Source: Iocasia fonsfrigidae (GTDB taxonomy: Bacteria > Bacillota > Halanaerobiia > Halanaerobiales > DTU029). Taken from it: DNA of 64,000 nucleotides. Shown here in pieces: positions 1 to 64,000 of this stretch (positions are counted from its first letter, which is position 1; the number at the start of each line of letters is the position of its first letter). The position numbers and the translations under genes are program-made. Location of the stretch: contig NZ_CP046640.1 in assembly GCF_017751145.1 (NCBI RefSeq), positions 2,956,137-3,020,136 of the forward strand. Direction: 5' to 3'. The notes under the pieces are model-generated. The model was given only the letters and a program-made list of their open reading frames with translations, searched no databases and was not told where the DNA came from.

Positions 1-1937
<1,937 letters not shown>

Positions 1938-2053
1938 CTAAAACAAGTTTTATTTATTTCCAATTTAATATTAATTATACGTTTATTAAAATATAAAGTC
2001 AAATAAATAACCCAGTGAATACCGGGATGTCAGAGAAAAATATAAAAACACAA

Positions 2054-2082
2054 CCCCACTGTATTTTTAAAACACAGTGGGG
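2054..2082 (-). terminator. Intrinsic terminator after the AraC-type regulator gene
   Basis: A 9-bp perfect stem (CCCCACTGT / ACAGTGGGG) with an 11-base loop lies 14 bases past the stop of the response regulator gene. On the minus strand it is followed by TTGTGTTTTTATATTTTT. This ends the transporter / two-component transcription unit before ligA. Confidence 0.8.
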
Positions 2083-2096
2083 AGGGGGATCTGAAT

Positions 2097-3173
2097 CTAC
2101 CTATGTCTATTTTTATATTCCATGGGGGTGCAATCTACCTTTTCTTTAAATTTAATAATAAAGTAATCTGAGTTTTTATACCCGACTTTCTCGGCAACCT
2201 GATATACATGTAAATTAGTATCTCTCAATAGTTTTTTAGCATTATTTAATCTAATTTCACTTAAATACTCAGAAAAATTTAATCCATTTTCTTTTTTAAA
2301 TAATTGACCTAGATATGCAGGGTTGATATAGAATTTTTTTGCTATCCCTTTTAATTTAATTTCCTTAAAATAATTGTCCTTTATATACTGTTTAACCTTA
2401 TTAATAATACTACATGATTGTTTCAACTCACTAATAAACTGAGCTACCTCAAAAGAAAATTCCCTTAGCTCATTTTCTAATTGTATTAAATTATAAGCAG
2501 AAATGTCTGTATTAAATATATTGTATTTTTTAACAATACTCTCAATAGAACCACCCATATTAGTAATAATTTTAGATATTTCAAGCAAATAATTAGCTAA
2601 ATATATTTTAATTATTCTTGGATGTAAATATACCTGATTAAAATCATTAAACATATTCTTAATTGTTTTTTTGATCCTTAATTTTTGATTATCACAGATT
2701 ACATTTACCAATACACCAAATTCCTCTATTTCATTAAATTCTTCACTAAATTCTTCAACCTGTCTATTATAAAAAAATTCAAATCTATTTTTCTGTGATA
2801 ATTTCTCTGCTAGTATTTCTACAATATCTATTAACTCTTCCTCATCAATAGGTTTTAATAGATATCTGGAGACATTATATTTAATAGCTTCTTTAGCATA
2901 AGCAAACTCATCATAACCACTTAAGATAATAAAAGACATATTCTTATCATACATACTTTTCCTAATATATTTAATTAAACCAAGTCCATCCAATCCAGGC
3001 ATTTTGATATCAGTAATAATCAAATCTGGATAAGTAGACTTCATCTTTTCTATAGCATCTTTTCCATTTCTGGCTACAGAACAGACAATAAAATTATACT
3101 TCTGCCAGTTAATTATATTACGCAAACCATTACGAATATTTGGTTCATCATCTACAATCATAACCCTGTACAT
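2097..3173 (-). CDS. Response regulator with AraC-type DNA-binding domain (YesN-like)
   Basis: Transcription factor of a two-component system, probably activating the neighbouring sugar importer genes. Residues 1-120 are a receiver domain: acidic DDE at 8-10, phospho-acceptor D55 in TDIKMPG and the conserved lysine in YLLKPID. The last 100 residues are an AraC/XylS double helix-turn-helix (from INKVKQYIKDNYF to the C terminus). The linker of about 130 residues has no recognisable domain. The start overlaps the kinase gene by 26 bases and has a GGGGGT ribosome site, so the two are translationally coupled. In this family such pairs are usually encoded beside, and control, carbohydrate ABC transporters. 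The inducing sugar cannot be read from the sequence; aldouronic or xylo-oligosaccharides are inferred from the locus. Confidence 0.92.
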   Translation of the reverse strand: MYRVMIVDDEPNIRNGLRNIINWQKYNFIVCSVARNGKDAIEKMKSTYPDLIITDIKMPGLDGLGLIKYIRKSMYDKNMSFIILSGYDEFAYAKEAIKYNVSRYLLKPIDEEELIDIVEILAEKLSQKNRFEFFYNRQVEEFSEEFNEIEEFGVLVNVICDNQKLRIKKTIKNMFNDFNQVYLHPRIIKIYLANYLLEISKIITNMGGSIESIVKKYNIFNTDISAYNLIQLENELREFSFEVAQFISELKQSCSIINKVKQYIKDNYFKEIKLKGIAKKFYINPAYLGQLFKKENGLNFSEYLSEIRLNNAKKLLRDTNLHVYQVAEKVGYKNSDYFIIKFKEKVDCTPMEYKNRHR

Positions 3174-4929
3174 CTTTAACCCCCATTGGAATAATTAATT
3201 TAACCATAGTTCCAATACCTTCCTTACTTTCAATATGCAAAACAAAATCATCACCATAATATAGATTTAATCTCTGATAAATATTATTAATACCAATGTT
3301 ATTCACTTGTATATCTTCATTTTTTATATGCTTTAAGATAAAATTCAACTTATCCTTCTTGATGCCTATACCATTATCTCTAACAATACAAATTAATTTA
3401 TCTCCAGATATATCGATTTTAACATAAACTTCACCAGGGTCTTCACTACCCTCAACACCATAAATACAGGCATTTTCAACAAAGGGCTGTATAATTAGTT
3501 TAGGTATTTTTATGTCCAGTGTTTCAGGTTCAATATCCAGAATATACTCAAATTCATCCCCAAAACGGTATTTTTGTATCTTTAAAAAATCCTTTATATA
3601 AGCAAGTTCTTCTTGAACATCTATCCATTCCTGCCGAAAACTTATCATTCTACGCAGTGAACGAGCTAAATATTTAATTATTTTGCCAGTTTCTATTTCC
3701 CTTTTATCTATTGATTTCATTCGAATTGATTCCAGGGTATTAAATAAATAATGAGGGTTTATTTGACTCTGTAAGGCATTTATCTCTGCCTGTTTCTTTT
3801 CTAATTTAATATGTGACTGTTCCAACCTGGCCTCATAGACATCTGTAATTAATGTCTTTATCTTGCTAACCATTATATTATAGGCCCTGATTAGACTACC
3901 TATCTCGTCTCTACCCTGTAAGCCTGTATATGGTTTATTAAAATCCTGCTCCAAATTACTTACATGTTCTGACAGGGCATTTAATCTTAGATAAAAAGAA
4001 CGGTAAATGAAAAATATAATCAATGAAGACAGTAAAAGGCTTAATAAAGTAAGAAGAATAATGTTATTTCTCGGCCTCACCAGGGCCCTTTTTATACTAT
4101 CAACATCTAGTACATTAATAAGCATCCAGTTTAAAGAGCCATTTATTTTTTTCTGAATAATGTGTTTATTATATTCAAACCCCTGGCCATTTACAGCTGT
4201 TTCTAAGAAGACGGTATGCACATTGCTAGCTATATTATTGGAAAATAGTATACTGCCACTAGCATCAAATATAAAAACATTTTTTTTATTTGTTTCTGAA
4301 TTTATAATCTTAATAATATTTTCTGCGTACAAATCAATCCTAATAACCTTTAGATAACGGTCTATACCCTGAAATTCATTTAAAACCCTTATAATTGATA
4401 TAGGAGTGATGATAGTACCATCTGATTTTTTCTTGCTCTCTCCATAAATTATATGGAGTCTTTCAGGTGATTTAATAATATTTTCAAGCCATTCTTCATC
4501 AAGATAATCCATTCTATAGATAGAACCAGAATTTAAAACACTTGGATTATCTGTATAAACTATCATTTTATTTATCTGCTGATAAGCCTCACCATTTAAA
4601 TAGATATAAGGTTTAAAATAATCGAAATATGTCTCTACATAATCCAAATTAGTTTCATAACCTTTATCCAGCATTTCATATAGTTTTTGATCTAAAGAAA
4701 TCTTATCAGAAAGACTTATTATAAAATCAAAGTCATTTTCAATTTTAGTAACTATACGTTGAGTGGATAGTCTGTAATAATTTTTATTAATTTCTTTAAC
4801 ATTGGCAACCATATTATTGTAAAAAATTAGATTAATTACAATAATGGGTGCTACCACACACACTATATAGATGAAAATTAGTTTGTATTTAACTTTAACA
4901 TCATTTAATAGATTACTATAATTACCCAT
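3148..4929 (-). CDS. Sensor histidine kinase, YesM/LytS type
   Basis: Membrane sensor that phosphorylates the regulator encoded next to it. Order of parts in 593 residues: transmembrane helix at about 17-37, a large extracytoplasmic sensing region at about 40-280, a second helix at about 288-310, a HAMP-like segment (LRLNALSEHVSNLEQDF), a coiled linker, the His_kinase motif QINPHYLFNTLES with H393, and a HATPase domain (VRDNGIGI; IGINNIYQRL) at the C terminus. It lies 31 bases after the permease gene, so it is probably cotranscribed with the first sugar importer. It may read the external sugar directly or through the binding protein (inference). Confidence 0.92.
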   Translation of the reverse strand: MGNYSNLLNDVKVKYKLIFIYIVCVVAPIIVINLIFYNNMVANVKEINKNYYRLSTQRIVTKIENDFDFIISLSDKISLDQKLYEMLDKGYETNLDYVETYFDYFKPYIYLNGEAYQQINKMIVYTDNPSVLNSGSIYRMDYLDEEWLENIIKSPERLHIIYGESKKKSDGTIITPISIIRVLNEFQGIDRYLKVIRIDLYAENIIKIINSETNKKNVFIFDASGSILFSNNIASNVHTVFLETAVNGQGFEYNKHIIQKKINGSLNWMLINVLDVDSIKRALVRPRNNIILLTLLSLLLSSLIIFFIYRSFYLRLNALSEHVSNLEQDFNKPYTGLQGRDEIGSLIRAYNIMVSKIKTLITDVYEARLEQSHIKLEKKQAEINALQSQINPHYLFNTLESIRMKSIDKREIETGKIIKYLARSLRRMISFRQEWIDVQEELAYIKDFLKIQKYRFGDEFEYILDIEPETLDIKIPKLIIQPFVENACIYGVEGSEDPGEVYVKIDISGDKLICIVRDNGIGIKKDKLNFILKHIKNEDIQVNNIGINNIYQRLNLYYGDDFVLHIESKEGIGTMVKLIIPMGVKDVQGYDCR

Positions 4930-4960
4930 TAGCTAACACCCATTTTAAATAAAATAGACC

Positions 4961-5860
4961 TTACTCCTTGACACCGCCAAGTGTTAAACCATGAACAAAA
5001 TATTTCTGTAAAAAGGGATAAATAACTGCAATTGGTACAGTAACAATTATGGTCATAGTCGCCCTGATAGCCCTTGGTGTAATTTGACTTCCAGCTGCAG
5101 CCTGTGACATAGCCTGTTCCATTGAGCCGGACATAGACTGGGCACTGGCCAGTACTTTCTGCAGTTCATATGCCAGGGTACTTAAGGCAGGATTTGATGA
5201 ATTATATAAAAATACATCCCACCAGGCATTCCAGTGATAAACAGCTGTAAAAATTGCTATAGTAGCCAGTACTGGTTTACATAAAGGCAGAATAATCCTT
5301 AAAAATATAGTTAATTCGCTGGCTCCATCAATCTTGGCTGATTCAACAAGACTTTCAGGTAAATCATGTATATATGTCCTAATAATTATTAAATTGAAGG
5401 CGTGTACTAGACCAGGTAAAACATAAACCCAAAAATTATTAGTCAAGCCCAGTTTTTGATACAGAAAATAAGTCGGTATTAACCCTCCGCTAACATACAT
5501 AGTCAAAACATAGATAAAGGAAATAAATTTCCTTAAGACAAAGTCTTTTCTACTAACAACATAGGCTAACATTGCAGTAAAGAAAGTACCAAACACTGTG
5601 ACCAATAGTGTACGGGCTACAGATATCCACGCTGCATGAAAGGTTTGTGTCCTGGTTAACATTGTCTTATAATTAAAGGTAGTAAATTTACGCGGCCAGA
5701 GATAAATTCCCCCTTTAATACTATCTAAACCATCATTAAAGGAAACAGCCAGGGTATGCAAAAACGGATAAAGAGTTACTACAATTAGAAAAAAGAGTGA
5801 TAGGTAAATAAATGTATCTAATAAGATATCTTCCAGTTTTCTTTTTGGTTTTAACAGCAT
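4961..5860 (-). CDS. Carbohydrate ABC transporter permease, LplC/YtcP type
   Basis: Inner-membrane half-channel of a sugar importer. 299 residues with about six membrane helices; the cytoplasmic EAA loop that docks the ATPase is visible as ESAKIDGASELTIFLRIILP. The sequence ends in GLTLGGVKE, typical of this permease group. It sits 10 bases after the partner permease gene and has a strong GGGGGG ribosome site. No ATPase gene is in the window; members of this importer class commonly share one MsmX/UgpC-type ATPase encoded elsewhere. Confidence 0.93.
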   Translation of the reverse strand: MLLKPKRKLEDILLDTFIYLSLFFLIVVTLYPFLHTLAVSFNDGLDSIKGGIYLWPRKFTTFNYKTMLTRTQTFHAAWISVARTLLVTVFGTFFTAMLAYVVSRKDFVLRKFISFIYVLTMYVSGGLIPTYFLYQKLGLTNNFWVYVLPGLVHAFNLIIIRTYIHDLPESLVESAKIDGASELTIFLRIILPLCKPVLATIAIFTAVYHWNAWWDVFLYNSSNPALSTLAYELQKVLASAQSMSGSMEQAMSQAAAGSQITPRAIRATMTIIVTVPIAVIYPFLQKYFVHGLTLGGVKE

Positions 5861-5870
5861 ATTATCCCCC

Positions 5871-6824
5871 CTATATTAATCTTTCTTCACCCATCTGCTT
5901 AGCGACATGATTGGCACCAAATACCAGAACAAGACTCACAACACTTCTAAAAATTCCAACAGCTGTTGCAAACGAATATCTCATCATTTTTAAACCGTAG
6001 TCCAACTCAAATATTGTAAAAATCCTTGAATACTCTATAACCCTACCATTACTTAATAAATATATTTGTTCAAAACCAACATTCATTAACTGACCAATAT
6101 TCATAATAAAAAGAATAATGATTACAGGCTTAATACCAGGTAAAGTTATATACCAGATTCTCTGCAGCCTACTGGCCCCATCTATAGTAGCCGCTTCATA
6201 TAAACTAGGACTAATCGAAGTCATAGAAGCCAGATATAAAATAGCACCAAAACCCACTGTTTTCCACACATGAGAGGCACCAACAACCCACCAGAATAAT
6301 TTAGGGATACCCATAAACATAATAGGTTTATCAATAATATGAAGATTCAATAATATCTCATTTATAATTCCGCCATCTGTGGAAAGAATATTCATAACCA
6401 GATTAGCCCCAACTACCCAGGATATAAAATGTGGTAAATAGGAAATAGTCTGAGTGAATTTCTTAAAAAGAAGGTTTCTCACTTCATTTAACATTAGTGC
6501 TAATAAAATAGAAAAAAACATCCCAAATACAAGCTTAATGATACTCATAGCCAGGGTATTTCTCAATATCTGATAAAATATAGGGTCTTCAAATAGCATC
6601 CTGAAGTTCTCTAACCCAACCCAGGTCTGTTCTAAAATCCCCTTGGCTGGCCAGTAATTCTGAAAGGCTATAATCCAACCCCAGATAGGGATATATTTAA
6701 AAATAATGACATAAATAATAAAGGGTAATGACATAAAAACTAAGGCCCGTTGTTTCCATATTTTCTTCCAGAAACTATCTTTATCTAGTAGATTTGCTGT
6801 ATTTAATGAAAGATTACTATTCAC
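5871..6824 (-). CDS. Carbohydrate ABC transporter permease, LplB type
   Basis: Second permease of importer 1. 317 residues, six predicted membrane helices, EAA loop YEAATIDGASRLQRIWYITL. The start is GTG (MNSNLSLNTAN) with a GGGAG ribosome site about nine bases upstream. It pairs with the permease encoded immediately downstream to form a heterodimer; the binding protein is encoded upstream. In the LplB/YtcP group substrates are often oligosaccharides or uronate-containing sugars (family knowledge); the substrate here is inferred from the xylan genes. Confidence 0.93.
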   Translation of the reverse strand: MNSNLSLNTANLLDKDSFWKKIWKQRALVFMSLPFIIYVIIFKYIPIWGWIIAFQNYWPAKGILEQTWVGLENFRMLFEDPIFYQILRNTLAMSIIKLVFGMFFSILLALMLNEVRNLLFKKFTQTISYLPHFISWVVGANLVMNILSTDGGIINEILLNLHIIDKPIMFMGIPKLFWWVVGASHVWKTVGFGAILYLASMTSISPSLYEAATIDGASRLQRIWYITLPGIKPVIIILFIMNIGQLMNVGFEQIYLLSNGRVIEYSRIFTIFELDYGLKMMRYSFATAVGIFRSVVSLVLVFGANHVAKQMGEERLI

Positions 6825-6857
6825 AATTCTTCAACTCCCTAGTAAATAATTTAGAAA

Positions 6858-6883
6858 GAGGGTACCAAAGTAAAAGCACCCTC
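6858..6883 (-). terminator. Intergenic hairpin between binding-protein and permease genes
   Basis: Inverted repeat GAGGGT / ACCCTC with a loop of about 14 bases, in the 96-base gap after the importer 1 binding-protein gene. There is no good T-tract, so it is more likely a mRNA-stabilising or partial-attenuation hairpin that lets the binding protein be made in excess over the permeases. Similar hairpins occupy the same position in importers 2 and 3. Confidence 0.45.
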
Positions 6884-6920
6884 AATCTTAAAACCTAATC
6901 AACCTTCCCTATTAATTAAG

Positions 6921-8540
6921 CTATTCAGAGCCCCAGTTTTCAACCCTCCAATCAATTCTCTCCTGATATACCTTTATCTGTTTCTCCATTAACCCAGAGA
7001 TCCTGTCTGTATATTCCTCCCAGATATCCTCATATTCATCAGGACTACTCATCACAAGTTTTGGTACATATTCACGTATGGTATCTTCTAATCTGGTCTT
7101 CTCTATCTGTGCAGGTGAACCCGTTTCCAGTGTAATAGTCCAGAGGGGATAGTAAGGTACTTCTTCACCAGGCCTTGGGTCATTATACAGACCTGTAAAG
7201 GATTTGATTCCATATACATCCATGACTTCTTTTTCAGAATCTGTACTACCACCATAGATCATGCTTGGCTGTCTTCTATCCATATAACTATTACCATTTT
7301 CATCAAGGCCAATTAGACTTGGAAAAGCATCATAGAAATATTCCCTGCCAAATTTATCTCTAACCCAGTTAGGGTCGTCAAATAATTTCTGCTGTTCCTT
7401 GGTTCGATAGTACATACCATTTTCATCAAGCTCATAGTGTTCACCTTCAATACCCCATTGGATTAATATCTGTTTACTTATCAGATAATCAAGATACTTA
7501 ATAGCTGCTACAGGGTCTTCACAGGCGGTTGTAATACCCATGCCCTGAGTTGTTTGAACATATGGCGTATCACGCACAAACTCCTCTACAGCTTCATCAT
7601 ATACAACTGGAAAGGGAACCATAATACTATCCGGGTCTTCTTGACGCAGGATATTTTGGGCTTTTTCTATCTGCCAGTATTGATTATGTGTACCCAGTAC
7701 ACGTCCCGAACTTATTTTCTCTAAATACTGGTCATAATTGATAACAAATGTTTCTGGATCAACTACACCCTTATTATACATTTCATTCAGCTTCTGGTAA
7801 TAATAGTGTTCAACAAAACCACCATTATATGGCCTTATAACAAATTTGCCAGCTTCTTTAATAGGTAAAAAAGCTCCTTCATTGGGATAACCAATTAAAT
7901 GCATCGGACCATTATTGGTAGCAAAATTTCTCCAACTATCATACAGGCTTAGATATCCAATAGTGTCCTGTCCTTTATATGTCGGGTGTTTTTTTTGATA
8001 ATTTTCTATTAGCTCAAAGTATTGCTCAAAAGTCTTAATAACAGGATAACCTGCCTCTTTTAATACCCTTTTATTGATAAAAAAGCCAACTGCCGGGTAT
8101 CTTCTTTCACCTGCGCCATAAGGAATAGCCTGTTGGGGAAGATAATAGATATGTCCATCCTCTTTTGTTAAAGACTTCATATGTCTTGCATAATATTTCT
8201 TAATATTGGGTGCATGTTCTTCAATTAAATCCTCTAAGGGAATTAAAACACCTGCATCCACAAACTTGTCGGTAAAATGTGCTCCAACTAGCATATCCGG
8301 GTATTCCCCACTGGCAATCATTAAACCGACTTTGGTTTCCAGGTCTCCCACCAGATATTCCCTGTTCAGTTTGACACCGGTTTCTTCCCTGATAATATCA
8401 CCAATTATCGTTGAACCAGGGTAATCAGGCAGTGCCATACTAATAAATACATCAAACTCCTTTAGCTCTCCAGCCATAACAGTACAACTTATTGATATGA
8501 CCAATACCAGTAATAACAATACAATCCTATACTTTTTCAA
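6921..8540 (-). CDS. Extracellular solute-binding protein, importer 1 (LplA-like, 539 aa)
   Basis: Captures a sugar and delivers it to the LplB/YtcP permeases. N terminus MKKYRIVLLLLVLVISISC...VMAGE is a signal peptide; C19 is not in a canonical lipobox, and cleavage after VMA is more likely, giving a free periplasmic protein. At 539 residues it is longer than the usual 420-450, as in the LplA/YtcQ group. It starts with TTG after a GGGAGGA ribosome site. Aromatic-rich stretches (WVRDKFGREYFYDAFPSLIG) suit carbohydrate binding. It is the first gene of the unit binding protein - permease - permease - kinase - regulator. Confidence 0.92.
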   Translation of the reverse strand: MKKYRIVLLLLVLVISISCTVMAGELKEFDVFISMALPDYPGSTIIGDIIREETGVKLNREYLVGDLETKVGLMIASGEYPDMLVGAHFTDKFVDAGVLIPLEDLIEEHAPNIKKYYARHMKSLTKEDGHIYYLPQQAIPYGAGERRYPAVGFFINKRVLKEAGYPVIKTFEQYFELIENYQKKHPTYKGQDTIGYLSLYDSWRNFATNNGPMHLIGYPNEGAFLPIKEAGKFVIRPYNGGFVEHYYYQKLNEMYNKGVVDPETFVINYDQYLEKISSGRVLGTHNQYWQIEKAQNILRQEDPDSIMVPFPVVYDEAVEEFVRDTPYVQTTQGMGITTACEDPVAAIKYLDYLISKQILIQWGIEGEHYELDENGMYYRTKEQQKLFDDPNWVRDKFGREYFYDAFPSLIGLDENGNSYMDRRQPSMIYGGSTDSEKEVMDVYGIKSFTGLYNDPRPGEEVPYYPLWTITLETGSPAQIEKTRLEDTIREYVPKLVMSSPDEYEDIWEEYTDRISGLMEKQIKVYQERIDWRVENWGSE

Positions 8541-8703
8541 AATAAATCCTCCCTTAATTTATTTTAATTCAATTGTATTTGCTATTACACACATATACAA
8601 CCCTACAGAATATAGGAAACACCTTAATAATTATATGATTTTAATTTTTCTGATATTTTTTGAACAGAATAGTCCTTTCATTATACTGTAACATAATACA
8701 AAA

Positions 8704-9858
8704 CTACCAGATACGGTAATTCCCACTTAAAGCTAATAGACTAAAAAAGTATAGGCAATTATCATAATAGCGCCGCTTATCTCTACGCAGAGGAATAATC
8801 CAAAATTTGTCCACAGATTTTTTAGCCGCTTCTCCATCTCCAGCAAGAGCAGCCATAGCATTTGCGGCAACCAAAGCAACATTATGTAAATAATCCGGCC
8901 TTACAAGTTCTCTGCCATTTAGAGTGTATTTGGTATAATCTTCCTTATTAGCAAAAAAACTCTGGATTTTATTTGCTTCTTCTTTCTGCCATCCATCTGC
9001 CCTGAACCATTCATAATCCAGCCCAATATTCATGGCAACACGATAGGAATCACTATAAAAGTGTTGATGTCCCTTTGTCTTTTCCGGACTGCCATCATAA
9101 TGGGCATACTCTGCAGATAGACCTGTTACAGGGTGACAGGCTTTTCTCAAATATACTCTACTTGCCTCAGCTGCTTCTGACCAAAATTGACGGTCTTCCT
9201 GATTACCCAAGTGAGAGAACAATTCATAGAAATGGGGTAAATGATAAGAAGGATCAGTAAAGTTACACTTAGGAACAAACTTAATCAGTTTATTATCTGG
9301 ATCCCACAGGGGATCTCCTTCTCCTCCATCTTCTCCTTTATGAATAACTTCATGAAGTATATCTTTAGCTTGCTCACTATAATTAAAAGGTTCTGCTCCA
9401 TCTCCCCAACGATTTGAAGCAAATAATAATGCCATTGCAAAATATTCCTCTCCATCAGGTGCCGGCCCCTGGGCATTCCTACTTCCATCAAGGGCACATG
9501 ACCAAGCGAAATAGCCTTTATATTTACCGCTATCATGCCACATATAGGTTTTTGTCCACTTCCAGAGACGGTCAAATAACTCTTTTTCATCCATCTGTAC
9601 AGCCATCATCATTCCGTAGGACATGCCTTCAGTTCTGACATCATTGTTACCAGTATCAGTTATATACCCCATATCATCACTAACTGGGTGATAAAACCTG
9701 ATATCTTCATCTCCAAAAAATAACTGCTGCCAGGTGTCTTTAACCTTCGCTTCAATCTCAGTTTCAGAATAACCATATTCTTTAAACACATTTCTGTACT
9801 CTCCTGTAAAAAAAGCCCCCTTATTATTTGTTCTATCAGCTTTTCTTATCTTAAACAC
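8704..9858 (-). CDS. GH8 reducing-end xylose-releasing exo-oligoxylanase (Rex-type)
   Basis: Probably removes xylose from the reducing end of xylo-oligosaccharides (EC 3.2.1.156). It is a 384-residue glycoside hydrolase family 8 protein with the general acid E77 in TEGMSYGMM and the probable base D270 in YSDSYRVAMNIGLDYEWF, the arrangement known from the Bacillus halodurans enzyme. There is no signal peptide, so it acts in the cytoplasm on imported oligomers. The start is uncertain: the GTG at 9858 overlaps its own AAGGAG ribosome site, and no other ordinary start precedes the conserved GAFFTGEYRNVF. It is the last gene of the hydrolase block. A cytoplasmic GH8 endoglucanase is a less likely alternative. 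Confidence 0.88.
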   Translation of the reverse strand: MFKIRKADRTNNKGAFFTGEYRNVFKEYGYSETEIEAKVKDTWQQLFFGDEDIRFYHPVSDDMGYITDTGNNDVRTEGMSYGMMMAVQMDEKELFDRLWKWTKTYMWHDSGKYKGYFAWSCALDGSRNAQGPAPDGEEYFAMALLFASNRWGDGAEPFNYSEQAKDILHEVIHKGEDGGEGDPLWDPDNKLIKFVPKCNFTDPSYHLPHFYELFSHLGNQEDRQFWSEAAEASRVYLRKACHPVTGLSAEYAHYDGSPEKTKGHQHFYSDSYRVAMNIGLDYEWFRADGWQKEEANKIQSFFANKEDYTKYTLNGRELVRPDYLHNVALVAANAMAALAGDGEAAKKSVDKFWIIPLRRDKRRYYDNCLYFFSLLALSGNYRIW

Positions 9859-10011
9859 TCCTTCTTAATTTTATATGTTAACTATTCATAAACTCCTTTC
9901 AATTTCAAATTAGAATCGGTTTTTACTTAAATATATTAATATGTTAATTTTTTATATTTTCTTATTAAGAATATTAGCTATATCTCTATTATTTTATAAG
10001 GTGCTATATTT

Positions 10012-12078
10012 TTAGTATATTTTCCTATCTAATTCGTCTGGTATACTAGCTTTTCTATAAAAATAGCTGTTAATAACATCTCGCCATTCCTTGGCATGTT
10101 CTACCTGTTCACTGAGTCTGGCTAAAATGTTACTGTATCGTTTTTCATCAATTTTATCTTTAAGCCCTTCCCATTTTTTCTTAAGTACAATAGCCTGTTC
10201 TACACCAGTAAAATGACTGTCATAAATATGTTGAATTACTGTTTTTCCTGATTTTAGTTGGTGTATATAGGGTACGTGATGAAAGAACAACAATAACTCA
10301 TCAGGACAAAATTCAATTGATTCATATCTAATGGCATTTTCTTCAAAATACTGTCCGGCATAAGCAGTACCGGTCTTGACAGACCTATCTACTCCAATAC
10401 CAAAATGATCTGCCCGGTGATATGTCCCCCAGCGAGAATATTCATAGCCATCCACATTAGGTCCATAGTGATGATTTGGATTTACCATCCAACCAATCCC
10501 TAATGGTGATGTATAATTCTCATATATTTCCCAGGAATCCAACAGCATCTGGGATATTGTTTCAACTACAACTGGGTCATTACCAAAGGTCAGTCTTACC
10601 CATTCATCAGTTATCTCTCCAGAAGAAAGATCAGGATTCCAGGTTAATCTTCCAAAACCATATAAGTTGGATTGAGCCAATGTATGGCCAGTCCAGTTAT
10701 CATCATCACCTATATTTACTACACCAGCAATCCCGCCATATAACTGGCTAAATAGAGAACCGGCTATTACCTTTTTAACAGTTGACCCCTTACCCCTGGC
10801 ATAAGTATCAAAATCAAGAACCTCTTTCCACTGTGGAACCAGATAACATAAATGCCTCTGTTGTCCAGTATATTCCTGGGTGATTTGTAATTCTAAAAAC
10901 TGATTCGTTGCTCCCATAGCCCCAAACAAAGGAGAAACTGGTTCCCTGACCTGAAAGTCCAGGGGTCCATTCTTTACCTGTAATATTACATTCTCAAGAA
11001 ACTCACCATCCAGAGGTTTAAAGTTATCATAGGCAGCCCGGGCTCTATCAGTTTGATAATCTCGCCAGTCCTGTTGACAATTATAGACAAAACAACGCCA
11101 GATAAGAATCCCCCCAAATGGTTTTAATTCCTCTGCCAGCATATTTGCCCCTTCGGCATGATTACGCTTATAAGTAAAAGGTCCTGGCCGGTGTTCTGAA
11201 TCTGCCTTTACCAGAAAACCTCCAAAATCAGGTATCTCAGCATAAATATCTTCAACCTTATACCCCCACCATTTTCTGACCTCACTATTCAAGGGATCAG
11301 CAGTTGATAAACCACCCAATTCTATCGGACTGGCAAAGTTAATGCTGAGAAAGGTCTTAATACCATAATTTCTAAATATATCAGCTAATTTTTTAACCAT
11401 ATCCAGCTTATCATCAATTAACTTAGTTTCTTCCCTATGAACATTAACATTATTAATAACAATACTATTAATACCAATAGAAGCTAGTAAACGGGCATAG
11501 TCAATTATTCTATCCAGATTATCTGTTAATTGATTATTATTATAGAAAATTGATTTTCCAGCATAACCCCTTTCAATACTGCCATCCAGATTATCCCAAT
11601 GATTAATAAACCTTAATGAATTAACTGGATTATTTATAATTTCAATATCATCCAGTTCTTTTTCCATCTGAATCATTCTTAAGAAACTAAAAACTCCATA
11701 TAATAGTCCCTGATCAGATTTTCCAGTGATAATAATCTTTTGTTGTCCATTTCTTTTTACTGATTTAATAAGAAAACCTTCTTCATTAATCTTAGCTAAG
11801 ATATCTTTAGAAATTAAATTATCAAGATAAGGATTACCTGACTTGACTACTATTAAAAATGTTTTTTCTTCTGGGGCATCAGCAATCATAGGGTCAATAC
11901 CTGTTAAGCCTTCTATTCCTTTTATCAGCTCTTCCCTGGCAGATTTAATAACCGGGGTATCCCCAGTTATTACAATTGTTCTTAATAGCTCTCTATAATA
12001 TTTTAATAATTCCTGTTCCTGAATCTTATTATATCCCAGCCAGCATTGATAATCATTACTCTGATTTCTTCTATTCAT
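10012..12078 (-). CDS. GH67 alpha-glucuronidase
   Basis: Removes 4-O-methyl-glucuronic acid from aldouronic acids derived from glucuronoxylan. 688 residues, the usual length for GH67. The catalytic region is clear: general acid E295 in [15 protein letters not shown] followed by HAEGANML, and the two candidate basic residues D357 (PLDGEF) and E379 (VREPVSP). The N-terminal domain is the GH20-like alpha/beta domain typical of the family, and the C-terminal helical domain follows. There is no signal peptide. It lies 63 bases after the acetylesterase gene. The combination with GH8, GH3 and an esterase makes intracellular processing of methylglucurono-xylooligosaccharides the best reading. Confidence 0.95.
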
Positions 12079-12141
12079 TTATTCACTCTCCGTAAAAAAA
12101 TAATCTTAAGTACCAGAACAAACCATAAATTCACACATTTA

Positions 12142-14034
12142 TCATTTTCTACATAACTCACCAGTTCTAAAAGGTGATGCTGGTAAACCCTCTTTATTAT
12201 ATAAATTTGCATGCTCAGGATTATCAGACCAGGCATAATATACTGCTACCGGGTCTTTAACCTTTTCATTCCATACTATTACTTTATCATTTCTTATCTC
12301 TGCCTCAGTTTTATGGGGTTTATTATTGCTATCTACAAGAAAAAATGTTTTCAATTTCCCATCACCTTTAGCTGTAAGTCCGCTACCAATATGATCAAAA
12401 GTAAGAATTATTTTCTTGCCTTCAACCTTCATGGAACTGTATATCGGACCTGAGTAAACGATATCTTCTTCACCATATACCCTGAATCGAGCTGCCAGTG
12501 CCAGTCTAATCCCTACATCCTTTTTATTCAGGGGATGAAGGTCATTCCATTCCCCTATATCAATTGTTACTACCATTGCTGTATTGGAAACAGATAGTGC
12601 TTTTAACTGTGCTTCTCTAATTACAGCCCAGTTACTCTCAGCTGAATAGTCTACATTTTGTCCATAATTAGGCAGCTGTACATATAAAAATGGGAAAATA
12701 CCCTGTTTCCACTTCTGTCTCCAATCACTAATTAAACTACTAAACAAATCTCTATATTCTTCTGGTCTCAAATCATTTGATTCACCTTGATACCAGATAA
12801 CACCTTTAATTGTATAACTTAAAAGGGGAGCAATCATTCCATTGAATAAACCAAGCGGTTTCCACTGTACAAATGTAGTCTCCGGTTTTGATTCACATAC
12901 TGCCCCCACTTTATATCTCCACTCGCCTTTCAAATCTATCATCTCTTCACCAGCAGTAATTTTATATGGTTTATCCTCTACAAAACCACCCTGACCATTA
13001 TTACAAACTACCCTGATGGCAATATAATTTTTACCTTCTTTTAACAGCCCTTCAGGAATATCATATTTCCTGGGAGGGTACTGATATTCTGTTTTACCAA
13101 CAACAATACCATTGATATAAGCTGTATCACTGTCAATAATTCTGCCCAACAAAAGCCTTGCAGACCTGTTAAGCATTGATGCAGGTACTTCTACTTCCTT
13201 TCTGAGCCAGATAGCCCCATTAAAATTATCCAATCCTAATTCTTCAAAAAAAGCAGGGAGATTAAATGTTGACCATTCACTATCATCATAATCAGAATCA
13301 TACCATGCCTTTCTTTGATTTAAGAAACCCTGGTCTTTTTCTAATAAATTACTATACCAGTTTTCCTCAGCAAGCTCATCCTTCTGAAGTATACCCTTAA
13401 CATACTCATCATCTTTAAACTTTTCCACTGATTCTAAATACCCTGGAAAACCCTGTAAGGCATCTTCACTTAACCATGCTTCTACAGGCGAACCACCAAC
13501 ACTGACATTCATTAAACCAATTGGGACCTGATATCTGTCATATAATTCCTTAGCAAAGAAATAGGCAACTGCCGAAAAATCCAGGATGTTCTCAGGGTCT
13601 ACAGATTTCCATTCACCGCTTTCAAGATCCTGACAGGGGACATTGAAATTATAAATTTGTGGTACATTAAACTGCCTTATTTCAGAATTCCACGCAGTGG
13701 AAAGCTCTTCTTCGTATAGATCCCTGACTCTACTGATAGGTATTTCCATATTTGATTGCCCAGAACAAACCCAGACATCACCAATCAAAATATTGTTGAT
13801 AGTAATAGAATTATTACACCCATCTATAATCATTTTATATGGTCCACCTGCTGGCATAGGAGGCAGGATAAAATCCCAGGTATTATTATTCTTAGCAACT
13901 GTACTGTATTCCTTATCCTGGAATAAAACAGTAATCCTCTCACCTTTAGCTGCCCAACCCCATATCTTAATTTCTTTATCCCTTTGTAAGACCATACCAT
14001 CACTTAATATCCTCGGCAATTTGATTACTTTCAT
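12142..14034 (-). CDS. SGNH acetylesterase, sialate-O-acetylesterase family (probable acetyl-xylooligosaccharide esterase)
   Basis: Likely removes acetyl groups from imported xylo-oligosaccharides. 630 residues. The SASA-type SGNH fold is split by a beta-sandwich insertion (about 210-390, with WLRKEVEVP and GKNYIAIRVV). Catalytic motifs: S94 in CSGQSNMEIP, a GESND block (GVIWYQGESNDLRPEEY) and D498-x-H500 in DLHPLNKKDVG. Although the family is named for sialate, no sialic acid genes are present and the neighbours are xylan enzymes. Its ATG directly abuts the stop of the GH3 gene (TAAATG) and its ribosome site lies inside that gene, so it is translationally coupled. No signal peptide. Confidence 0.9.
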   Translation of the reverse strand: MKVIKLPRILSDGMVLQRDKEIKIWGWAAKGERITVLFQDKEYSTVAKNNNTWDFILPPMPAGGPYKMIIDGCNNSITINNILIGDVWVCSGQSNMEIPISRVRDLYEEELSTAWNSEIRQFNVPQIYNFNVPCQDLESGEWKSVDPENILDFSAVAYFFAKELYDRYQVPIGLMNVSVGGSPVEAWLSEDALQGFPGYLESVEKFKDDEYVKGILQKDELAEENWYSNLLEKDQGFLNQRKAWYDSDYDDSEWSTFNLPAFFEELGLDNFNGAIWLRKEVEVPASMLNRSARLLLGRIIDSDTAYINGIVVGKTEYQYPPRKYDIPEGLLKEGKNYIAIRVVCNNGQGGFVEDKPYKITAGEEMIDLKGEWRYKVGAVCESKPETTFVQWKPLGLFNGMIAPLLSYTIKGVIWYQGESNDLRPEEYRDLFSSLISDWRQKWKQGIFPFLYVQLPNYGQNVDYSAESNWAVIREAQLKALSVSNTAMVVTIDIGEWNDLHPLNKKDVGIRLALAARFRVYGEEDIVYSGPIYSSMKVEGKKIILTFDHIGSGLTAKGDGKLKTFFLVDSNNKPHKTEAEIRNDKVIVWNEKVKDPVAVYYAWSDNPEHANLYNKEGLPASPFRTGELCRK

Positions 14035-16230
14035 TTAATCAACCAACTCCATTGTCTTACCAGTTAATTCTATATCTTGATATAATACACCTTGACCTGT
14101 TAATTTTTTACTTCTCTCATCAGGCTGCTGTCCACCAAGATATATCCTATAGCTGGCTTCTTTTAAGAGGTATCTCCCTTTTTCATCTACAACTGCTAAC
14201 TGCCGTGGCTTGATATGGAATTCTATATTCCTTTTCTCGCCTGGTTTTAGATGAACCCTTTTGACACCATTTAATTGCCACTTTGGAAGACTAATACTTC
14301 TTTCCTGCAGACTAATATATAACTGGACAACCTCATCCCCGGCCACTTCACCAGCATTTTCAACATCTACCTTAATAGTCAAATTCATATCATCACTGAT
14401 TGCTATTTTTTTACTATTAATTGATAGATTAGAATATTCAAATTTAGTATAACTCAATCCATAACCAAATGGGTATAATGGTTCCTCTTCTAAATATCGA
14501 TAAGTCCTGTTTTTCATACTATAGTCTCTAAAAGGTGGTAACTGTTCTAAAGACTTAACAAAGGTAAGCGGCAGCCTACCAGCAGGGTTATAAGCACCAA
14601 ATATTATATCAGCTACTGCTGTGCCCCCTTCCTCACCAGGGTACCAGGCTTCAAGGATAGCCTCAACATTCTCTGCTGCCCAATTGAGCTCAATAGGGCT
14701 ACCATTTAATAAGACCAATACAATAGGTTTACCTGTTCTTTGGACAGCCTTTAATAATTCAAGTTGGAATCCCGGGAGACTAATATCTATCTTATCTCCC
14801 CCACCATCAGAATTAGCAACAGCCCCTTCTTCACCTTCAAATTCAGGTGAGAGCCCCAGACACATGACTACTAAATCAGCCCTTTCAGCTGTGGCAAGCG
14901 CCTCAGCAAAACCAGTTGTAGGAGGATTACCCCAGAAAGATTCAGGTGTTTCACCTAAAGCACAGCCTTCTGCATAATATACCCTTGTTTTATCATCTAC
15001 TGCCTCTTGTATTCCTTCTAAGATAGTGACATATTTTGAAGGTAACCCAAAATAATTGCCGAGTAAAACCTGTTTACTGTCAGCATTAGGGCCAATAACA
15101 GCTACAGATTTTAATCCTCTTTTATCTACTGGTAAAAGTGAATCTTCATTTTTTAACAACACCATTGACTCCCTGGCTGTTTCCAGGGCTATCTGTCGGT
15201 GTTTTTCACAGTCATTTAACTCATAAGGTATATCATTAAAAGGAACCATTTCCTGGGGATCGAACATACCCAGTTTAAACCTTGTTCGCAGTAACCTTCT
15301 GACCGATTTATCGATAGTATCTTCAACAATCAAACCCTTTTCTACAGCAGTTTTGAGGTGTTCAAATACCTTGCCACAGTTAAGGTCACAACCATTATTA
15401 ACAGCCATTGCTGCTGATTCTTCAGGGCTATTAGTCAACTGATGGTGTTTATGAATATCCTCAATAGCACCACAATCAGAAACATAATGACCTTCAAAAC
15501 CCCATTCACCCCTTAATATCTTCTGTATTAAGGTTTTACTGGCACAGCAGGGCTCACCATTAGTACGGTTATATGCCCCCATAACAGCTTCTACTCTAGC
15601 TTCTTTAACCGCATCACGGAAAGCTGGTAGATATGTCTCATACATATCCTTAGGATCAACAACAGCATTAAATTCATGACGTTCACTTTCAGGCCCACTG
15701 TGAACAGCAAAATGCTTGGCACAAGCCGCTGTTTTTAAATATACAGGGTGATCACCCTGTAACCCTTTAATAAAGCTCACACCCAGTCTGCCTGTTAAAT
15801 ATGGGTCTTCACCATATGTCTCCTGACCTCTTCCCCACCTGGGATCCCTGAAGATATTAATATTAGGGGTCCAGAAGGTAAGCCCTTTATAAATACCCCT
15901 GTCTTCATGTCTTTGAAACTCATTATATTTAGCCCTGGCTTCATCGGAAATAGCAGAAGCAACCCTGTATAAACGTTCTGGACTAAAAGTAGCAGCCATT
16001 CCAATTGCCTGGGGAAAAACTGTTGCTACACCTGCCCGTGCAACTCCATGTAAACACTCATTCCACCAGTTATATTCCTTAATACCTAATCTGCCAATTG
16101 CATAGGAATAATAAAGCATTTGAGTAAGTTTTTCTTCAAGTGTTAACCTGTTTAACAAATCATCCAACCTTTCATCTAATGGTACTTCTGGATTTTTATA
16201 AATTGCTGTCTTTTCTGTTGATTTACTCAT
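14035..16230 (-). CDS. GH3 beta-xylosidase / beta-glucosidase
   Basis: Cleaves xylose from the non-reducing end of xylo-oligosaccharides. 731 residues with the three-domain GH3 layout: TIM barrel (1-350), alpha/beta sandwich (VAVIGPNADSKQVLLGNYFG onward) and fibronectin-like C-terminal domain (EVAGDEVVQLYIS). The nucleophile is D252 in HYVSDCGAI; AKHFAVHSGPESERHEFN is the substrate-binding stretch. PLYPFGYGLSYTKFEYS is the usual domain junction. It starts at ATG after a perfect GGAGGT site. There is no signal peptide. Xylosidase rather than glucosidase activity is inferred from the locus. Confidence 0.92.
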   Translation of the reverse strand: MSKSTEKTAIYKNPEVPLDERLDDLLNRLTLEEKLTQMLYYSYAIGRLGIKEYNWWNECLHGVARAGVATVFPQAIGMAATFSPERLYRVASAISDEARAKYNEFQRHEDRGIYKGLTFWTPNINIFRDPRWGRGQETYGEDPYLTGRLGVSFIKGLQGDHPVYLKTAACAKHFAVHSGPESERHEFNAVVDPKDMYETYLPAFRDAVKEARVEAVMGAYNRTNGEPCCASKTLIQKILRGEWGFEGHYVSDCGAIEDIHKHHQLTNSPEESAAMAVNNGCDLNCGKVFEHLKTAVEKGLIVEDTIDKSVRRLLRTRFKLGMFDPQEMVPFNDIPYELNDCEKHRQIALETARESMVLLKNEDSLLPVDKRGLKSVAVIGPNADSKQVLLGNYFGLPSKYVTILEGIQEAVDDKTRVYYAEGCALGETPESFWGNPPTTGFAEALATAERADLVVMCLGLSPEFEGEEGAVANSDGGGDKIDISLPGFQLELLKAVQRTGKPIVLVLLNGSPIELNWAAENVEAILEAWYPGEEGGTAVADIIFGAYNPAGRLPLTFVKSLEQLPPFRDYSMKNRTYRYLEEEPLYPFGYGLSYTKFEYSNLSINSKKIAISDDMNLTIKVDVENAGEVAGDEVVQLYISLQERSISLPKWQLNGVKRVHLKPGEKRNIEFHIKPRQLAVVDEKGRYLLKEASYRIYLGGQQPDERSKKLTGQGVLYQDIELTGKTMELVD

Positions 16231-16395
16231 TATTTACCTCCATAATTTACATTTTTATCTTTTTAATGTATTTTCCTCTTTAATTGATCAAAAATTCCTG
16301 ACTTCCTATGGGGTTTAATGCCTATTATGTTTTCTTCTCCAACTAATAAACTGCGGAGAATAATTACTATTATTAACAGTTATTCTTAATAAAGA

Positions 16396-17238
16396 TTATC
16401 CTTTAACACCAGTAGTTGCAATACCTTCAACAAAGAACCTCTGTGCAAAAAAGAATAGAATTGCAAGTGGTACAAGAGATAGAATAGACATGGCAAATAA
16501 TGAACCCCAACTAACAGCAGCTGCATTATCAAGGAACATTCTCAAACCAAGTGAAATGGTAAAACTTCCAACATCATTAATATAAAGTAATTGATTTAGA
16601 AAATCATTCCAGGACCACATAAAGGAAAATAGTCCTATACTGAAAATAGCTGGTTTACAGTTTGGTAAAATTATGTTACAGAAAATTCTAAAGTGGCCAC
16701 AACCATCAACTATCGCAGCTTCATCCAACTCACGAGGAATACCCCTGATAAACTGTACCATCAGATAGATAAAGAAAGCCCCTGCAAATTGGGCTGCAAA
16801 TGCTGGGATAGTTAACGGTTTATATGAATTAACCCAACCCAGAGTCGAATATAGCACATACCTTGGTACTAATAGCACCTGTTGTGGTAACATCAAGGTC
16901 CCCATCAAAATTGCAAATAGGGTCTTCTGAAAGGGAAATTTCAGTCTAGCAAAAGCATATCCAGCCATTGTTGTACTGATTACTGTACCAATCACTACAA
17001 AAAATACTAATTTTAAGGTATTCCAGAAAAATACCCCAAATGAATAACCCGGGATAGCAAACCAACCCTTAATATAATTACTCCACAGCCATTTAGATGG
17101 CAAAATACCACCTGGGGTAAATATTTCATTATTTGGTTTTACACTACCTAAGAAAAGCCAGATTAGTGGGTATAGCATAAAAAGTGTAAATAATATTAAA
17201 AAAGTATATTTTATTACTTTACTTTTCTTAAAAGCCAT
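16396..17238 (-). CDS. Sugar ABC transporter permease, MalG/UgpE type (importer 2)
   Basis: Inner-membrane subunit of the second sugar importer; 280 residues, six helices, EAA loop DEAAIVDGCGHFRIFCNIILP, C terminus FFVEGIATTGVKG as in CUT1 permeases. It follows its partner permease gene by 17 bases. The 165-base gap to the GH3 gene holds no convincing terminator, so the hydrolase genes are probably cotranscribed with this importer. Likely substrate: xylo-oligosaccharides or aldouronic acids (inference). Confidence 0.93.
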   Translation of the reverse strand: MAFKKSKVIKYTFLILFTLFMLYPLIWLFLGSVKPNNEIFTPGGILPSKWLWSNYIKGWFAIPGYSFGVFFWNTLKLVFFVVIGTVISTTMAGYAFARLKFPFQKTLFAILMGTLMLPQQVLLVPRYVLYSTLGWVNSYKPLTIPAFAAQFAGAFFIYLMVQFIRGIPRELDEAAIVDGCGHFRIFCNIILPNCKPAIFSIGLFSFMWSWNDFLNQLLYINDVGSFTISLGLRMFLDNAAAVSWGSLFAMSILSLVPLAILFFFAQRFFVEGIATTGVKG

Positions 17239-17255
17239 TTTATATGATCTCCTTC

Positions 17256-18173
17256 CTATTCGCTCTCATAATAAACCCAATGTTTAGATGTGAAAAATAT
17301 TAGTCCGGTTACAACTAAAATTACTAGCAATAGTACCCAGGATAATGCACTGGCATAACCCATTTCTGAAGCCAAAAATGCCTTATTATAAATATGGAGT
17401 ACCATAAAGAGTGTTTCGTTTATTGGTCCACCGCGAGTAATAATAAAGGCCTGTGTAAAAATTTGAAAAGAACTGATAGTCTGTAATATCAGGTTAAATA
17501 ATATAACAGGAGATAACATCGGTAGAGTAATATAGAAAAAACGCTGAACCTTATTACCACCATCTATTTCACACGCTTCATATAAGGAACTAGGTATATT
17601 TTTAAGCCCAGATAAAAAAATAACCATTGATGAACCAAACTGCCAGACAACTAGTAAAACAAGTACATATAATGCAGTTGAAGGATTGGCAATCCAACTT
17701 TTCCCCTGGACACCAAAAACCTCCAGGACATTATTAATCAATCCCCTTGCCCCAAACAACTGTGTCCACATAGCTGCAACAGCTACACTGGTCCCAATTA
17801 ATGAAGGTAGATATAAAGCGCTCCTAAAGAAATTTGTTCCCTTTATTTTATCATTTAAAATTGCTGCAATAAAAAGAGCAAAAGACAATTTCAAGGGAAC
17901 AGAAATAAATACAAACTTAAGTGTGACACTTAATGACTTGATGAACTTTCTATCACTAAGTAGTTCTTTATAATTTTTTAACCCAATAAATGTTGATGAA
18001 AATAAATTAGTCTTCTGCAGCGACATTATAAATGAACTAATAAATGGCCAAAGAGTGAAGATTATTATTCCAATCAACCATGGAGCAAGAAATAGAAAGG
18101 CTATCATATATTCTTTGCGCTTATTCCTGTTCTTTATAGACATAGACCTGTTATTTATAATATTAGCTTTCAT
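17256..18173 (-). CDS. Sugar ABC transporter permease, MalF/UgpA type (importer 2)
   Basis: Partner permease with six helices and the EAA loop YEACEIDGGNKVQRFFYITLP. The frame is open to an ATG at 18182, but that codon sits directly against the AGAAGG ribosome site; the ATG at 18173 (MKANIINNRSMS) has the right 9-base spacing and is preferred, giving 305 residues. The polar N terminus before the first helix (EYMIAFLFLAPWLIGIIIF) is common in this family. It is encoded between the binding protein and the MalG-type permease. Confidence 0.92.
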   Translation of the reverse strand: MKANIINNRSMSIKNRNKRKEYMIAFLFLAPWLIGIIIFTLWPFISSFIMSLQKTNLFSSTFIGLKNYKELLSDRKFIKSLSVTLKFVFISVPLKLSFALFIAAILNDKIKGTNFFRSALYLPSLIGTSVAVAAMWTQLFGARGLINNVLEVFGVQGKSWIANPSTALYVLVLLVVWQFGSSMVIFLSGLKNIPSSLYEACEIDGGNKVQRFFYITLPMLSPVILFNLILQTISSFQIFTQAFIITRGGPINETLFMVLHIYNKAFLASEMGYASALSWVLLLVILVVTGLIFFTSKHWVYYESE

Positions 18174-18275
18174 AACACCCATCCTTCTAATGTAATTCTT
18201 TAAAAATAATTAAACAGTATAATTCCCTTTTTAATTAAAGACCATAAGACTATTTTAATTAACAGTTTGTTTTTA

Positions 18276-18312
18276 AAAATATGGGCCTATAGTTAATACA
18301 AACCCATATTTT
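18276..18312 (-). terminator. Intergenic hairpin between importer 2 binding-protein and permease genes
   Basis: A 10-bp stem (AAAATATGGG / CCCATATTTT) with a 17-base loop lies in the 179-base gap after the binding-protein gene. On the minus strand the 3' arm ends in TTTTT. It could be a leaky terminator or a 3' end-protecting stem that raises the ratio of binding protein to permease. Confidence 0.5.
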
Positions 18313-18352
18313 AATTTTATTTCTTAAATTAATCCATTAATAAGAAAATTAA

Positions 18353-19627
18353 TTAGTCATTAATAGAGTTCATAAATTCATCTGCACCTTCTTCTACACT
18401 CATCTGCCCAAAACCAATCATCTGGCTAATTTCAGGTAGAATAATAGGTCCTAATTCTCCATTTCCACCTGGACCAGCATAAGCCATTTTTAAATCTCTT
18501 TCAAGAATTTTATCTACAACTGACATAACTTTTCTATCAATGTCATTTAATTGTGCTCCAGATTTTAAGAGGGTGGCTCGCTGTACATCTGTGGGTAGAA
18601 CTCCCCTACAATTCTTCAATATTTTGGCTGCTTCCGGACTAGTAGTAAACCATTCAATAAATTTGGTGGCTTCATTTACATGCTTAGAATTTTTAGAAAC
18701 TGAGAATATTAAACCAGGTCTAGCAAGGTCTCCGTTTTCTCCATTTTCTCCAACAGGTAATGGTACTGGTTGTAAATCATCAGTAGTTTGGTCTTGATAC
18801 CTTCCGAAAGTTCCTGCAAAATTAATCTCAAAAGCAGTTACACGTTGTATTAGTAACGAATTGGCTGAAAAATCATTCATTGATGAAATATCAACAGGAG
18901 CTACAGCGTTACTCTTCCTTAGGTCAACAAAGAATTGTAAGAAGTCTTGAATATCTTCTTTTTTAATAGTAAATTTCTCGTTATTGAAAGGAAAAGCATC
19001 TTCATAACCTAATTTAGAATAACCATAGTATTTTAATATATCGAAACCCATACCCTCAATATTAGCTGTAAAATCAGCTGCACCATAAACTTCTCCATCA
19101 GATTTTTCATAAACCTCTTTGAATTTGGCTACCATGTCATCCCATGTATAAGGTGCTTTTAATGGCTCTACTCCCAGTTCTTTAAGGAGAGTTACATTCT
19201 GGTTTAAGACAATTCCATTAACAGATAGGTTAACACCGTACATTTTCCCATTAAAAGAACAAGCCTCTACATATTTAGGGTTATGACCACTAACATCTAC
19301 CATTCCAGTAATATCCACCATGCCATCTGCGTCTTCTAAATCCGAATACCATTCCATTACAGTTGTAAAGATATCAGGTGCATTACTAGCCATTATCTGT
19401 GAAAACAGCTTATTCCTGTATCCTTCAAATCCTGAATATTCTGGTATAATATCTATATCTGGATTCATTTCTTCATACCGTTCAATTGCTTCTAATGTAT
19501 TTCTATGCCTTGTCTCTGAACCCCACCATGACATCCTTAATTCAATTTTTTTTGCTGCAAAACTAGTCAGTGATAAAGATAGAATTGACAAAACAACCAT
19601 AGAAATCATTAAAAATTTCCTATACAT
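18353..19627 (-). CDS. Extracellular sugar-binding protein, importer 2 (CUT1 type)
   Basis: 424-residue type 1 solute-binding protein. The signal peptide MYRKFLMISMVVLSILSLS ends in SFAA with no lipobox cysteine, so the mature protein should be soluble in a periplasm. The family signature region ELRMSWWGSETRHRNTLEAI and the APDIFTTVMEWYSDLEDADG block are present. It starts at ATG with a GGGGG ribosome site. It heads the unit binding protein - two permeases - GH3 - esterase - GH67 - GH8. Two CAAAACCGGTTTTG operators in the 210-base leader and promoter indicate control by the LacI-family protein encoded upstream. Confidence 0.93.
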   Translation of the reverse strand: MYRKFLMISMVVLSILSLSLTSFAAKKIELRMSWWGSETRHRNTLEAIERYEEMNPDIDIIPEYSGFEGYRNKLFSQIMASNAPDIFTTVMEWYSDLEDADGMVDITGMVDVSGHNPKYVEACSFNGKMYGVNLSVNGIVLNQNVTLLKELGVEPLKAPYTWDDMVAKFKEVYEKSDGEVYGAADFTANIEGMGFDILKYYGYSKLGYEDAFPFNNEKFTIKKEDIQDFLQFFVDLRKSNAVAPVDISSMNDFSANSLLIQRVTAFEINFAGTFGRYQDQTTDDLQPVPLPVGENGENGDLARPGLIFSVSKNSKHVNEATKFIEWFTTSPEAAKILKNCRGVLPTDVQRATLLKSGAQLNDIDRKVMSVVDKILERDLKMAYAGPGGNGELGPIILPEISQMIGFGQMSVEEGADEFMNSIND

Positions 19628-19759
19628 TTAATTAGTCCCCCTTTTATTTAAATTCACTTTCACATATCCTCAACTAAAAAACAACTAATTATAACTTTTT
19701 ATATATAAATTGTCCCTATTCACCCCCCTATAACATTAGAACCTTACAACTTCTTGATT

Positions 19760-19777
19760 ACCAAAACCGGTTTTGGT
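19760..19777. promoter_or_regulatory. LacI-family operator O2, 18-bp perfect palindrome
   Basis: ACCAAAACCGGTTTTGGT, a perfect palindrome with the central CpG-containing CCGG typical of LacI-family sites. It lies in the leader of the importer 2 operon, with its centre 67 bp from the next copy, a distance that would allow looping between two bound dimers. Confidence 0.85.
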
Positions 19778-19828
19778 TTATCCGAAAATATATTAAATAG
19801 AAAAACTCCTGGTCATCTACCCACTTTT

Positions 19829-19842
19829 CAAAACCGGTTTTG
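19829..19842. promoter_or_regulatory. LacI-family operator O1 over the importer 2 start site
   Basis: CAAAACCGGTTTTG, a perfect 14-bp palindrome placed one base downstream of the -10 box at 19844-19849, so it covers the expected transcription start. This placement suits simple repression. Confidence 0.87.
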
Positions 19843-19843
19843 C

Positions 19844-19871
19844 ATTATATTATATTCTTGATAAATTACAA
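19844..19871 (-). promoter_or_regulatory. Sigma-A promoter of importer 2 / xylan hydrolase operon
   Basis: Minus-strand TTGTAA (19866-19871), 16-bp spacer, TATAAT (19844-19849). Just upstream is AGAAGGAATTTT, which also occurs in front of lacI, suggesting the two promoter regions share an origin. The 314-base gap 19628-19941 holds only this promoter and the two operators. Confidence 0.65.
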
Positions 19872-19941
19872 AATTCCTTCTTTTTCCCAAAATTTTTTTA
19901 GTAAGGTCTTTCACATTTCATTGTTTTTATAATTAAAAATA

Positions 19942-20775
19942 CTACCCCTTCAAAGCCCCAGCAGTCATGCCCTTAATAATTTTTTCCTGAAAGAATATAT
20001 ACATAATTATTAAAGGTAAGACCGATAGTAATAATGCCGTTAATGTTTTGGGTATATCCATTCCATAGGCTGATTGAAATTCAAATAAACCTAAGGTTAA
20101 AATCCTCTTCTCTGGACTAGAAGTCAAAACAAGTGCATAAGCAAACTCATTCCATAACATAGTTAAATTATAAATTGCTATAGTCGAAATAGCTGGTTTT
20201 ACTAATGGCATTATAACTGAACCAAATATTTTATAATAACTGGCACCATCAATAACTGCTGCTTCTTCAAGTTCACAAGGTATCTCTTTGATAAATCCAG
20301 TAAGAATAAATATTGAAACCGGCAGGCTAAAAGCCACATAAGGCCCTATCAAACCTATTAGATTATCATATAAACCCAATGACAAGGTCATTTTGTAAAC
20401 AGGGATTAAAGTGGAATGTATAGGGATCATCATACCAGCCACAAATAGAATAAATACCAGGTTACTAAATTTAAATTTTAATTTGGCAATTGCATAGGCA
20501 ACCATTGATGAGGCTAAAATAATTATCATTACTGAAACAAGACAAACAAAAATACTATTTAAAAAATAACGATAAAAACCAGATCCTATACCAACATGAA
20601 TATAATTCTCTAAATTAAAAGAAGCTGGTAAAGACCAGACTGGATTTGTAAAAAACTCAAGATTACCTTTAAAACTATTCTGTAAAAGAAAAATTAAAGG
20701 ATAACCTGTTATTATTAACCAGCTTAATAAAAATAAATATATTATAATTTTACTTAGTTTATTTTTTGTAATCAT
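19942..20775 (-). CDS. Sugar ABC transporter permease, MalG type (importer 3)
   Basis: 277 residues with six membrane helices and EAA loop EEAAVIDGASYYKIFGSVIMP; C terminus KIIKGMTAGALKG is typical of CUT1 permeases. It follows its partner gene by 14 bases and ends the importer 3 operon. No hairpin terminator was seen between it and the importer 2 promoter, so read-through is possible. Confidence 0.93.
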   Translation of the reverse strand: MITKNKLSKIIIYLFLLSWLIITGYPLIFLLQNSFKGNLEFFTNPVWSLPASFNLENYIHVGIGSGFYRYFLNSIFVCLVSVMIIILASSMVAYAIAKLKFKFSNLVFILFVAGMMIPIHSTLIPVYKMTLSLGLYDNLIGLIGPYVAFSLPVSIFILTGFIKEIPCELEEAAVIDGASYYKIFGSVIMPLVKPAISTIAIYNLTMLWNEFAYALVLTSSPEKRILTLGLFEFQSAYGMDIPKTLTALLLSVLPLIIMYIFFQEKIIKGMTAGALKG

Positions 20776-20789
20776 TCTTCCACCCTCCT

Positions 20790-21677
20790 TTAGTCATTGA
20801 CTCCTTTTCTTAAGTTAGTAATGTACAAAAAGACAATAGATACTACAAAGGCTATAATAAACAAGGCCAGTGATATTGTACTACCATAACCCATCCTTAA
20901 CTCTGTAAAAGCCTTTGTATACATATAAGTAGCCATTAATTCTGAAGCATGGTTTGGACCACCACCTGTTAAAGCAAATATCATAGCAAAATATTTTAGT
21001 GAACCGACAATAATAAGAACAGCAGCACTGATAATAGTTGGCCGCAAGAGAGGCAGAGTAATTCTCCAGAATACTTGCAATGAATTAGCACCATCTATCT
21101 TGGCAGCTTCATATAACTGTTCTGGAATACCAGAAATTGCAGCCATAAAAATGATCATATAAAGAGGGATAAAACGCCATGAAACCGGGGCGACTACAGA
21201 ATAAAAGGCAATATCAGGATTACCTAACCAGGAGAGAGCCCATTTATTAAGACCAATTAAATTCAAAAAATTATTTATTAACCCAAAATTAGGATCATAC
21301 ATATAGCGCCAGAGAAAAGCTACAGCTACTGAGGAAAGCAACATTGGTACAAAAAAAATGGTTTTAAATATTTTAGTTCCTCTTAATTTAGAACTAAGAA
21401 AAAGAGCTAATAGTATTGCCATTGGTATTTGTACTATTAAAGAAAGAAAAACAAGTTTAAAATTATTAGCTACTGAGACCCAGAAAATTTCATCATGTAT
21501 TAATTTAGTCCAATTTTGCCAGCCTATAAAAAAACCCTTTCCCATACCATCCCATTCCAAAAATGAATAATAAGCTGACAAAGGAATAGGTGCTACTAAA
21601 TATATAATACAAAAAAATGAAGCTGGTAGTAGAAATATAAAAACTACAAATTTTTTTGAATGGATTAAATTTTTCAT
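20790..21677 (-). CDS. Sugar ABC transporter permease, MalF type (importer 3)
   Basis: Partner permease with six helices and EAA loop YEAAKIDGANSLQVFWRITLP. The frame opens with TTG-ATG; the ATG at 21677 has proper spacing from GGAGGA and is taken as the start (295 residues). The short N terminus MKNLIHSKKFVVFIFLLPA leads directly into helix 1. Encoded between the binding protein and the MalG-type permease of the same importer. Confidence 0.93.
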   Translation of the reverse strand: MKNLIHSKKFVVFIFLLPASFFCIIYLVAPIPLSAYYSFLEWDGMGKGFFIGWQNWTKLIHDEIFWVSVANNFKLVFLSLIVQIPMAILLALFLSSKLRGTKIFKTIFFVPMLLSSVAVAFLWRYMYDPNFGLINNFLNLIGLNKWALSWLGNPDIAFYSVVAPVSWRFIPLYMIIFMAAISGIPEQLYEAAKIDGANSLQVFWRITLPLLRPTIISAAVLIIVGSLKYFAMIFALTGGGPNHASELMATYMYTKAFTELRMGYGSTISLALFIIAFVVSIVFLYITNLRKGVND

Positions 21678-21703
21678 CAAATCCTCCTCTATACATTATT
21701 GTA

Positions 21704-21735
21704 AATAGTGAAGGGGATATATCCCCTTCACTATT
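21704..21735. terminator. 32-bp perfect palindrome between importer 3 binding-protein and permease genes
   Basis: The sequence from 21704 to 21735 is a perfect 32-base palindrome, AATAGTGAAGGGGAT followed by AT and its complement. As RNA it would fold into a very stable stem with a minimal loop. On the minus strand it is followed by TACAATAATG, not a T-run, so it is more likely an mRNA-stability or partial-attenuation element than a full terminator. Confidence 0.65.
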
Positions 21736-21773
21736 GAAAGATAGGTAGTTAGTTAACTAAACATTTTAAACAG

Positions 21774-23054
21774 TTATTCCCCATAATATTCTTTAGCAGC
21801 AGCTTCCATCTTGTTTGCTGCCTCTTCAGGTGTCATCTGTAAACCAAATAAAGCCTGGGTTGTGTTTAAATGAACTTGGGCTAATTCAAGTGGTAATGAC
21901 TGATCATACCACAGCTGTACATATGCCGCCTTCTGTATTTGTTCATATACCCCCTTTAATATTGGGTCTTTAATTTTATCTTTAGCACCATTTAATGGTG
22001 GTATATTACCTATTTCAACCAGCTTTTCTGCCATAGGCTGATCAGTAAGATATTTTAGAAATTTAACGGCAGCATCTTTATATCTGCATTTTTGTGTTAT
22101 TGAATAATAATTATCACCAGGGGTTCCAATTAAATTACTTGGGTCTCCCTTGCCATCTTTAAAGGCTGGAAAATTAAAGAATCCTATTTTACCATTATTG
22201 ATTAATTCTGGATTTTCATTATTCATTGACCCAAGAGTCCAACTACCCATTAAATACATGGCAGCTTTATCAGCATACAGCATAGCCCTGGACTGAGCAG
22301 TATCTTCATCCATACCATTTACACCTTTAGGAAAAGCACCTATTTTAATTAGCTCCTGTATTACTTTTCCTGCTTTTATAAAAGGTTCATCATTAAAAGC
22401 ACCTGTCCTGTTTAGGGCATTTTTAAAGGCATCAGGACCGCCAATTCTATCAACTAAATATACAAAATACATAGAACCGGTCCATTTGGTTTTATTTGCC
22501 AGGGTAAAGGGAGTAATACCATTATCTTTAAATGTCTCTACAACATTAAGCAGGTTTTCATAAGTTTTCGGTGGTTTTAAGCCGTATTTATTAAATAAGT
22601 CTTTTCTATACCAGACTAAGGCAACTGTCATATTGGTAACCGGTACACCATAGTATTGCCCATCAACTTTCCCTAATTCAAGGGCAGCGACAGGGAACCT
22701 TGCTAACCAGTCACTATCCATATGTTCTGTAAGATTATAAACCTTATTATTATTAACATATTTTTCAAGACTTGAACTCCCCCAGGTCATAAAAATATCA
22801 GGCTCATTATTAGCAGCCATGGCAGTTCTAATTTTAGTCTTATAATTATCATTAGTAATTGGAACATGCTTAATTTTTATGTTAGGGTTAGCAGCTTCAA
22901 AACGGGCAATAGCATCTTTTACAGCTGGCCGGCTAGTATCACTTTCAGTCCTTATATCCCATAATGTCAAAGTAATATTATCGGCCAGCACCATATTACT
23001 AAAGACAACACCCAGACACAAAGTTATAACCAGTAGGACAAAACTCTTTTTCAT
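21774..23054 (-). CDS. Extracellular sugar-binding protein, importer 3 (CUT1 type)
   Basis: 426 residues. The signal peptide MKKSFVLLVITLCLGVVF ends at NMVLADN without a lipobox, so a free periplasmic protein is expected. Typical type 1 binding-protein segments follow: TLTLWDIRTESDTSRPAVKD, NEPDIFMTWGSSSLEKYV, and the C-terminal LTDQPMAEKLVEIGNIPP. It starts at ATG after GGAGG and is the first gene after lacI. An imperfect copy of the LacI-type operator lies 121 bases upstream. It probably imports another xylan- or plant-derived oligosaccharide. Confidence 0.93.
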   Translation of the reverse strand: MKKSFVLLVITLCLGVVFSNMVLADNITLTLWDIRTESDTSRPAVKDAIARFEAANPNIKIKHVPITNDNYKTKIRTAMAANNEPDIFMTWGSSSLEKYVNNNKVYNLTEHMDSDWLARFPVAALELGKVDGQYYGVPVTNMTVALVWYRKDLFNKYGLKPPKTYENLLNVVETFKDNGITPFTLANKTKWTGSMYFVYLVDRIGGPDAFKNALNRTGAFNDEPFIKAGKVIQELIKIGAFPKGVNGMDEDTAQSRAMLYADKAAMYLMGSWTLGSMNNENPELINNGKIGFFNFPAFKDGKGDPSNLIGTPGDNYYSITQKCRYKDAAVKFLKYLTDQPMAEKLVEIGNIPPLNGAKDKIKDPILKGVYEQIQKAAYVQLWYDQSLPLELAQVHLNTTQALFGLQMTPEEAANKMEAAAKEYYGE

Positions 23055-23174
23055 TACCTTTTTCCTCCTTTAAATTTGTTTAGACTATGATCATTTCATG
23101 ATTCTTATATTTTAACCATCACCTCCCTAATCATCAGTTGTAATATTACTTCCCTTTAGAATGTTCAGTAAATA

Positions 23175-23188
23175 CAAAACCGGTTTGG
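23175..23188. promoter_or_regulatory. LacI-family operator O3 (13 of 14 matches) before importer 3
   Basis: CAAAACCGGTTTGG differs at one position from the perfect sites. It lies between the lacI stop and the importer 3 binding-protein start. A clear promoter could not be placed with confidence around it. Confidence 0.7.
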
Positions 23189-23215
23189 GGAAGGGGTAAA
23201 ATTAACTTCTAAAAA

Positions 23216-24229
23216 CTAATTTCTTAAATACCGACAGGATGTCCTTTCAACAAAATTAACTGGTAAGACAATAGGATTAAATTCTTCCTCATTTATTATT
23301 TTCATAAGTAACTCTGAAGCTTTTTCTCCCATCTTATACTGGTCCTGATTAACAGAAGTTAAATTGTAGTGATAACTTAACTCAATATTATCAAAACCTA
23401 CAAAAGAAATATCCTCAGGAACACTTAATCCAGCATCCCTAGCTGCCCTGATAGCACCAATAACCATCATATCTTCTCCAAAAATAGCTGTTGGCCTATC
23501 CGTCATAGTTAGTATTTCTTTCATAGATTTATAACCATCTTCCAGGGTATATTCAGTATGATAAAGCCAGTCTGTTTTGACCTGTAATCCATATTTTTCA
23601 AAAACCTTTTTACAGCCACTTAACCTATCCTGGGTAGGTTTTACCTCTTCAGGACCCAATAACAAACCAATTTTTTGATGCCCCAGGCTGATCAAGTATT
23701 CTACTGCCTTAATAGCCCCTTTTTCATTATCTGAAATTATATATGAAGCCCTTTCACCTGTTAACTTTACATCTATAAAAACTGTTGGTATTTTGGATTT
23801 AATTAACTTATTAAATCTAGCAATATTTTTCATATTAAAACCAAGCATAATTATTCCATCAACATTCTTATCAGAACTCTTTTCAACAAAGTTAAACTTT
23901 ATACCCGTATCCATATAAAATCTCATTGTCTTCTGATGTGTAAAATATAAAAGGTCATAACCATGCTTTCCCAAAGTATACTCAATTCCCTGTATTACTT
24001 CACGAAAGAAAAAGTTATTCAGATTTGTAGGGACAAACATACCAATGGTATATGATTTATTAGTAGAAAGACTTCTGGCCATTGTGTTCGGCCAGTAGTT
24101 ATTCTCCTGCATAATTTTAATAATCTTCTGCTTTGTTTTTTCATTTACATCAGGATAATTATTAATAACCCTTGAAACAGTAGATTTAGAAACATTGGCC
24201 AGTTTAGCTATATCATTGATTGTCGCCAT
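23216..24229 (-). CDS. LacI-family transcriptional regulator of the xylan locus
   Basis: Sugar-responsive repressor. Residues 1-55 are the LacI DNA-binding domain (TINDIAKLANVSKSTVSRVIN, hinge NYWPNTMARSLSTN); the rest is a periplasmic-binding-like effector domain (KSYTIGMFVPTN, DGIIMLGFN, GFDNIELSYHYNLTSVNQD). The frame extends to a TTG at 24253, but that codon lies inside an operator. The ATG at 24229 has the ribosome site AAGGTGAAGGTGAG and begins MATINDIAK as normal, giving 337 residues. An operator 22 bases before the start indicates autoregulation, and three more copies flank importers 2 and 3. The effector is unknown. Confidence 0.94.
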   Translation of the reverse strand: MATINDIAKLANVSKSTVSRVINNYPDVNEKTKQKIIKIMQENNYWPNTMARSLSTNKSYTIGMFVPTNLNNFFFREVIQGIEYTLGKHGYDLLYFTHQKTMRFYMDTGIKFNFVEKSSDKNVDGIIMLGFNMKNIARFNKLIKSKIPTVFIDVKLTGERASYIISDNEKGAIKAVEYLISLGHQKIGLLLGPEEVKPTQDRLSGCKKVFEKYGLQVKTDWLYHTEYTLEDGYKSMKEILTMTDRPTAIFGEDMMVIGAIRAARDAGLSVPEDISFVGFDNIELSYHYNLTSVNQDQYKMGEKASELLMKIINEEEFNPIVLPVNFVERTSCRYLRN

Positions 24230-24250
24230 TTTCCGCTCACCTTCACCTTG

Positions 24251-24264
24251 CAAAACCGGTTTTG
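24251..24264. promoter_or_regulatory. LacI-family operator O4, autoregulatory
   Basis: CAAAACCGGTTTTG, perfect palindrome, 21 bases upstream of the lacI ATG and six bases downstream of a possible -10 (TATATT, 24271-24276). Its upstream context (AAGAAGGAATTTT about 45 bp away) matches that of the importer 2 promoter. Confidence 0.85.
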
Positions 24265-24339
24265 TTATGTAATATAATTTATATTCTACACAAATTTAAA
24301 AATTCCTTCTTTTATTTAAATTTTTTTAAAAAATACACA

Positions 24340-26514
24340 TTAAACTTTTTGTATAGGGGCATATTCAGCCAGAAGAGTTCTGGCCTTCCCACGGGAAAAC
24401 TTTATCTTTAATTCCAGTGAACGTTCATTGTTTATCTCCAGAACTTCCCCAATGCCCCATTTCGGATGAAGCACCCTGTCCCCAACCTTATAGTTTTGCC
24501 GCTTAGCAGCATGTCTATTTTTATCAGTACTTACAACTTTATCGTTACTAGGATCCTCATCAGCCTTATCAATATTAAAGATTGAATCCCTTTCAATTAA
24601 TAATTCATCAGGAATTTCCTGCAGGAATTGAGAAGGGGGATTTGCCTGATACTCACCAAATCTCATCCTCTCTCTGGCCCTACTCAGATATAATTTCTCC
24701 ATCGCCCTGGTAATACCTACATAACAGAGCCTTCTTTCTTCCTCAATGCCCTCAACCTCAAACATGGAATTGGCATGTGGGAAGATACCCTCTTCCATAC
24801 CTACCATAAATACTACCGGGAATTCTAAACCCTTAGCAGCATGAAATGTCATTAAGACAATAAACTGCTCTGTATCTTCCATAGTGTCAACATCAGATAT
24901 TAATGACACCTCTTCCAGAAACCCTGCCAGACTATTATCCTCACCATTATTTAGAAACTCCTGCATCACTGAAAAAAGCTCCTGGATATTTTCCAACCGT
25001 GTTTTTGCTTCAACTGTCCCCTGCTTTTCTAGTTGGCCCTTATAGGATGTCTCTTTTAAAATCTTATCTGTTAACCTATCAACAGTATTCTCTCCGGCAT
25101 ATTCCCTGAACTCCTCCATCATAGAAAAGAAATTTTTTACCCGTTTCTGATAAGCACCTGTTAAATCCGTAATCTCCTCAGCCCTTAGACCAGCCTGATA
25201 GAGGCTTATCCCTTGCTCTGAGGCATACCTCTCAAGTTTTGCTATTGTTCCAGCACCAATACCCCTTTTGGGTCGATTAATAATCCTCTGTAGGCTAATA
25301 TCATCATCAGAGTTATAAATTACCCTTAAATAGGCCAGTATGTCCTTAATCTCCATTCGGTCATAAAAACGTAAGCCCCCAATAATCTGATATGGTATAG
25401 CATATTTAACTAAAGAATCTTCTAAAGCCCTTGACTGGGCATTAGTTCTGTATAAAATAGCAATATCTCCATAATTATAGCCCCTCTCTAATAATTCCCC
25501 AATAGATTTACAGATATATGACGCCTCATCCTTCTCATTTTGGGCCACATAGAGATTTATATCTTCTCCTTCTCCCCTGTCTGTCCATAGTTTCTTTTCT
25601 TTACGGGAGATATTATTAGCAATTACACTGTGAGCTGCTTCAAGTATCTTTTCCTTAGAACGGTAATTCTGTTCCAATTTAATAATTTTTGTATCAGTAT
25701 AGTCTTTTTCAAAGTTCAGGATATTTTTAATATCAGCACCGCGGAAACCATAAATCCCCTGGTCAGGGTCACCTACCACACACAGATTTCTATATTTTGC
25801 TGCCAGCAAATGCACCAGTTGGTATTGGGCAGTATTAACATCCTGATATTCATCAACCGAAATGTATTTAAACCTCTCCTGATAATGCTCCAGCACCAGG
25901 GGATATTCTCTAAATAAATCAACAGTTTTCATAATCAGGTCATCAAAATCCAGGGCATTGTTTTCCTTTAATCTATCCTGGTAACGCTGGTAGACAGGGG
26001 CTGAAATCTGACTGAAATAATCCCCTGAACCCGCTTGATACTCTTCTACAGAGATAAGTTCATTTTTAGCACGGCTAATCTCAGCCAGTACAGCGGCTGG
26101 TTTAGTTCTTTTGGGGTCAATATTTAACTCCTTAAAAACACCCTTCACAACTGTCTTCTGATCAGAGGTATCATAGATAACAAAATTATCACTATAACCT
26201 ATTTTAGCAATCTCACGTCGGAGTATCCTTACACAAAAGGAGTGAAAAGTACTAACCCAGATAGTCCCCCCTAGACTGTCCAGTAAACTAGCCACCCTTT
26301 CTTTCATCTCTTCAGCAGCCTTATTGGTAAAGGTTACTGCTAAAATGTTATAGGGAGACACTCTATAATGATCAATAAGATAGGCTATCCGTCTGGTCAA
26401 AACCCTTGTTTTACCACTTCCCGCACCGGCCAGGACAAGTAATGGACCATTAAGGTGTTCTACTGCCTTTTGCTGTTCTGGATTCAATCCCTTTAAAATT
26501 ACATCATCATCCAC
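24340..26514 (-). CDS. pcrA: ATP-dependent DNA helicase PcrA/UvrD
   Basis: 3'-5' superfamily 1 helicase for repair and replication restart. 724 residues with all SF1A motifs: Q-motif LNPEQQKAV, Walker A AGAGSGKTRVL, TFTNKAAEEMKERV, DEYQDVN (Walker B), GDPDQGIYGFRGAD, LEQNYRS, MTFHAAKGLEFPVVF and VGITRAMEKLYL. The C terminus has the tail seen in PcrA (YKVGDRVLHPKWGIGEVLEI), a Tudor-like RNA polymerase-binding fold. The first GTG of the frame (26523) overlaps the AGGAG site; the GTG at 26514 (MDDDVILKGLN) has an 8-base spacing and is preferred. Housekeeping gene. Confidence 0.96.
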   Translation of the reverse strand: MDDDVILKGLNPEQQKAVEHLNGPLLVLAGAGSGKTRVLTRRIAYLIDHYRVSPYNILAVTFTNKAAEEMKERVASLLDSLGGTIWVSTFHSFCVRILRREIAKIGYSDNFVIYDTSDQKTVVKGVFKELNIDPKRTKPAAVLAEISRAKNELISVEEYQAGSGDYFSQISAPVYQRYQDRLKENNALDFDDLIMKTVDLFREYPLVLEHYQERFKYISVDEYQDVNTAQYQLVHLLAAKYRNLCVVGDPDQGIYGFRGADIKNILNFEKDYTDTKIIKLEQNYRSKEKILEAAHSVIANNISRKEKKLWTDRGEGEDINLYVAQNEKDEASYICKSIGELLERGYNYGDIAILYRTNAQSRALEDSLVKYAIPYQIIGGLRFYDRMEIKDILAYLRVIYNSDDDISLQRIINRPKRGIGAGTIAKLERYASEQGISLYQAGLRAEEITDLTGAYQKRVKNFFSMMEEFREYAGENTVDRLTDKILKETSYKGQLEKQGTVEAKTRLENIQELFSVMQEFLNNGEDNSLAGFLEEVSLISDVDTMEDTEQFIVLMTFHAAKGLEFPVVFMVGMEEGIFPHANSMFEVEGIEEERRLCYVGITRAMEKLYLSRARERMRFGEYQANPPSQFLQEIPDELLIERDSIFNIDKADEDPSNDKVVSTDKNRHAAKRQNYKVGDRVLHPKWGIGEVLEINNERSLELKIKFSRGKARTLLAEYAPIQKV

Positions 26515-26688
26515 AAAAATCACTCCTAGCTACTGTATTCATTAAAAGACCTTATTTTCAATATACAAGTTATATTATTCTATAATTGCAGACAAACTCC
26601 TGCCTGCACTTATTTCTTTTTCAGATCATAAACTATATTGGAAAAAACATAATCAACCTTTGAATAATTAGAAAGGAGTTTTTTTATT

Positions 26689-27189
26689 GTGAAAATAACT
26701 ACCTTAAATTTTTCCACCTCATTAATAATCAACACCGCACTATACCTATTATATAGAAACATGTCTTTCTGCCCGGGGGATCCTTTTCTCCTGTACATAG
26801 GCATTATTCTCCTGTCCCTTTACAAATTTAATGATCAGAATTTATCTAATCTCTTTGCCGGCTTTATTTTTACAAACACAGGGATTGCCCAGATAATAAT
26901 AGCTAATAAGCTGATTAGCCTTATCAGTAATAAACTATTAATCATCTCTATACTGGGAATCACCCTTTTAATTATCTTTGCTATTAGTTGTAAAAAAACA
27001 TCTTCTCAGGAATTCATTCATATTTACTGGCCTTTTCTCACTGGTTTGACCTTAATTATTATCAGTATAATATACAATCTGAAATTAGAGGAAATAATCT
27101 GGAAAAATATTAGTCTATACTGGCCTTCAGGATTACTCATACTAGTGATTTTTAAGAGAAAGTCTTTGTCCTGTAATAAATTGGAATAA
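26689..27189 (+). CDS. Small integral membrane protein of unknown function
   Basis: 166 residues, GTG start with an AAGGAGT site eight bases upstream. About five or six hydrophobic segments, alternating with short basic loops (FKRKSLSCNKLE at the C terminus), and no recognised motif. It is AT-rich and precedes two coat-like genes on the same strand, so it could belong to a sporulation or envelope unit, but nothing in its own sequence shows this. I do not recognise the family. Confidence 0.65.
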   Translation: MKITTLNFSTSLIINTALYLLYRNMSFCPGDPFLLYIGIILLSLYKFNDQNLSNLFAGFIFTNTGIAQIIIANKLISLISNKLLIISILGITLLIIFAISCKKTSSQEFIHIYWPFLTGLTLIIISIIYNLKLEEIIWKNISLYWPSGLLILVIFKRKSLSCNKLE

Positions 27190-27244
27190 TATTTGTTTAA
27201 ATCTGTTACATAATAATAGTAAATAAAAAAAAGGGTGTGAAATA

Positions 27245-27580
27245 ATGGATCAACATACAACTTTTACTCCAACACAGGAATATAACCAAGAACAATACCA
27301 GCAACATCAGCAAAGAAATCAACAGACACAGGAAAGAATGTCAAAACCACCTGCCTATATTACTACTAAAGACCTATCATATTTACAGGATGCCTTATCC
27401 TGGGAACTACTGGCCATGAAAAAATGTCGCCATTTTGCCAATGAGTGTAGGAATAATCAAATAAAGCAGCATATTAATCAGGCTGGTCAGATACACCAGA
27501 AACACTATAAAATACTACTAAAACATATTAACCCAGCCAATTCTAACTATCACCACAATAGGGGGTTTAACAATGGATAA
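27245..27580 (+). CDS. Small Gln-rich protein, possible spore-coat-associated (CotF-like)
   Basis: 111 residues: a low-complexity Gln/Thr-rich N terminus (residues 1-33, QEQYQQHQQRNQQTQERM) and a helical domain (TKDLSYLQDALSWELLAMKK) of the CotF/ferritin-like helical-hairpin type, ending in a His/Asn-rich tail. It overlaps the next gene by 8 bases and both probably make related proteins. The ATG has an AGGGTGTG site. The coat assignment rests on similarity in style to the neighbour, so it is moderate. Confidence 0.6.
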   Translation: MDQHTTFTPTQEYNQEQYQQHQQRNQQTQERMSKPPAYITTKDLSYLQDALSWELLAMKKCRHFANECRNNQIKQHINQAGQIHQKHYKILLKHINPANSNYHHNRGFNNG

Positions 27581-28061
27581 ACAAAACAATCAATTTAATC
27601 AAAATCAAGATTTTTATCAGTCAAGGGGCCAGTATGGTGTTAACCAAGATCACTATACCCAGCATAACGAGATGAACCAGCCATATAATCAACAATATAC
27701 TAATAGAGGACAGCAAAACCAGCAGATGACTATCCAAAATCCAAAATCAAATATCCAACAACAGACTGGACCAGATATGAATGACCGAGATTTCCTTAAT
27801 GATATCCTGGCCACAGAAAAATATTTAAGTGATGGATTTAATGTCTTTGCCAGAGAAGCAAGCCATGGACAGCTTTATAATGATGTTATTCATATTCTGA
27901 ATGAAACCCATGATTGTGAAAGAGACCTTTTTAATTTAATGTTTGAACACGGCTTTTACAGTTTTAAAGCCGCTGCCCAACAAGATATTCAACAAGCACA
28001 TCAACAATTTTCCGATTACATAAACAAACAGGATCCTTACCTTAACCAAAGAATGCAGTAA
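27573..28061 (+). CDS. CotF-family spore coat-like protein
   Basis: 162 residues. Residues 1-65 are Gln/Asn-rich and disordered. Residues 68-150 match the CotF pattern: MNDRDFLNDILATEKYLSDG, then a helix with NETHDCERDLFNLMFEHGFY and KAAAQQDIQQAHQQFSDYI. In Bacillus and Clostridium such proteins coat the spore; many Halanaerobiales are not known to sporulate, so the role here may differ. It is translationally coupled to the preceding gene and followed by a strong terminator. Confidence 0.75.
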   Translation: MDKQNNQFNQNQDFYQSRGQYGVNQDHYTQHNEMNQPYNQQYTNRGQQNQQMTIQNPKSNIQQQTGPDMNDRDFLNDILATEKYLSDGFNVFAREASHGQLYNDVIHILNETHDCERDLFNLMFEHGFYSFKAAAQQDIQQAHQQFSDYINKQDPYLNQRMQ

Positions 28062-28074
28062 AATAATATAATCA

Positions 28075-28112
28075 GGGTCTCTCAATTAATTAATTGAGAG
28101 ACCCTTTTATTT
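28075..28112 (+). terminator. Strong intrinsic terminator after the CotF-like gene
   Basis: A 30-base near-perfect inverted repeat (GGGTCTCTCAATTAA / TTAATTGAGAGACCC) followed by TTTTATTT. It ends the plus-strand unit and could also act for the converging lipase gene. Confidence 0.9.
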
Positions 28113-28121
28113 CAAAATGTA

Positions 28122-29315
28122 TCATGAAAACATGATAGATACTATATCATTTAATAATTCATCTTTAACTGTTTTAGCAAGCAGGTCATTCTGACGTATA
28201 AAACCTGGTATCCGTCTGGCAGTTTTTTTACTTAACGCTAGTTTATCACTAACCTTATTTAGCAGTTCATTAAAAGAATAGATGTGAAACCTATCTATAG
28301 ATAGATTCTTTGCAGCCCTTTCCAGTAAAGCATATATAATATCTTCATAGTCTGTTTTCCTGTCAAAACCAAGGAGTAATGAACACCTGGGGATAATATG
28401 CTCAAATAATAATCTATTAACAGGTATCTCCCTTAAATTCATTAATCTACCAATCTCAAGAATCCTTTCTCTTTTCAGACTCATAAGGTAATCTAGCAGG
28501 AGACGTTCATTACCCAATGAACTAATATAATACTTGTTTCCCTTTAGTCCCTTAAAAACCTTTAAAGTATCATGATAACCAAGTTGCAAATTCTTTTTGG
28601 CCCTATTATTACTAAAATCCAGTATACGACCAAGATCCTCCTGTGGTGTTATATATCTTATTCTTGTATTATCATAATCGAGCTTTCTAGTTCGTCCCAA
28701 ACCATAGGTTCTAACTGCAATAATCTCTTTATACCCCCGGGAAACTAGCATGTTAATTGGCAAATTATCATAAAACCCACCATCTATCAAAAGTTTACCG
28801 TCTAATTTCTCCAATTTAAAAGCAGGAAAATAGGCACTGGCAATTAAATAATCTACTATTTTGCCGTCTGGAATATCATCTATAAATAATTCCAGTGGTT
28901 CCATATCAGATAGATTAACTGTAACAATTCCCAATTCTATAGCAGACTCCCTTAGTACTTTTTCATCTATATTTTTTTCCAGAAGTCCCCTGATAAGGGA
29001 AATATCTAGTCCACGATTGTTCAATATTTCTTTTGCCCTTTTTAAAAAATAGAGGATATTATGCTGATTAAAATCAAAATTCTTTAATTCCTGTAAATAT
29101 CTATCCTCTACATTAAATATTCTGGATGGTTTTATATTATACCAAAGTTCATAAGCCTCTTCTTCTTTCCCCTGGGCAATCATCGCTCCATTTAAAGCCC
29201 CTATAGAGGTACCAGAAACAGCATCTATCTTAAATCCAAGTTCCTTAATAGCCCTGTAAGCCCCAATCTGATATGCTCCTTTAGAGCCTCCTCCTTCAAG
29301 AACTAAACCATACAT
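28122..29315 (-). CDS. Patatin-like phospholipase (RssA/YlbK-like)
   Basis: Predicted lipid acyl hydrolase with a Ser-Asp dyad. The patatin core is in residues 1-200: oxyanion loop LEGGGSKGAYQIGAY, nucleophile elbow GTSIG (Ser about 40) and the DGGFYDNLP aspartate motif. The C-terminal half (about 200-397) is helical, has no recognised motif and makes the protein longer than the 300-residue bacterial norm. There is no signal peptide. It converges with the coat-like genes and ends 16 bases upstream of hisIE, but shares no pathway with it. Substrate unknown. Confidence 0.9.
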   Translation of the reverse strand: MYGLVLEGGGSKGAYQIGAYRAIKELGFKIDAVSGTSIGALNGAMIAQGKEEEAYELWYNIKPSRIFNVEDRYLQELKNFDFNQHNILYFLKRAKEILNNRGLDISLIRGLLEKNIDEKVLRESAIELGIVTVNLSDMEPLELFIDDIPDGKIVDYLIASAYFPAFKLEKLDGKLLIDGGFYDNLPINMLVSRGYKEIIAVRTYGLGRTRKLDYDNTRIRYITPQEDLGRILDFSNNRAKKNLQLGYHDTLKVFKGLKGNKYYISSLGNERLLLDYLMSLKRERILEIGRLMNLREIPVNRLLFEHIIPRCSLLLGFDRKTDYEDIIYALLERAAKNLSIDRFHIYSFNELLNKVSDKLALSKKTARRIPGFIRQNDLLAKTVKDELLNDIVSIMFS

Positions 29316-29331
29316 CTAATCACTTCCAACA

Positions 29332-29988
29332 TTATTTACTTCTACCCTCTAACTCAATCAAAATATCCTCTAATGGTATCTGATAGATATTTAATAAAAC
29401 AAGCAAATGATAGATTAGGTCACTTACTTCATAGACTATCTCATCATGATCAGCATTTTTAGCCCCTATAATAACCTCAGCAGCCTCTTCCCCTACCTTT
29501 TTGCAGACCTTGTCAACACCTTCATTAAAGAGATAGTTTGTATAAGAGCCTTCTATCGGCTTATCTTTGCGCTCCTTGATCAATTGATATAATTTTTTAA
29601 GGAAAACAGCCTTTTCCAGAAAGTAATTATAACTATCACCATCTTCTTTATTATCTAAAATCTGACCATCCAGTTTACGATAAAAACAACTTTTTTTTCC
29701 TGTATGACAGGCCGGGCCCAGTGGTTTTACCATGACAAGGAGGGTATCATTATCACAATCAATCCTTATTTCTTCCACTAGTTGATAATTCCCGGAGGTT
29801 TCCCCCTTAACCCATAATTCCTGTCTGGAACGGCTCCAGAAAGTAGCCTTTCCACTTCGCAAAGTCATCTCCAGGGATTCCTGATTCATATAAGCTACCA
29901 TTAAGACTTCCTTTGTATTACTATCCTGCAGAATAGCCGGAATTAAGCCTTTTTCATTAAATTTTACATTTTTCATTATCTTATCCAC
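29332..29988 (-). CDS. hisIE: HisIE: phosphoribosyl-AMP cyclohydrolase / phosphoribosyl-ATP pyrophosphatase
   Basis: Bifunctional enzyme for steps 2 and 3 of histidine synthesis. The HisI domain (1-115) shows [28 protein letters not shown] and the metal-site [14 protein letters not shown]. The HisE domain (about 125-218) is the all-helical MazG-like part ([31 protein letters not shown]). It starts at GTG with an AGGTGG site. It is the last gene of the his cluster but is cut off from hisF by a 422-base gap with an inserted element, so it may depend on read-through or a separate promoter. Confidence 0.95.
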
Positions 29989-30023
29989 TTTTACACCACC
30001 TGTTAAACAATTAATTTAGCGTC

Positions 30024-30365
30024 TTGCATAATTGATTGTTCCCAGACAAAAACTCCGCAACGAATTTAGTATCAGCCAATTATGGGCTGTTTTTACTGCC
30101 TCCTTTATTGAAATACGCAAGGTAGGAGCCAGTATTAGTCCATCGAGGACGTCAAAACTCCCTAAACCAAGGTCCGACGCACCGCTGTGCTAGTGCTGAG
30201 CTATCCATGCGTTATTTTAAAAAAACTCAGCGAAACAAAAAACATCCTTCTTCATAATTGTCTTTACTAAATTCTGCAACCTTAATTTTCTTGTATGGTC
30301 TATTTAAATAGGGAGTGCCCTAGGTGCTCCGTTTTAATCGTCTGGATAACAATTCAATTATGCAA
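30024..30365. mobile_element. 342-bp element with terminal inverted repeats between hisF and hisIE
   Basis: The two ends are inverted repeats: TTGCATAATTGA-TTGTT-CCCAGAC at 30024-30047 and, read from the other strand, TTGCATAATTGAATTGTTATCCAGAC from 30365 down to 30340; similarity fades into AAAAC. The interior has no full gene. On the minus strand one frame stays open from about 30216 to its stop near 30018 (GASDLGLGSFDVLDG ... KTAHNWLILNSLRSF), possibly the decayed end of a transposase, but I do not recognise the family. No clear target-site duplication was found. Best read as a MITE or a deletion derivative of an insertion sequence. Confidence 0.6.
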
Positions 30366-30367
30366 AA

Positions 30368-30388
30368 GGTCTATTATGAAAGACCCTT
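30368..30388 (-). terminator. Small hairpin after hisF
   Basis: On the minus strand GGTCT - TTCATAATA loop region - AGACC followed by TTTT, 23-43 bases past the hisF stop. A short stem, so a weak terminator at best, but it would lower hisIE expression relative to the rest of the operon. Confidence 0.4.
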
Positions 30389-30410
30389 ATTTATAAAATA
30401 CTCTTTCCTC

Positions 30411-31175
30411 TTAATCAATCTTCCGTATAGGTAGGCCTTCATTTGCCAGATAATTCTTTATCTCTTTAACTGTATATTCTTTTTCATGGAAGATAGAAGC
30501 TGCCAGAACAGCATCGGCCTTACCAACTACCAGAGCATCCCTTAGATGAGAAGGTTTACCTGCACCACCAGAGGCAATTACAGGTATATTTACTGTTTCA
30601 GAGATAGTTTTTAACAAATCAAGGTCATAGCCATCTTTAGTACCATCTGCATCCATACTAGTCAGGAGTATTTCACCAGCACCCATCTCTTCCCCCTTTA
30701 TTGCCCAGTCAACAGCATTTAAGCCAGTTGCATTTCGTCCGCCGTGGGTATAGACCTCCCAGTCATTTTTGTCCCGCCTCCGTGCATCAATTGCAAGGAC
30801 GATACACTGACTGCCAAATCTAGCCGCCCCATCAGCAATAAGCTGAGGATTTTTAATAGCAGCAGAGTTGATAGATACTTTATCAGCACCTGCTAATAGT
30901 ATCTCTCTCATATCATTTATTGTCCTAATACCACCACCAATTGTGAAAGGAATAAAAACCCTGGAGGCAGTCTCTTTAACAATATTCAGCATAATACTAC
31001 GTTCCTCATGTGAGGCAGTAATGTCCAGAAAAACCAGCTCATCTGCTCCTGCTTGATCATAAAAGCTGGCTAAATCTACAGGGTCACCTTCATCCCGTAA
31101 ATTGACAAAATTCACTCCTTTAACAACCCTTCCATCCTTAACATCCAGACAGGGAATGATCCGTTTAGTTAACAT
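30411..31175 (-). CDS. hisF: HisF: imidazole glycerol phosphate synthase, cyclase subunit
   Basis: Combines PRFAR with ammonia from HisH to give imidazole glycerol phosphate and AICAR. 254-residue TIM barrel; [20 protein letters not shown] holds the catalytic Asp of strand 1 and [20 protein letters not shown] the second, with phosphate-binding FTIGGGIRT and [13 protein letters not shown]. It is adjacent to hisA (one-base gap between stop and start regions) and translationally coupled. Confidence 0.97.
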
Positions 31176-31895
31176 TTATAATTCCTCCTGTAGTTTCTTC
31201 AGGTCAGGGGACAGGTCACCTGTATACAGGGCTTTTCCCACAATAGAATACTTAATGTCTATTTCCTTTAATTTTTTCAGGTCTTGCAGGGATGAAACCC
31301 CACCTGAAGCAATAACATCTATCTGGTCAATCTTATTTAAACAGGCAAGCCCGGCAATATCTGGACCCTCCAGGGTTCCATCCTTACTAATATCGGTATA
31401 TACAAAGGTCTTGACCCCTATCTCTTTCATCTCCTTGATCAGATGGGCTACATCTATATCACTATCTTCCAGCCAACCTTTAACAGCAACCTTACCCCGG
31501 CGACCGTCAACCCCTACTACTACCCTCTCAGGGCCGTATTTCTTTACCGCTTCTTTAACAACTTCTGGAGCTTCTAGGGCAAGGGTGCCCAGGATTACCC
31601 TGTCAACCCCGGCCTTCAGGTATAAGTCAATTATCTCTAAAGACCTGATACCACCACCTAATTGAACAGGTATATCAAGACTGAAGGCAATTTCTTTGAT
31701 GATAGATAAATTCTGCGGTTTACCATCACGAGCCCCATCCAGATCAACTATATGAAGGTATTGAGCCCCCTGCTTCTGCCAGTACCCAGCCATTTCCAGT
31801 GGATTCTTGCTGTATATCGTCTCCCTGCTAAAATCCCCTTTTAAAAGCCTTACACAACATCCCTCTTTTAAATCAATTGCTGGTATTATTAGCAT
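31176..31895 (-). CDS. hisA: HisA: ProFAR isomerase
   Basis: Amadori rearrangement of ProFAR to PRFAR. 239 residues, half-barrel repeat typical of HisA/HisF: MLIIPAIDLKEGCCVRLLKG with the catalytic Asp, VQLGGGIRSLEII, FVYTDISKDGTLEGPD with the second Asp, and VIASGGVSSLQDL. It overlaps hisH by 23 bases. Confidence 0.96.
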   Translation of the reverse strand: MLIIPAIDLKEGCCVRLLKGDFSRETIYSKNPLEMAGYWQKQGAQYLHIVDLDGARDGKPQNLSIIKEIAFSLDIPVQLGGGIRSLEIIDLYLKAGVDRVILGTLALEAPEVVKEAVKKYGPERVVVGVDGRRGKVAVKGWLEDSDIDVAHLIKEMKEIGVKTFVYTDISKDGTLEGPDIAGLACLNKIDQIDVIASGGVSSLQDLKKLKEIDIKYSIVGKALYTGDLSPDLKKLQEEL

Positions 31896-32505
31896 TTAAA
31901 ACCACCCCACTGAAATTTCTTAAAACACTCAAACCTACCTGGCTGCTCTTCTCAGGGTGGCACTGCATACCCCAGACATTATCCCTTCTTACCACAGCTG
32001 CAAAGGTTTGATTGCCATAATTTGTTTTGCCAAGTATCACATCATCCCGTACTGGTTTCACATAATAGCTGTGTACAAAATAGAAATTCTCTCCATTTAA
32101 GCCATTAAAAACCTGGTCTTTCTTCATGATCTCCACCTGATTCCAGCCAATATGTGGTACCTTACCAACTTTATTACGATCAAATAACTTTACTTCACCC
32201 TCAATCAAGCCCAGTCCAGCAGTCTCCTGACATTCTTCACTACTACTAAATAAAAGCTGCATACCCAGACAGATACCGAAAAAGGGTTTACCAGTTCTGA
32301 CCTCTTCAATAATTCTTTTCTCCAGCTTTAACCTTTTAAGATTCTCCATTCCCTCACCAAAAGCACCTACACCAGGTAGTACTATACCACTGGCTTCTGC
32401 AAGAGCACGGTAATCACTACTGAGTTTTACTGGTACATTGAGGTATTCAAAGGCCTTAACAACACTGGCAAGATTACCGATATCATAATCTATTACAACT
32501 ATCAC
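31873..32505 (-). CDS. hisH: HisH: imidazole glycerol phosphate synthase, glutaminase subunit
   Basis: Class I glutamine amidotransferase that feeds ammonia to HisF. 210 residues; nucleophile Cys in FFGICLGMQLLF, His and Glu of the triad in GMQCHPEKSSQVG, and the PGVGAFGEGM oxyanion region. It overlaps hisB by one base and hisA by 23, which suits coupled synthesis of the complex. Confidence 0.96.
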   Translation of the reverse strand: MIVVIDYDIGNLASVVKAFEYLNVPVKLSSDYRALAEASGIVLPGVGAFGEGMENLKRLKLEKRIIEEVRTGKPFFGICLGMQLLFSSSEECQETAGLGLIEGEVKLFDRNKVGKVPHIGWNQVEIMKKDQVFNGLNGENFYFVHSYYVKPVRDDVILGKTNYGNQTFAAVVRRDNVWGMQCHPEKSSQVGLSVLRNFSGVVLNANNTSN

Positions 32506-33101
32506 TATTGATCACCTTCCCCTAGACTCCCTTTAGTCGAAAGGGCTTTATTCCCGATCCTCTGATCAATACTGGTCGCCTCATCCAGGGCACGTCCAAA
32601 GGCCTTAAAAGCCCCTTCTATTACATGATGGGCATTACCACCTCTGATCATCATAAAATGAAGATTCATTCCGGCATTACTACTTAAGGATCTGAAAAAC
32701 TCTGCAAATAACTCTACAGGAAAAGCACCTACACATTCCCTGCTGAACTCCAGATCAGCAGCATAATAACTACGACCGCTCAAGTCCAGCACAACCTGCA
32801 TAACAACCTCATCCATTGGTATAGTAACATTTCCATAGCGTTTAATACCGGCCTTATCACCTAAAGCCTTCTTAATGGCCTGCCCCAGTACTATCCCTAC
32901 ATCCTCTACTGTATGATGTTCATCAACTTCCAGGTCACCCTGAACAGTTAGCTTCAAATCCATAAAACCATGAAAGGATATTAAATTAAGCATATGGTCA
33001 AAAAAACCAATCCCTGTATCAATCTCAGCCTTACCACTGCCGTAAAGCTCTAATTCAAGGCTAATAGATGTTTCAGCCGTTTCCCTTTCTATTTTAATCA
33101 T
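32505..33101 (-). CDS. hisB: HisB: imidazoleglycerol-phosphate dehydratase
   Basis: Mn-dependent dehydratase, monofunctional type (198 residues). Metal-binding repeats FFDHMLNLISFHG, DEHHTVEDVGI and GNAHHVIEGAFKAFGRAL are intact. The frame extends upstream to 33119, but the ATG at 33101 (MIKIERETAET) has the ribosome site GAAGGG at the better distance and overlaps the hisD stop by 8 bases, so it is preferred. Confidence 0.95.
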   Translation of the reverse strand: MIKIERETAETSISLELELYGSGKAEIDTGIGFFDHMLNLISFHGFMDLKLTVQGDLEVDEHHTVEDVGIVLGQAIKKALGDKAGIKRYGNVTIPMDEVVMQVVLDLSGRSYYAADLEFSRECVGAFPVELFAEFFRSLSSNAGMNLHFMMIRGGNAHHVIEGAFKAFGRALDEATSIDQRIGNKALSTKGSLGEGDQ

Positions 33102-34389
33102 TGAACTCATTCCCTTCAAACCTTATTTTAACAGCATTAGCATGCCCATCTAAACCCTCCAGTTCTGCCAGTTGAATAATATCATCACTGATAGAGGCCA
33201 GGTCTTTCTTCTGGTAATAAATAATACTGGATTTCTTAATAAAATCATCTGTGTTTAGTGGTGAAGCAAAACGGGCTGTACCACCTGTTGGTAAAACATG
33301 ATTGGGACCTGCCAGATAATCCCCCAGAGGTTCAGATGAATATTCACCTATAAAAATCGCTCCTGCATTATCAATTTCAGGTAAAATAGCAAAAGGCTCC
33401 TTGACTAGTAATTCAAAGTGCTCCGGGGCAAAACGGTTAACCAGCTCACTCCCTGCCTTAATATCATCAACAAGAATAATTAACCCATTTTCATTAATTG
33501 AAGTAGTGGCTATCTCTTTCCTGTTTAATCCTTTTAACTGTAGAGCAAGCTCTTTATCTACCTTTTCTGCCAGCAGCTCACTATCTGTTATCAAAACAGA
33601 GATAGCTAAGGGGTCGTGTTCAGCCTGTGAAAGTAAGTCTGCTGCTATATAATCAGGGTGTCCACTACTATCAGCAAGTATCAAAACCTCACTGGGACCA
33701 GCCAGCATATCAATATCGACTACCCCGAAGACAGCCTTTTTAGCCAGGGTAACATAGATATTTCCTGGCCCTACTATCTTATCAACACCTTTGATAGTCT
33801 CTGTACCATAAGCCAGAGCAGCAATAGCCTGAGCACCACCTATCTTATATACTTCATCAACACCTGCTTCTCTGGCTGCCACCAGTGTATAGGGGTTTAT
33901 CCGGCCTTCTTTATCTGGTGGTGATACTACTACTACTTCCTTAACCCCGGCAGCTAGAGCAGGAATAACTGTCATGACAACAGAAGATGGATAAGCAGCC
34001 CTACCACCTGGTACATAGGCCCCTACCCTGGCTAACGGCTTAATTATTTGACCTGTCATAGCACTATTCTTATATGTAAACCAGTTCTGCCGCAGTTGTT
34101 TGCGGTGAAATTCCCTAACATTAACAATCGATTTTTTTAGGGAGCTTATAAAATCATCTCCCACTTTATTATAGGCATCCTTAAATTCCTCATCACTTAC
34201 CAGTAAACCATCCAGTTCTATACCATCAAATCTAGCAGTATATTTTAAAACCGCTTGCTCACCATTATTCAGTACATCATTGATAATATCATTAACCAGT
34301 TCTGTTCTTTCATCTGCCACAGCAAATCCTCTCCCTGCCAGCAGATTATTTATCTCCCCTCGATCACGGGGATAAGATAATTTACGCAT
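33094..34389 (-). CDS. hisD: HisD: histidinol dehydrogenase
   Basis: NAD-dependent oxidation of L-histidinol to histidine in two steps with Zn. About 431 residues from the ATG at 34389 (MRKLSYPRD), which has GGGGAG nine bases upstream; the frame could begin three codons earlier. Visible motifs: the NAD-binding KIGGAQAIAALAYGTETI, VDMLAGPSEVLI-like region, SQAEHDP and GPNHVLPTGGTARF. Confidence 0.96.
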   Translation of the reverse strand: MRKLSYPRDRGEINNLLAGRGFAVADERTELVNDIINDVLNNGEQAVLKYTARFDGIELDGLLVSDEEFKDAYNKVGDDFISSLKKSIVNVREFHRKQLRQNWFTYKNSAMTGQIIKPLARVGAYVPGGRAAYPSSVVMTVIPALAAGVKEVVVVSPPDKEGRINPYTLVAAREAGVDEVYKIGGAQAIAALAYGTETIKGVDKIVGPGNIYVTLAKKAVFGVVDIDMLAGPSEVLILADSSGHPDYIAADLLSQAEHDPLAISVLITDSELLAEKVDKELALQLKGLNRKEIATTSINENGLIILVDDIKAGSELVNRFAPEHFELLVKEPFAILPEIDNAGAIFIGEYSSEPLGDYLAGPNHVLPTGGTARFASPLNTDDFIKKSSIIYYQKKDLASISDDIIQLAELEGLDGHANAVKIRFEGNEFND

Positions 34390-35041
34390 CACTATCATCT
34401 CCCCTTATCTCATTAAGTTTTTCAATCAATCTCCCAATAATCCCGTGTTTAGTCTTATAACTAACATTATTAACAATTAGTCTAGATGACGAAAAGGTAA
34501 TGTCTGCTATGGGTAGCAAATTATTCTTGCGCAGGGTTGTTCCAGTTGAAGTAATATCTACAATCAGGTCAGCCAGATCAACCAGTGGAGCCAGTTCAAC
34601 CGACCCATTCAAATAAATTATCTCTACCTGCTTACCAATTTTTTGAAAGAAATGCCTGGTAATATTAGGAAAAGAAGTAGCTACCCGGCTGTGATCAGGG
34701 ATATCCTCAACCCTGTTTATTCCCTGTTCAACTGGCACAGCAACCACCAGTTTACAGGTCCCTACCTTCAGGTCCTGGACCTCATATAGCCTTTTGCCGT
34801 GTTCAAGGATAACATCCTTACCGGTTACACCGATATCAGCTGCACCGTGTTCTACATAAACAGGTACATCTTTGGGTTTAGCCAGTAAAAACGAATGCCC
34901 TGTCTTCTCATCAGTAAAAACCAGTTTACGTGAAATCTCATCTATATCCAGTCCAGTGGAAATAAAGCCAGCCTCTTTTAATATTTCAACAACTTGTTCC
35001 ATTAACCTTCCCTTAGGTAAAGCAGTAATTATTTTGGCCAT
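34382..35041 (-). CDS. hisG: HisG: ATP phosphoribosyltransferase, short form
   Basis: First and feedback-controlled step of histidine synthesis. 219 residues, the short form lacking the C-terminal regulatory domain, so it must work with HisZ, whose gene lies directly upstream. Signature TALPKGRLMEQVVEIL, DIGVTGKDVI, and the PRPP-binding DITSTGTTLRKNNL are present. The ATG at 35041 (MAKIITALPKGR) has a GGAGGGT site and is preferred over the upstream codon at 35056. Confidence 0.96.
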   Translation of the reverse strand: MAKIITALPKGRLMEQVVEILKEAGFISTGLDIDEISRKLVFTDEKTGHSFLLAKPKDVPVYVEHGAADIGVTGKDVILEHGKRLYEVQDLKVGTCKLVVAVPVEQGINRVEDIPDHSRVATSFPNITRHFFQKIGKQVEIIYLNGSVELAPLVDLADLIVDITSTGTTLRKNNLLPIADITFSSSRLIVNNVSYKTKHGIIGRLIEKLNEIRGDDSDA

Positions 35042-36297
35042 AATATACCCTCCCATCCTTCACTTATCTCCTGTTTAAACCTCTCTTTATCCTTAATCTT
35101 AACCACTTCAACACTATCAGCTGGATGAAAGGATACTATCCTCCCTGTTCCCATCTCTCCGGCATATTCAATCAATTCAGTACTAAATTTATCCCTCTCC
35201 TCCAGGATAATTATATAACCTTTCTCCCGCATAGTCCTGGCTGTAGCCAAGGCTAATTTCCTTTTGTCAGCTGGAAAAAGAAATAAATCATCAATTTTGT
35301 CTTCCTGGAAATGGTATGACTGTTTTTTTAAAGCCAGTCTAACCCTCTCCAGACCAATAGCAAAGCCAATGGCCGGGATATCTCTTTGACAATATTGTCT
35401 GATAAGATTATCATATCTCCCACCACCACAGATTGTATAACCAAGCTTTTCTGTAAAACCCTCAAAGACTACACCGGTATAATAATCAAAACCTCTAATA
35501 AGTCCTAAATCAAAAGTCAGATAATCTGCCAGACCATAGTCTGCCACATAGGCATAAATATCACGTAGATTTTGCAGGGCCTCCCTTGACCTGTTATTAC
35601 TTACCATATCCCCGGCTTTATTGAGAATCTCCTTGCCTCCGCGGAGCCCCGGCAGCTTATAAAGAAGGTCTTTATTAGCTATCCCCAGTTTCTCAATGTA
35701 ATTATTCAAACCAACTATATTCTTTCCATTTAGATATGTTTTAATTTGATCAATCTCTTCTCTATCCAACTTCAATTCTTCAATAATTCCATCTAAATAA
35801 CCTGTATGGCCTATATCAAACTTGAAATCCCTCAAACCTGTCTTGAGGATTGCCTCAATAGCCAGGATAAGGGCTTCGGCATCTGCCTTACTCTCCCCTT
35901 CACCAATTAATTCTACACCCATCTGATATATCTCTCTATTCTTACCTGTCTGGGGTTCATCATAACGAAAAACAGAGGCACTATAAGAAAAACGCCCTGG
36001 TAAAGTCATCTCACCTACCCTGGCAGCAATTGTTCGCGCAATAGGTGCTGTAAGCTCTGGCCGCAGGGTGAGAATATTTCCCTCATAATCTATAAATTTA
36101 TATAATTCCTTTTTAAGTCTTGAACCCATACCAACAGTTAAAGCCTCATAGTATTCAAGTGTTGGGGTAATAAAAGGCTGATACCCCCAGAGCCTGAAAG
36201 TCTGGCGTATATTTCCCTCTATCTCTTCTAATTCAACCGCAGTTTCCGGCAGATAACTCCTCATTCCCCGCGGTGATTTCAATATATTACTGGGCAT
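35029..36297 (-). CDS. hisZ: HisZ: regulatory subunit of ATP phosphoribosyltransferase
   Basis: Paralogue of histidyl-tRNA synthetase that binds short HisG and confers histidine feedback inhibition. 422 residues; class II synthetase-like motif 2 region FSYSASVFRYDEPQTGKNREIYQMGVE (in two stretches) and the RGFDYYTGVVFEGFTE and CGGGRYDNLI blocks. It lacks the synthetase anticodon-binding domain, as HisZ does. It is the first gene of the operon and overlaps hisG by 13 bases. Confidence 0.94.
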   Translation of the reverse strand: MPSNILKSPRGMRSYLPETAVELEEIEGNIRQTFRLWGYQPFITPTLEYYEALTVGMGSRLKKELYKFIDYEGNILTLRPELTAPIARTIAARVGEMTLPGRFSYSASVFRYDEPQTGKNREIYQMGVELIGEGESKADAEALILAIEAILKTGLRDFKFDIGHTGYLDGIIEELKLDREEIDQIKTYLNGKNIVGLNNYIEKLGIANKDLLYKLPGLRGGKEILNKAGDMVSNNRSREALQNLRDIYAYVADYGLADYLTFDLGLIRGFDYYTGVVFEGFTEKLGYTICGGGRYDNLIRQYCQRDIPAIGFAIGLERVRLALKKQSYHFQEDKIDDLFLFPADKRKLALATARTMREKGYIIILEERDKFSTELIEYAGEMGTGRIVSFHPADSVEVVKIKDKERFKQEISEGWEGILWPK

Positions 36298-36341
36298 TTG
36301 ACATCATTCCTTTATTATTTTAATACTTTAATATATTAAAG

Positions 36342-36370
36342 AATATAACACACATATTCCTTTTTGTCAA
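36342..36370 (-). promoter_or_regulatory. Sigma-A promoter of the his operon
   Basis: Minus-strand TTGACA (36365-36370), 17-bp spacer, TATATT (36342-36347), 44 bases before the hisZ start. There is no room for a T-box leader, so control by tRNA-His charging through a T-box is unlikely. Confidence 0.75.
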
Positions 36371-36374
36371 GGGA

Positions 36375-36403
36375 TTGATTATCCAAAATATTTCTGGTAT
36401 AAT
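36375..36403 (+). promoter_or_regulatory. Sigma-A promoter of the tRNA-Pro gene
   Basis: TTGATT (36375-36380), 17-bp spacer, TATAAT (36398-36403) on the plus strand, back to back with the his promoter: the two -35 boxes are four bases apart. Confidence 0.75.
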
Positions 36404-36469
36404 ATAAAAGCAAATTGCCTATAGCACAGTTTTCTTTTATCTTCAACAACTATAAATCAATATTTTTAT

Positions 36470-36546
36470 CCGGCTGTAGCGCAGTTTGGTAGCGCGCTTG
36501 CTTCGGGAGCAAGAGGTCCCCGGTTCAAATCCGGGCAGCCGGACCA
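36470..36546 (+). tRNA. tRNA-Pro (anticodon CGG), CCA encoded
   Basis: Cloverleaf by eye: acceptor CCGGCTG / CAGCCGG, U8, D-arm GCGC...GCGC with AGTTTGGTA loop, anticodon stem CTTGC / GCAAG around TTCGGGA (anticodon CGG, reads CCG), variable AGGTC, T-arm CCCGG-TTCAAAT-CCGGG, discriminator A and encoded CCA. The 5' end is set at 36470 so that T falls at position 8. Confidence 0.95.
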
Positions 36547-36557
36547 TAAGTATAGTA

Positions 36558-36590
36558 ACCTTTCCTTTCCGGAAAGGTCTTTTTTCTTTT
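36558..36590 (+). terminator. Intrinsic terminator after tRNA-Pro
   Basis: ACCTTTCC - TTTCC loop - GGAAAGGT, then CTTTTTTCTTTT. It separates the tRNA from the outer-membrane protein gene. Confidence 0.88.
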
Positions 36591-36665
36591 AAATATAATT
36601 TTCCCTGTCATAAACACCTCCCTAAACAAATATATATTAAACAAATTAATCAAGGGGGTGTTTCA

Positions 36666-37364
36666 ATGAAAAAGACTTATTTATTAACATTTATTTTTAT
36701 TCTACTAATGTCTATTACCATATCAGCAAAAGGATTGGAATTAGTAGGTGGACTCACCTATAACACACTAGAAATGGATACTGAATGGAAAATCGATAAT
36801 GACTATGATGAGTCTCCAGATGAAATTAATCTTGATATTGACGGCAATAACGGAGCAGGGTTTTATGCTGGTGCTCGCTACTGGTTTAATGATAAGCTGG
36901 CAGCTGGTTTAGGTTACGATTCTGTCAAAGCAGATTTATCATTAGGTGGTAAGGTTAAATTTAATTCAGAAGAATTTTACAGTCTTGACCTTGAAGAAGA
37001 AATTGAACTAGCCGGTCCTTATGGAGAGATAGTCTTCCGGGTTAATGACTATCTATCTTTCAGCGGTTCAATTGTTAAGTATGATTTAGAAACAAGTGGC
37101 AGCTATTCATATGGGGAATATGGTTATTCCGATAGTAGTGATATAACATTATTTGAGGGAGACGGACTCGGTTATATCCTGGCAGTAGATCTTAAGTATC
37201 CCATAAGAGATAACCTCTCCTTCATGGCCAATGCTGGTTATAGAAAAGCTGATATTGATGTTGAACTTGAAGATGATATAGAATCCTGGCTTGAATCCGA
37301 TATTGATGGTGATGTAGAACTCAGCGGTTTCCGCTTTACTGCAGGTCTTTCTGTTAAGTATTAA
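36666..37364 (+). CDS. Outer-membrane beta-barrel protein
   Basis: 232 residues from the ATG at 36666 with AGGGGGTG upstream. The same frame is open back into the tRNA gene, but that part is not coding. The signal peptide MKKTYLLTFIFILLMSITISA is followed by amphipathic strands alternating with acidic turns (GAGFYAGARYWFNDKLAAGL, LAGPYGEIVFRVNDYLSF), and the protein ends in FRFTAGLSVKY with a terminal aromatic residue, the usual barrel-sorting signal. It looks like an 8-stranded OmpW/OmpX-type barrel. The loops are strongly acidic, which suits a halophile (inference). Function unknown; it is monocistronic, with its own terminator. Confidence 0.8.
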   Translation: MKKTYLLTFIFILLMSITISAKGLELVGGLTYNTLEMDTEWKIDNDYDESPDEINLDIDGNNGAGFYAGARYWFNDKLAAGLGYDSVKADLSLGGKVKFNSEEFYSLDLEEEIELAGPYGEIVFRVNDYLSFSGSIVKYDLETSGSYSYGEYGYSDSSDITLFEGDGLGYILAVDLKYPIRDNLSFMANAGYRKADIDVELEDDIESWLESDIDGDVELSGFRFTAGLSVKY

Positions 37365-37376
37365 ATATCAATTTTT

Positions 37377-37411
37377 AAAAGGGGCTGTTTGAAAATAAGC
37401 AGCCCCTTTTA
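37377..37411 (+). terminator. Intrinsic terminator after the outer-membrane protein gene
   Basis: AAAAGGGGCTG - 12-base loop - CAGCCCCTTTTAT, 12 bases past the stop. It is symmetric and may act in both directions. Confidence 0.88.
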
Positions 37412-37428
37412 TCTACCCGGATTCAAGC

Positions 37429-37599
37429 TTACTCTACAGTATAGTCAGAAAAACCTTCTCCATATTTAAGATTATAACTGCCTATACTATCCCCACTTTC
37501 ATTGATCATTTTAATTGAAACCAGTTCAGGCTTATTATTTTCAGCCCGCCGGGCTAAGTGATACTTCAATTTAAAGTCTGGATACGAAATAAAACTTAC
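37429..37599 (-). pseudogene. C-terminal fragment of an unrecognised protein
   Basis: An open minus-strand stretch of 56 codons with normal amino-acid composition (FISYPDFKLKYHLARRAENN, ELVSIKMINESGDSIGSYNL) ends at TAA. It has no start codon before an upstream TAG, and another frame just upstream reads FFQLKGLGKFYF, so this may be a frameshifted remnant. I do not recognise the family. Apart from this and short AGTCTGTTC direct repeats near 37750-37775, the gap 37412-37853 holds nothing I can identify. Confidence 0.35.
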
Positions 37600-37853
37600 C
37601 TAAACCTTTAAGTTGAAAAAATCCTTCTTTATTACTGCCCTGTTAATATGTGGATATTTATGTGGATAACTTTAACTCTAAACATCTTATCATGTAACTT
37701 TTGTCATAATAAGAATAAAATCAACCCTTAAATTAAGACACTTTAAGAGTCTGTTCAAAAGTCTGTTCGAAAAGTATCAGTATATACCCGCCGTGGATTA
37801 TATATCCCCTATTTATCTTTTCAAACACACACTAAGTGAAGAAAATATATCTT

Positions 37854-38528
37854 CTATTTCTCCATTATAGGACAGTTCTTACAATCGGGGGCAGATTTCT
37901 TACAATATTCTTTAGCCAGTATAACCAATAAGGCATGGTATTCATTATATTTAACTACATCTGCTGGATAAACACTCATAATTTTTGCCTGTAAATCATG
38001 GTAAACAATATCATCAGGTATATATCCTATTCTACTTAAAATTCGTTTGGTATAGGCATCAATAACAAATATAGGATATTTACCAGCATAAAGTAGGATT
38101 GAATCAGCAGTCTCAGGACCAACACCATAAACATCCAGTAACTCTTTACGCAGTACTGGAAGGTCTACTTTAAACATCTTATTTAAATGACCAGCATAAT
38201 TATTATATAGAAAATCAACAAAAGACTTTAGTTTTTTGGCCTTCATATTATAATATCCAGCAGGCTTAATTAAGTCAGCCAGCCTATCCTGCTGAATCTT
38301 TTTTATGGCTGAAGGTTTTAAAAGGTTTGCCTCCCTTAAATTATCAATAGCCTTTTCAACATTTCTCCAGCTCACAGCTTGAGTCAGAATAGCCCCTATA
38401 ATAGTTTCAAAAGGGCTCTCTGCTGGCCACCAGTGCTGTGGACCAAAATAATCATATAAAATAGAATATATTTCTACTACTGCCCTGCTAAAATTGATAT
38501 CTTGATAATATTTACTACATTGATAAAT
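37854..38528 (-). CDS. Endonuclease III-like HhH-GPD protein with non-canonical start
   Basis: DNA base-excision repair glycosylase family. Only residues from a GTG at 38375 (MSWRNVEKAI) can be read from an ordinary start, but the same frame upstream encodes conserved family sequence: YDYFGPQHWWPAESPFETII and GAILTQAV. The best start is ATT at 38528, six bases after GGGGAG, giving about 224 residues, the family length. The HhH motif is DVYGVGPETADSILLYAGKY with the catalytic Asp in VIDAYTKR; the lysine of true endonuclease III is Glu here, as in this subfamily. The C-terminal cluster motif is C-x6-C-x2-C, with the stop codon where the fourth Cys is expected. A decayed N terminus is the alternative. 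Confidence 0.75.
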   Translation of the reverse strand: MYQCSKYYQDINFSRAVVEIYSILYDYFGPQHWWPAESPFETIIGAILTQAVSWRNVEKAIDNLREANLLKPSAIKKIQQDRLADLIKPAGYYNMKAKKLKSFVDFLYNNYAGHLNKMFKVDLPVLRKELLDVYGVGPETADSILLYAGKYPIFVIDAYTKRILSRIGYIPDDIVYHDLQAKIMSVYPADVVKYNEYHALLVILAKEYCKKSAPDCKNCPIMEK

Positions 38529-38544
38529 TTCCTTCTCCCCCTTA

Positions 38545-39930
38545 CTAAACTTTCTCCAGAATAGACCTGGCGATTATAATACCAGATACAGAAGCCTGCA
38601 TTAACCCTCTGGTAATCCCGGCACCATCTCCACCGACATAAAGGTTCCTAAACTTTGTCTCCATATTTTTATCAACCTTTAATCTTGATGAATAAAATTT
38701 AACTTCCACACCATATAAAAGGGTATCCCTACTATATAAACCAGGGGCAAGTTTGTCCAGAGCCTCAATCATCTCTATAATATCCCTTAAATGACGGTAA
38801 GGTAAAACAAGACTCAGATCCCCTGGTGTTGCCTCTTTCAGGGTTGGTTCTGTTATCCCCCTCTTGATCCGTTCTGGTGTTGAACGATGACCGTCTAAAA
38901 GGTCACCTAGCCGCTGAACTAATACCCCACCGCCTAAGAGATTGGCCAGTTTGGCAATATCTTTACCATAGGTAATTGGTTCATGAAATGGTTCAGTAAA
39001 TGTCTTACTTACCAGCAGAGCAAAGTTAGTATTTTCAGTTTTGATTTCAGCATGACTGTGACCGTTCACAGTAATTAAACCCTGATTATTTTCATTTACT
39101 ACCTGTCCATAGGGGGACATACAGAATGTCCTAACCCTATCATCAAAAGTAGGTGTCTGGTAAATAAGCTTTGATTCATAAATACTATTAGTCAATTCTT
39201 CGGTTATTACTGCAGGACATTCTACCCTGACACCAATATCTACTGGATTTATGGCCATCTCTATTCCCAGTCTACCGGCCTCTTTACTCAACCATTCCGC
39301 ATTCTCACGCCCGGGAGCAGTTACCACAAAGTTAGCTTTTATGGTTTCTCCATTTTCACTCCTTACACCTACAACCTGCTCATTATCAACTAATAATTCT
39401 ATTATATTTACACCAAATTTAATTTCAACACCACTATTAAGAAGATAATCCTGCATCTCCTGTAAAACCTTCTGACTATAACCAGTTCCCAGATGACGCA
39501 GTCTGGCTGGTATAAACTTTAACTGGGCTTTAGTCGCCTCAGCCTTAATCTCTTCAACCCTTTCTTGATCAACACCAAAAATCCTGTCAGGAGCATTATA
39601 TTTAAGATAGATACTATCTGCATAAGTAATCTTTTCTTCCAATCTATCCCTGCCTATATATTTATGCAGATTACCACCTATCTCTGGTGATAAACTTAGT
39701 TTACCATCACTAAAAGCCCCTGCTCCACCCCAGCCCGATACAATTGAACAACTATCACACCTGAGACAGGCAGTCCCTTTTTGATCCATCGGACACGACC
39801 TTTGAGCCAAATTATTCCCTTTTTCTAATATCATTATATCCAGGCTTTCCTCTTTTCCAACTAATTCAAGGGCAGTAAATATTCCAGTCGGCCCTGAACC
39901 TACTATCACAACATCATATCTGTCCTTCAT
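38545..39930 (-). CDS. FAD-dependent oxidoreductase of unknown substrate
   Basis: 461 residues from the ATG at 39930 (ribosome site GGGGAGAAG). The N terminus is a Rossmann FAD site (DVVIVGSGPTGIFTALELVG), followed by a four-Cys stretch CPMDQKGTACLRCDSCSIVSG and GWGGAGAFSDGKLSLSPEIG. The C terminus has the second dinucleotide motif NLYVGGDGAGITRGLMQAS. This matches a widespread bacterial group annotated only as NAD(P)/FAD-dependent dehydrogenase; the substrate is unknown. Its stop lies 17 bases before the presumed start of the endonuclease gene, so the two may be cotranscribed. Confidence 0.85.
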   Translation of the reverse strand: MKDRYDVVIVGSGPTGIFTALELVGKEESLDIMILEKGNNLAQRSCPMDQKGTACLRCDSCSIVSGWGGAGAFSDGKLSLSPEIGGNLHKYIGRDRLEEKITYADSIYLKYNAPDRIFGVDQERVEEIKAEATKAQLKFIPARLRHLGTGYSQKVLQEMQDYLLNSGVEIKFGVNIIELLVDNEQVVGVRSENGETIKANFVVTAPGRENAEWLSKEAGRLGIEMAINPVDIGVRVECPAVITEELTNSIYESKLIYQTPTFDDRVRTFCMSPYGQVVNENNQGLITVNGHSHAEIKTENTNFALLVSKTFTEPFHEPITYGKDIAKLANLLGGGVLVQRLGDLLDGHRSTPERIKRGITEPTLKEATPGDLSLVLPYRHLRDIIEMIEALDKLAPGLYSRDTLLYGVEVKFYSSRLKVDKNMETKFRNLYVGGDGAGITRGLMQASVSGIIIARSILEKV

Positions 39931-39966
39931 CAACTTCTCCCCCCCTATTTTATAACATAAAACTGC

Positions 39967-39985
39967 CTCCGGATTAAAACCGGAG
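39967..39985 (-). terminator. Intrinsic terminator after the PrsW-like gene
   Basis: CTCCGG - seven-base loop - CCGGAG, followed on the minus strand by CAGTTTTATG. It separates the PrsW-like gene from the FAD oxidoreductase gene. Confidence 0.65.
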
Positions 39986-40000
39986 ACATTTTTACTAGTT

Positions 40001-40699
40001 TTACTTAAAAGGTGACCTTTCAGTTGTATTTCTAATTAATGAAGCTAAATAAAGCTGTAAAGCTACAATAATTATAATAGTATAAAATGTACTTATAAAT
40101 CCTCCTATCACCAGAAAATCATATAATCCATGGAAAAAAGTAACCAGTACAAAACCAAACCAGATCAATGACCTATCCTGTCTCTCCTTAGCCTTACTCA
40201 AGTAATAGCCAAAAATCCCAGTAAAAGAGGCATGTGCCAGACTGGTCAAAACTGCCCTTGATAAACCAACACTCAGACCAAATAATGTCGCATAGACTAA
40301 GTTTTCAAAAGCAGCAAAGCCAAGACCAACTGTTACACCATAGATAATTCCATCTACTGGTTCATCAAAATCAGGATGATTATAATGGAGCCTGTAAACC
40401 GTATATGATTTTAGTCCTTCTTCAACAAGACCAACTACAAAGATAGTACTCAAAAAAAGTATCAATAAGGGTGTTTGTGGAGTAACATACCCCCCAAAGG
40501 GTGATTCGAGTAAACTAGCTGGCAAAACAATCACTATACCCCAGAGGAAATCACGTATTATTAGATTAGTCGGTTCTGGATCATATTTATCTTGACGGTA
40601 GAAATACCAGACCCATAAAATTCCCGGTAATATTGAAACTAAAGATAATAATATTAAATTGATTATAACTCCCCCTTTTAGTTTGTAATATCCCTCCAC
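40001..40699 (-). CDS. PrsW-family intramembrane metalloprotease
   Basis: 232 residues with seven or eight hydrophobic segments. Family motifs: EEGLKSYTVYRL (EExxK), FAAFENLVY and AHASFTGIFGYYLS / FFHGLYDFLV with the conserved histidines. PrsW in Bacillus cuts the anti-sigma factor RsiW; the substrate here is unknown and no sigma/anti-sigma pair is nearby. The GTG at 40699 is used, although a second ribosome site (GGGGGAG) just before VIINLILLS suggests that translation might begin about ten codons later. Confidence 0.85.
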   Translation of the reverse strand: MEGYYKLKGGVIINLILLSLVSILPGILWVWYFYRQDKYDPEPTNLIIRDFLWGIVIVLPASLLESPFGGYVTPQTPLLILFLSTIFVVGLVEEGLKSYTVYRLHYNHPDFDEPVDGIIYGVTVGLGFAAFENLVYATLFGLSVGLSRAVLTSLAHASFTGIFGYYLSKAKERQDRSLIWFGFVLVTFFHGLYDFLVIGGFISTFYTIIIIVALQLYLASLIRNTTERSPFK

Positions 40700-40763
40700 C
40701 CCTTTTATTTATTCAATAAGAATTTGTTAATTCCTCTAAAATTTCCTAATATTTAATTGGATT

Positions 40764-41084
40764 TCAACCACTTGTTTTAAGTTCAAAAACCTCTTCTTTT
40801 CCCCTGGCATCCTTCAATTGCCAGACTATCCTGCCTTGGTAAACCTGTGGCTTAAGACTTGCCTTATAACTGGCCAGCTGATAGGGCAGCCTGGTCTCAA
40901 GAGCATTAAAGGGACAGGCTTTAACACATACCATGCAATCCCAGCAGTCCCGTTCACTCCTTATGTATGGCTTTTCTTTTTCAGAATCAACTGCAATCAG
41001 GTCACCAGGACAATATTTGATACAAGGTGGTTCATCTTGTGTACCACACCCACTACACAACTCATAATCTATCTTAATACTCAT
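40764..41084 (-). CDS. AprB-like 2x[4Fe-4S] ferredoxin subunit
   Basis: 106 residues from the third ATG of an ATGATGATG run, which has the best spacing from GGGGGT. Two cluster motifs: C-x2-C-x7-C-x3-C (ELCSGCGTQDEPPCIKYCPG) and C-x2-C-x2-C-x3-C (RDCWDCMVCVKACPFNALE), followed by a C-terminal tail (KPQVYQGRIVWQLKD), as in the beta subunit of adenylylsulfate reductase. It follows the AprA-like gene by 18 bases and would pass electrons to or from its FAD. Confidence 0.87.
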   Translation of the reverse strand: MSIKIDYELCSGCGTQDEPPCIKYCPGDLIAVDSEKEKPYIRSERDCWDCMVCVKACPFNALETRLPYQLASYKASLKPQVYQGRIVWQLKDARGKEEVFELKTSG

Positions 41085-41108
41085 CATCATACCCCCTTTT
41101 AATCATTA

Positions 41109-42821
41109 TTAAGGAACATAACGGTCACCAGAAACTAACTTCCTGTAGGGCCTCTCTATGATTTCTATCTCATTATCAACAAGCCTGCTATTAACAAACT
41201 TTAACCATTCTCTATCATTAAGATTGGGGAAATCTACCCTGCTTTGATATGCCGGCCATCTTGTTTCCTTGCGATAAAGGAGATGCTTAATTAAAACCGC
41301 TGCAATATCTATCCTATCAATTACTTCATGGCAGTTCATTAACTGGTGATAGTCCTCAGCAATTAGATATTTCACTTGGGATCTTAAATGATTGATTTTG
41401 TTTAAGGCAAGCAGTAATTCACTCTCATTCATTTCATAATATTTACTAACACCACCAGCATACTCATCCATAATCTTCTGTAATCGTTCTTCCATCTCCT
41501 CTGCTTTAACACCATCTTTATTTTCTATAGGCCTATATACCCTTTTCATCTCCATATCTACTACGGTATTATTAGACTCTTCTTGAATATCATTACACCC
41601 TGCCACATATTCTACAGCATGCTCTGCTGCTATAAACCCTTCAGCCCAACAACCGCTGACAAACTTATAGGGGGCTCCACCTGCTACATCACCTGCTGCA
41701 TAAAGCCCTTCAATAGTAGTCTGCCTGTTTTTATCTATCCAGTAACCAGACTGTGTATGACCACCTACCAAGTATGGTTCTGTCCCCTGTATTTCTATTG
41801 GTTCACTACCAGGGTTAAAGTTGTTTGCTGCCCAGGATAATACCAGTTCTGGATACATATTTAAATAACTTTTTTTCAACTCATATATATCTTCTTCCTT
41901 AAGATGGGTTGTATCCATAAATACCGGCCCTCGGCCTTCCTTCATTTCCTGGGTTGGACCATAAACCCGCAGTGGTGTTGGTGCACCTTCAGCACCCATA
42001 TGTCCATACCTGGCAGCCATAAAACGCTCACCTCTGGAATTAATCTGACTAGCGCCGAAACCCAGGGCAAGTGTACCAGTAGGTGCAATAACATCTTTTG
42101 TCCTTAAGGCAATAAACCTCATTTCCAAGGACGTCATCTCCGCCCCTGCCCTGATACCCATTGCATAACCAGCCCCTGTATTAAAAGGGGAGTACCAGAT
42201 TTTATGGTGTGATGAACCATCATTATTCGGTTTATATATACCAGCTGCCCCACCAGTACAAATAATTACTGCCTTGGCCTGAACTACATAGAAAATACCA
42301 GTTCTAACCCCAAAACCCATAACTCCTACTACTTTGCCATCATCTAACAACAAATTAGTAACCAATACCCTGTTTATCACCCTTGCCCCATATTCAATTA
42401 CCTTATTAGCAATAATCGGTTTTAATGATTCACCATTTATCTTGATATTCCATCTTCCCCTGGATATGTAATTGCCATCCTTATCCTTTTCAATGGGGAG
42501 ACCCCAGCTCTCTACCCTTTGTACTACTTCATTAAGTCTTTCGGCCATTGACAATACTAAATCCTCCCTAACTAATCCCATAGCATCTGCCCTGACATAT
42601 TTCACAAAACTCTCCGGGGTCTCACCGGGATTTATATAGGCATTAATAGCATTCATACCTGCTGCCAGACAACCACTACGCGCTATATGAGCCTTCTCCA
42701 GTATTAGGACATCCAGTTCAGGGTTAAGCTCCCTGGCCCTAACTGCTGCTAGACAGCCGGCAGTACCACCCCCTATAATAAGGAGATCTGTTTTTAAAAC
42801 TTCAGATGATATATTATTCAT
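41109..42821 (-). CDS. AprA-like flavoprotein (adenylylsulfate reductase alpha-subunit family)
   Basis: 570 residues of the fumarate reductase / APS reductase flavoprotein family. FAD site KTDLLIIGGGTAGCLAAVRA; NAINAYINPGETPESFVKY and GGAAGIYKPNNDGSSHHKIW match the AprA group better than FrdA. The block YLVGGHTQSGYWIDKNRQTT and AAGDVAGGAPYKFVSGCWAEG is AprA-like, and the partner is an AprB-like ferredoxin. No sat, dsr or qmo genes are in the window, so dissimilatory sulfate reduction is not indicated. It may act in sulfur assimilation or on another substrate (inference). Confidence 0.85.
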   Translation of the reverse strand: MNNISSEVLKTDLLIIGGGTAGCLAAVRARELNPELDVLILEKAHIARSGCLAAGMNAINAYINPGETPESFVKYVRADAMGLVREDLVLSMAERLNEVVQRVESWGLPIEKDKDGNYISRGRWNIKINGESLKPIIANKVIEYGARVINRVLVTNLLLDDGKVVGVMGFGVRTGIFYVVQAKAVIICTGGAAGIYKPNNDGSSHHKIWYSPFNTGAGYAMGIRAGAEMTSLEMRFIALRTKDVIAPTGTLALGFGASQINSRGERFMAARYGHMGAEGAPTPLRVYGPTQEMKEGRGPVFMDTTHLKEEDIYELKKSYLNMYPELVLSWAANNFNPGSEPIEIQGTEPYLVGGHTQSGYWIDKNRQTTIEGLYAAGDVAGGAPYKFVSGCWAEGFIAAEHAVEYVAGCNDIQEESNNTVVDMEMKRVYRPIENKDGVKAEEMEERLQKIMDEYAGGVSKYYEMNESELLLALNKINHLRSQVKYLIAEDYHQLMNCHEVIDRIDIAAVLIKHLLYRKETRWPAYQSRVDFPNLNDREWLKFVNSRLVDNEIEIIERPYRKLVSGDRYVP

Positions 42822-42910
42822 TTATAGCTAACCCCTCCTACAAAAATTTACCTTATATACTATGCATTATTAAACACAAATGTGATGTTCTAAAATAAAT
42901 AATAATAGTA

Positions 42911-42939
42911 TAAAAAAAGCAGACCTTTAAGCCTGCTTC
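42911..42939 (-). terminator. Intrinsic terminator after the NarL-type regulator gene
   Basis: On the minus strand GAAGCAGGC - TTAAAG - GTCTGCTTTTTTTAT: stem AAGCAG(GC) with a run of seven T. It ends the two-component unit before the AprA-like gene. Confidence 0.75.
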
Positions 42940-42971
42940 AAAACTGTCAAAATTTATTATTACTTCTTTTT

Positions 42972-43026
42972 CTAGAGTGTGTTCGTATACCTGTGATTAT
43001 ATATCCCTTAAATACCGTGACTCTAG
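42972..43026. repeat. Inverted repeat CTAGAGT ... ACTCTAG
   Basis: Seven-base perfect arms 41 bases apart, directly after the regulator stop. The interior segment (GTGATTATATATCCC) resembles a stretch at about 37796-37812 (GTGGATTATATATCCC), so a short dispersed intergenic repeat is possible. Confidence 0.35.
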
Positions 43027-43677
43027 TTACAGATTTGTTTGATTTATATATAGTGCCAGTTCAGTTCTGTTCTGTAATTCTAATTTTTCCAAAACTTTTG
43101 TAACATAATTTTTCACAGTTCCTACTGTCAAAAATAGTTTTTCAGAAATAGATTTATTACTCTTACCTTCAGCAACTAATTTAGCAACATCCAACTCTCT
43201 ATCTGTTAATAATTGAAATTTATTATCTTTCTTTAAATCTTCATTTTCATTATGGGCATTATTATTTAATGACTTTAAAATTTTTTTAGTAACATCGGGA
43301 TTGAGTAGGACATTTCCTTTATAAGCTGTTTTAATAACATCAATTAGAACATCAGAATCGGAATCTTTTAAGATATAGCCATCAGCCCCGTTTTTTAGTC
43401 CGTTAAATATAAACTCATCCTCATTAAAAGTAGTTAAAATGATTATTTTTATATCAGGATACTTTTCTTTAATCAGTTTAGTTGCCTTAACTCCGTCCAT
43501 TACAGGCATTCTGATATCCATAAGGACAACATCAGGAATCTTTTCAGGTATCATTTCAAGGGCCTGTTTACCATTCTCTGCTTCCCCTATAATATTTATT
43601 TTATTATCAAGGCTTAGTATCATTTTTATACCATCTCTTACAATTTGCTGATCATCGACAATTATTGTGTTAATCAT
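43027..43677 (-). CDS. NarL/LuxR-type response regulator
   Basis: 216 residues. Receiver domain with DDQ at 8-10, phospho-acceptor D54 in VVLMDIRMPVMDG and GYILKDSDS; C-terminal LuxR helix-turn-helix LTDRELDVAKLVAEGKSNKS and VGTVKNYVTKVLEKL. Partner of the (frameshifted) kinase encoded upstream. The target genes are not evident; the divergent outer-membrane protease gene is one candidate. Confidence 0.93.
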   Translation of the reverse strand: MINTIIVDDQQIVRDGIKMILSLDNKINIIGEAENGKQALEMIPEKIPDVVLMDIRMPVMDGVKATKLIKEKYPDIKIIILTTFNEDEFIFNGLKNGADGYILKDSDSDVLIDVIKTAYKGNVLLNPDVTKKILKSLNNNAHNENEDLKKDNKFQLLTDRELDVAKLVAEGKSNKSISEKLFLTVGTVKNYVTKVLEKLELQNRTELALYINQTNL

Positions 43678-43732
43678 ATATTATTTTGCCCCCCTCTATA
43701 TTTTAAGAATAATTAACTCATACCATATAATT

Positions 43733-44918
43733 TTATATTTTCTGGTATATAGGAATTTTTGCTTTTATTAAAAAACCTTCATTTTTATAGCTGTCAAAGT
43801 CAACATAACCACCTAAATTTTTTATCCTGTTTTCTATCCCCTTTAAACCATTTGACATAGTAATTTTATCACAACCCACACCATTATCTTTAATTATTAA
43901 TATTAAATTATTTTTTTCTATAAATAATTTCAGTTTAAATAATGTTGCTTTCCCATGTTTTATCCCATTTGTTAAACTTTCCCTAATCGTTTTATAGATA
44001 CAAAGCTTAAAGCTAGGATTTAAGGATTCTAAATCTTCCTTCATTATTAAATCAATTTTTATATCACCTAATGTTGAAAATTTATCTATAAGTTCATTTA
44101 TAGAATTTCTTAGGCTTTCAATATTGCGTTCTTCCTTTAGTGCATTAACAGCCTCCCTTAATTTGGATGTACTAGATTTTGCAATACTTCTTGCTTTTAT
44201 AATAACTTTTTGTGCTTTTCCCGGATTACTAGTAAAGGTTTTTTCTGCGAATTCCAGGTGCATTATTAGGGCCATCAATGAATGTCCTAAAGAATCATGA
44301 ATTTCCTGAGCAACCCTTTCCCTTTCTCTGGCAATAGAAAGTTCTTCAATTTTTTGTGAGTATTCATGTAATTTTATATTTGATAGTTTTAATTTTTCAT
44401 TTAGTTTTTTCGTTTCTTCTTTCTTTATATGTATAGAATGATATATATATCATATAAGCAATACTAAAATAACAAAAGAATGATATTCCAGTCTCGATTA
44501 GCCTTTCATAAATATTAAGTTTTTCCCTATCAGGATCAAAAAAATTTATAATTAAAAGTAAAATACTATAGAGTAACAGAAATAGTTGCTTTTTTTTTGT
44601 CTTGATATAAAAAATTTCATTTATTTTAAAAATATAATAATAACCCACTATTAATAAATCAGGTGCTAAGTAACTTAATATAGCTACTAGAATTATAGAT
44701 AAATCAAGTGAATAATAGTACCATTCATTTATCACTCTTTCATTAGTATTTCTTAAGAAATCATTTGTTATTAATAATAAAAATAAGATAGAAAATATTA
44801 TTATTTGAATATAATTTAAATTATTACAAATCTGATAATATGTTATTAATAGAATGAAAAAAAGAAGTATTATTTTAATATACTTATTATTTGTTAAATA
44901 TTTACTCCGGTTTATCAT
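43733..44918 (-). pseudogene. NarX/DesK-type sensor kinase gene split by a one-base frameshift
   Basis: Two frames together encode one kinase. 44918-44397 gives a membrane domain of 173 residues (MINRSKYLTNNKYIK, about five or six helices) ending TYKERRNEKTK-stop. The downstream frame reads KLNEKLKLSNIKLHEYSQ, then ARERERVAQEIHDSLGHSLM with the phospho-acceptor His, then the HATPase part (TIRESLTNGIKHGKA, IKDNGVGCD, GLKGIENRI) to 43733. The frames meet at a run of six T on the plus strand (44405-44410, six A on the coding strand); five A would restore one reading frame. The only start in the second frame, TTG at 44278, lies after the catalytic His, so the second part cannot be an independent kinase. 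Confidence 0.8.
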
Positions 44919-45225
44919 TTATTAAGTTCTCCTCCTTAAAACTTCTGTTTAGATTATATCATCCAGGAAAAGATTTTAAAATATTACTTAAGTAATATGT
45001 AATTTGGTGTCTAAAGTAACTATAAAAAAATGGATTAATTAGTTATACTCTTGATATACTCTGAAATGTACAATATGGTATTTAGGTTAAGAATTAATAA
45101 TTATCTTGTATTATTAAAATCACTATAAAGGGACTATAAAAAAAATAATAAAATAATGAAGTGAAGGAATAAATAAATTTACTGGAAATTAAAATCAATA
45201 AAATTTAATGTCAGGGGGAATCTAC

Positions 45226-45255
45226 TTGACCTCTTTTCATATTAAATAGTATAAT
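45226..45255 (+). promoter_or_regulatory. Sigma-A promoter of the outer-membrane protease gene
   Basis: TTGACC (45226-45231), 18-bp spacer, TATAAT (45250-45255), 53 bases before the TTG start. A second, weaker candidate (TTGATA - 17 bp - TATGGT) lies at 45051-45079. The 389-base gap 44919-45307 holds nothing else that I can identify. Confidence 0.75.
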
Positions 45256-45307
45256 GTAGCAGTATTTGTATATTGAAACCAAGAAAATTGCAAGGGGGCA
45301 TTTTACA

Positions 45308-47830
45308 TTGAAAAGAATATTATTTCTATTTTTTTATTTGTTTTTGATAATAATACCTGTTTCATCAATAGGATTGGCTACATCTATTTCTGATTGGAAG
45401 ACTTATGAAACAGATGATTTTATTATCTTTTATCCTCAAGGGTATGAAGCTCAGGCCAAAGAAACTCTCTATTATTTAAGTAAATATAAATCTAAAGTGG
45501 ATACACTCACAGGTAATGATAATAAGATTAAAACACGCATTGTAATTCAGGATAGCGGCTTATTAACTGATGGTGAAGCTGACCCTATATCTGTTAAAAT
45601 TAGCATTTTCACTTGTAATCCAGAGCTTTTTTCAAATATGATAAGTTATGATAGCTGGTTAAGACTGGTCAGTGTCCATGAGTATACACATATATCTCAA
45701 ATGACTAATAGCAGTGGAACAGCATCTTCCTTAACTAAAATATTTGGTAATTATTTTTCACCAAATATCCATATCCCACTGTGGATGATGGAAGGAATTA
45801 CTGTATATAGTGAATCACAAGTCAGCCCTTATGAAGGGAGATTAAATGGTGGATATTTTGATACCTTTATAGCAAGTAAAGCAGCCGAGGGCAAATTACC
45901 ATCTATTTTAGAAGCCAATTATGGGCATAATCATTTCCCTTTCGGACAATATTATCTTTATGGTGGAGAATTCTTTAAATATTTAGCAGCAACTTATGGT
46001 GAAGAGAAAATCACCCAATTTTTTAACGAATATGGGTCATATTACTGGACACCTATAATAGGAGATTTCTTCCCTGCTCTAGGTATCGATAAAGCAGCAA
46101 AAAAAATATATGGTAAAACCTTTCCACAATTATTTGAAGAATGGCAGTTAAATGAAACAAACAAATATAAAGATTGGAAAATAAGTGGAACAGCGGTCGT
46201 TAAAAATAAACTAGGTGGAAGTATTTATGGTTTAAATTATGCCAAGAAAAAATTATATTATTTTAAAGTTAAACGCATTACTCCAGGACCTTTCAGATAT
46301 TTTGAATTATATAACTTAGTAGAATATGATTTGCAGAATAATAAAGAAAGAATTTTAAAAACTTTTTCTGAACCCTGGAATGGTATGATTCAAATAGTAA
46401 ACAACAAATTATATTTTTCTCTTCTTGATAAATCAGGAGAAAATGCTATTTTACATAGTTATGACTTGAAAACAAACCAAATACAAAAAATATTAAAAGA
46501 TGATTTTAATGATTTCACTGTTTTAGATGATGAAATAATTATTTATGCCAAGAAAAATAAGGATAAATACGGTTCAGAAATATGGAAATATAGTAATAAA
46601 GACAAGCAAAAAATAGGGATTACGTTAGAGCTTATTAGCGAAATGAAATCTTATCAAGATAAATTTATTGTAGTTAGTAAAGAAGCTGTCGGTTCTTATG
46701 GCATAAAATATTTAAATATTGACGATCTATCTTTAGAAGCAATTATTGATACTCCTTATGCTGAAGCAAATATGAACCTAATAGGAGATAAACTTTATTA
46801 TAATAGTAACTACCAAGGATTTACTACTACCTATCAATATGATTTATACAAAAAGAAATTAGTTGAATTTACTGATGGTAATAACTCGATAAGAGGTATT
46901 CAAGCACTTGATTATAAAGATAATCTTTATTTTACTTCAATTTCTGCTGAAGAAATCAACTTATATAAAACTCCTTTAAATTATGAACCAGTACCAATAC
47001 CCAAAACGGAAAATGTTGAAAGCGATGTTGACTTAGCTGATTTAGATATTGAAATAAAAGAAGGAAATGGATTGTCTAAAAGCTTAAGTTATTTGCTTAA
47101 ACCAAATATAAGACTTTTCCCATCTTTATTGGCTGGACAAGATGCATTGGGTTTAAATTCCTATTCGATAGACTATTCTGATGATGGATTAGATTATTAT
47201 TTCAACTCACAAATGTTATTACCATTTACTATAAGTCATGCTACACCAGATGATGATGACGAGGAAAGAGAGACAAAATTAGATTTATTTCTCCCTTTAT
47301 CTTCAAATGTAATCTTAGATTATAATACTAATTTTAGTGAAGATGCTATTCCAGGCATAAGGTTTCTTTTACCTTCAGTTAGACAAAATCTAGCACTTTA
47401 TTTACAAACTAACGTTAATAGTGATGGTGTTAATAGTGAATTGAATTACAGTTATTTATTTGATAATAGTAGTATTATTTTCCAAGGAAGTAAATTCGAA
47501 GATTTTGAAAAAGATGCTGATATTAGGGGTTTTGATTTTGACGATTTTGATAATGGTTACCAGGGGAGCCTTGAATATCTTTACAAATTAGCAGAAATAA
47601 AAAAGGGGTTATGGAATCCAAATATCTTTATTGGTGATATTTATGCTAGTGTTTTCGTTGACTACTTTAATGATACTGATTTAGATAATGAAGAATCAGC
47701 CTATGGCTATGAATTATCTTTTGAAATAGGTATGGCACAGCAAATTCATTTTGTTCCTATGATTGGTGTTGCTGTATCTGATGATGATACAGAAAAATAT
47801 CTTGGTTTTAAAATCCTTGGTTTTTTCTAG
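45308..47830 (+). CDS. Outer-membrane gluzincin metalloprotease with beta-propeller and C-terminal barrel
   Basis: 840 residues from TTG at 45308 (MKRILFLFFYLFLIIIPV), which has AAGGGGG nine bases upstream; the frame is open further back but that part lacks a ribosome site. After the signal peptide comes a peptidase MA-like domain (about 30-290) with the zinc motif H124-E-Y-T-H128 in VHEYTHISQ and the third ligand E162 in WMMEGITVYSE. Residues 300-560 are repeated short strands like a TolB-type propeller (NNKLYFSLLDKSGENAILHS, DKLYYNSNYQG). Residues 590-840 are amphipathic strands ending in GFKILGFF, a terminal-Phe barrel signature. Predicted outer-membrane anchored protease or surface processing protein; substrate unknown. 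Confidence 0.75.
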   Translation: MKRILFLFFYLFLIIIPVSSIGLATSISDWKTYETDDFIIFYPQGYEAQAKETLYYLSKYKSKVDTLTGNDNKIKTRIVIQDSGLLTDGEADPISVKISIFTCNPELFSNMISYDSWLRLVSVHEYTHISQMTNSSGTASSLTKIFGNYFSPNIHIPLWMMEGITVYSESQVSPYEGRLNGGYFDTFIASKAAEGKLPSILEANYGHNHFPFGQYYLYGGEFFKYLAATYGEEKITQFFNEYGSYYWTPIIGDFFPALGIDKAAKKIYGKTFPQLFEEWQLNETNKYKDWKISGTAVVKNKLGGSIYGLNYAKKKLYYFKVKRITPGPFRYFELYNLVEYDLQNNKERILKTFSEPWNGMIQIVNNKLYFSLLDKSGENAILHSYDLKTNQIQKILKDDFNDFTVLDDEIIIYAKKNKDKYGSEIWKYSNKDKQKIGITLELISEMKSYQDKFIVVSKEAVGSYGIKYLNIDDLSLEAIIDTPYAEANMNLIGDKLYYNSNYQGFTTTYQYDLYKKKLVEFTDGNNSIRGIQALDYKDNLYFTSISAEEINLYKTPLNYEPVPIPKTENVESDVDLADLDIEIKEGNGLSKSLSYLLKPNIRLFPSLLAGQDALGLNSYSIDYSDDGLDYYFNSQMLLPFTISHATPDDDDEERETKLDLFLPLSSNVILDYNTNFSEDAIPGIRFLLPSVRQNLALYLQTNVNSDGVNSELNYSYLFDNSSIIFQGSKFEDFEKDADIRGFDFDDFDNGYQGSLEYLYKLAEIKKGLWNPNIFIGDIYASVFVDYFNDTDLDNEESAYGYELSFEIGMAQQIHFVPMIGVAVSDDDTEKYLGFKILGFF

Positions 47831-47963
47831 TGTTATAATTAGTTAGCTTTCTTTTAAATAACCTATCATTAATAATCTACAGACATCTTCTACAATACAT
47901 CTAAGCAAAGTAAGACAAAAGTATAAGCTTATTTTGGGACAAATAATTTCAAACAATTTTTCT

Positions 47964-47996
47964 AAAAAAGGCACCCTATTGCAGGATGCCTTTTTA
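47964..47996. terminator. Bidirectional intrinsic terminator between the protease gene and adhE
   Basis: AAAAAGGCA-C-CC / GG-A-TGCCTTTTT stem with a short loop; T-runs follow on both strands. It serves the converging plus-strand protease gene and the long minus-strand hydrogenase-rex-adhE operon. Confidence 0.85.
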
Positions 47997-48025
47997 CTAT
48001 AGATTATTATTAATTCTAAGTATGT

Positions 48026-50629
48026 TTAAGAACCATAAGCCTGACGGTAGACCTCTTTTAGCTCCGTTACTAGCGGCATTCTGGGATTAGTACCAGTACA
48101 CTGGTCATTAAAGGCAATGTCTGCCATATCATCCAGTTCCTTTTCAAACTCTTTCTTTTCCACACCAGCCTCTGCTAAACTTAAGGGCACCTTTACTTCT
48201 TTCATCAAGTCTTTTACAGCTTTGATCAGGCTATCAACTCCCTTTTCACTGGTATCTGCGGGCAGCTCCAACATTTCTGCAATCTCAGCATACCTCTGGT
48301 CAGCCTTGGGATATTCATACTGTGGAAAAGCCGCCAGTTTACTTGGTTTACCAGCATTATATTTAATAACATGAGGAAGTAGAATAGCATTTGCCCTGCC
48401 GTGTGGTATATGGAACTTACCACCAAGAATATGTGCCATACTATGATTAATCCCCAGAAAGGCATTAGTAAAGGCCATACCGGCAAGGCAGGAAGCATTA
48501 TGCATTTTCTCTCTGGCCTCTTTATCACTACCATCTTTATATGCCCTTGGTAAATATTTAAAGACTAACTTAATAGCCTTCTCTGCCAGAGCATCTGTAT
48601 AATCAGAAGCCATCACAGACACATAAGCTTCAATAGCATGTGTTAAAACATCCAGACCTGTATCAGCAGTTACAGAGGCTGGTACAGTCATAACCAGTTC
48701 CGGATCAATAACAGCTATATCTGGAGTAAGTTCATAATCTGCCAATGGATATTTTATATTCTTCTTTTTATCTGTTATTACTGAAAAAGCGGTAACCTCT
48801 GACCCTGTACCGGAAGTGGTAGGAACAGCTACAAAAGTCGCTCTCCTCCCCAGGGCTGGAAACTTAAAGGCCCTCTTTCTGATATCCATAAACTTAAGTT
48901 TTAAATCATCAAATTTAATATCCGGGTGTTCATAAAACAACCACATTCCTTTAGCAGCATCCATTGCTGAACCACCACCAAGGGCAATAATAAGGTCAGG
49001 TTCAACATCTTCCATAGCCTGACAGCCACGCTGCACTGTTTCGACAGATGGATCAGGCTCCACATCAGAAAAAACCTCCATTGCTATATCTGCTTTATCT
49101 AGCTGATAGGCCACCTTATCAACAAAACCAAGGTCGACCATGGTCTGGTCTGTGATAATAAAGGCAGTCTTACCTTTTAATTTGCTTAAGTATTGTAAAG
49201 AACCATATTCAAAATATAGTTTTGGTGGAACCTTAAACCACTTCATCCTTTCCTTACGAATAGTTACCTTCTTAATATTCAATAGGTTCTTAACACTAAC
49301 ATTATCAGTTGTTGAGTTTCTACCCATTGAACCACAGCCTAAAGTTAGTGAAGGGTTATTAGTATTATAGATATTTCCAATAGCACCATGTGAAGAAGGT
49401 GAATTAACCAGCAGCCTCCCTGTTCTGATACGTTCACTAAATTTATTAATAACCTCTCTATCATTAGAGTGAATAACCGCTGAATGACCTAATCCTCCAA
49501 ATTCTGTCATCTCTTCACAACGTTTAATACCCTCCTGATAGTTTTTTACCACATAACAGGCCAGAATAGGACTTAACTTCTCACGGGACAAAGGATAATC
49601 AGGACCAACACCCTCTAATTCAGCAATCAGTATCTTGGTATCCTCTGGCACCTTAATCCCAGCCATCCTGGCAATTTTGGCAGCAGATTGACCAACAACA
49701 GCAGGACTCATAGCATTTTTTTCTTGATTTATAGCTATCCTGGATAAACTCTTTATTTCATTTTTATTAAGGAAGTAACAATTATTCTCTTTCATCAGGT
49801 CTTTGACCTCATCAGCAACATCCTGATCTATAATAATTGCCTGTTCTGAGGCACAGATAGTGCCGTTATCAAAGGTTTTGCTTAAAATAAGGTCAGCTAC
49901 TGCCTGTTTAAGGTTAGCACTTTTTTCAATATAACAGGGAACATTACCAGGACCAACACCAAGGGCAGGTTTACCACTGGAATAAGCTGATTTAACCATA
50001 CCAGACCCACCTGTAGCCAGTATCAGATGAATATCCTGGTGTTTCATCAAATAATTAGTAGCCTCCAAGGAAGGTTTTTCTATCCAGAGAATGCAATCCT
50101 CCGGTGCACCTGCTGCAACAGCTGCCTCTTTCATTACCCTGGCTGCTTCTATACTACATTTTAAGGCAGTCGGATGGAAACTAAAGATAATAGGGTTTCT
50201 TGTTTTAGCACAGATTAATGACTTAAACATAGTAGTAGAAGTAGGGTTGGTTACTGGTGTAAGACCAGCAATAACCCCAATTGGCTCAGCTACCTCCTGA
50301 TAATTTTCAGCTGGATTTTCTGATATAATTCCAACTGTTTTTTCATATTTAATATCATGATAGACATATTCAGATGAAAAAAGATTTTTGGTAATCTTAT
50401 CTTCATAAACCCCCATACCAGTTTCCTGATGAGCCATCCTGGCCAGTTCAATGTGCTTATCTACCCCTGCCAGGGCCATTCTTTTAGTTATCTCATTGAT
50501 TTTATCCTGACTCAGTTTTTTATATTCTTCACCCGCCCTGACCGCCTTCCTGACTAATCTATCAACCATTTCCTCAACTGTTTCATTTTCCTTAAGAGTA
50601 GCAATCCTTTTTGCAGTACTAGTAGTCAT
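48026..50629 (-). CDS. adhE: AdhE: bifunctional acetaldehyde / alcohol dehydrogenase
   Basis: Reduces acetyl-CoA to ethanol with two NADH. 867 residues: N-terminal CoA-acylating aldehyde dehydrogenase (catalytic C259 in DNGTICASEQAI, GVGPGNVPCYIE) and C-terminal iron alcohol dehydrogenase (ALGGGSAMDAAKGMWLFYEH, VPTTSGTGSEVT, metal site DTGLDVLTHAIEAYV and FLGINHSMAHILGGKFHIPH). The ATG has a GGAGGG site. It lies 33 bases after rex, the last gene of the Rex-controlled operon, so that high NADH would turn on both hydrogenase and ethanol genes. Confidence 0.97.
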   Translation of the reverse strand: MTTSTAKRIATLKENETVEEMVDRLVRKAVRAGEEYKKLSQDKINEITKRMALAGVDKHIELARMAHQETGMGVYEDKITKNLFSSEYVYHDIKYEKTVGIISENPAENYQEVAEPIGVIAGLTPVTNPTSTTMFKSLICAKTRNPIIFSFHPTALKCSIEAARVMKEAAVAAGAPEDCILWIEKPSLEATNYLMKHQDIHLILATGGSGMVKSAYSSGKPALGVGPGNVPCYIEKSANLKQAVADLILSKTFDNGTICASEQAIIIDQDVADEVKDLMKENNCYFLNKNEIKSLSRIAINQEKNAMSPAVVGQSAAKIARMAGIKVPEDTKILIAELEGVGPDYPLSREKLSPILACYVVKNYQEGIKRCEEMTEFGGLGHSAVIHSNDREVINKFSERIRTGRLLVNSPSSHGAIGNIYNTNNPSLTLGCGSMGRNSTTDNVSVKNLLNIKKVTIRKERMKWFKVPPKLYFEYGSLQYLSKLKGKTAFIITDQTMVDLGFVDKVAYQLDKADIAMEVFSDVEPDPSVETVQRGCQAMEDVEPDLIIALGGGSAMDAAKGMWLFYEHPDIKFDDLKLKFMDIRKRAFKFPALGRRATFVAVPTTSGTGSEVTAFSVITDKKKNIKYPLADYELTPDIAVIDPELVMTVPASVTADTGLDVLTHAIEAYVSVMASDYTDALAEKAIKLVFKYLPRAYKDGSDKEAREKMHNASCLAGMAFTNAFLGINHSMAHILGGKFHIPHGRANAILLPHVIKYNAGKPSKLAAFPQYEYPKADQRYAEIAEMLELPADTSEKGVDSLIKAVKDLMKEVKVPLSLAEAGVEKKEFEKELDDMADIAFNDQCTGTNPRMPLVTELKEVYRQAYGS

Positions 50630-50662
50630 CTTTTCATCCCTCCACTTATTTTCTTATATACC

Positions 50663-51313
50663 TTATGATTTTGACCCAAATTTTTCATCAATCATATATG
50701 ACAGTGTCAATAGACTCTCACTAATGTGCACATTTTCAACCAGTACCTTTCCACTGTAGTTTAAACTAACTGGAGCAAAATTCCAGATACCCCTTATCCC
50801 CCCCCTTACAAAGATATCTGCAACATCTACAGCACTCTCTGGTGGTGTAGTAATAATACCGATATCTATCCTATTATTTGTCAAAAAGTCAGCCAGCAGA
50901 CTGATATCCTGAACAAGAAGACCAGCAACCTCCTGCCCAATAAGCTCTGGATTTACATCAAATATTCCTTTAATATAAAACCCCCTTCTCTTAAAATTAG
51001 GATAATTAATAATTGCCTTACCAAGGTTTCCAGCCCCGGCAAGCACCATATCCATTTGATTATCTAAACCAAGTATCTTAGCAATTGCCTCCTTTAAATT
51101 AGCAACTCTATAGCCATACCCCCGTTGACCAAAATTACCAAACTGACTTAGATCCTGTCTTATCTGAGAAGCAGTAACACCCAATTTTTCCGCTAATTCA
51201 CTTGAGGATATTCTCTCAACCCCTTTTGAATGTAATGTAGTAAGAAAGCGGTAATAGACAGGCAGTCTTTTAATAACACTTACTGCTATTGGCTTCTCCT
51301 TCTTTTTAGACAT
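50663..51313 (-). CDS. rex: Rex: redox-sensing transcriptional repressor
   Basis: Senses the NADH/NAD+ ratio; NADH releases it from DNA. 216 residues: winged helix (LPVYYRFLTTLHSKGVERIS, ASQIRQDLSQFGNFGQRGYG), Rossmann fold (VLAGAGNLGKAIINYPNF, IGIITTPPESAVDVADIFV) and the C-terminal swapped helix. The gene overlaps the hydrogenase stop (GAGATGAATGTCTAA), so it is translated with it. The only perfect Rex palindrome in the window is in front of this same operon, so Rex should control itself. Confidence 0.97.
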   Translation of the reverse strand: MSKKKEKPIAVSVIKRLPVYYRFLTTLHSKGVERISSSELAEKLGVTASQIRQDLSQFGNFGQRGYGYRVANLKEAIAKILGLDNQMDMVLAGAGNLGKAIINYPNFKRRGFYIKGIFDVNPELIGQEVAGLLVQDISLLADFLTNNRIDIGIITTPPESAVDVADIFVRGGIRGIWNFAPVSLNYSGKVLVENVHISESLLTLSYMIDEKFGSKS

Positions 51314-52778
51314 TCATCTCCACCTCTCTGCTCATCTTCTTTAAAAGTCCCTTGGCCTTAGCCGGACCTGTCATGGTACCAGGCCCACCTATACAACCAT
51401 CCTGACAGCCCATTCCTTCCATAAAATCTATTTTAAATACCCCTCTGGAAATTTGTTTTAATAATTTATCACAATCCCTTATTCCAGCAGCAGTTTTAAC
51501 CTGTAACCCATCTCTTTCCATACTATTTAAAATAGCCTTACTAACCCCTCCAGCAGCACAGAAATTCAAGGCATCAATAGAGGGATTTTCAAGATTATTA
51601 TCTCTTCTGGACTTTTCACCACCCAGTTTAGCCAGATTAATACCTGCCCCTACTAAAACAGCAGCAATCTCTTCATAGGTAAGCACTCCATCTATTAGAC
51701 CATTACTTTCTCTTATCGCTTCACCCTTTTTCGCCAGACAGGGACCAATAAATATATTTTTAATATCATCATCACCCGACTTCTTAAGCAGTCTAGCAGT
51801 TTTAAGCATAGGTGACTCAGTAGTAGAGATACCAGCGGTTAATTCTGGGTAATGTTTATTTATTAAATTTTTAAAAGAAGGACAGCAAGAATTAAAGGTA
51901 ACACCTTTATTAAATTCTATATTTTCCAGCAATTCCCTGCTTTCTTCTCTAATTACCTCATCAGCACCAGCTGCTACCATAACAACCCTGGTAAACCCAA
52001 GCTTTTTTAAACCCTCTTTAAGTACATCCCAGTCTACTCCTGGTCCAAATTGCCCAATAAATGATGGGGCTACCAGAGCAACTGTTTCTGATTGACTATG
52101 CCTTAACATTTTAATGGCATTTACTATTTCAGACCTGTATGAAATAGCACCAAAGGGACAGGCAACAATACAGGCACCACACTCAACACAATTGCCTTCT
52201 TCAATAGCAGCACTGGCCTTATCTCCGGATACTATTGCATCAACAGCACAGGCCCTACTACAGGGACGTTCTATCTCTACTATTGCACCATAGGAACAGG
52301 CCTTAGCACATAGGCCACATTCAATACACTTTTCTCTGATTATAAAAGCCCTGTTATCAACTATTTTGATTGCATCCCGGGGACAGCTATTAACACAATT
52401 ATGGGCTACACAGTTACGACAGGCATTAGTAACAAACATCTTATCTATTGAACAATGGTCACAGGCCTCCTCAATCAAAGTAATATATGGTTTATCACTT
52501 CTTGCTACTGGTTGATCAAGTACATTCCTGGCCAATTCCTCAAGCCTCTTCTTACTATCTTCTGCTGTAATATCTATCCCTAAAGCAAGTTTAATTCTTT
52601 CTTGAAGAATCGCCTGTTCTTTATATTGACAACAACGGTAACTTGTTAAGCCTTCATCTGTTAATTTCTTTGGTAAGCCCTCAACATCTTCAACTAATCT
52701 ATTATTAAATATTAAAGCAGCAACCTCTGTAAGGACCCTCCGGCGTATCTTGGTTACTTCTGAAATGACTTCAGCCAT
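51306..52778 (-). CDS. [FeFe] hydrogenase, non-canonical (group C/D-like)
   Basis: 490 residues. The N-terminal helical region (1-95) includes RCCQYKEQAI. A ferredoxin region follows with four-Cys motifs (CDHCSIDKMFVTNACRNCVA, EKCIECGLCAKACSYGAI, GNCVECGACIVACPFGAI), then the H-cluster domain. H-cluster motifs: L1 FNSCCPSF (C298, C299), L2 GPCLAKKGE, L3 EGMGCQDGCIGGPG. The four cluster cysteines are present, but L1 is NSCCP rather than TSCCP and L2 lacks the usual Met (GPC for MPC), as in sensory or Hfs-type enzymes rather than classic HydA. It may be catalytic with the small [2Fe-2S] protein encoded upstream, or have a regulatory role. Confidence 0.88.
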   Translation of the reverse strand: MAEVISEVTKIRRRVLTEVAALIFNNRLVEDVEGLPKKLTDEGLTSYRCCQYKEQAILQERIKLALGIDITAEDSKKRLEELARNVLDQPVARSDKPYITLIEEACDHCSIDKMFVTNACRNCVAHNCVNSCPRDAIKIVDNRAFIIREKCIECGLCAKACSYGAIVEIERPCSRACAVDAIVSGDKASAAIEEGNCVECGACIVACPFGAISYRSEIVNAIKMLRHSQSETVALVAPSFIGQFGPGVDWDVLKEGLKKLGFTRVVMVAAGADEVIREESRELLENIEFNKGVTFNSCCPSFKNLINKHYPELTAGISTTESPMLKTARLLKKSGDDDIKNIFIGPCLAKKGEAIRESNGLIDGVLTYEEIAAVLVGAGINLAKLGGEKSRRDNNLENPSIDALNFCAAGGVSKAILNSMERDGLQVKTAAGIRDCDKLLKQISRGVFKIDFMEGMGCQDGCIGGPGTMTGPAKAKGLLKKMSREVEMNV

Positions 52779-52798
52779 TTTATTTCACCACCTTAGCT

Positions 52799-53038
52799 TT
52801 ATATTAAACTTTTTTTAATCTCCTCAACAACAGTTTCAGGTGTAACCTTATCCAACAGTACACCGGCTATTCGCACATTTGGACCCTTACCACACCTATC
52901 CATACACTGTACATACCTTAAGTCAATTCTTTCCTTTATATTGTCTGCCAGTCTATCCAGACATTCCATAATCAAATTACTTCCCATCAAGTGACAGGAG
53001 GTACCAACACAAACCTCTACACTTATCTTTTCACTCAT
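52799..53038 (-). CDS. Thioredoxin-like [2Fe-2S] protein (NuoE/HydC-like), 79 aa
   Basis: Stand-alone version of the [2Fe-2S] domain of NuoE. Ligand pattern C-x4-C (VCVGTSCHLMGS) and C-x3-C (YVQCMDRCGKGPNVRI). It is about half the length of full HydC/NuoE, lacking the N-terminal helices. Encoded 13 bases after the phosphatase and 20 bases before the hydrogenase, so it is probably an electron carrier or subunit for it. Confidence 0.88.
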   Translation of the reverse strand: MSEKISVEVCVGTSCHLMGSNLIMECLDRLADNIKERIDLRYVQCMDRCGKGPNVRIAGVLLDKVTPETVVEEIKKSLI

Positions 53039-53050
53039 CTACTTAACCCC

Positions 53051-54217
53051 CTAATATCTCTCTATATTTACTTCTTTTCCATGTTTACGAAGCAGATTAA
53101 CTAATTTACCGATTATTACTGGTCTAGGCTTTAACTGGAGTGACTTCATCAGCTCTTCATGTGCTGGATTTACAGCTGACCCCATCAGAAAAGTAATCTC
53201 ATCGGCCTTTAAAAGGGATTTACTTAGAATACTTGCCCCGTCTTTTATACCATCAAATTCATTCTTATTATCATTAAAATTATCTTCAGACAATTGTTTG
53301 ATTTTATCCACTGTCTTATTTAGGGTTAATATCCCTTCTGTTACCAGGTCTATACCTTCAATGTCAGCTACTGGTGGTACACTAGGGTCTATATAATCCA
53401 GTGATGTTTCTATCTCAAACCCAAGTTCCCGGGCAACCATATTACCAGTAGCCCCACCACAAACTATTTTTTGGGCATTGGTATAATCAAGAAATTTAGC
53501 TACTAGCTGACTATCGTATCTCTTTTTCTGAGGGGGACCTGTCAGAACAACGGCAGACCTTGGTCTCCTTGATTTAATAACAAGAGCAGTAGAATCATCC
53601 CCTGCTTTTCCCATATAACAGGCCTCTGTCAGGCCAATAATCTTCTTAGCAACCTTATCTGCTGCTTGCTCTGTCAGATTGCGTTTGAAAATATTATCAA
53701 GTAAACGATCGCGTCCTAGTCCCAGTTCAAAGAGTCCTCCTACCCCTGCATTAATAACCCCATCACTGATCAGAAATAACAGGTCATTTAATTCGAGTTG
53801 AAAAAAACTCTCATATACCTCTTTACCTGCTATATTCCTCTTTATCTTCTTGATAGAGACAATATCATTATCCCTGATTAACATAAGTGAAGGGTTATCA
53901 TATTCTATCAAATGAGCACTACCATCTATTTTCACTTTCAGAATTGATAATGTTGAATAAGCAATCCCTCTTACCTTACAAATCGGGAGTGTATCAGCAA
54001 TTGTTGTAAATACTTCTTCCAGCCTAATATTCTTCTCCAGCATCCTGGAAGCTATCTGAGTAGAAAGGATTGATAAGATACTGGCTTTAATACCACTACC
54101 CAGTCCATCAGATAATATAACAGTAGTTGAATCCTTTTCTTCGATTATTTTTGTAGTATCACCACACACCTCTTCCCCTTTTTTGCAAAGACTGGCAATG
54201 CCGATGTCAACTTTCAT
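53051..54217 (-). CDS. SpoIIE/PP2C-type serine phosphatase of the hydrogenase operon
   Basis: 388 residues from the ATG at 54217. The N-terminal 220 residues are a PP2C-like (SpoIIE) fold: TTVILSDGLGSGIKASILS with metal-binding Asp, LLFLISDGVINAGVGG and GKAGDDSTALVIKSRRP. The C-terminal 170 residues (VVLTGPPQKKRYDSQLVAKF, KIVCGGATGNMVARELG) are conserved in hydrogenase-linked phosphatases but have no assigned role that I can state. It overlaps the sensory hydrogenase gene. In other fermenters, sensory hydrogenase genes stand beside such phosphatases, suggesting H2-dependent control of protein phosphorylation; the target is unknown. Confidence 0.88.
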   Translation of the reverse strand: MKVDIGIASLCKKGEEVCGDTTKIIEEKDSTTVILSDGLGSGIKASILSILSTQIASRMLEKNIRLEEVFTTIADTLPICKVRGIAYSTLSILKVKIDGSAHLIEYDNPSLMLIRDNDIVSIKKIKRNIAGKEVYESFFQLELNDLLFLISDGVINAGVGGLFELGLGRDRLLDNIFKRNLTEQAADKVAKKIIGLTEACYMGKAGDDSTALVIKSRRPRSAVVLTGPPQKKRYDSQLVAKFLDYTNAQKIVCGGATGNMVARELGFEIETSLDYIDPSVPPVADIEGIDLVTEGILTLNKTVDKIKQLSEDNFNDNKNEFDGIKDGASILSKSLLKADEITFLMGSAVNPAHEELMKSLQLKPRPVIIGKLVNLLRKHGKEVNIERY

Positions 54218-55925
54218 CTTCACCTGTATTCGCCTCTTTTCTATTCATTATATCAATTAATTCAAGAAGTGTTGCTTTAGTCTCTGCTGTACTTTCACCC
54301 AGTAAACCAGCAATCTGCTGGGCAACTTTCATCTGTTCACGTATTACCCTTTTGGCCTTATTAAGGGCTGACAGCTTCATATCATCAATCTCTGCCTTGC
54401 GTTTTTCTTCTGCTGTTACATCAGTAATTAATCCTATTACAACCCCATATTTTTCCAGCGGATAAATACTTTCCCTGGTTATCAAACTATACTGTTCATA
54501 TTCCTTATATTTATCAGTAATTATCTCCTGATTATCCCTGACTTCAATATAATCTGCCGGATCAACAAAGGAAGATAAATATTTACCTTTAGGCTTAATA
54601 CCTTTTCTATTAAACATTTTCTCAGCTGTTGGATTAAATTCTTGAATAATCATATCTTCACTGACGATAATAATGCCATTTAAAGAACTGTCAACAACTG
54701 CATGTGATAGTGATTCTGCTTTTTCCCGCATATATGGGATACACATCTCCACTTCAGCCCTCCCATTATATACCGCTACAGCCTTTTCCCGACAACTGGA
54801 ATAACCACAACCACCGCAATTACTTTCATCCTCTGGGGTAAACTTACCTGTCAAGGCAAGAATCTCCCTTATCTCTTCTTCACTAGGCAATTTATCCTTC
54901 TGCTGATAATGTCGATATTTCCTTTGATAATTTCTAGGAGAAATATCATTTTCCTCATTAAATCGGGGTGTATCTTCTATAAACTCACTTAATCTCATCT
55001 TGCGATGGGCAACACCATAATCATTAGCCATAGCCGGCCCACCAATACAGCCCCCCTTACAACCAAGGGCCTCAACAAAACGGGGACTTATCAATCCCTC
55101 TTCCATATCTTTAAAGACCTCTATAGCTTCCTCTACACCCGAAACGGTAATTACATCACCCAGGAGTGAGCCCTTTATTCCTGCTACTTCAAGTATCCCC
55201 CTGTGTAGTGGATAGGCCCTCGCCCTTGAAGAAATACAATCAGGATAGATATCTGCCAGACTATCTGCTTCAATACCTTTGTCCTTAAAAAACTCTATTA
55301 TTTCTTCAAAAGTCAAAACAGCATCTAAAGGATTATCTTCATCCCAGCTGAGCTCCTCCTTTTTACTAAAACAGGGGCCGATAAAGATAATTTTATAATC
55401 CTCACCCAATTTTTCGCTTAATAAACGAGCATGAATCATCATCGGTGACATAACAGGGGACAATTTATCTATTAGACTATGAAAATTTTTTTCTATCAAA
55501 CTTACAATAGTAGGACAGCAACTTGATATTAACGAATCATCACCTTCATCATGACAGACATCATAATATTCCCTGCTAACTATCTCCGCAGCCAGAGCCG
55601 TCTCTTCAATTACAGCTATCCCCAGTTCTTTAAGACCAGCTACTAATTTCCAGGGGGTTTGATAAGTTGTAGCTGCCAGATATGAAGGGGCTAAACTCAC
55701 TGCTATTTTTTCTCCATCAAGCAGATACTTATCCAGAATATCTATAGCAGATACTGTCGTCTTAGCATTCTGTGGACATATCTCTATACATCTACCACAT
55801 AAAATACATCTTTCTTCTATTACCCAGGCCTGATCATCATTTAAACCAATTGCCTTTAGGGGACAGTGTCTTATACATTTGTAACAATCCTTACATTTAG
55901 CTTCACTGGTTAAAATAATAGCCAT
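54207..55925 (-). CDS. Sensory-type [FeFe] hydrogenase with PAS domain (HydS-like)
   Basis: 572 residues. Two N-terminal [4Fe-4S] motifs (CKDCYKCIRHCPLKAI, RCILCGRCIEICPQNAK); H-cluster domain with L1 ISSCCPTI (C136, C137), L2 GPCFSKKEE and L3 EALGCKGGCIGGPA; an extra Fe-S domain CGGCGYSSCREKAVAVYNGR with EVEMCIP; then a PAS domain (about 405-520, VVDSSLNGIIIVSEDMIIQE) and a C-terminal helix rich in charged residues. GPC replaces MPC. This architecture matches group C putative H2 sensors. It precedes and overlaps the phosphatase gene, a likely output partner. Confidence 0.9.
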   Translation of the reverse strand: MAIILTSEAKCKDCYKCIRHCPLKAIGLNDDQAWVIEERCILCGRCIEICPQNAKTTVSAIDILDKYLLDGEKIAVSLAPSYLAATTYQTPWKLVAGLKELGIAVIEETALAAEIVSREYYDVCHDEGDDSLISSCCPTIVSLIEKNFHSLIDKLSPVMSPMMIHARLLSEKLGEDYKIIFIGPCFSKKEELSWDEDNPLDAVLTFEEIIEFFKDKGIEADSLADIYPDCISSRARAYPLHRGILEVAGIKGSLLGDVITVSGVEEAIEVFKDMEEGLISPRFVEALGCKGGCIGGPAMANDYGVAHRKMRLSEFIEDTPRFNEENDISPRNYQRKYRHYQQKDKLPSEEEIREILALTGKFTPEDESNCGGCGYSSCREKAVAVYNGRAEVEMCIPYMREKAESLSHAVVDSSLNGIIIVSEDMIIQEFNPTAEKMFNRKGIKPKGKYLSSFVDPADYIEVRDNQEIITDKYKEYEQYSLITRESIYPLEKYGVVIGLITDVTAEEKRKAEIDDMKLSALNKAKRVIREQMKVAQQIAGLLGESTAETKATLLELIDIMNRKEANTGEDES

Positions 55926-55938
55926 ATATCTTGCCTCC

Positions 55939-56184
55939 CTATATATCTAAACGTTTTTCTAATTCATCGATTATATTATCTTTTGTGATATTTGTTACAA
56001 TCTCTTCATTAAACTTGACTACAACCCCTTCGGTACAATGACCCTGACAGAAACAGGCCTTTAGTTTTATCTCTATCTTTGCTTCATTTTCAGCAATATA
56101 GCCCTGTAATATATTGATAATCCCTCTTGAACCCTTAACATGACAGCCACTTCCAATACAAACAGTAATATTAATTCTCAGCAC
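55939..56184 (-). CDS. Thioredoxin-like [2Fe-2S] protein (NuoE/HydC-like), 81 aa
   Basis: First gene of the operon. C-x4-C (TVCIGSGCHVKGSRG) and C-x3-C (LKACFCQGHCTEGVVVKF) form the cluster site. A paralogue of the 79-residue protein encoded further down. The GTG start overlaps its ribosome site (AGGGGGTG), so translation may really begin a few codons later at a rare codon. Confidence 0.85.
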   Translation of the reverse strand: MLRINITVCIGSGCHVKGSRGIINILQGYIAENEAKIEIKLKACFCQGHCTEGVVVKFNEEIVTNITKDNIIDELEKRLDI

Positions 56185-56207
56185 CCCCTACTGACAGGTC
56201 ATTTTCT

Positions 56208-56227
56208 TTTGTTAAATATTTAACAAA
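56208..56227. promoter_or_regulatory. Rex operator, 20-bp perfect palindrome
   Basis: TTTGTTAAATATTTAACAAA contains the consensus Rex site TTGTTAA-n4-TTAACAA with no mismatch. It lies in the leader of the hydrogenase-rex-adhE operon, 24 bases before the first start codon and about 45 bases after the expected transcription start. Confidence 0.92.
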
Positions 56228-56279
56228 GAAGAACAAAAAAAATAACTGGTCTTTGTTATATAATTCACATTTTAATTAT

Positions 56280-56307
56280 ATTATAGCATATATCTACTCT
56301 ATGTCAA
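56280..56307 (-). promoter_or_regulatory. Sigma-A promoter of the hydrogenase-rex-adhE operon
   Basis: Minus-strand TTGACA (56302-56307), 16-bp spacer, TATAAT (56280-56285): consensus hexamers, the strongest promoter in the window. Confidence 0.85.
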
Positions 56308-56324
56308 GACAGTTCATAGATCTT

Positions 56325-56342
56325 TTGTTAGGAATTTAACTT
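56325..56342. promoter_or_regulatory. Possible second Rex site upstream of the promoter
   Basis: TTGTTAGGAATTTAACTT matches the Rex consensus at 13 of 18 positions and lies 17 bases upstream of the -35 box. With the perfect site at 56208-56227 it would bracket the promoter, their centres about 116 bp apart. Confidence 0.4.
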
Positions 56343-56350
56343 ATATTATT

Positions 56351-56368
56351 AAAAAGGATTCACCTTTT
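56351..56368 (-). terminator. Weak terminator at the end of the DUF389 gene
   Basis: On the minus strand AAAAGG - TGAAT - CCTTTTTAATA overlaps the gene's stop codon. A short stem with a modest T-run. Confidence 0.4.
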
Positions 56369-57590
56369 ATGTTTTAATTTCTTTAATTGGTATAATTTTA
56401 AAATTAATACTATATTCATTGTTCAATTTATCACTTATTTCCTTTTTAATATCATTAAGAAAATCTGTACTAATCGATTCATCGGCATATAGATAGGCAT
56501 TTATTAATTTACCCTGAATTTCTATATCTTCTATTCGATAGCTCCAATCCATCACAAGCCTTTCTTTTATTACTGACTTTATTATATCTTTTGGTTTTTC
56601 AATATAAAATTGATGTACAGTAAGTATACCTAATGGTACAGAAAGCAAAATTACTGAAATAACAAAGAATACCATACTCTTCTTGACAATCTTCTGGGCT
56701 TTAACTTCATACCACATCTGAGGTCTCACCCCTTTAAAATAAAAAACTATCAGGGTAGCCAGTAATAAAGAAAGATAGTTACCAGCCAGTAATAGTGAAG
56801 CACCAATAATCATAGTAGTATAACCAAAAGAAAGACCAATGCCTATTGTACTCATCACTGGTAACAGGGCAGCTGCCACCATTACACCGACCAGACCAGA
56901 CCCTGGCTGCCCCCGCTTAACAAGGGAATAAGCACCTGCTGCACCTGCTGCCATAGCTATAAATAAATCAGCCAGTGTTGGATACATCCTGATTCTCAAT
57001 GAACTTGTAATATCAACATTTGGTATAAAAAGCCCAAAGATTGCCCCTACTACCACTGCCAATACAACTGCCAGTATTTCAGCAGCAATACCTTTTCTGA
57101 TTAACTTATTATCTCCTAAAACAATCCCAATCGTAATACCCAGTATTGGCCCCAATACTGGAGCAATAACCATTCCCCCAACAATAACAGCTACATTATC
57201 CAGTATTAAACCAAGACTGGTAATAATTGAAGAAAATATAACCAGGAAAACATATTCACTATTAATACCTGACTTTTCCTGGGCAAAGGTTATTAATGAC
57301 TCCCGGCTGGCATGGAAATTTGCTTTCCTAACCTTTTTCCTGTCTCTAGGAATTACAGTATCAGGTGTAAAGATTATTAAACTTCTTTCCTTATCCCCTT
57401 TAAAGTCAAATCTGCTCATCAAATTATCCAGGAGTATATCAGCATCACCATAGAGCAGATTTATAATTAAAAGATCACCAGTTTCTGATTTTATTAACTT
57501 ATAATCTTGTATATCCACACCAAGAGTATTGAGGAACTTAACAGCCTCCTTACCCTCCCCCGGTCGAAAAACCGCATGAACAATCTGCAT
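56367..57590 (-). CDS. DUF389 integral membrane protein
   Basis: 407 residues from the ATG at 57590 (MQIVHAVFRPGEGKEAVKF), preceded by GGGGGG; the upstream TTG at 57626 lacks a site. The N-terminal 110 residues are a soluble alpha/beta domain; about six membrane helices follow (SSIITSLGLILDNVAVIVGG, MVIAPVLGPILGITIGIVLG, AAGAAGAYSLVKRGQPGSGL), and a soluble C-terminal tail. The family (TIGR00341-type) is widespread and of unknown function. It is monocistronic. Confidence 0.88.
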   Translation of the reverse strand: MQIVHAVFRPGEGKEAVKFLNTLGVDIQDYKLIKSETGDLLIINLLYGDADILLDNLMSRFDFKGDKERSLIIFTPDTVIPRDRKKVRKANFHASRESLITFAQEKSGINSEYVFLVIFSSIITSLGLILDNVAVIVGGMVIAPVLGPILGITIGIVLGDNKLIRKGIAAEILAVVLAVVVGAIFGLFIPNVDITSSLRIRMYPTLADLFIAMAAGAAGAYSLVKRGQPGSGLVGVMVAAALLPVMSTIGIGLSFGYTTMIIGASLLLAGNYLSLLLATLIVFYFKGVRPQMWYEVKAQKIVKKSMVFFVISVILLSVPLGILTVHQFYIEKPKDIIKSVIKERLVMDWSYRIEDIEIQGKLINAYLYADESISTDFLNDIKKEISDKLNNEYSINFKIIPIKEIKT

Positions 57591-57596
57591 AAAAAT

Positions 57597-57634
57597 CCCC
57601 CCTTTGTAGCTACTAGTTTTCAACAAAGAAGGGG
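57597..57634 (-). promoter_or_regulatory. Leader hairpin that would mask the DUF389 ribosome site
   Basis: On the minus strand CCCC-TT-CTTTG pairs with CAAAG-GGGG, nine base pairs with a two-base bulge, and the 3' arm contains the GGGGGG ribosome site seven bases before the ATG. The structure could set a low or conditional translation rate. Confidence 0.35.
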
Positions 57635-57667
57635 TTTTTATGCTTTAGTACGTTAAACCTATTAGGA

Positions 57668-57815
57668 AAGTTTTTTCAGTATTTCAATTTTATTTCTCCT
57701 TCAGATTGATTAAAGCGCTTAGTCATTTTTCTAGCATAACTTCTCTCCTTCACCAGTTGTTCATCAGAGGTGTTATAAAAAGTTCTCCTGCTAACATTTT
57801 TTCCTTTTCTGTCAT
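57668..57815 (-). pseudogene. Remnant of a second maltose-type O-acetyltransferase gene (N-terminal fragment)
   Basis: The minus strand reads [11 protein letters not shown], then after a one- or two-base indel FYNTSDEQLVKERSYARKMT and KRFNQSEGEIKLKY, then a stop at 57676. This matches the first 50 residues of the intact gene at 62096-62638 ([20 protein letters not shown]), and DNA similarity runs on to about 57668. Everything beyond is missing. It is a duplicated and decayed 5' end. Confidence 0.75.
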
Positions 57816-57831
57816 GTTTTTCACTCCCCAT

Positions 57832-58473
57832 TTACTTTTTACCAATATAATAAAAACCATTTGACTTATTTCCATTCATTGTATTATAAGTTATTTCTTC
57901 AAATACAATTTTTTCAAATGATCTAGTCAATAATTTAATCCACTCTATACTGTGATGTCTAAATACTCCCCCCTCTGATAACTCAAATACCCCAAATTGC
58001 TTATATTTATCACTAAAATAATTGTATCTCTTTAAATTCCGTTCATCATTATTAAGTAAAAAATCATTAATATAAATAATACCACCTGGTTTTAAAACCC
58101 TTTTAATTTCCCTAATTAATCTTTCCTGTTCCTCATCCTTGATAATACAGGTCAATACCGCAAAAACAATTACAGCATCAAAGAAATTATCTTCAAAATC
58201 AAATTTTTCCTTAGTCTTTAGTGTTAAATTTACAAAAGGATAATCTTTTGCTGCCCTTTCTAGCATGTTTTTAGATATATCAGTTCCATATAAATTTTGA
58301 TAACCGTTAAGGTACAGCTCATGTAATGTCCTTCCATAACCACAGCCAAAATCCAATACCTTAGCCTCTTTCTCAACATACTTTCTGAATACATTAAGCT
58401 GAAAGGGTGTTGTGAATTCCTTATTATAGGCTACTTCATCCCAATACTTTCGACAATCAAAGTCTTTAGTCAT
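57832..58473 (-). CDS. Class I SAM-dependent methyltransferase
   Basis: 213 residues from the ATG at 58473, which has AAGGAG seven bases upstream; the frame could run to 58503. SAM-binding motif I is KVLDFGCGYGRTLHEL, motif II region YGTDISKNMLERA, and post-motif FDAVIVFAVLTCI and RVLKPGGIIYINDFL. It resembles small-molecule or drug methyltransferases of the Methyltransf_11/25 type. It is the last gene of the MFS - MerR - methyltransferase unit, so a role in resistance to the compound sensed by the MerR protein is possible. Confidence 0.88.
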   Translation of the reverse strand: MTKDFDCRKYWDEVAYNKEFTTPFQLNVFRKYVEKEAKVLDFGCGYGRTLHELYLNGYQNLYGTDISKNMLERAAKDYPFVNLTLKTKEKFDFEDNFFDAVIVFAVLTCIIKDEEQERLIREIKRVLKPGGIIYINDFLLNNDERNLKRYNYFSDKYKQFGVFELSEGGVFRHHSIEWIKLLTRSFEKIVFEEITYNTMNGNKSNGFYYIGKK

Positions 58474-58527
58474 TATTACACTCCTTCTATAAATTTTTAT
58501 CATATTTTATTCCAATTTTACTTATAG

Positions 58528-59046
58528 TTATTTATTATAATATCCCCTAATTTTATCTATTTCACCTTTAGTTAGCCCTAAATACTCAAGAAATGATTGG
58601 TGTTCTTCTGGGTAGTCCAGTTCAAGCTTTCTATGTAAATTATCAGCTAATTCATCTGATATAGAAACATCTTTTAACATTTTTATCCATTTTTTCTTTC
58701 TTTTAAAACCAAGCCTTTTCAAAAGTCCATTATCCTCTATTAGTTTAATAATCATAAGTTGCTGACAGCGTATTTTTCTTATATCCCTATTTAATTTCTC
58801 TACGTGCTGTCGTAATACTTCTGTACCTTTATTATCACAGTTTATTATCTTATTAATGTCTTTAAGAGGCAAACCTGCTTCTCGATAAGATACTATTTTG
58901 GCTAACCTTTCATATTTTTCCTCTGAATAAAGTCGGTAATTAGATTTTGATCTTTTGCTTGGCTTTAATACATCAATAGAATCATAATATAATAGAGTAC
59001 TTCTAGAGATATTAAATCTTTTAGCCAGTTGACCAATAGTATACAT
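58528..59046 (-). CDS. MerR-family transcriptional regulator
   Basis: 172 residues. N-terminal winged helix TIGQLAKRFNISRSTLLYYD and SNYRLYSEEKYERLAKIVSY, then the dimerisation coiled coil. The C-terminal effector domain (WIKMLKDVSISDELADNLHR) is short and lacks the metal-binding cysteines of metal-sensing MerR proteins, so it probably senses an organic compound. Encoded 11 bases after the MFS gene; the promoter in front of that gene has a classic MerR geometry. Confidence 0.9.
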   Translation of the reverse strand: MYTIGQLAKRFNISRSTLLYYDSIDVLKPSKRSKSNYRLYSEEKYERLAKIVSYREAGLPLKDINKIINCDNKGTEVLRQHVEKLNRDIRKIRCQQLMIIKLIEDNGLLKRLGFKRKKKWIKMLKDVSISDELADNLHRKLELDYPEEHQSFLEYLGLTKGEIDKIRGYYNK

Positions 59047-59057
59047 AAAATCACTTC

Positions 59058-60266
59058 CTAATAGTTTTCTTCATAATTTAATTTAGATTTAAAATATAAA
59101 ACAAAAGATAATATAATTAAACCATTAAGAACTATAACATAAGCTGGAACAGTATATTCCATTAAAACTCCATAAATTAATATCCCAGCTGGCAGAGATA
59201 AATTTGCAATAGAATTAGCAGTACTAAATACTCTTCCCCTTAAATCAGTTGGAACATTTAATTGCAATATTGTTCTCCAGTTAACTGATATTTTAGAAAT
59301 ACTCCCACCTACAATTATCAAGAAAAAAAGATATGGTAAAATAGATTTACACATACCCATATAAATAACTCCCAGGCTTAAAAAAGATAATCCAAGCAAA
59401 ATAAAAGAATTTAAAATTATATCACTTTTACTTCCTTTATTAAATTTTAACGACAATTTTAGTATCGAACCAAGAATTAAACCTAAACCTAAAGCCATCT
59501 CTAAAAAACCTAAATTAATAATTCCATTTCCATTTATATCATCAGCCAAAAAAGGCATTACAACCATTAAACTTCCTACAAATAAATGAATGCTGCTAAT
59601 AACCTTCATTATAAAAATTAGTCTGAGATCTTTTCTAATAAAAGAAAAACCTTTTTTGATTTCATCTAATAAAATATTCTTCTTCAAAGATACTTCTGCA
59701 TTATACCTTATAAAATACTCAACAATACCTGAAAAAATGAATGAAAAACTATTAAATAATAAGACTGGGAAAAAACCAAACCAGCTTACTAAACCACTAC
59801 CAAATAAAGGCCCTATTACAGTTGTTAATCCATAAATTAATTGACTTAATGAGTTTGCATCAATAACTTTGTCTTTTTTAACAACACATGGAATTATTGA
59901 CATAACTGAAGGATTAAATAAAGCTGAAAGTACAGAAATTGCAATGTTTACGATTAAAATAAAACATACAGATAAAATATTATAATAGAAAAAACAACTA
60001 ACAAGCAATATAATTAAACCCCTTATTATATCAGTCACAACCATTATCACTTTGACATTTTTCAAATCAATAAAAGCCCCAGAAAACAAACCAATTATAG
60101 CCTCAGGTAGTAATGAACACATTAAAGAAATACCCATTATAACAGGTGAATTAGTCTTTTTTAATAACCACCATGCAAGTGCAATACTATATAAACGGTC
60201 CCCTAATTGTGATACAATTTGCCCTGTCCACACTAAAAAGAAATCTTTATTTATAAAAACCTTCAT
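59058..60266 (-). CDS. MFS efflux transporter
   Basis: 402 residues with about 12 membrane helices. Begins FINKDFFLVWTGQIVSQLGD; motif A region GLFSGAFIDLKNVKVIMVVT; the central loop between helices 6 and 7 is EVSLKKNILLDEIKKGFSFI. It belongs to the drug/enterobactin exporter-like group of MFS permeases (MFS_3/YfiS style). First gene of the MerR-controlled unit; substrate unknown, probably an antibiotic or toxic metabolite. Confidence 0.9.
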   Translation of the reverse strand: MKVFINKDFFLVWTGQIVSQLGDRLYSIALAWWLLKKTNSPVIMGISLMCSLLPEAIIGLFSGAFIDLKNVKVIMVVTDIIRGLIILLVSCFFYYNILSVCFILIVNIAISVLSALFNPSVMSIIPCVVKKDKVIDANSLSQLIYGLTTVIGPLFGSGLVSWFGFFPVLLFNSFSFIFSGIVEYFIRYNAEVSLKKNILLDEIKKGFSFIRKDLRLIFIMKVISSIHLFVGSLMVVMPFLADDINGNGIINLGFLEMALGLGLILGSILKLSLKFNKGSKSDIILNSFILLGLSFLSLGVIYMGMCKSILPYLFFLIIVGGSISKISVNWRTILQLNVPTDLRGRVFSTANSIANLSLPAGILIYGVLMEYTVPAYVIVLNGLIILSFVLYFKSKLNYEENY

Positions 60267-60301
60267 CTTTTTATCCCACCTACCTCCCTATATTACTTTA
60301 T

Positions 60302-60332
60302 AATATAAACTATAAAGCTATAGACAGGTCAA
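60302..60332 (-). promoter_or_regulatory. MerR-type promoter with 19-bp spacer and operator dyad
   Basis: Minus-strand TTGACC (60327-60332), 19-bp spacer, TATATT (60302-60307). The spacer contains the dyad CTATA-GCTT-TATAG (60310-60323). A 19-bp spacer with a centred dyad is the hallmark of promoters that MerR proteins activate by DNA distortion. Confidence 0.85.
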
Positions 60333-60344
60333 GATAATTTATAG

Positions 60345-60592
60345 TATTTGAATAATAAGCTAGAGAAGAAATTTCTATCTTTTGACTACTGCAATAATCA
60401 TTTATATATGGAACCTTATTATCAGTGAGATTATCTACATCAATATGACTTACCCCTATATAAAACAACGCTCAGCCTTGCCCTGAGACCAACTAGCAAC
60501 TTCAATACATTGATATCCCATATCACTTGCAATATCAACTAATTTTCCAAAACTATAATTATCAAAATTGAACTTGCAAAACCTAATTTTAC
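60345..60592 (-). pseudogene. Remnant of a sugar-phosphate isomerase/epimerase gene
   Basis: The minus strand reads VKLGFA, then in a second frame FNFDNYSFGKLVDIASDMGY, QCIEVASWSQGKAER, then in a third frame GVSHIDVDNLTDNKVPYIND, YCSSQKIEISSLAYYS. This is the N-terminal third of a xylose-isomerase-like TIM barrel with at least two frameshifts and no C-terminal part. It directly follows the oxidoreductase remnant, as the two genes do in sugar or inositol catabolic operons. Confidence 0.75.
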
Positions 60593-60606
60593 CCTACTCT
60601 ACCTCC

Positions 60607-60759
60607 TTAATCTTGTTTGATAACAATAGAACGTCCACTTTTATATGACTCAATACTAGCAAAAATCACCCTTATTGTTTTTAATGTCTCTACACCATAA
60701 ATATCAGACTTTTTCTTTTCCTTAAGACATTCAATGAAGTAATCAACAACAAATAACAT
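60607..60759 (-). pseudogene. C-terminal fragment of a Gfo/Idh/MocA oxidoreductase
   Basis: The minus strand encodes MLFVVDYFIECLKEKKKSDI, YGVETLKTIRVIFASIESYK, SGRSIVIKQD and stops. This is the characteristic last helix and strand of Gfo/Idh/MocA dehydrogenases; the NAD-binding domain is absent. Together with the isomerase remnant it fills the gap between the MFS promoter and the AAC(3)-like gene. Confidence 0.75.
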
Positions 60760-60770
60760 TAATGATAAAT

Positions 60771-61550
60771 TTACTTGTACCAGTTTGGGGGAATAGGTCT
60801 ATTATCTGCAAATAAATCAATATCATAATTTAAAAACTTAGTAGTAATATCACCCATCCCTACAGTGTCACACAAATAACACCTCGCATCTCCAATCAAA
60901 CCTTTAACTGCTATACCTTTATACAATAAAACATCACGTAGTTTATCATAATTTCTAGATACATCCCCATAAGTACTTTGATGACCATATAAATCCACGT
61001 GATAATCATTGCCATATGGATTTATTATTTTAATCCTCTTAGACTTATTAGCAAGTCTATTGGGGACACAGCACCATTCCTCAACACTATGAATAAAGGT
61101 ATTAGTTTTTAGACTACAACCCAAGAATAAAATCTGCGCTTTTCTATCATATAAGCGTCCCCAGCAACCCCCTCGCGGACATGGCGTATTAAATCTCTCT
61201 TCACCTTGTATATATTCCAAAGCATCTTTACCCCTGGCTGCAATAGAATGAGTTGGATGTAATGACCTTACAACACCAGTTTTCTTCATGAATATATTAG
61301 AGAGAATTCCAACACATGAAGGTTCTGTTAATGGATCATAAATATCATTTACTAGATTATCTTTACCCCATGAATGGGTTGGAAATATCAACAATCCCTG
61401 CTTCATATATTCTACAAAGGCATCAATAACTGTTTCAGCACCACCATCAACATCTCCAATTGATTTCATTGAAGAATGTACTAATAATGTCCCTTTGGAG
61501 TTAATACCCAATAACGAAAAATAATTAATTATATCAGCTTTTGTATACAT
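60771..61550 (-). CDS. AAC(3)-family N-acetyltransferase (YokD-like)
   Basis: Acetyl-CoA dependent aminoglycoside 3-N-acetyltransferase family; 259 residues from the ATG at 61550 (MYTKADIINYFSLLG), which has GGAGGG upstream, while the frame extends to 61610. Motifs: GTLLVHSSMKSIGDVDGGAE, HSWGKDNLVNDIYDP, SLHPTHSIAARGKDALEYI, CPRGGCWGRLYDRKAQILFL and HSVEEWCCVP. Family members such as YokD and BA2930 may acetylate other amines, so antibiotic resistance cannot be assumed. It is flanked by gene remnants, a sign of an insertion into older DNA. Confidence 0.9.
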   Translation of the reverse strand: MYTKADIINYFSLLGINSKGTLLVHSSMKSIGDVDGGAETVIDAFVEYMKQGLLIFPTHSWGKDNLVNDIYDPLTEPSCVGILSNIFMKKTGVVRSLHPTHSIAARGKDALEYIQGEERFNTPCPRGGCWGRLYDRKAQILFLGCSLKTNTFIHSVEEWCCVPNRLANKSKRIKIINPYGNDYHVDLYGHQSTYGDVSRNYDKLRDVLLYKGIAVKGLIGDARCYLCDTVGMGDITTKFLNYDIDLFADNRPIPPNWYK

Positions 61551-61682
61551 AAATCCCTCCACTTTCTTGTTCAAAAAAACTAACAAAATTAAGCAGCCAA
61601 TGAAATACAATTAATTATCATGTAACTGTTAATTATAGTTTATAAATTGCATTCCATTATCCTGATTCCATGGCAAACTAAC

Positions 61683-62081
61683 TTAATTTGAACTTAATGC
61701 CTCTTCAATTGCTTTAAGTATTACTTTACTACTTGAAGTTGCACCAGTAATTACATCAACTCCTAAAGTTTGCTCTTCTATTACTTTTGGGATAATTACT
61801 TCAGCTGCTTCACCCCTGCCATTTTTATGCTTTAGTAATTCAATATCTACTATCTTATTATCTTTAACTATTACTTTAACCTCAGCAGCAACCCATTTCA
61901 CCTCATAACTACCCTGGTATACACCATCTGCTATTTGGGATAAGTCGATCTGTGATATAGTAATATCATTCACTTGTTCTTGATATGTTTTTAAATCATT
62001 ATAATAAGCTACACCCTTAATCCCTAAAATTATAATAATCAATCCTAAAATAAGTAAAATCACTTTTTTCTTACTTAACAT
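61683..62081 (-). CDS. Membrane-anchored FMN-binding-domain protein
   Basis: 132 residues from the ATG at 62081, best spaced from AGGGTG; ATG and GTG codons two and three codons upstream are alternatives. One N-terminal helix (VILLILGLIIIILGIKGVAY) is followed by an FMN-binding domain: DGVYQGSYEVKWVAAEVKVI and DVITGATSSSKVILKAIEEA, where the Thr of TGAT(S) can carry covalent FMN. Similar to the NqrC/RnfG domain but free-standing. Probably part of an extracytoplasmic electron transfer chain. Confidence 0.88.
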   Translation of the reverse strand: MLSKKKVILLILGLIIIILGIKGVAYYNDLKTYQEQVNDITISQIDLSQIADGVYQGSYEVKWVAAEVKVIVKDNKIVDIELLKHKNGRGEAAEVIIPKVIEEQTLGVDVITGATSSSKVILKAIEEALSSN

Positions 62082-62095
62082 TTTCATCACCCTAT

Positions 62096-62638
62096 TTATA
62101 GTTTTTTTATTATCTTAGCAGGATTTCCCCCCACAACTACATTATCAGGCACATCTTTCACCACAACAGCCCCTGATGCCACTACCACATTATTACCTAC
62201 GTTTACCCCTGGATTTATGACTGCACTCCCACCAATCCAGACATTATCTCCAATCTTTACTGGTTTAGCATATTCTAAACCTGAAACTCTAAGTTCCGCA
62301 TCCAAAGGATGTGTAGCGGTGAAAATACATACCTTTGGCCCTAGCATACAATTTTTGCCTATAACAACCTTACAAACATCCAGTATAGTACAATCATAAT
62401 TTGCATAAAAATTATCTCCTAAATAGATATTACTGCCATAATCACAGCGAAAATTAGGTTCAATGTAAATTCCTTCTCCTGTGCTACCAAAAAGCTTTTT
62501 AAGTATTTCAATTTTATTTTCTTTTTCAGATTCATTAAAGCATTTGGTCATTTTTCTAGCATACATCCTTTCACTTAACAGCTGTTCATCAGATGCATTA
62601 TAAAATTCCCCGGCCAACATTTTTTCCTTTTCTGTCAC
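62096..62638 (-). CDS. Maltose/galactoside-type O-acetyltransferase
   Basis: 180 residues from the GTG at 62638 ([20 protein letters not shown]), spaced eight bases from GAGGAG; the GTG at 62647 overlaps that site. The N-terminal Mac domain is followed by the left-handed hexapeptide beta-helix ([20 protein letters not shown] with the catalytic His, [40 protein letters not shown]). Family members acetylate glucose, maltose or galactosides. A truncated copy lies at 57668-57815. It is followed after 14 bases by the FMN-binding gene. Confidence 0.93.
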
Positions 62639-62847
62639 ATTTTCCACTCCTCATTTACCTTTTTTACAATCTGTCCACATCCAGACCCTATACATAAATT
62701 TGAAATCCTGCATCTTTTGTGTATAGAATATGGAAATTACATATACCAGCAGAAAGGAAATCAGTATTAGCATGGGCTAAATATATTTTTTCCTAACTAT
62801 CATAATCACTCCATAGTATAATAAAACCTGAGTAATACAAAGATTTT

Positions 62848-63297
62848 CTATTTCAAATCATTATTAACTATAATCTCTACTTTGCATTTTTTCCCTTTCC
62901 ATAATGTCTCTAATACCTTGAACTTAATATCTGAATTTATTCCCTTTACCATTCCTTCCATCGGATTAAGACAATATATATAGCAAGGCATCCCCGCCCC
63001 AAGTTTTTTACAAATATCACAAAGCTTACATTTTTCTGCTATAGCTAAAAAACCATCTTCTGTTTTATTAATATCCCAAACTGCACAGTTAAACACCTCA
63101 GAACACCATGTAAAAACCTCTTCGGGATACTTGATACCAAAATTCTCTACTAAACCCTTTCCTGAAACAAAACTCTTTTCCTTTTTCTCCTTTACAATCT
63201 CATTTAAAATACCTTCTTTATTATAATAAAATACTGATTCTGCCAATACATTTGTATAAATACTTTGTAATACACTAAGTTTTACTTCTGTATTCAT
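62848..63297 (-). CDS. L-2-amino-thiazoline-4-carboxylate hydrolase-like protein
   Basis: 149 residues. The Cys-rich block EKCKLCDICKKLGAGMPCYI, followed by YCLNPMEGMVKGINSDIKFK, is the mark of the ATC hydrolase family (PF14196-type), which includes enzymes that open a thiazoline ring to give S-carbamoyl-cysteine. Most members in Firmicutes are uncharacterised and may bind metal or an Fe-S cluster. It starts at ATG after GGGAG. It stands alone; no partner is evident. Confidence 0.75.
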   Translation of the reverse strand: MNTEVKLSVLQSIYTNVLAESVFYYNKEGILNEIVKEKKEKSFVSGKGLVENFGIKYPEEVFTWCSEVFNCAVWDINKTEDGFLAIAEKCKLCDICKKLGAGMPCYIYCLNPMEGMVKGINSDIKFKVLETLWKGKKCKVEIIVNNDLK

Positions 63298-63530
63298 TAA
63301 AATCGTCTCCCTTCTAAGTAAAATTAAGCACTAATCCCCCCAACAGAGACCAACCTCATTCATAGTACTAACTTTCCTTATAATCTTCTTATATTATTTT
63401 AATAAATCTTTTATCACTAATCTATGTTAATTTTTTAAAAAAAGTAATCAAGTATAAAATCTTGAATCAATTTGACAGTTAATTAAGTTTTTTTATGATT
63501 AAGGCACTAAGAGCTTCTATTAGTATCTAA

Positions 63531-64000
63531 TTACCATAATTTAATAATTAATCTATACTTAACTTTCTCAGCATAATCTATATAACCATCTAAGTCTCTT
63601 TGTAACATATCATCTTCCAATTTAGTTCTAATTACCACAAAAATCACAGCCAAAATTCCTGGTATAAATGTATAAACATAACCAATAATTACCGGCTGAA
63701 CAAATGATGTTAAAATCATACCTAAATTACCAGGATGTCTTATATATTTATATGGTCCCTTTTCTATTATCGCCTGATTCCTATCAGTTTGTATACGAAC
63801 TGTTCCCTCAAAATGTTTATTTATTACCATGGCCCAGGTAATTATAATTAAGGATACTAGATAGAGTAAAACACCCAAAAAAATATATTGAGCTGATAGT
63901 TGTAACCAGTCAAACCTAAAACCTAGGCCTGAAATAACAGGTATAATAAAAATATGGATTAAAGTATAAAACCCAAGTATTATTTTATCCCATTTTTTTG
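63531..64000 (-). CDS. Isoprenylcysteine carboxyl methyltransferase-like membrane protein (5' end cut by window edge)
   Basis: 156 codons are visible and the frame is open to the right edge, so the TTG at 63878 is only an internal codon. Visible: WDKIILGFYTLIHIFIIPVI, then QYIFLGVLLYLVSLIIITWA, then the catalytic domain HFEGTVRIQTDRNQ, GPYKYIRHPGNLGMIL (the RHPxY-like SAM-binding motif, here RHPGN) and KLEDDMLQRDLDGYIDYAEK. Four membrane helices. Bacterial ICMT-like proteins methylate unknown lipids or proteins. The 233-base gap to the next gene holds nothing I recognise. Confidence 0.82.
   Translation of the reverse strand, partial: KKWDKIILGFYTLIHIFIIPVISGLGFRFDWLQLSAQYIFLGVLLYLVSLIIITWAMVINKHFEGTVRIQTDRNQAIIEKGPYKYIRHPGNLGMILTSFVQPVIIGYVYTFIPGILAVIFVVIRTKLEDDMLQRDLDGYIDYAEKVKYRLIIKLW

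Follow-up and report, generated by a model that had tools for sequence, protein, structure and literature searches.

How fermenting bacteria split electrons between H2 and ethanol is of practical interest, both for methane from the rumen and for strains used in biofuel production, and hfs operons play a central part in it. The genome of Iocasia fonsfrigidae, from a lineage distant from the studied species, brings together an NADH-responsive repressor, an H2-linked sensor with a phosphatase, and an ethanol enzyme in a run of seven genes within a 64,000-nucleotide stretch of contig NZ_CP046640.1 (the window). This arrangement raises the question of whether the genes form a single Rex-tied circuit, as an initial annotation had suggested, or whether rex and adhE are chance neighbours of a hydrogenase-phosphatase module. 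The gene layout, the recurrence of rex and adhE and the enrichment of Rex-like sites argue for such a circuit, but one published result speaks against a phosphatase signal that reaches adhE.

Operon layout and encoded proteins

All seven genes were recovered as minus-strand open reading frames at 48026-56184, overlapping or at most 33 bases apart as annotated (Table 1), with distances from first gene to last of 13, -17, 12, 20, -8 and 33 bases. The start codon of the 81-aa gene is uncertain, with a GTG lying directly against an AGGGGG run. The consensus promoter and perfect Rex site described upstream are both present, and the promoter is the sole 12/12 site in 47800-57700. Promoter-like sites in the region are no commoner than in shuffled sequence (35 versus 34.0), and terminator-like sites are likewise at shuffle level (6 versus 6.0); the stem-loop after adhE is absent from this region-wide scan and was found by folding that stretch. 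From layout and protein families, the seven genes almost certainly constitute an operon of the hfs type, lengthened at the 3′ end by rex and adhE, and they would be expressed on a single transcript driven by the promoter at 56307-56280. Because an 11/12 promoter-like site sits within hydS (54694-54667), an internal transcription start is also possible. Sigma-54 control was considered and rejected; the genome has two exact sigma-54-type sites, neither of them in the window.

Table 1. Features of the hfs-type operon and its flanks (window coordinates)
Feature	Coordinates	Strand	Remarks
First gene, 81-aa thioredoxin-like [2Fe-2S] protein, HfsA position	55939..56184	-	PF01257 32.3 bits versus 24.8
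HydS/HfsB, 572 aa	54207..55925	-	N-terminal [4Fe-4S] motifs, H-cluster domain, C-terminal CX2CX4CX16C, weak PAS
HfsC, SpoIIE/PP2C-type phosphatase (~1-220) with C-terminal alpha/beta domain (~221-390)	53051..54223	-	
79-aa thioredoxin-like [2Fe-2S] protein	52799..53038	-	PF01257 38.3 bits
HydA2/HfsD, group B1 [FeFe] hydrogenase, 490 aa	51306..52778	-	curated NCBI model TIGR04105 514.5 bits, cut-off 450
Rex redox-sensing repressor, 216 aa	50663..51313	-	NF003990 296.7 bits, cut-off 233
AdhE bifunctional acetaldehyde/alcohol dehydrogenase, 867 aa	48026..50629	-	NF010378 1396.4 bits, cut-off 951
Sigma-70-type promoter, TTGACA 56307-56302, 16 nt, TATAAT 56285-56280	56280..56307	-	12/12 match
Predicted Rex palindrome TTGTTAAATATTTAACAA, perfect	56209..56226	-	~+47 to +64 from estimated transcript start
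Intrinsic-terminator-like stem-loop and T-run, 3′ of adhE	47960..47995	-	fold -17.5 kcal/mol

Both small proteins score above the PF01257 cut-off, in agreement with their annotation as [2Fe-2S] proteins, and a gene of this type occupies the HfsA position in 70 of the 86 sampled loci with room for it. HydS had been described as a PAS-containing sensory hydrogenase. Its hydrogenase domain (Fe_hyd_lg_C) and C-terminal FeS domain (PF04060) exceed their cut-offs, but the PAS domain (PF00989) falls short at 20.0 bits against 22.6. All four cysteines of the C-terminal motif are present in 98/98 aligned HydS sequences. C136, the equivalent of C299 in the proton path, is still a cysteine, as it is in 61/94 relatives, and the position equivalent to M353 is a glycine.

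Conservation of the HydS-HfsC pair and its links to rex and adhE

The comparison with other genomes covered 101 distinct HfsC loci, a duplicate (L088, the same as L059) having been removed. Eighty named loci are the best 80 of at least 578 confirmed, 20 regions were taken from 29 full-length HfsC matches in 61 genomes of relatives, and HfsC was found in two of three plasmid records; the proportions apply to HfsC proteins resembling the window's own. An HfsC match was missing from 5/8 genomes of the organism's own family, and one locus fetched through HydS (L041), in which HfsC was not seen, stands outside the 101. HydS and HfsC share a strand in 101/101 loci, always with HydS upstream. The gap between them, measurable in 100, is zero or an overlap in 75 and at most 50 bases in 94 (range -41 to 152); in the window the two genes overlap by 17 bases. 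HydS probably controls HfsC.

Linkage of rex and adhE to this pair is patchy and takes several gene orders, with rex linked in 14/101 loci and full-length adhE in 8/101. A looser count of adhE gave 9/101, the ninth (L051) being a short match on the opposite strand that was dropped. Within the sequence available, rex was missing from 87/101 loci and adhE from 93/101; where at least 6 kb could be seen on each side (55 loci), rex was present in 8, adhE in 7 and both in 3. All 14 linked rex genes are on the HfsC strand, and rex occurs in at least four gene orders beside the HydS-HfsC pair. Among the 30 largest clusters of other same-strand neighbours, with the query genes excluded, each family reached at most 7/102 loci. 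Because rex and adhE recur beside the pair in several gene orders, and because of the enrichment of Rex-like sites described below, the two genes do not look like chance neighbours.

Two further readings are weakened by the whole genome. The operon's AdhE cannot simply be called the main ethanol enzyme, since the genome has another adhE (64% identity) at G000:C1:1968085-1970670, whose 5.6 kb locus carries no Rex-like site at ≤2 mismatches. Nor need this Rex be the one NADH sensor, as a second rex stands behind a different hydrogenase cluster. These second copies count against the main reading.

Within the window, TTGTTAANNNNTTAACAA has a single exact match, the palindrome at 56209-56226. At ≤3 mismatches the window holds 23 matches against 16.0 expected, a count reached by 7/100 shuffles, and weight is therefore placed only on the perfect site. 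The whole genome (3.93 Mb) contains four perfect Rex-like sites and three more with one mismatch; a backward control pattern gave three sites at ≤1 mismatch. Two of the perfect sites precede zinc-type alcohol dehydrogenases, one precedes an iron-type alcohol dehydrogenase, and the fourth is that of this operon.

Operon fronts in the sampled loci were counted with the same pattern (TTGTTAANNNNTTAACAA, 101 fronts), which gave 3/101, 12/101 and 27/101 at ≤0, ≤1 and ≤2 mismatches. Once TTGTGAA half-sites had been seen, the pattern was broadened post hoc to TTGTKAANNNNTTMACAA and applied to 90 fronts, 11/101 being too short and left out. At ≤1 mismatch it matched 21/90 operon fronts, the window's own included, against 4/1105 fronts of other open reading frames, which are mechanical frames of at least 150 aa and not verified genes; with the half-sites reversed it matched 1/90. 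At ≤2 mismatches the counts were 36/90 and 16/1105, and 4/90 and 16/1105 for the reversed half-sites. No probability is attached to this enrichment because the window's operon is counted and the loci share an unquantified degree of relatedness. A Rex-like site (≤1 mismatch) was also found at 11/73 operons in which neither rex nor adhE was found. The operon is very probably under Rex control, with Rex predicted to bind at 56209-56226, and the repeated presence of rex, adhE and Rex-like sites at hfs operons points to widespread Rex control of these operons. Our literature searches found no published survey of Rex sites at hfs operons, although one may exist.

The HfsC phosphatase and its C-terminal domain

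The SpoIIE match of HfsC (PF07228) is confined to residues 31-217, and its best fold matches are SpoIIE and PP2C. Residues D22, D39, D154, D209 and D210 do not vary among 40 aligned sequences and are presumably the metal-binding aspartates. The remaining 170 residues form a C-terminal domain that is conserved across the same number of aligned HfsC proteins. Searches of this domain from 36 members against Pfam gave no clear match (best E-value 0.0037); the window's own domain has three Pfam matches, all below cut-off, and NBD_C matched weakly in 3/36. Matches of the HfsC profile to PDB sequences stop at profile position 224. Foldseek returned methylglyoxal synthase as its best match to the domain (E 0.011), and VIA-align a top Z of 8.4 (7bkb_H, 122 residues, rmsd 3.5), with the next at 5.7; because Z values of 7 to 8 are usual without a relative, the domain is read only as Rossmann-like alpha/beta. 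An improbable reading is that HfsC is a two-input phosphatase whose C-terminal domain binds a nucleotide or metabolite, for example NAD(H) or an adenine nucleotide. If so, HfsC would merge H2, read via HydS, with a second metabolic signal while Rex reads NADH from the same transcript, and it would represent a new phosphatase domain architecture within a known operon type.

A target for the phosphatase was sought through the neighbourhood by clustering same-strand neighbours of 102 HfsC loci, and inspection by eye of the 30 largest clusters revealed no STAS protein or anti-sigma kinase; the largest cluster (7/102) consists of common multi-copy kinds. The organism's own genome has two STAS matches and seven HATPase_c_2 matches, one of these inside a separate hydrogenase cluster, and because nothing ties them to HfsC no target is proposed. 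A kinase-like phosphotransferase, as found in Ruminococcus albus, has no counterpart among the open reading frames of 48026-56184, and the R. albus query found no match in the genome in a search that had no positive control. Homologues of this phosphotransferase adjoin adhE in four loci (L039, L122, L123, L131), and a weak homologue lies between HfsC and HydA2 in another (L124).

A proposed mechanism and its relation to known systems

The explanation that we favour overall, with moderate confidence, is a Rex-repressed hfs unit overlaid by a HydS-HfsC signalling layer. At low NADH, NAD+-bound Rex would sit in the leader and block the transcript. A rise in NADH would release Rex, so that the ferredoxin-type H2-evolving hydrogenase, AdhE and more Rex are made; AdhE would use NADH for ethanol, and the extra Rex would act as negative feedback. 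In the second layer, HydS would sense H2 or redox state at its H-cluster, with H2 slightly favoured as the signal, and the change would pass through the C-terminal [4Fe-4S] cluster and putative PAS domain to HfsC, which is made alongside HydS. HfsC may then dephosphorylate a putative protein that tunes the expression or activity of the hydrogenase, AdhE or both.

Published results bear on this mechanism from both sides. The hfs operon has been genetically dissected (PMC5707799, PMC11837493). Deletion of hfsA or hfsB in Thermoanaerobacterium saccharolyticum raised the adhE transcript two- and threefold (PMC5707799), and expression of the R. albus cluster drops 111-fold when the organism is co-cultured with an H2 consumer (PMC6776011); both results count for the two-layer mechanism. 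In T. thermosaccharolyticum, hfsD alone, with the rest of hfs absent, increased ethanol yield (PMC11837493), so the ethanol phenotype can arise from the hydrogenase without HfsC, which speaks against a phosphatase signal reaching adhE. High-ethanol strains show rex expression up, not down (PMC5707799), a further point against the main reading, and hfs genetics are clouded by a polar effect, since deleting hfsA reduced expression of the hfs genes behind it two- to sixfold (PMC5707799). The published genetics run partly counter to a simple route from the phosphatase to adhE.

The hfsD result also favours a different account, in which HydS and HfsC, together with the small [2Fe-2S] proteins, would act post-translationally on the neighbouring HydA2/HfsD, as subunits or through a phosphorylation switch. 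There would be no signalling to transcription, and shifts in ethanol and adhE would reflect ferredoxin and NADH flux read by Rex. The rise of in vitro hydrogenase activity upon hfsB deletion (PMC5707799) fits this account, Rex control would relay flux changes to adhE, and a catalytic-type hydrogenase match lies nearby in 54 of the 70 loci that have 3 kb or more on each side. However, the other 16/70 lack one and a group B hydrogenase follows within 4 kb downstream in only 45/88, which means that HydA2 does not serve as a partner in general; the 111-fold transcript shift in R. albus also points the other way, though Rex alone could suffice. We regard a purely post-translational role as possible but rather unlikely. 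Much less likely again is that only the Rex layer counts and that rex and adhE are passengers on an old hfs module, unlinked to HydS and HfsC function. Their patchy linkage (14/101 and 8/101) and the Rex-like sites at 11/73 hfs operons without either gene nearby would suit passengers, but the several gene orders of rex and its constant strand (14/14) would not. That rex, adhE and Rex-like sites keep recurring at hfs operons makes the putative hfsB-adhE link directly testable.

The initial annotation had presented the locus as the window's best candidate for a poorly described system, a view that published work overturns. Plasmid pRUMAL01 of R. albus 7 carries the same seven gene families in one run on one strand, and an H2-sensor/phosphatase/AdhE circuit has been proposed for it by Greening et al. 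2019 (PMC6776011). In R. albus rex and adhE come first, whereas in the window they come last; both small [2Fe-2S] genes precede HydS, whereas in the window one lies between HfsC and HydA2. The proteins are distant (37.5% for HydS, 37% for HfsC). The HydA2 genes are homologous (291 bits); the R. albus ferredoxin hydrogenase is termed group A1 (PMC6776011), whereas that of the window passes the B1 model. Because its run has no phosphotransferase gene, unlike the R. albus cluster, the window's gene set is filed as an hfs-type operon and not as the R. albus subtype.

The hfsABCD operon of Thermoanaerobacterium encodes HfsA, the PAS hydrogenase HfsB, the serine phosphatase HfsC and the HydA2-like HfsD (PMC11837493), and by description it shares the HfsB, HfsC and HfsD types with the window; HfsA is reported to align poorly to known proteins (PMC11837493). 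That operon is reported to have four genes, whereas the window run also contains rex and adhE and has two small [2Fe-2S] genes. Clostridium thermocellum Cthe_0422-0430, with rex, adhE, phosphotransferase, hypothetical, Fe-S protein, SpoIIE and hydrogenase genes, is a close version by gene lists, its hypothetical and Fe-S proteins being classed as a sensory M2f hydrogenase and its genes decreasing jointly after furfural (PMC3848806, PMC3561251); it ends in a trimeric bifurcating hydrogenase in place of a group B enzyme. In phosphatase linkage the window HydS resembles HydDB [FeFe] group C3, a putative Ser/Thr phosphatase-linked group whose role is left undetermined there (PMC5037454). It shares the C-terminal CX2CX4CX16C motif and the glycine at the M353 position with TmHydS, but retains C136 where the proton-path cysteine is not conserved in TmHydS-type groups (PMC8163306). 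The gene set is therefore already known from other fermenting bacteria and the operon type is not new; what is added here is comparative data on HydS-HfsC pairing, on rex and adhE linkage, and on Rex-like sites.

Operon architecture

The I. fonsfrigidae genome is a single contig of 3.93 Mb that includes the window. Family scans bear out the gene labels of the initial annotation, though the PAS match of HydS, the putative sensory hydrogenase, is under the cut-off. The seven genes lie as closely on one strand as had been claimed (gaps of 13, -17, 12, 20, -8 and 33 bases), and the consensus promoter and perfect Rex site said to precede them are both found upstream of the first gene, the promoter matching at 12 of 12 positions and the palindrome lying about 47 to 64 bases downstream of the estimated transcript start. 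A stem-loop with a T-run is located 3' of adhE. The GTG start of the first gene directly adjoins a purine-rich run, its would-be ribosome site, and the true start is therefore uncertain. The sigma-70-like site within hydS is possibly an internal start ahead of hfsC, or a chance match. Between the upstream DUF389 gene and the operon promoter there is only a weak hairpin (-5.0 kcal/mol); a DUF389 homologue is near the hfs operon in loci L042-L045, the window's own locus counted among these.

Features of the operon, its surroundings and other hydrogenase loci of the same genome (L, fetched loci; C1, genome coordinates)
Feature	Location	Strand	Assignment
Operon, seven genes	window 56184 to 48026	minus	
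Small proteins (two)		minus	thioredoxin-like [2Fe-2S], family scan
HydS		minus	hydrogenase, C-terminal FeS motif, family scan
HfsC		minus	SpoIIE-type phosphatase, family scan
HydA2/HfsD		minus	group B1 hydrogenase, family scan
Rex and AdhE		minus	both labels from family scans
Sigma-70-like site	window 54667-54694	coding strand of hydS	11 of 12 match
DUF389 membrane protein	window 56367-57626	same as operon	just upstream of operon
873-aa protein	L002:187-2808 (C1:2939914-2942532)		about 14 kb ahead of window
Second rex	L142:9281-9925		39.5% identical to window rex
Bifurcating-type hydrogenase cluster	L144:5840-16187		includes RsbW-like ATPase

Rex sites and gene neighbourhoods

The perfect Rex palindrome occurs once in the window and four times in the genome; the other three sites precede alcohol dehydrogenase genes, two together ahead of a zinc-type and one ahead of an iron-type gene. 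Three more sites have one mismatch, one of them ahead of an acyl-CoA dehydrogenase gene, but the backward control pattern also gives three genome matches at ≤1 mismatch, so that only the perfect sites stand out. At the second adhE locus of this genome no Rex site was found at ≤2 mismatches.

Starting from HfsC, 103 neighbourhoods were collected: 20 from the own genome and those of relatives (20 of 29 full-length HfsC matches), 80 named contigs with the best of at least 578 HfsC loci, and three plasmid records. HfsC is present in 102, of which 101 are distinct; many contigs are truncated, and 55 loci have ≥6 kb on both sides. The distribution of HfsC is patchy, with no match in five of the eight genomes of the own family.

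Operon fronts (400 bases upstream and 50 into the operon) were usable in 90 cases. The widened pattern TTGTKAANNNNTTMACAA, picked after a first count with TTGTTAANNNNTTAACAA (12/101 fronts at ≤1 mismatch), is found at ≤1 mismatch in 21/90 fronts, the window's own counted, against 1/90 for reversed half-sites, 4/1105 for other ORF fronts of the same loci (reversed pattern, 2/1105) and a mean of 0.05 for base-shuffled fronts. With no mismatch the counts are 6/90 versus 0/1105, and at ≤2 mismatches 36/90 versus 16/1105 (reversed pattern, 4/90 and 16/1105). Sites at ≤1 mismatch occur in 10/17 loci with rex or adhE and 11/73 elsewhere. Because Rex-like sites are enriched at these fronts, control by Rex seems to recur among hfs operons.

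The gene order sought among relatives in the initial annotation is conserved for HydS-HfsC, with HydS upstream on the same strand in 101/101 distinct loci, but not for rex and full-length adhE, which are present in 14 and 8 of the 101 (both in 5) and in several orders. Among the 55 loci with longer flanks, rex is found in 8, adhE in 7 and both in 3. Rex shares the HfsC strand in 14/14 loci: it follows hydA2, adhE present or absent, in the window, L045, L047, L048 and L049; begins a rex-adhE-kinase front in L039 and L123; is directly first in L077, L100 and L107; and stands behind a long hydrogenase gene in L059, L069 and L101. Of the 86 loci with room, 70 have a small [2Fe-2S] gene ahead of HydS; a second such gene follows HfsC in 20/88, and a group B hydrogenase lies ≤4 kb downstream of HfsC in 45/88. 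L043, from relative G001, has HydS-HfsC and then rex, no HydA2 hit, and a 61-residue ORF as its sole later AdhE match; it may represent a degenerating form of the window operon.

Protein features and other hydrogenase loci

The first 220 residues of HfsC match SpoIIE by sequence and fold, and the protein keeps the aspartates that a working PP2C phosphatase should have. In the predicted structure, residues 221-390 fold confidently into an alpha/beta domain (pLDDT 91.6) with strongly conserved GPP, GG, PP and TEG motifs; profile search gave no clear Pfam match and structure comparison no clear relative.

The H-cluster cysteines (C137, C185, C289, C293) are present in HydS, as are the four cysteines of a C-terminal CX2CX4CX16C motif that is shared by 98/98 aligned proteins. 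In clostridial numbering, the M353 position is Gly in 93/95, as in the T. maritima sensory enzyme according to passages of PMC8163306, and the M497 position, variable among relatives, is Leu. The same passages describe the proton-path C299 as unconserved across groups C and D, whereas Cys is retained in the window HydS and in 61/94.

In the 873-aa protein, a HydS-like hydrogenase, C-terminal FeS motif and PAS are fused to the AAA+ domain of a sigma-54 activator and an HTH; it is a putative single chain for both H2 sensing and transcription activation. Of 199 genomes from the phylum that were searched, three others encode near-full-length relatives (E up to 1e-150). Inspection by eye shows Ala at the C299 position of the 873-aa protein and a final H-cluster motif that is shorter by one residue. 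A narrow literature search found no description of it. The second rex sits behind a NuoE/NuoF/HydA-type hydrogenase cluster and beside another (labels by eye). The L144 cluster, which also has a hydrogenase with C-terminal FeS motif (no PAS match at E 1e-6) and what we take by eye to be DRTGG- and PHP-like genes, resembles a group D context.

Regulatory readings and known operons

The reading judged the more probable is one of signalling: Rex would set transcript level according to NADH, HydS and HfsC would supply a further input linked to H2 or redox state, and AdhE and HydA2 would be the outputs. Passages of PMC5707799 on T. saccharolyticum report that adhE transcript and NADH-ADH activity go up when HfsA or HfsB is lost, and that adhE does not change significantly without HfsC or HfsD; restraint of HfsC by HydS would fit these genetics. 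Against this signalling reading, part of PMC11837493 records that hfsD by itself increases the ethanol yield of T. thermosaccharolyticum, a result that favours a less likely explanation, in which HydS, HfsC and the small [2Fe-2S] proteins act post-translationally on HydA2/HfsD and adhE changes through flux read by Rex.

The suggestion that this is a poorly described system does not survive comparison with the literature, as represented by the portions cited here. The same gene families occur on plasmid pRUMAL01 of R. albus 7, and Greening et al. 2019 (PMC6776011) put forward a circuit in which an H2 signal passes by way of the sensory hydrogenase and the phosphatase to AdhE and the hydrogenase. 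HydDB has a phosphatase-linked group C3, its role listed as undetermined (PMC5037454), and gene lists for C. thermocellum Cthe_0422-0430 hold rex, adhE, phosphotransferase, sensory hydrogenase, SpoIIE and bifurcating hydrogenase (PMC3848806, PMC3561251). The window locus thus belongs to a known operon type, with a gene order of its own and without the kinase-like gene.

Follow-up and report, generated by a model that had tools for sequence, protein, structure and literature searches.

A predicted tandem Rex operator at an hfs-type hydrogenase operon that contains rex and adhE in Iocasia fonsfrigidae

The stretch of Iocasia fonsfrigidae DNA analysed here (64,000 nucleotides, hereafter the window) carries on its minus strand a string of genes in the order nuoE-like, hfsB, hfsC, nuoE-like, hydA, rex and adhE, with rex as the sixth gene (Table 1). 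A nuoE-like gene, a hydrogenase with a PAS domain, a PP2C phosphatase and a hydrogenase follow one another as in hfs-type [FeFe]-hydrogenase operons, relative to which the window has an additional nuoE-like gene ahead of hydA; the PAS match of the hfsB-like protein (20.0 bits) lies under the Pfam cut-off of 22.6. The Rex protein has both parts of the repressor family intact, namely the Put_DNA-bind_N winged helix (PF06971) and the CoA_binding Rossmann domain (PF02629). Intergenic gaps are short or the genes overlap (e.g., 8 bases of overlap between rex and hydA, and 33 bases from rex to adhE), and across the operon stretch the numbers of promoter-like sites (31 vs 29 in the background) and terminator-like sites (6 vs 5.8) were close to background, so the genes are likely co-transcribed.

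Table 1. Genes and leader elements of the hydrogenase operon (window positions)
Feature	Position	Strand	Description
nuoE-like	55939..56184	-	[2Fe-2S] protein, first operon gene; PF01257
hfsB-like	54207..55925	-	[FeFe]-hydrogenase, weak PAS match; PF02906
hfsC-like	53051..54223	-	PP2C (SpoIIE-type) phosphatase; PF07228
second nuoE-like	52799..53038	-	small protein, 79 aa; matches orthologs
hydA	51306..52778	-	[FeFe]-hydrogenase; PF02906
rex	50663..51313	-	216 aa, recognition helix ASQIRQDL; PF06971 + PF02629
adhE	48026..50629	-	bifunctional aldehyde-alcohol dehydrogenase; PF00171 + PF00465
-35	56302..56307	-	TTGACA; motif match
-10	56280..56285	-	TATAAT with TG extension; motif match
O1	56253..56270	.	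Rex box, minus strand ATGTGAATTATATAACAA, 9 nt after -10, about +4 to +21; second-best matrix score
Decayed middle box	56231..56248	.	minus strand CAGTTATTTTTTTTGTTC, between O1 and O2 at 22-bp register, retaining one half-site; inferred from the G031 alignment
O2	56208..56227 (core 56209-56226)	.	perfect Rex palindrome TTTGTTAAATATTTAACAAA, about +48 to +65; best matrix score in the window
Previously proposed second site	56325..56342	.	weak, unconserved, probably not an operator

Two features at the upstream end of the operon are worth recording. The GTG start of the first gene (window 56160-56200) overlaps its own ribosome site, and the ortholog in the related genome G031 has no in-frame ATG, GTG or TTG nearby (L021, near position 1250); both first genes would be consistent with initiation at a rare ATT codon, placed 8-9 nt downstream of the Shine-Dalgarno sequence. 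A DUF389 membrane gene (window 56367-57626) adjoins the hfs operon in the window and in genomes G007 and G031, and is found on the other side in G006.

The minus strand ahead of the first gene has a perfect extended promoter, in which TTGACA and TATAAT are separated by a 16-nt spacer and the latter is preceded by TG, and transcription is predicted to start near position 56273, about 7 nt after the -10 element. The TTGACA / TATAAT promoter had been proposed in a preliminary description of this DNA, together with a mismatch-free Rex palindrome in the leader and a rex gene within the same gene string as the hydrogenase genes, and all three were found, the palindrome being the sole perfect one in the window. 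Using a weight matrix trained solely on sites of orthologous operons in other genomes (i.e., no site of the window's leader was used), this palindrome (O2) ranked first and a further box (O1) second among about 64,000 window positions. The O2 score was reached in none of 2000 leaders of equal length and composition (0/2000), and the O1 score had a p value of at most 0.0005 per leader of matching length and composition. The consensus TTGTTAANNNNTTAACAA matched without mismatch only at O2 within the 64-kb window, and pattern searches, which were used instead of the weight matrix for genome-wide counts of perfect sites, returned four such sites in the whole 3.93-Mb genome and none for the reversed control pattern. 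As an 18-bp inverted repeat, O2 has no mismatch to the consensus, and O1 has two to TTGTKAANNNNTTMACAA; O1, which sits between the -10 element and O2, is a hybrid of one TTGTTA half-site and one TTGTGAA half-site. As expected of a clostridial-type Rex operator, the sites lie in the promoter and leader region of an NADH-related gene and are conserved in orthologs. The palindrome is thus a convincing predicted site for the redox sensor Rex. Separately, a match within the first operon gene (TTGTGATATTTGTTACAA, window 55983-56000) ranked third or fourth by Rex score in the window and shares bases with a promoter-like pair that precedes hfsB; its score may be a mere reflection of the conserved protein sequence VTNITKDNI.

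In nine related genomes, the orthologous operons have a Rex box that adjoins or overlaps the -10 element. The box follows a TTGACA promoter by 9 nt after the -10 element in the window and G006 and by 11 nt in G007; it lies 2-3 nt after the -10 element in G021, G022, G018, G001, G035 and G037, and the first of the boxes in G031 overlaps it. Beyond the order, the first box stands 11 nt after the -10 element in G228, G101, G252 and G307, and 10 nt after it in G393. No recognisable promoter and box were detected at that place in several leaders of one genus (G011, G013-G017 and G019), and the G024 leader had a poor box match with no clear promoter and box. A general alignment of four leaders mispaired promoters and boxes and was excluded from this conservation analysis. 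Linkage of the type hfsB-hfsC-rex or hydA-rex-adhE also occurs in G031, G007, G213, G228, G102, G058, G277, G300 and G307, the cases outside the order having been found solely by a phylum-wide search; among the 80 nearest genome-contig loci, no hfs operon was next to rex, and adhE was about 6 kb away in two.

The number of boxes, too, varied among these leaders. In the matrix scan of the order's leaders, a second good box was found only in the genomes with rex inside the hfs operon (G007, G031 and the window), and the others had one box. The G007 boxes stand 11 and 32 nt after the -10 element, 21 bp apart, and G031 has three boxes spaced by 21 and 21 bp; those of the window stand 9 and 53 nt after the -10 element and are 44 bp apart, compared with 21 bp in the relatives. 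Boxes exactly 21 bp apart also precede the hfs operon in G228, as they do in G007 and G031, and precede adhE in G101 and G252; outside the order, G228 (hfs-rex-adhE) and G101 (adhE-rex) share the positions of 11 and 32 nt after the -10 element. Aligned over their whole length, the arrays of the window and G031 had 46 identities in 65 columns, a score above those of all 2000 shuffled pairs. In this alignment the middle box is reduced to one half-site in the window and each linker is one base longer there; the remnant scored too weakly to count as a functional middle box. More broadly, a blind scan detected paired Rex boxes in 16 of 398 genomes, with no match for the reversed control pattern, and judging by flanking genes, the loci included adhE, Fe-ADH, hyd and hfs operons and an apparent CO-dehydrogenase cluster, along with some unrelated ones.

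Which Rex protein would read these boxes depends on the repertoire of the genome, which encodes three: the operon-linked protein of the QIRQD type and two intact paralogs of the RKD type (G000:C1:185463 and 2929310, both with the helix QVRKD). The recognition helix of the linked Rex, ASQIRQDL, is identical to that of its best PDB match, 3wg9 (E 5e-68), which we take to be the Rex of T. ethanolicus, and both the helix and the tree place the linked protein with clostridial Rex proteins of the RQD type. In the tree, the linked Rex proteins of the window, G007 and G031 share a branch with those of G228, G101 and G057, at a support (93/89) slightly below the tool's threshold for a firm branch, and are separated from the RKD-type proteins (100/100). 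The T. maritima Rex (5zz5) has the helix QIRKD, and in its complex with DNA the Lys of the RKD motif makes contact with an operator G (PMC8836258); this G is taken to be position 5 of TTGTGAA, where TTGTTAA has T. The four perfect boxes of the genome are all of the TTGTTAA (T) type, and in relatives with RKD-type Rex as the only type found, the boxes are mostly of the TTGTGAA (G) type. Family f31 (G102, G058, G277 and G300) combines RQD-type Rex with boxes that contain a G half-site, which shows that the match of helix to operator is not strict. A strict helix-to-operator code across the order was considered and set aside, because f31 departs from it and the numbers of perfect TTGTTAA and TTGTGAA sites are too low to settle the matter.

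The hybrid half-sites of O1 make input from an RKD-type paralog at this box possible. Taken further, O1 and O2 might be read mainly by one of the two paralogs instead of the linked Rex, with no direct autoregulation. Both paralogs are intact, one half-site of O1 is of the TTGTGAA type, and a comparable hybrid box occurs in G006, where rex is not linked. Nonetheless, O2 and all the other perfect sites of the genome are of the TTGTTAA type expected for an RQD-type Rex with the 3wg9 helix, relatives with only RKD-type Rex mostly carry TTGTGAA boxes, and second boxes within the order were found in genomes with a linked rex, which together make this reading unlikely.

A much less probable arrangement is the one put forward in the preliminary description, in which Rex bound at O2 and at a second site (56325-56342) upstream of the -35 element would keep the promoter DNA between them looped. 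Both sequences are present, with 116 bp (about 11 helical turns) between their centres, and the upstream one scores somewhat above a typical leader (p = 0.025-0.033 per leader by weight matrix). It nevertheless has three mismatches at the 14 fixed positions, which is near chance level, given that 23 sites with three mismatches or fewer were observed in the window against 16 expected. It ranked ninth in the window (seventh with a larger training set), with up to eight other positions scoring equal or higher, and it is conserved in none of the homologous leaders scanned; apart from that of the window, none of the ten matrix-scanned leaders had a site upstream of -35. The conserved element is therefore O1 and not the partner proposed earlier. 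O1 is also stronger than that partner and lies between it and O2, and Rex is described as a homodimer (PMC8836258), so that looping would need contact between dimers. Because both strong sites, O1 and O2, lie on the same side of the promoter, downstream of -10, the promoter is not bracketed, and a genuine second operator upstream of -35, as looping by Rex presupposes, was not found. Since the conserved second site adjoins the -10 element, steric hindrance by occupancy of the tandem boxes is a better fit than a loop. The weakest reading, that the self-complementary palindrome of the leader acts in RNA as a hairpin attenuating or stabilising the transcript, can be dismissed, since the leader folds no better than shuffled sequences (z -0.5; 55 of 200 shuffles folded equally well or better), no terminator-like site occurs at the palindrome, and the same box type stands beside or over the -10 element in relatives, which suits a DNA operator.

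With rex in the same operon as a Rex operator, autorepression relieved by NADH is the best reading, and it is strengthened by the recurrence of both linkage and operator across genera and families; this part of the preliminary description stands, and the pair of sites and the loop it named do not. Based on the sites, promoter, gene order, conservation and Rex type read from the DNA, we infer Rex binding and a response to NADH, and consider it very likely that the hfs operon is under NADH-relieved repression through a tandem operator spanning 56209-56270, with autoregulation. When NADH is low, Rex dimers, most likely from the operon's own sixth gene, would occupy O1 and O2. Occupancy of O1, beside the -10 element and over the first transcribed bases, would block promoter opening or escape, and O2, 44 bp further downstream, could strengthen this occupancy or act as a roadblock. 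As NADH rises, Rex-NADH would leave the DNA, so that the hydrogenases and AdhE (i.e., electron disposal) would be made along with more Rex, and the extra Rex would close a negative feedback loop on NADH. The hydrogen and ethanol operon is thus most likely kept off until NADH builds up.

The tree group of linked Rex proteins and their shared tandem boxes suggest that this Rex clade and the tandem operator travel together, and on the few genomes available they seem to do so. We tentatively hypothesize, as a possibility that is more doubtful than not, that the hfs/adhE-linked clade (the window genome, G007, G031, G228 and G101) is inherited together with a phased tandem operator whose boxes stand 11 and 32 nt after -10 and are filled cooperatively by several Rex dimers, giving a steep NADH switch. 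In the window genome the spacing of this operator would have lengthened to 44 bp, and the hybrid O1 could be read by both RQD- and RKD-type Rex, joining two redox sensors at one promoter.

Elsewhere in the genome, the four perfect boxes precede a Zn-ADH gene (two), an Fe-ADH gene (one) and the hfs operon (one), and a box at bcd has one mismatch. The Fe-ADH promoter (L009 4525-4580, G000:C1:2538524-2538579) repeats the layout of the hfs leader, with a first box 4 nt after -10 and a second 38 bp downstream, and a similar Fe-ADH gene in G213 has boxes 20 bp apart. The two perfect boxes at Zn-ADH (L008 4715-4989, G000:C1:1267714-1267988) flank a short open frame (MYHILEKKVLAPQITSFIIDAPEIAAK...) just before the alcohol dehydrogenase gene. 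This frame presumably resembles a truncated NfnA N-terminus, and the layout is suggestive of the capture of a Rex-controlled nfn promoter. Of the two RKD-type Rex genes, one ends a NuoE/F/G-like cluster beside a further HydABC-like set (L081 2281-12479, G000:C1 about 2929280-2939480), where a scan of 19 kb gave no strong Rex box (best score 12.7).

Comparable control is known from other bacteria. In Thermoanaerobacterium saccharolyticum, a Rex site TTGTTAATAAATTAACTA is predicted at -78 of Tsac_1550, upstream of hfsABCD (PMC5886521); operon type, consensus and the location of a site in the leader region are alike, whereas a single site is listed there and adhE (Tsac_0416) has its own sites elsewhere, compared with two sites in the window and rex and adhE after hydA in one string. 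That adhE has two predicted upstream Rex sites, at -150 and -31 (PMC5886521), and so resembles the window in having two boxes at one redox promoter, although they are about 119 bp apart as opposed to 44 bp in the window and 21 bp in its relatives. In Caldicellulosiruptor bescii, gel shifts placed Rex on hydrogenase promoters and on rex itself (PMC6391272), which is the same combination of hydrogenase promoter control and autoregulation; rex is listed as a one-gene unit there and lies inside the hydrogenase operon in the window. The Rex motif of T. ethanolicus, ATTGTTANNNNNNTAACAAT (PMC5886521), belongs to the same Rex type, the recognition helix of 3wg9 being identical to that of the linked Rex. 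Given the T. saccharolyticum predictions and the C. bescii gel shifts, this kind of control is already known. Multiple Rex boxes in a leader have a parallel as well in Bacillus subtilis, where cydABCD, an operon of a different pathway, has several Rex (YdiH) sites downstream of its promoter. In a literature search that was incomplete and did not take in the main Rex regulon study, neither a rex within an hfs operon nor a fixed 11/32-nt tandem geometry was found described.

Overall, the control type itself is well known, and what is unusual is the recurrence of the tandem geometry with one Rex clade. O1 and O2 replace the previously proposed pair as the sites worth testing, and the 11/32-nt geometry makes cooperative NADH sensing by Rex directly testable. 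With RQD- and RKD-type Rex in one genome, it should likewise be simple to test how the recognition helix selects T or G in the operator. For the organism, a fermentative anaerobe, this operator pair should help set the balance between hydrogen and ethanol.
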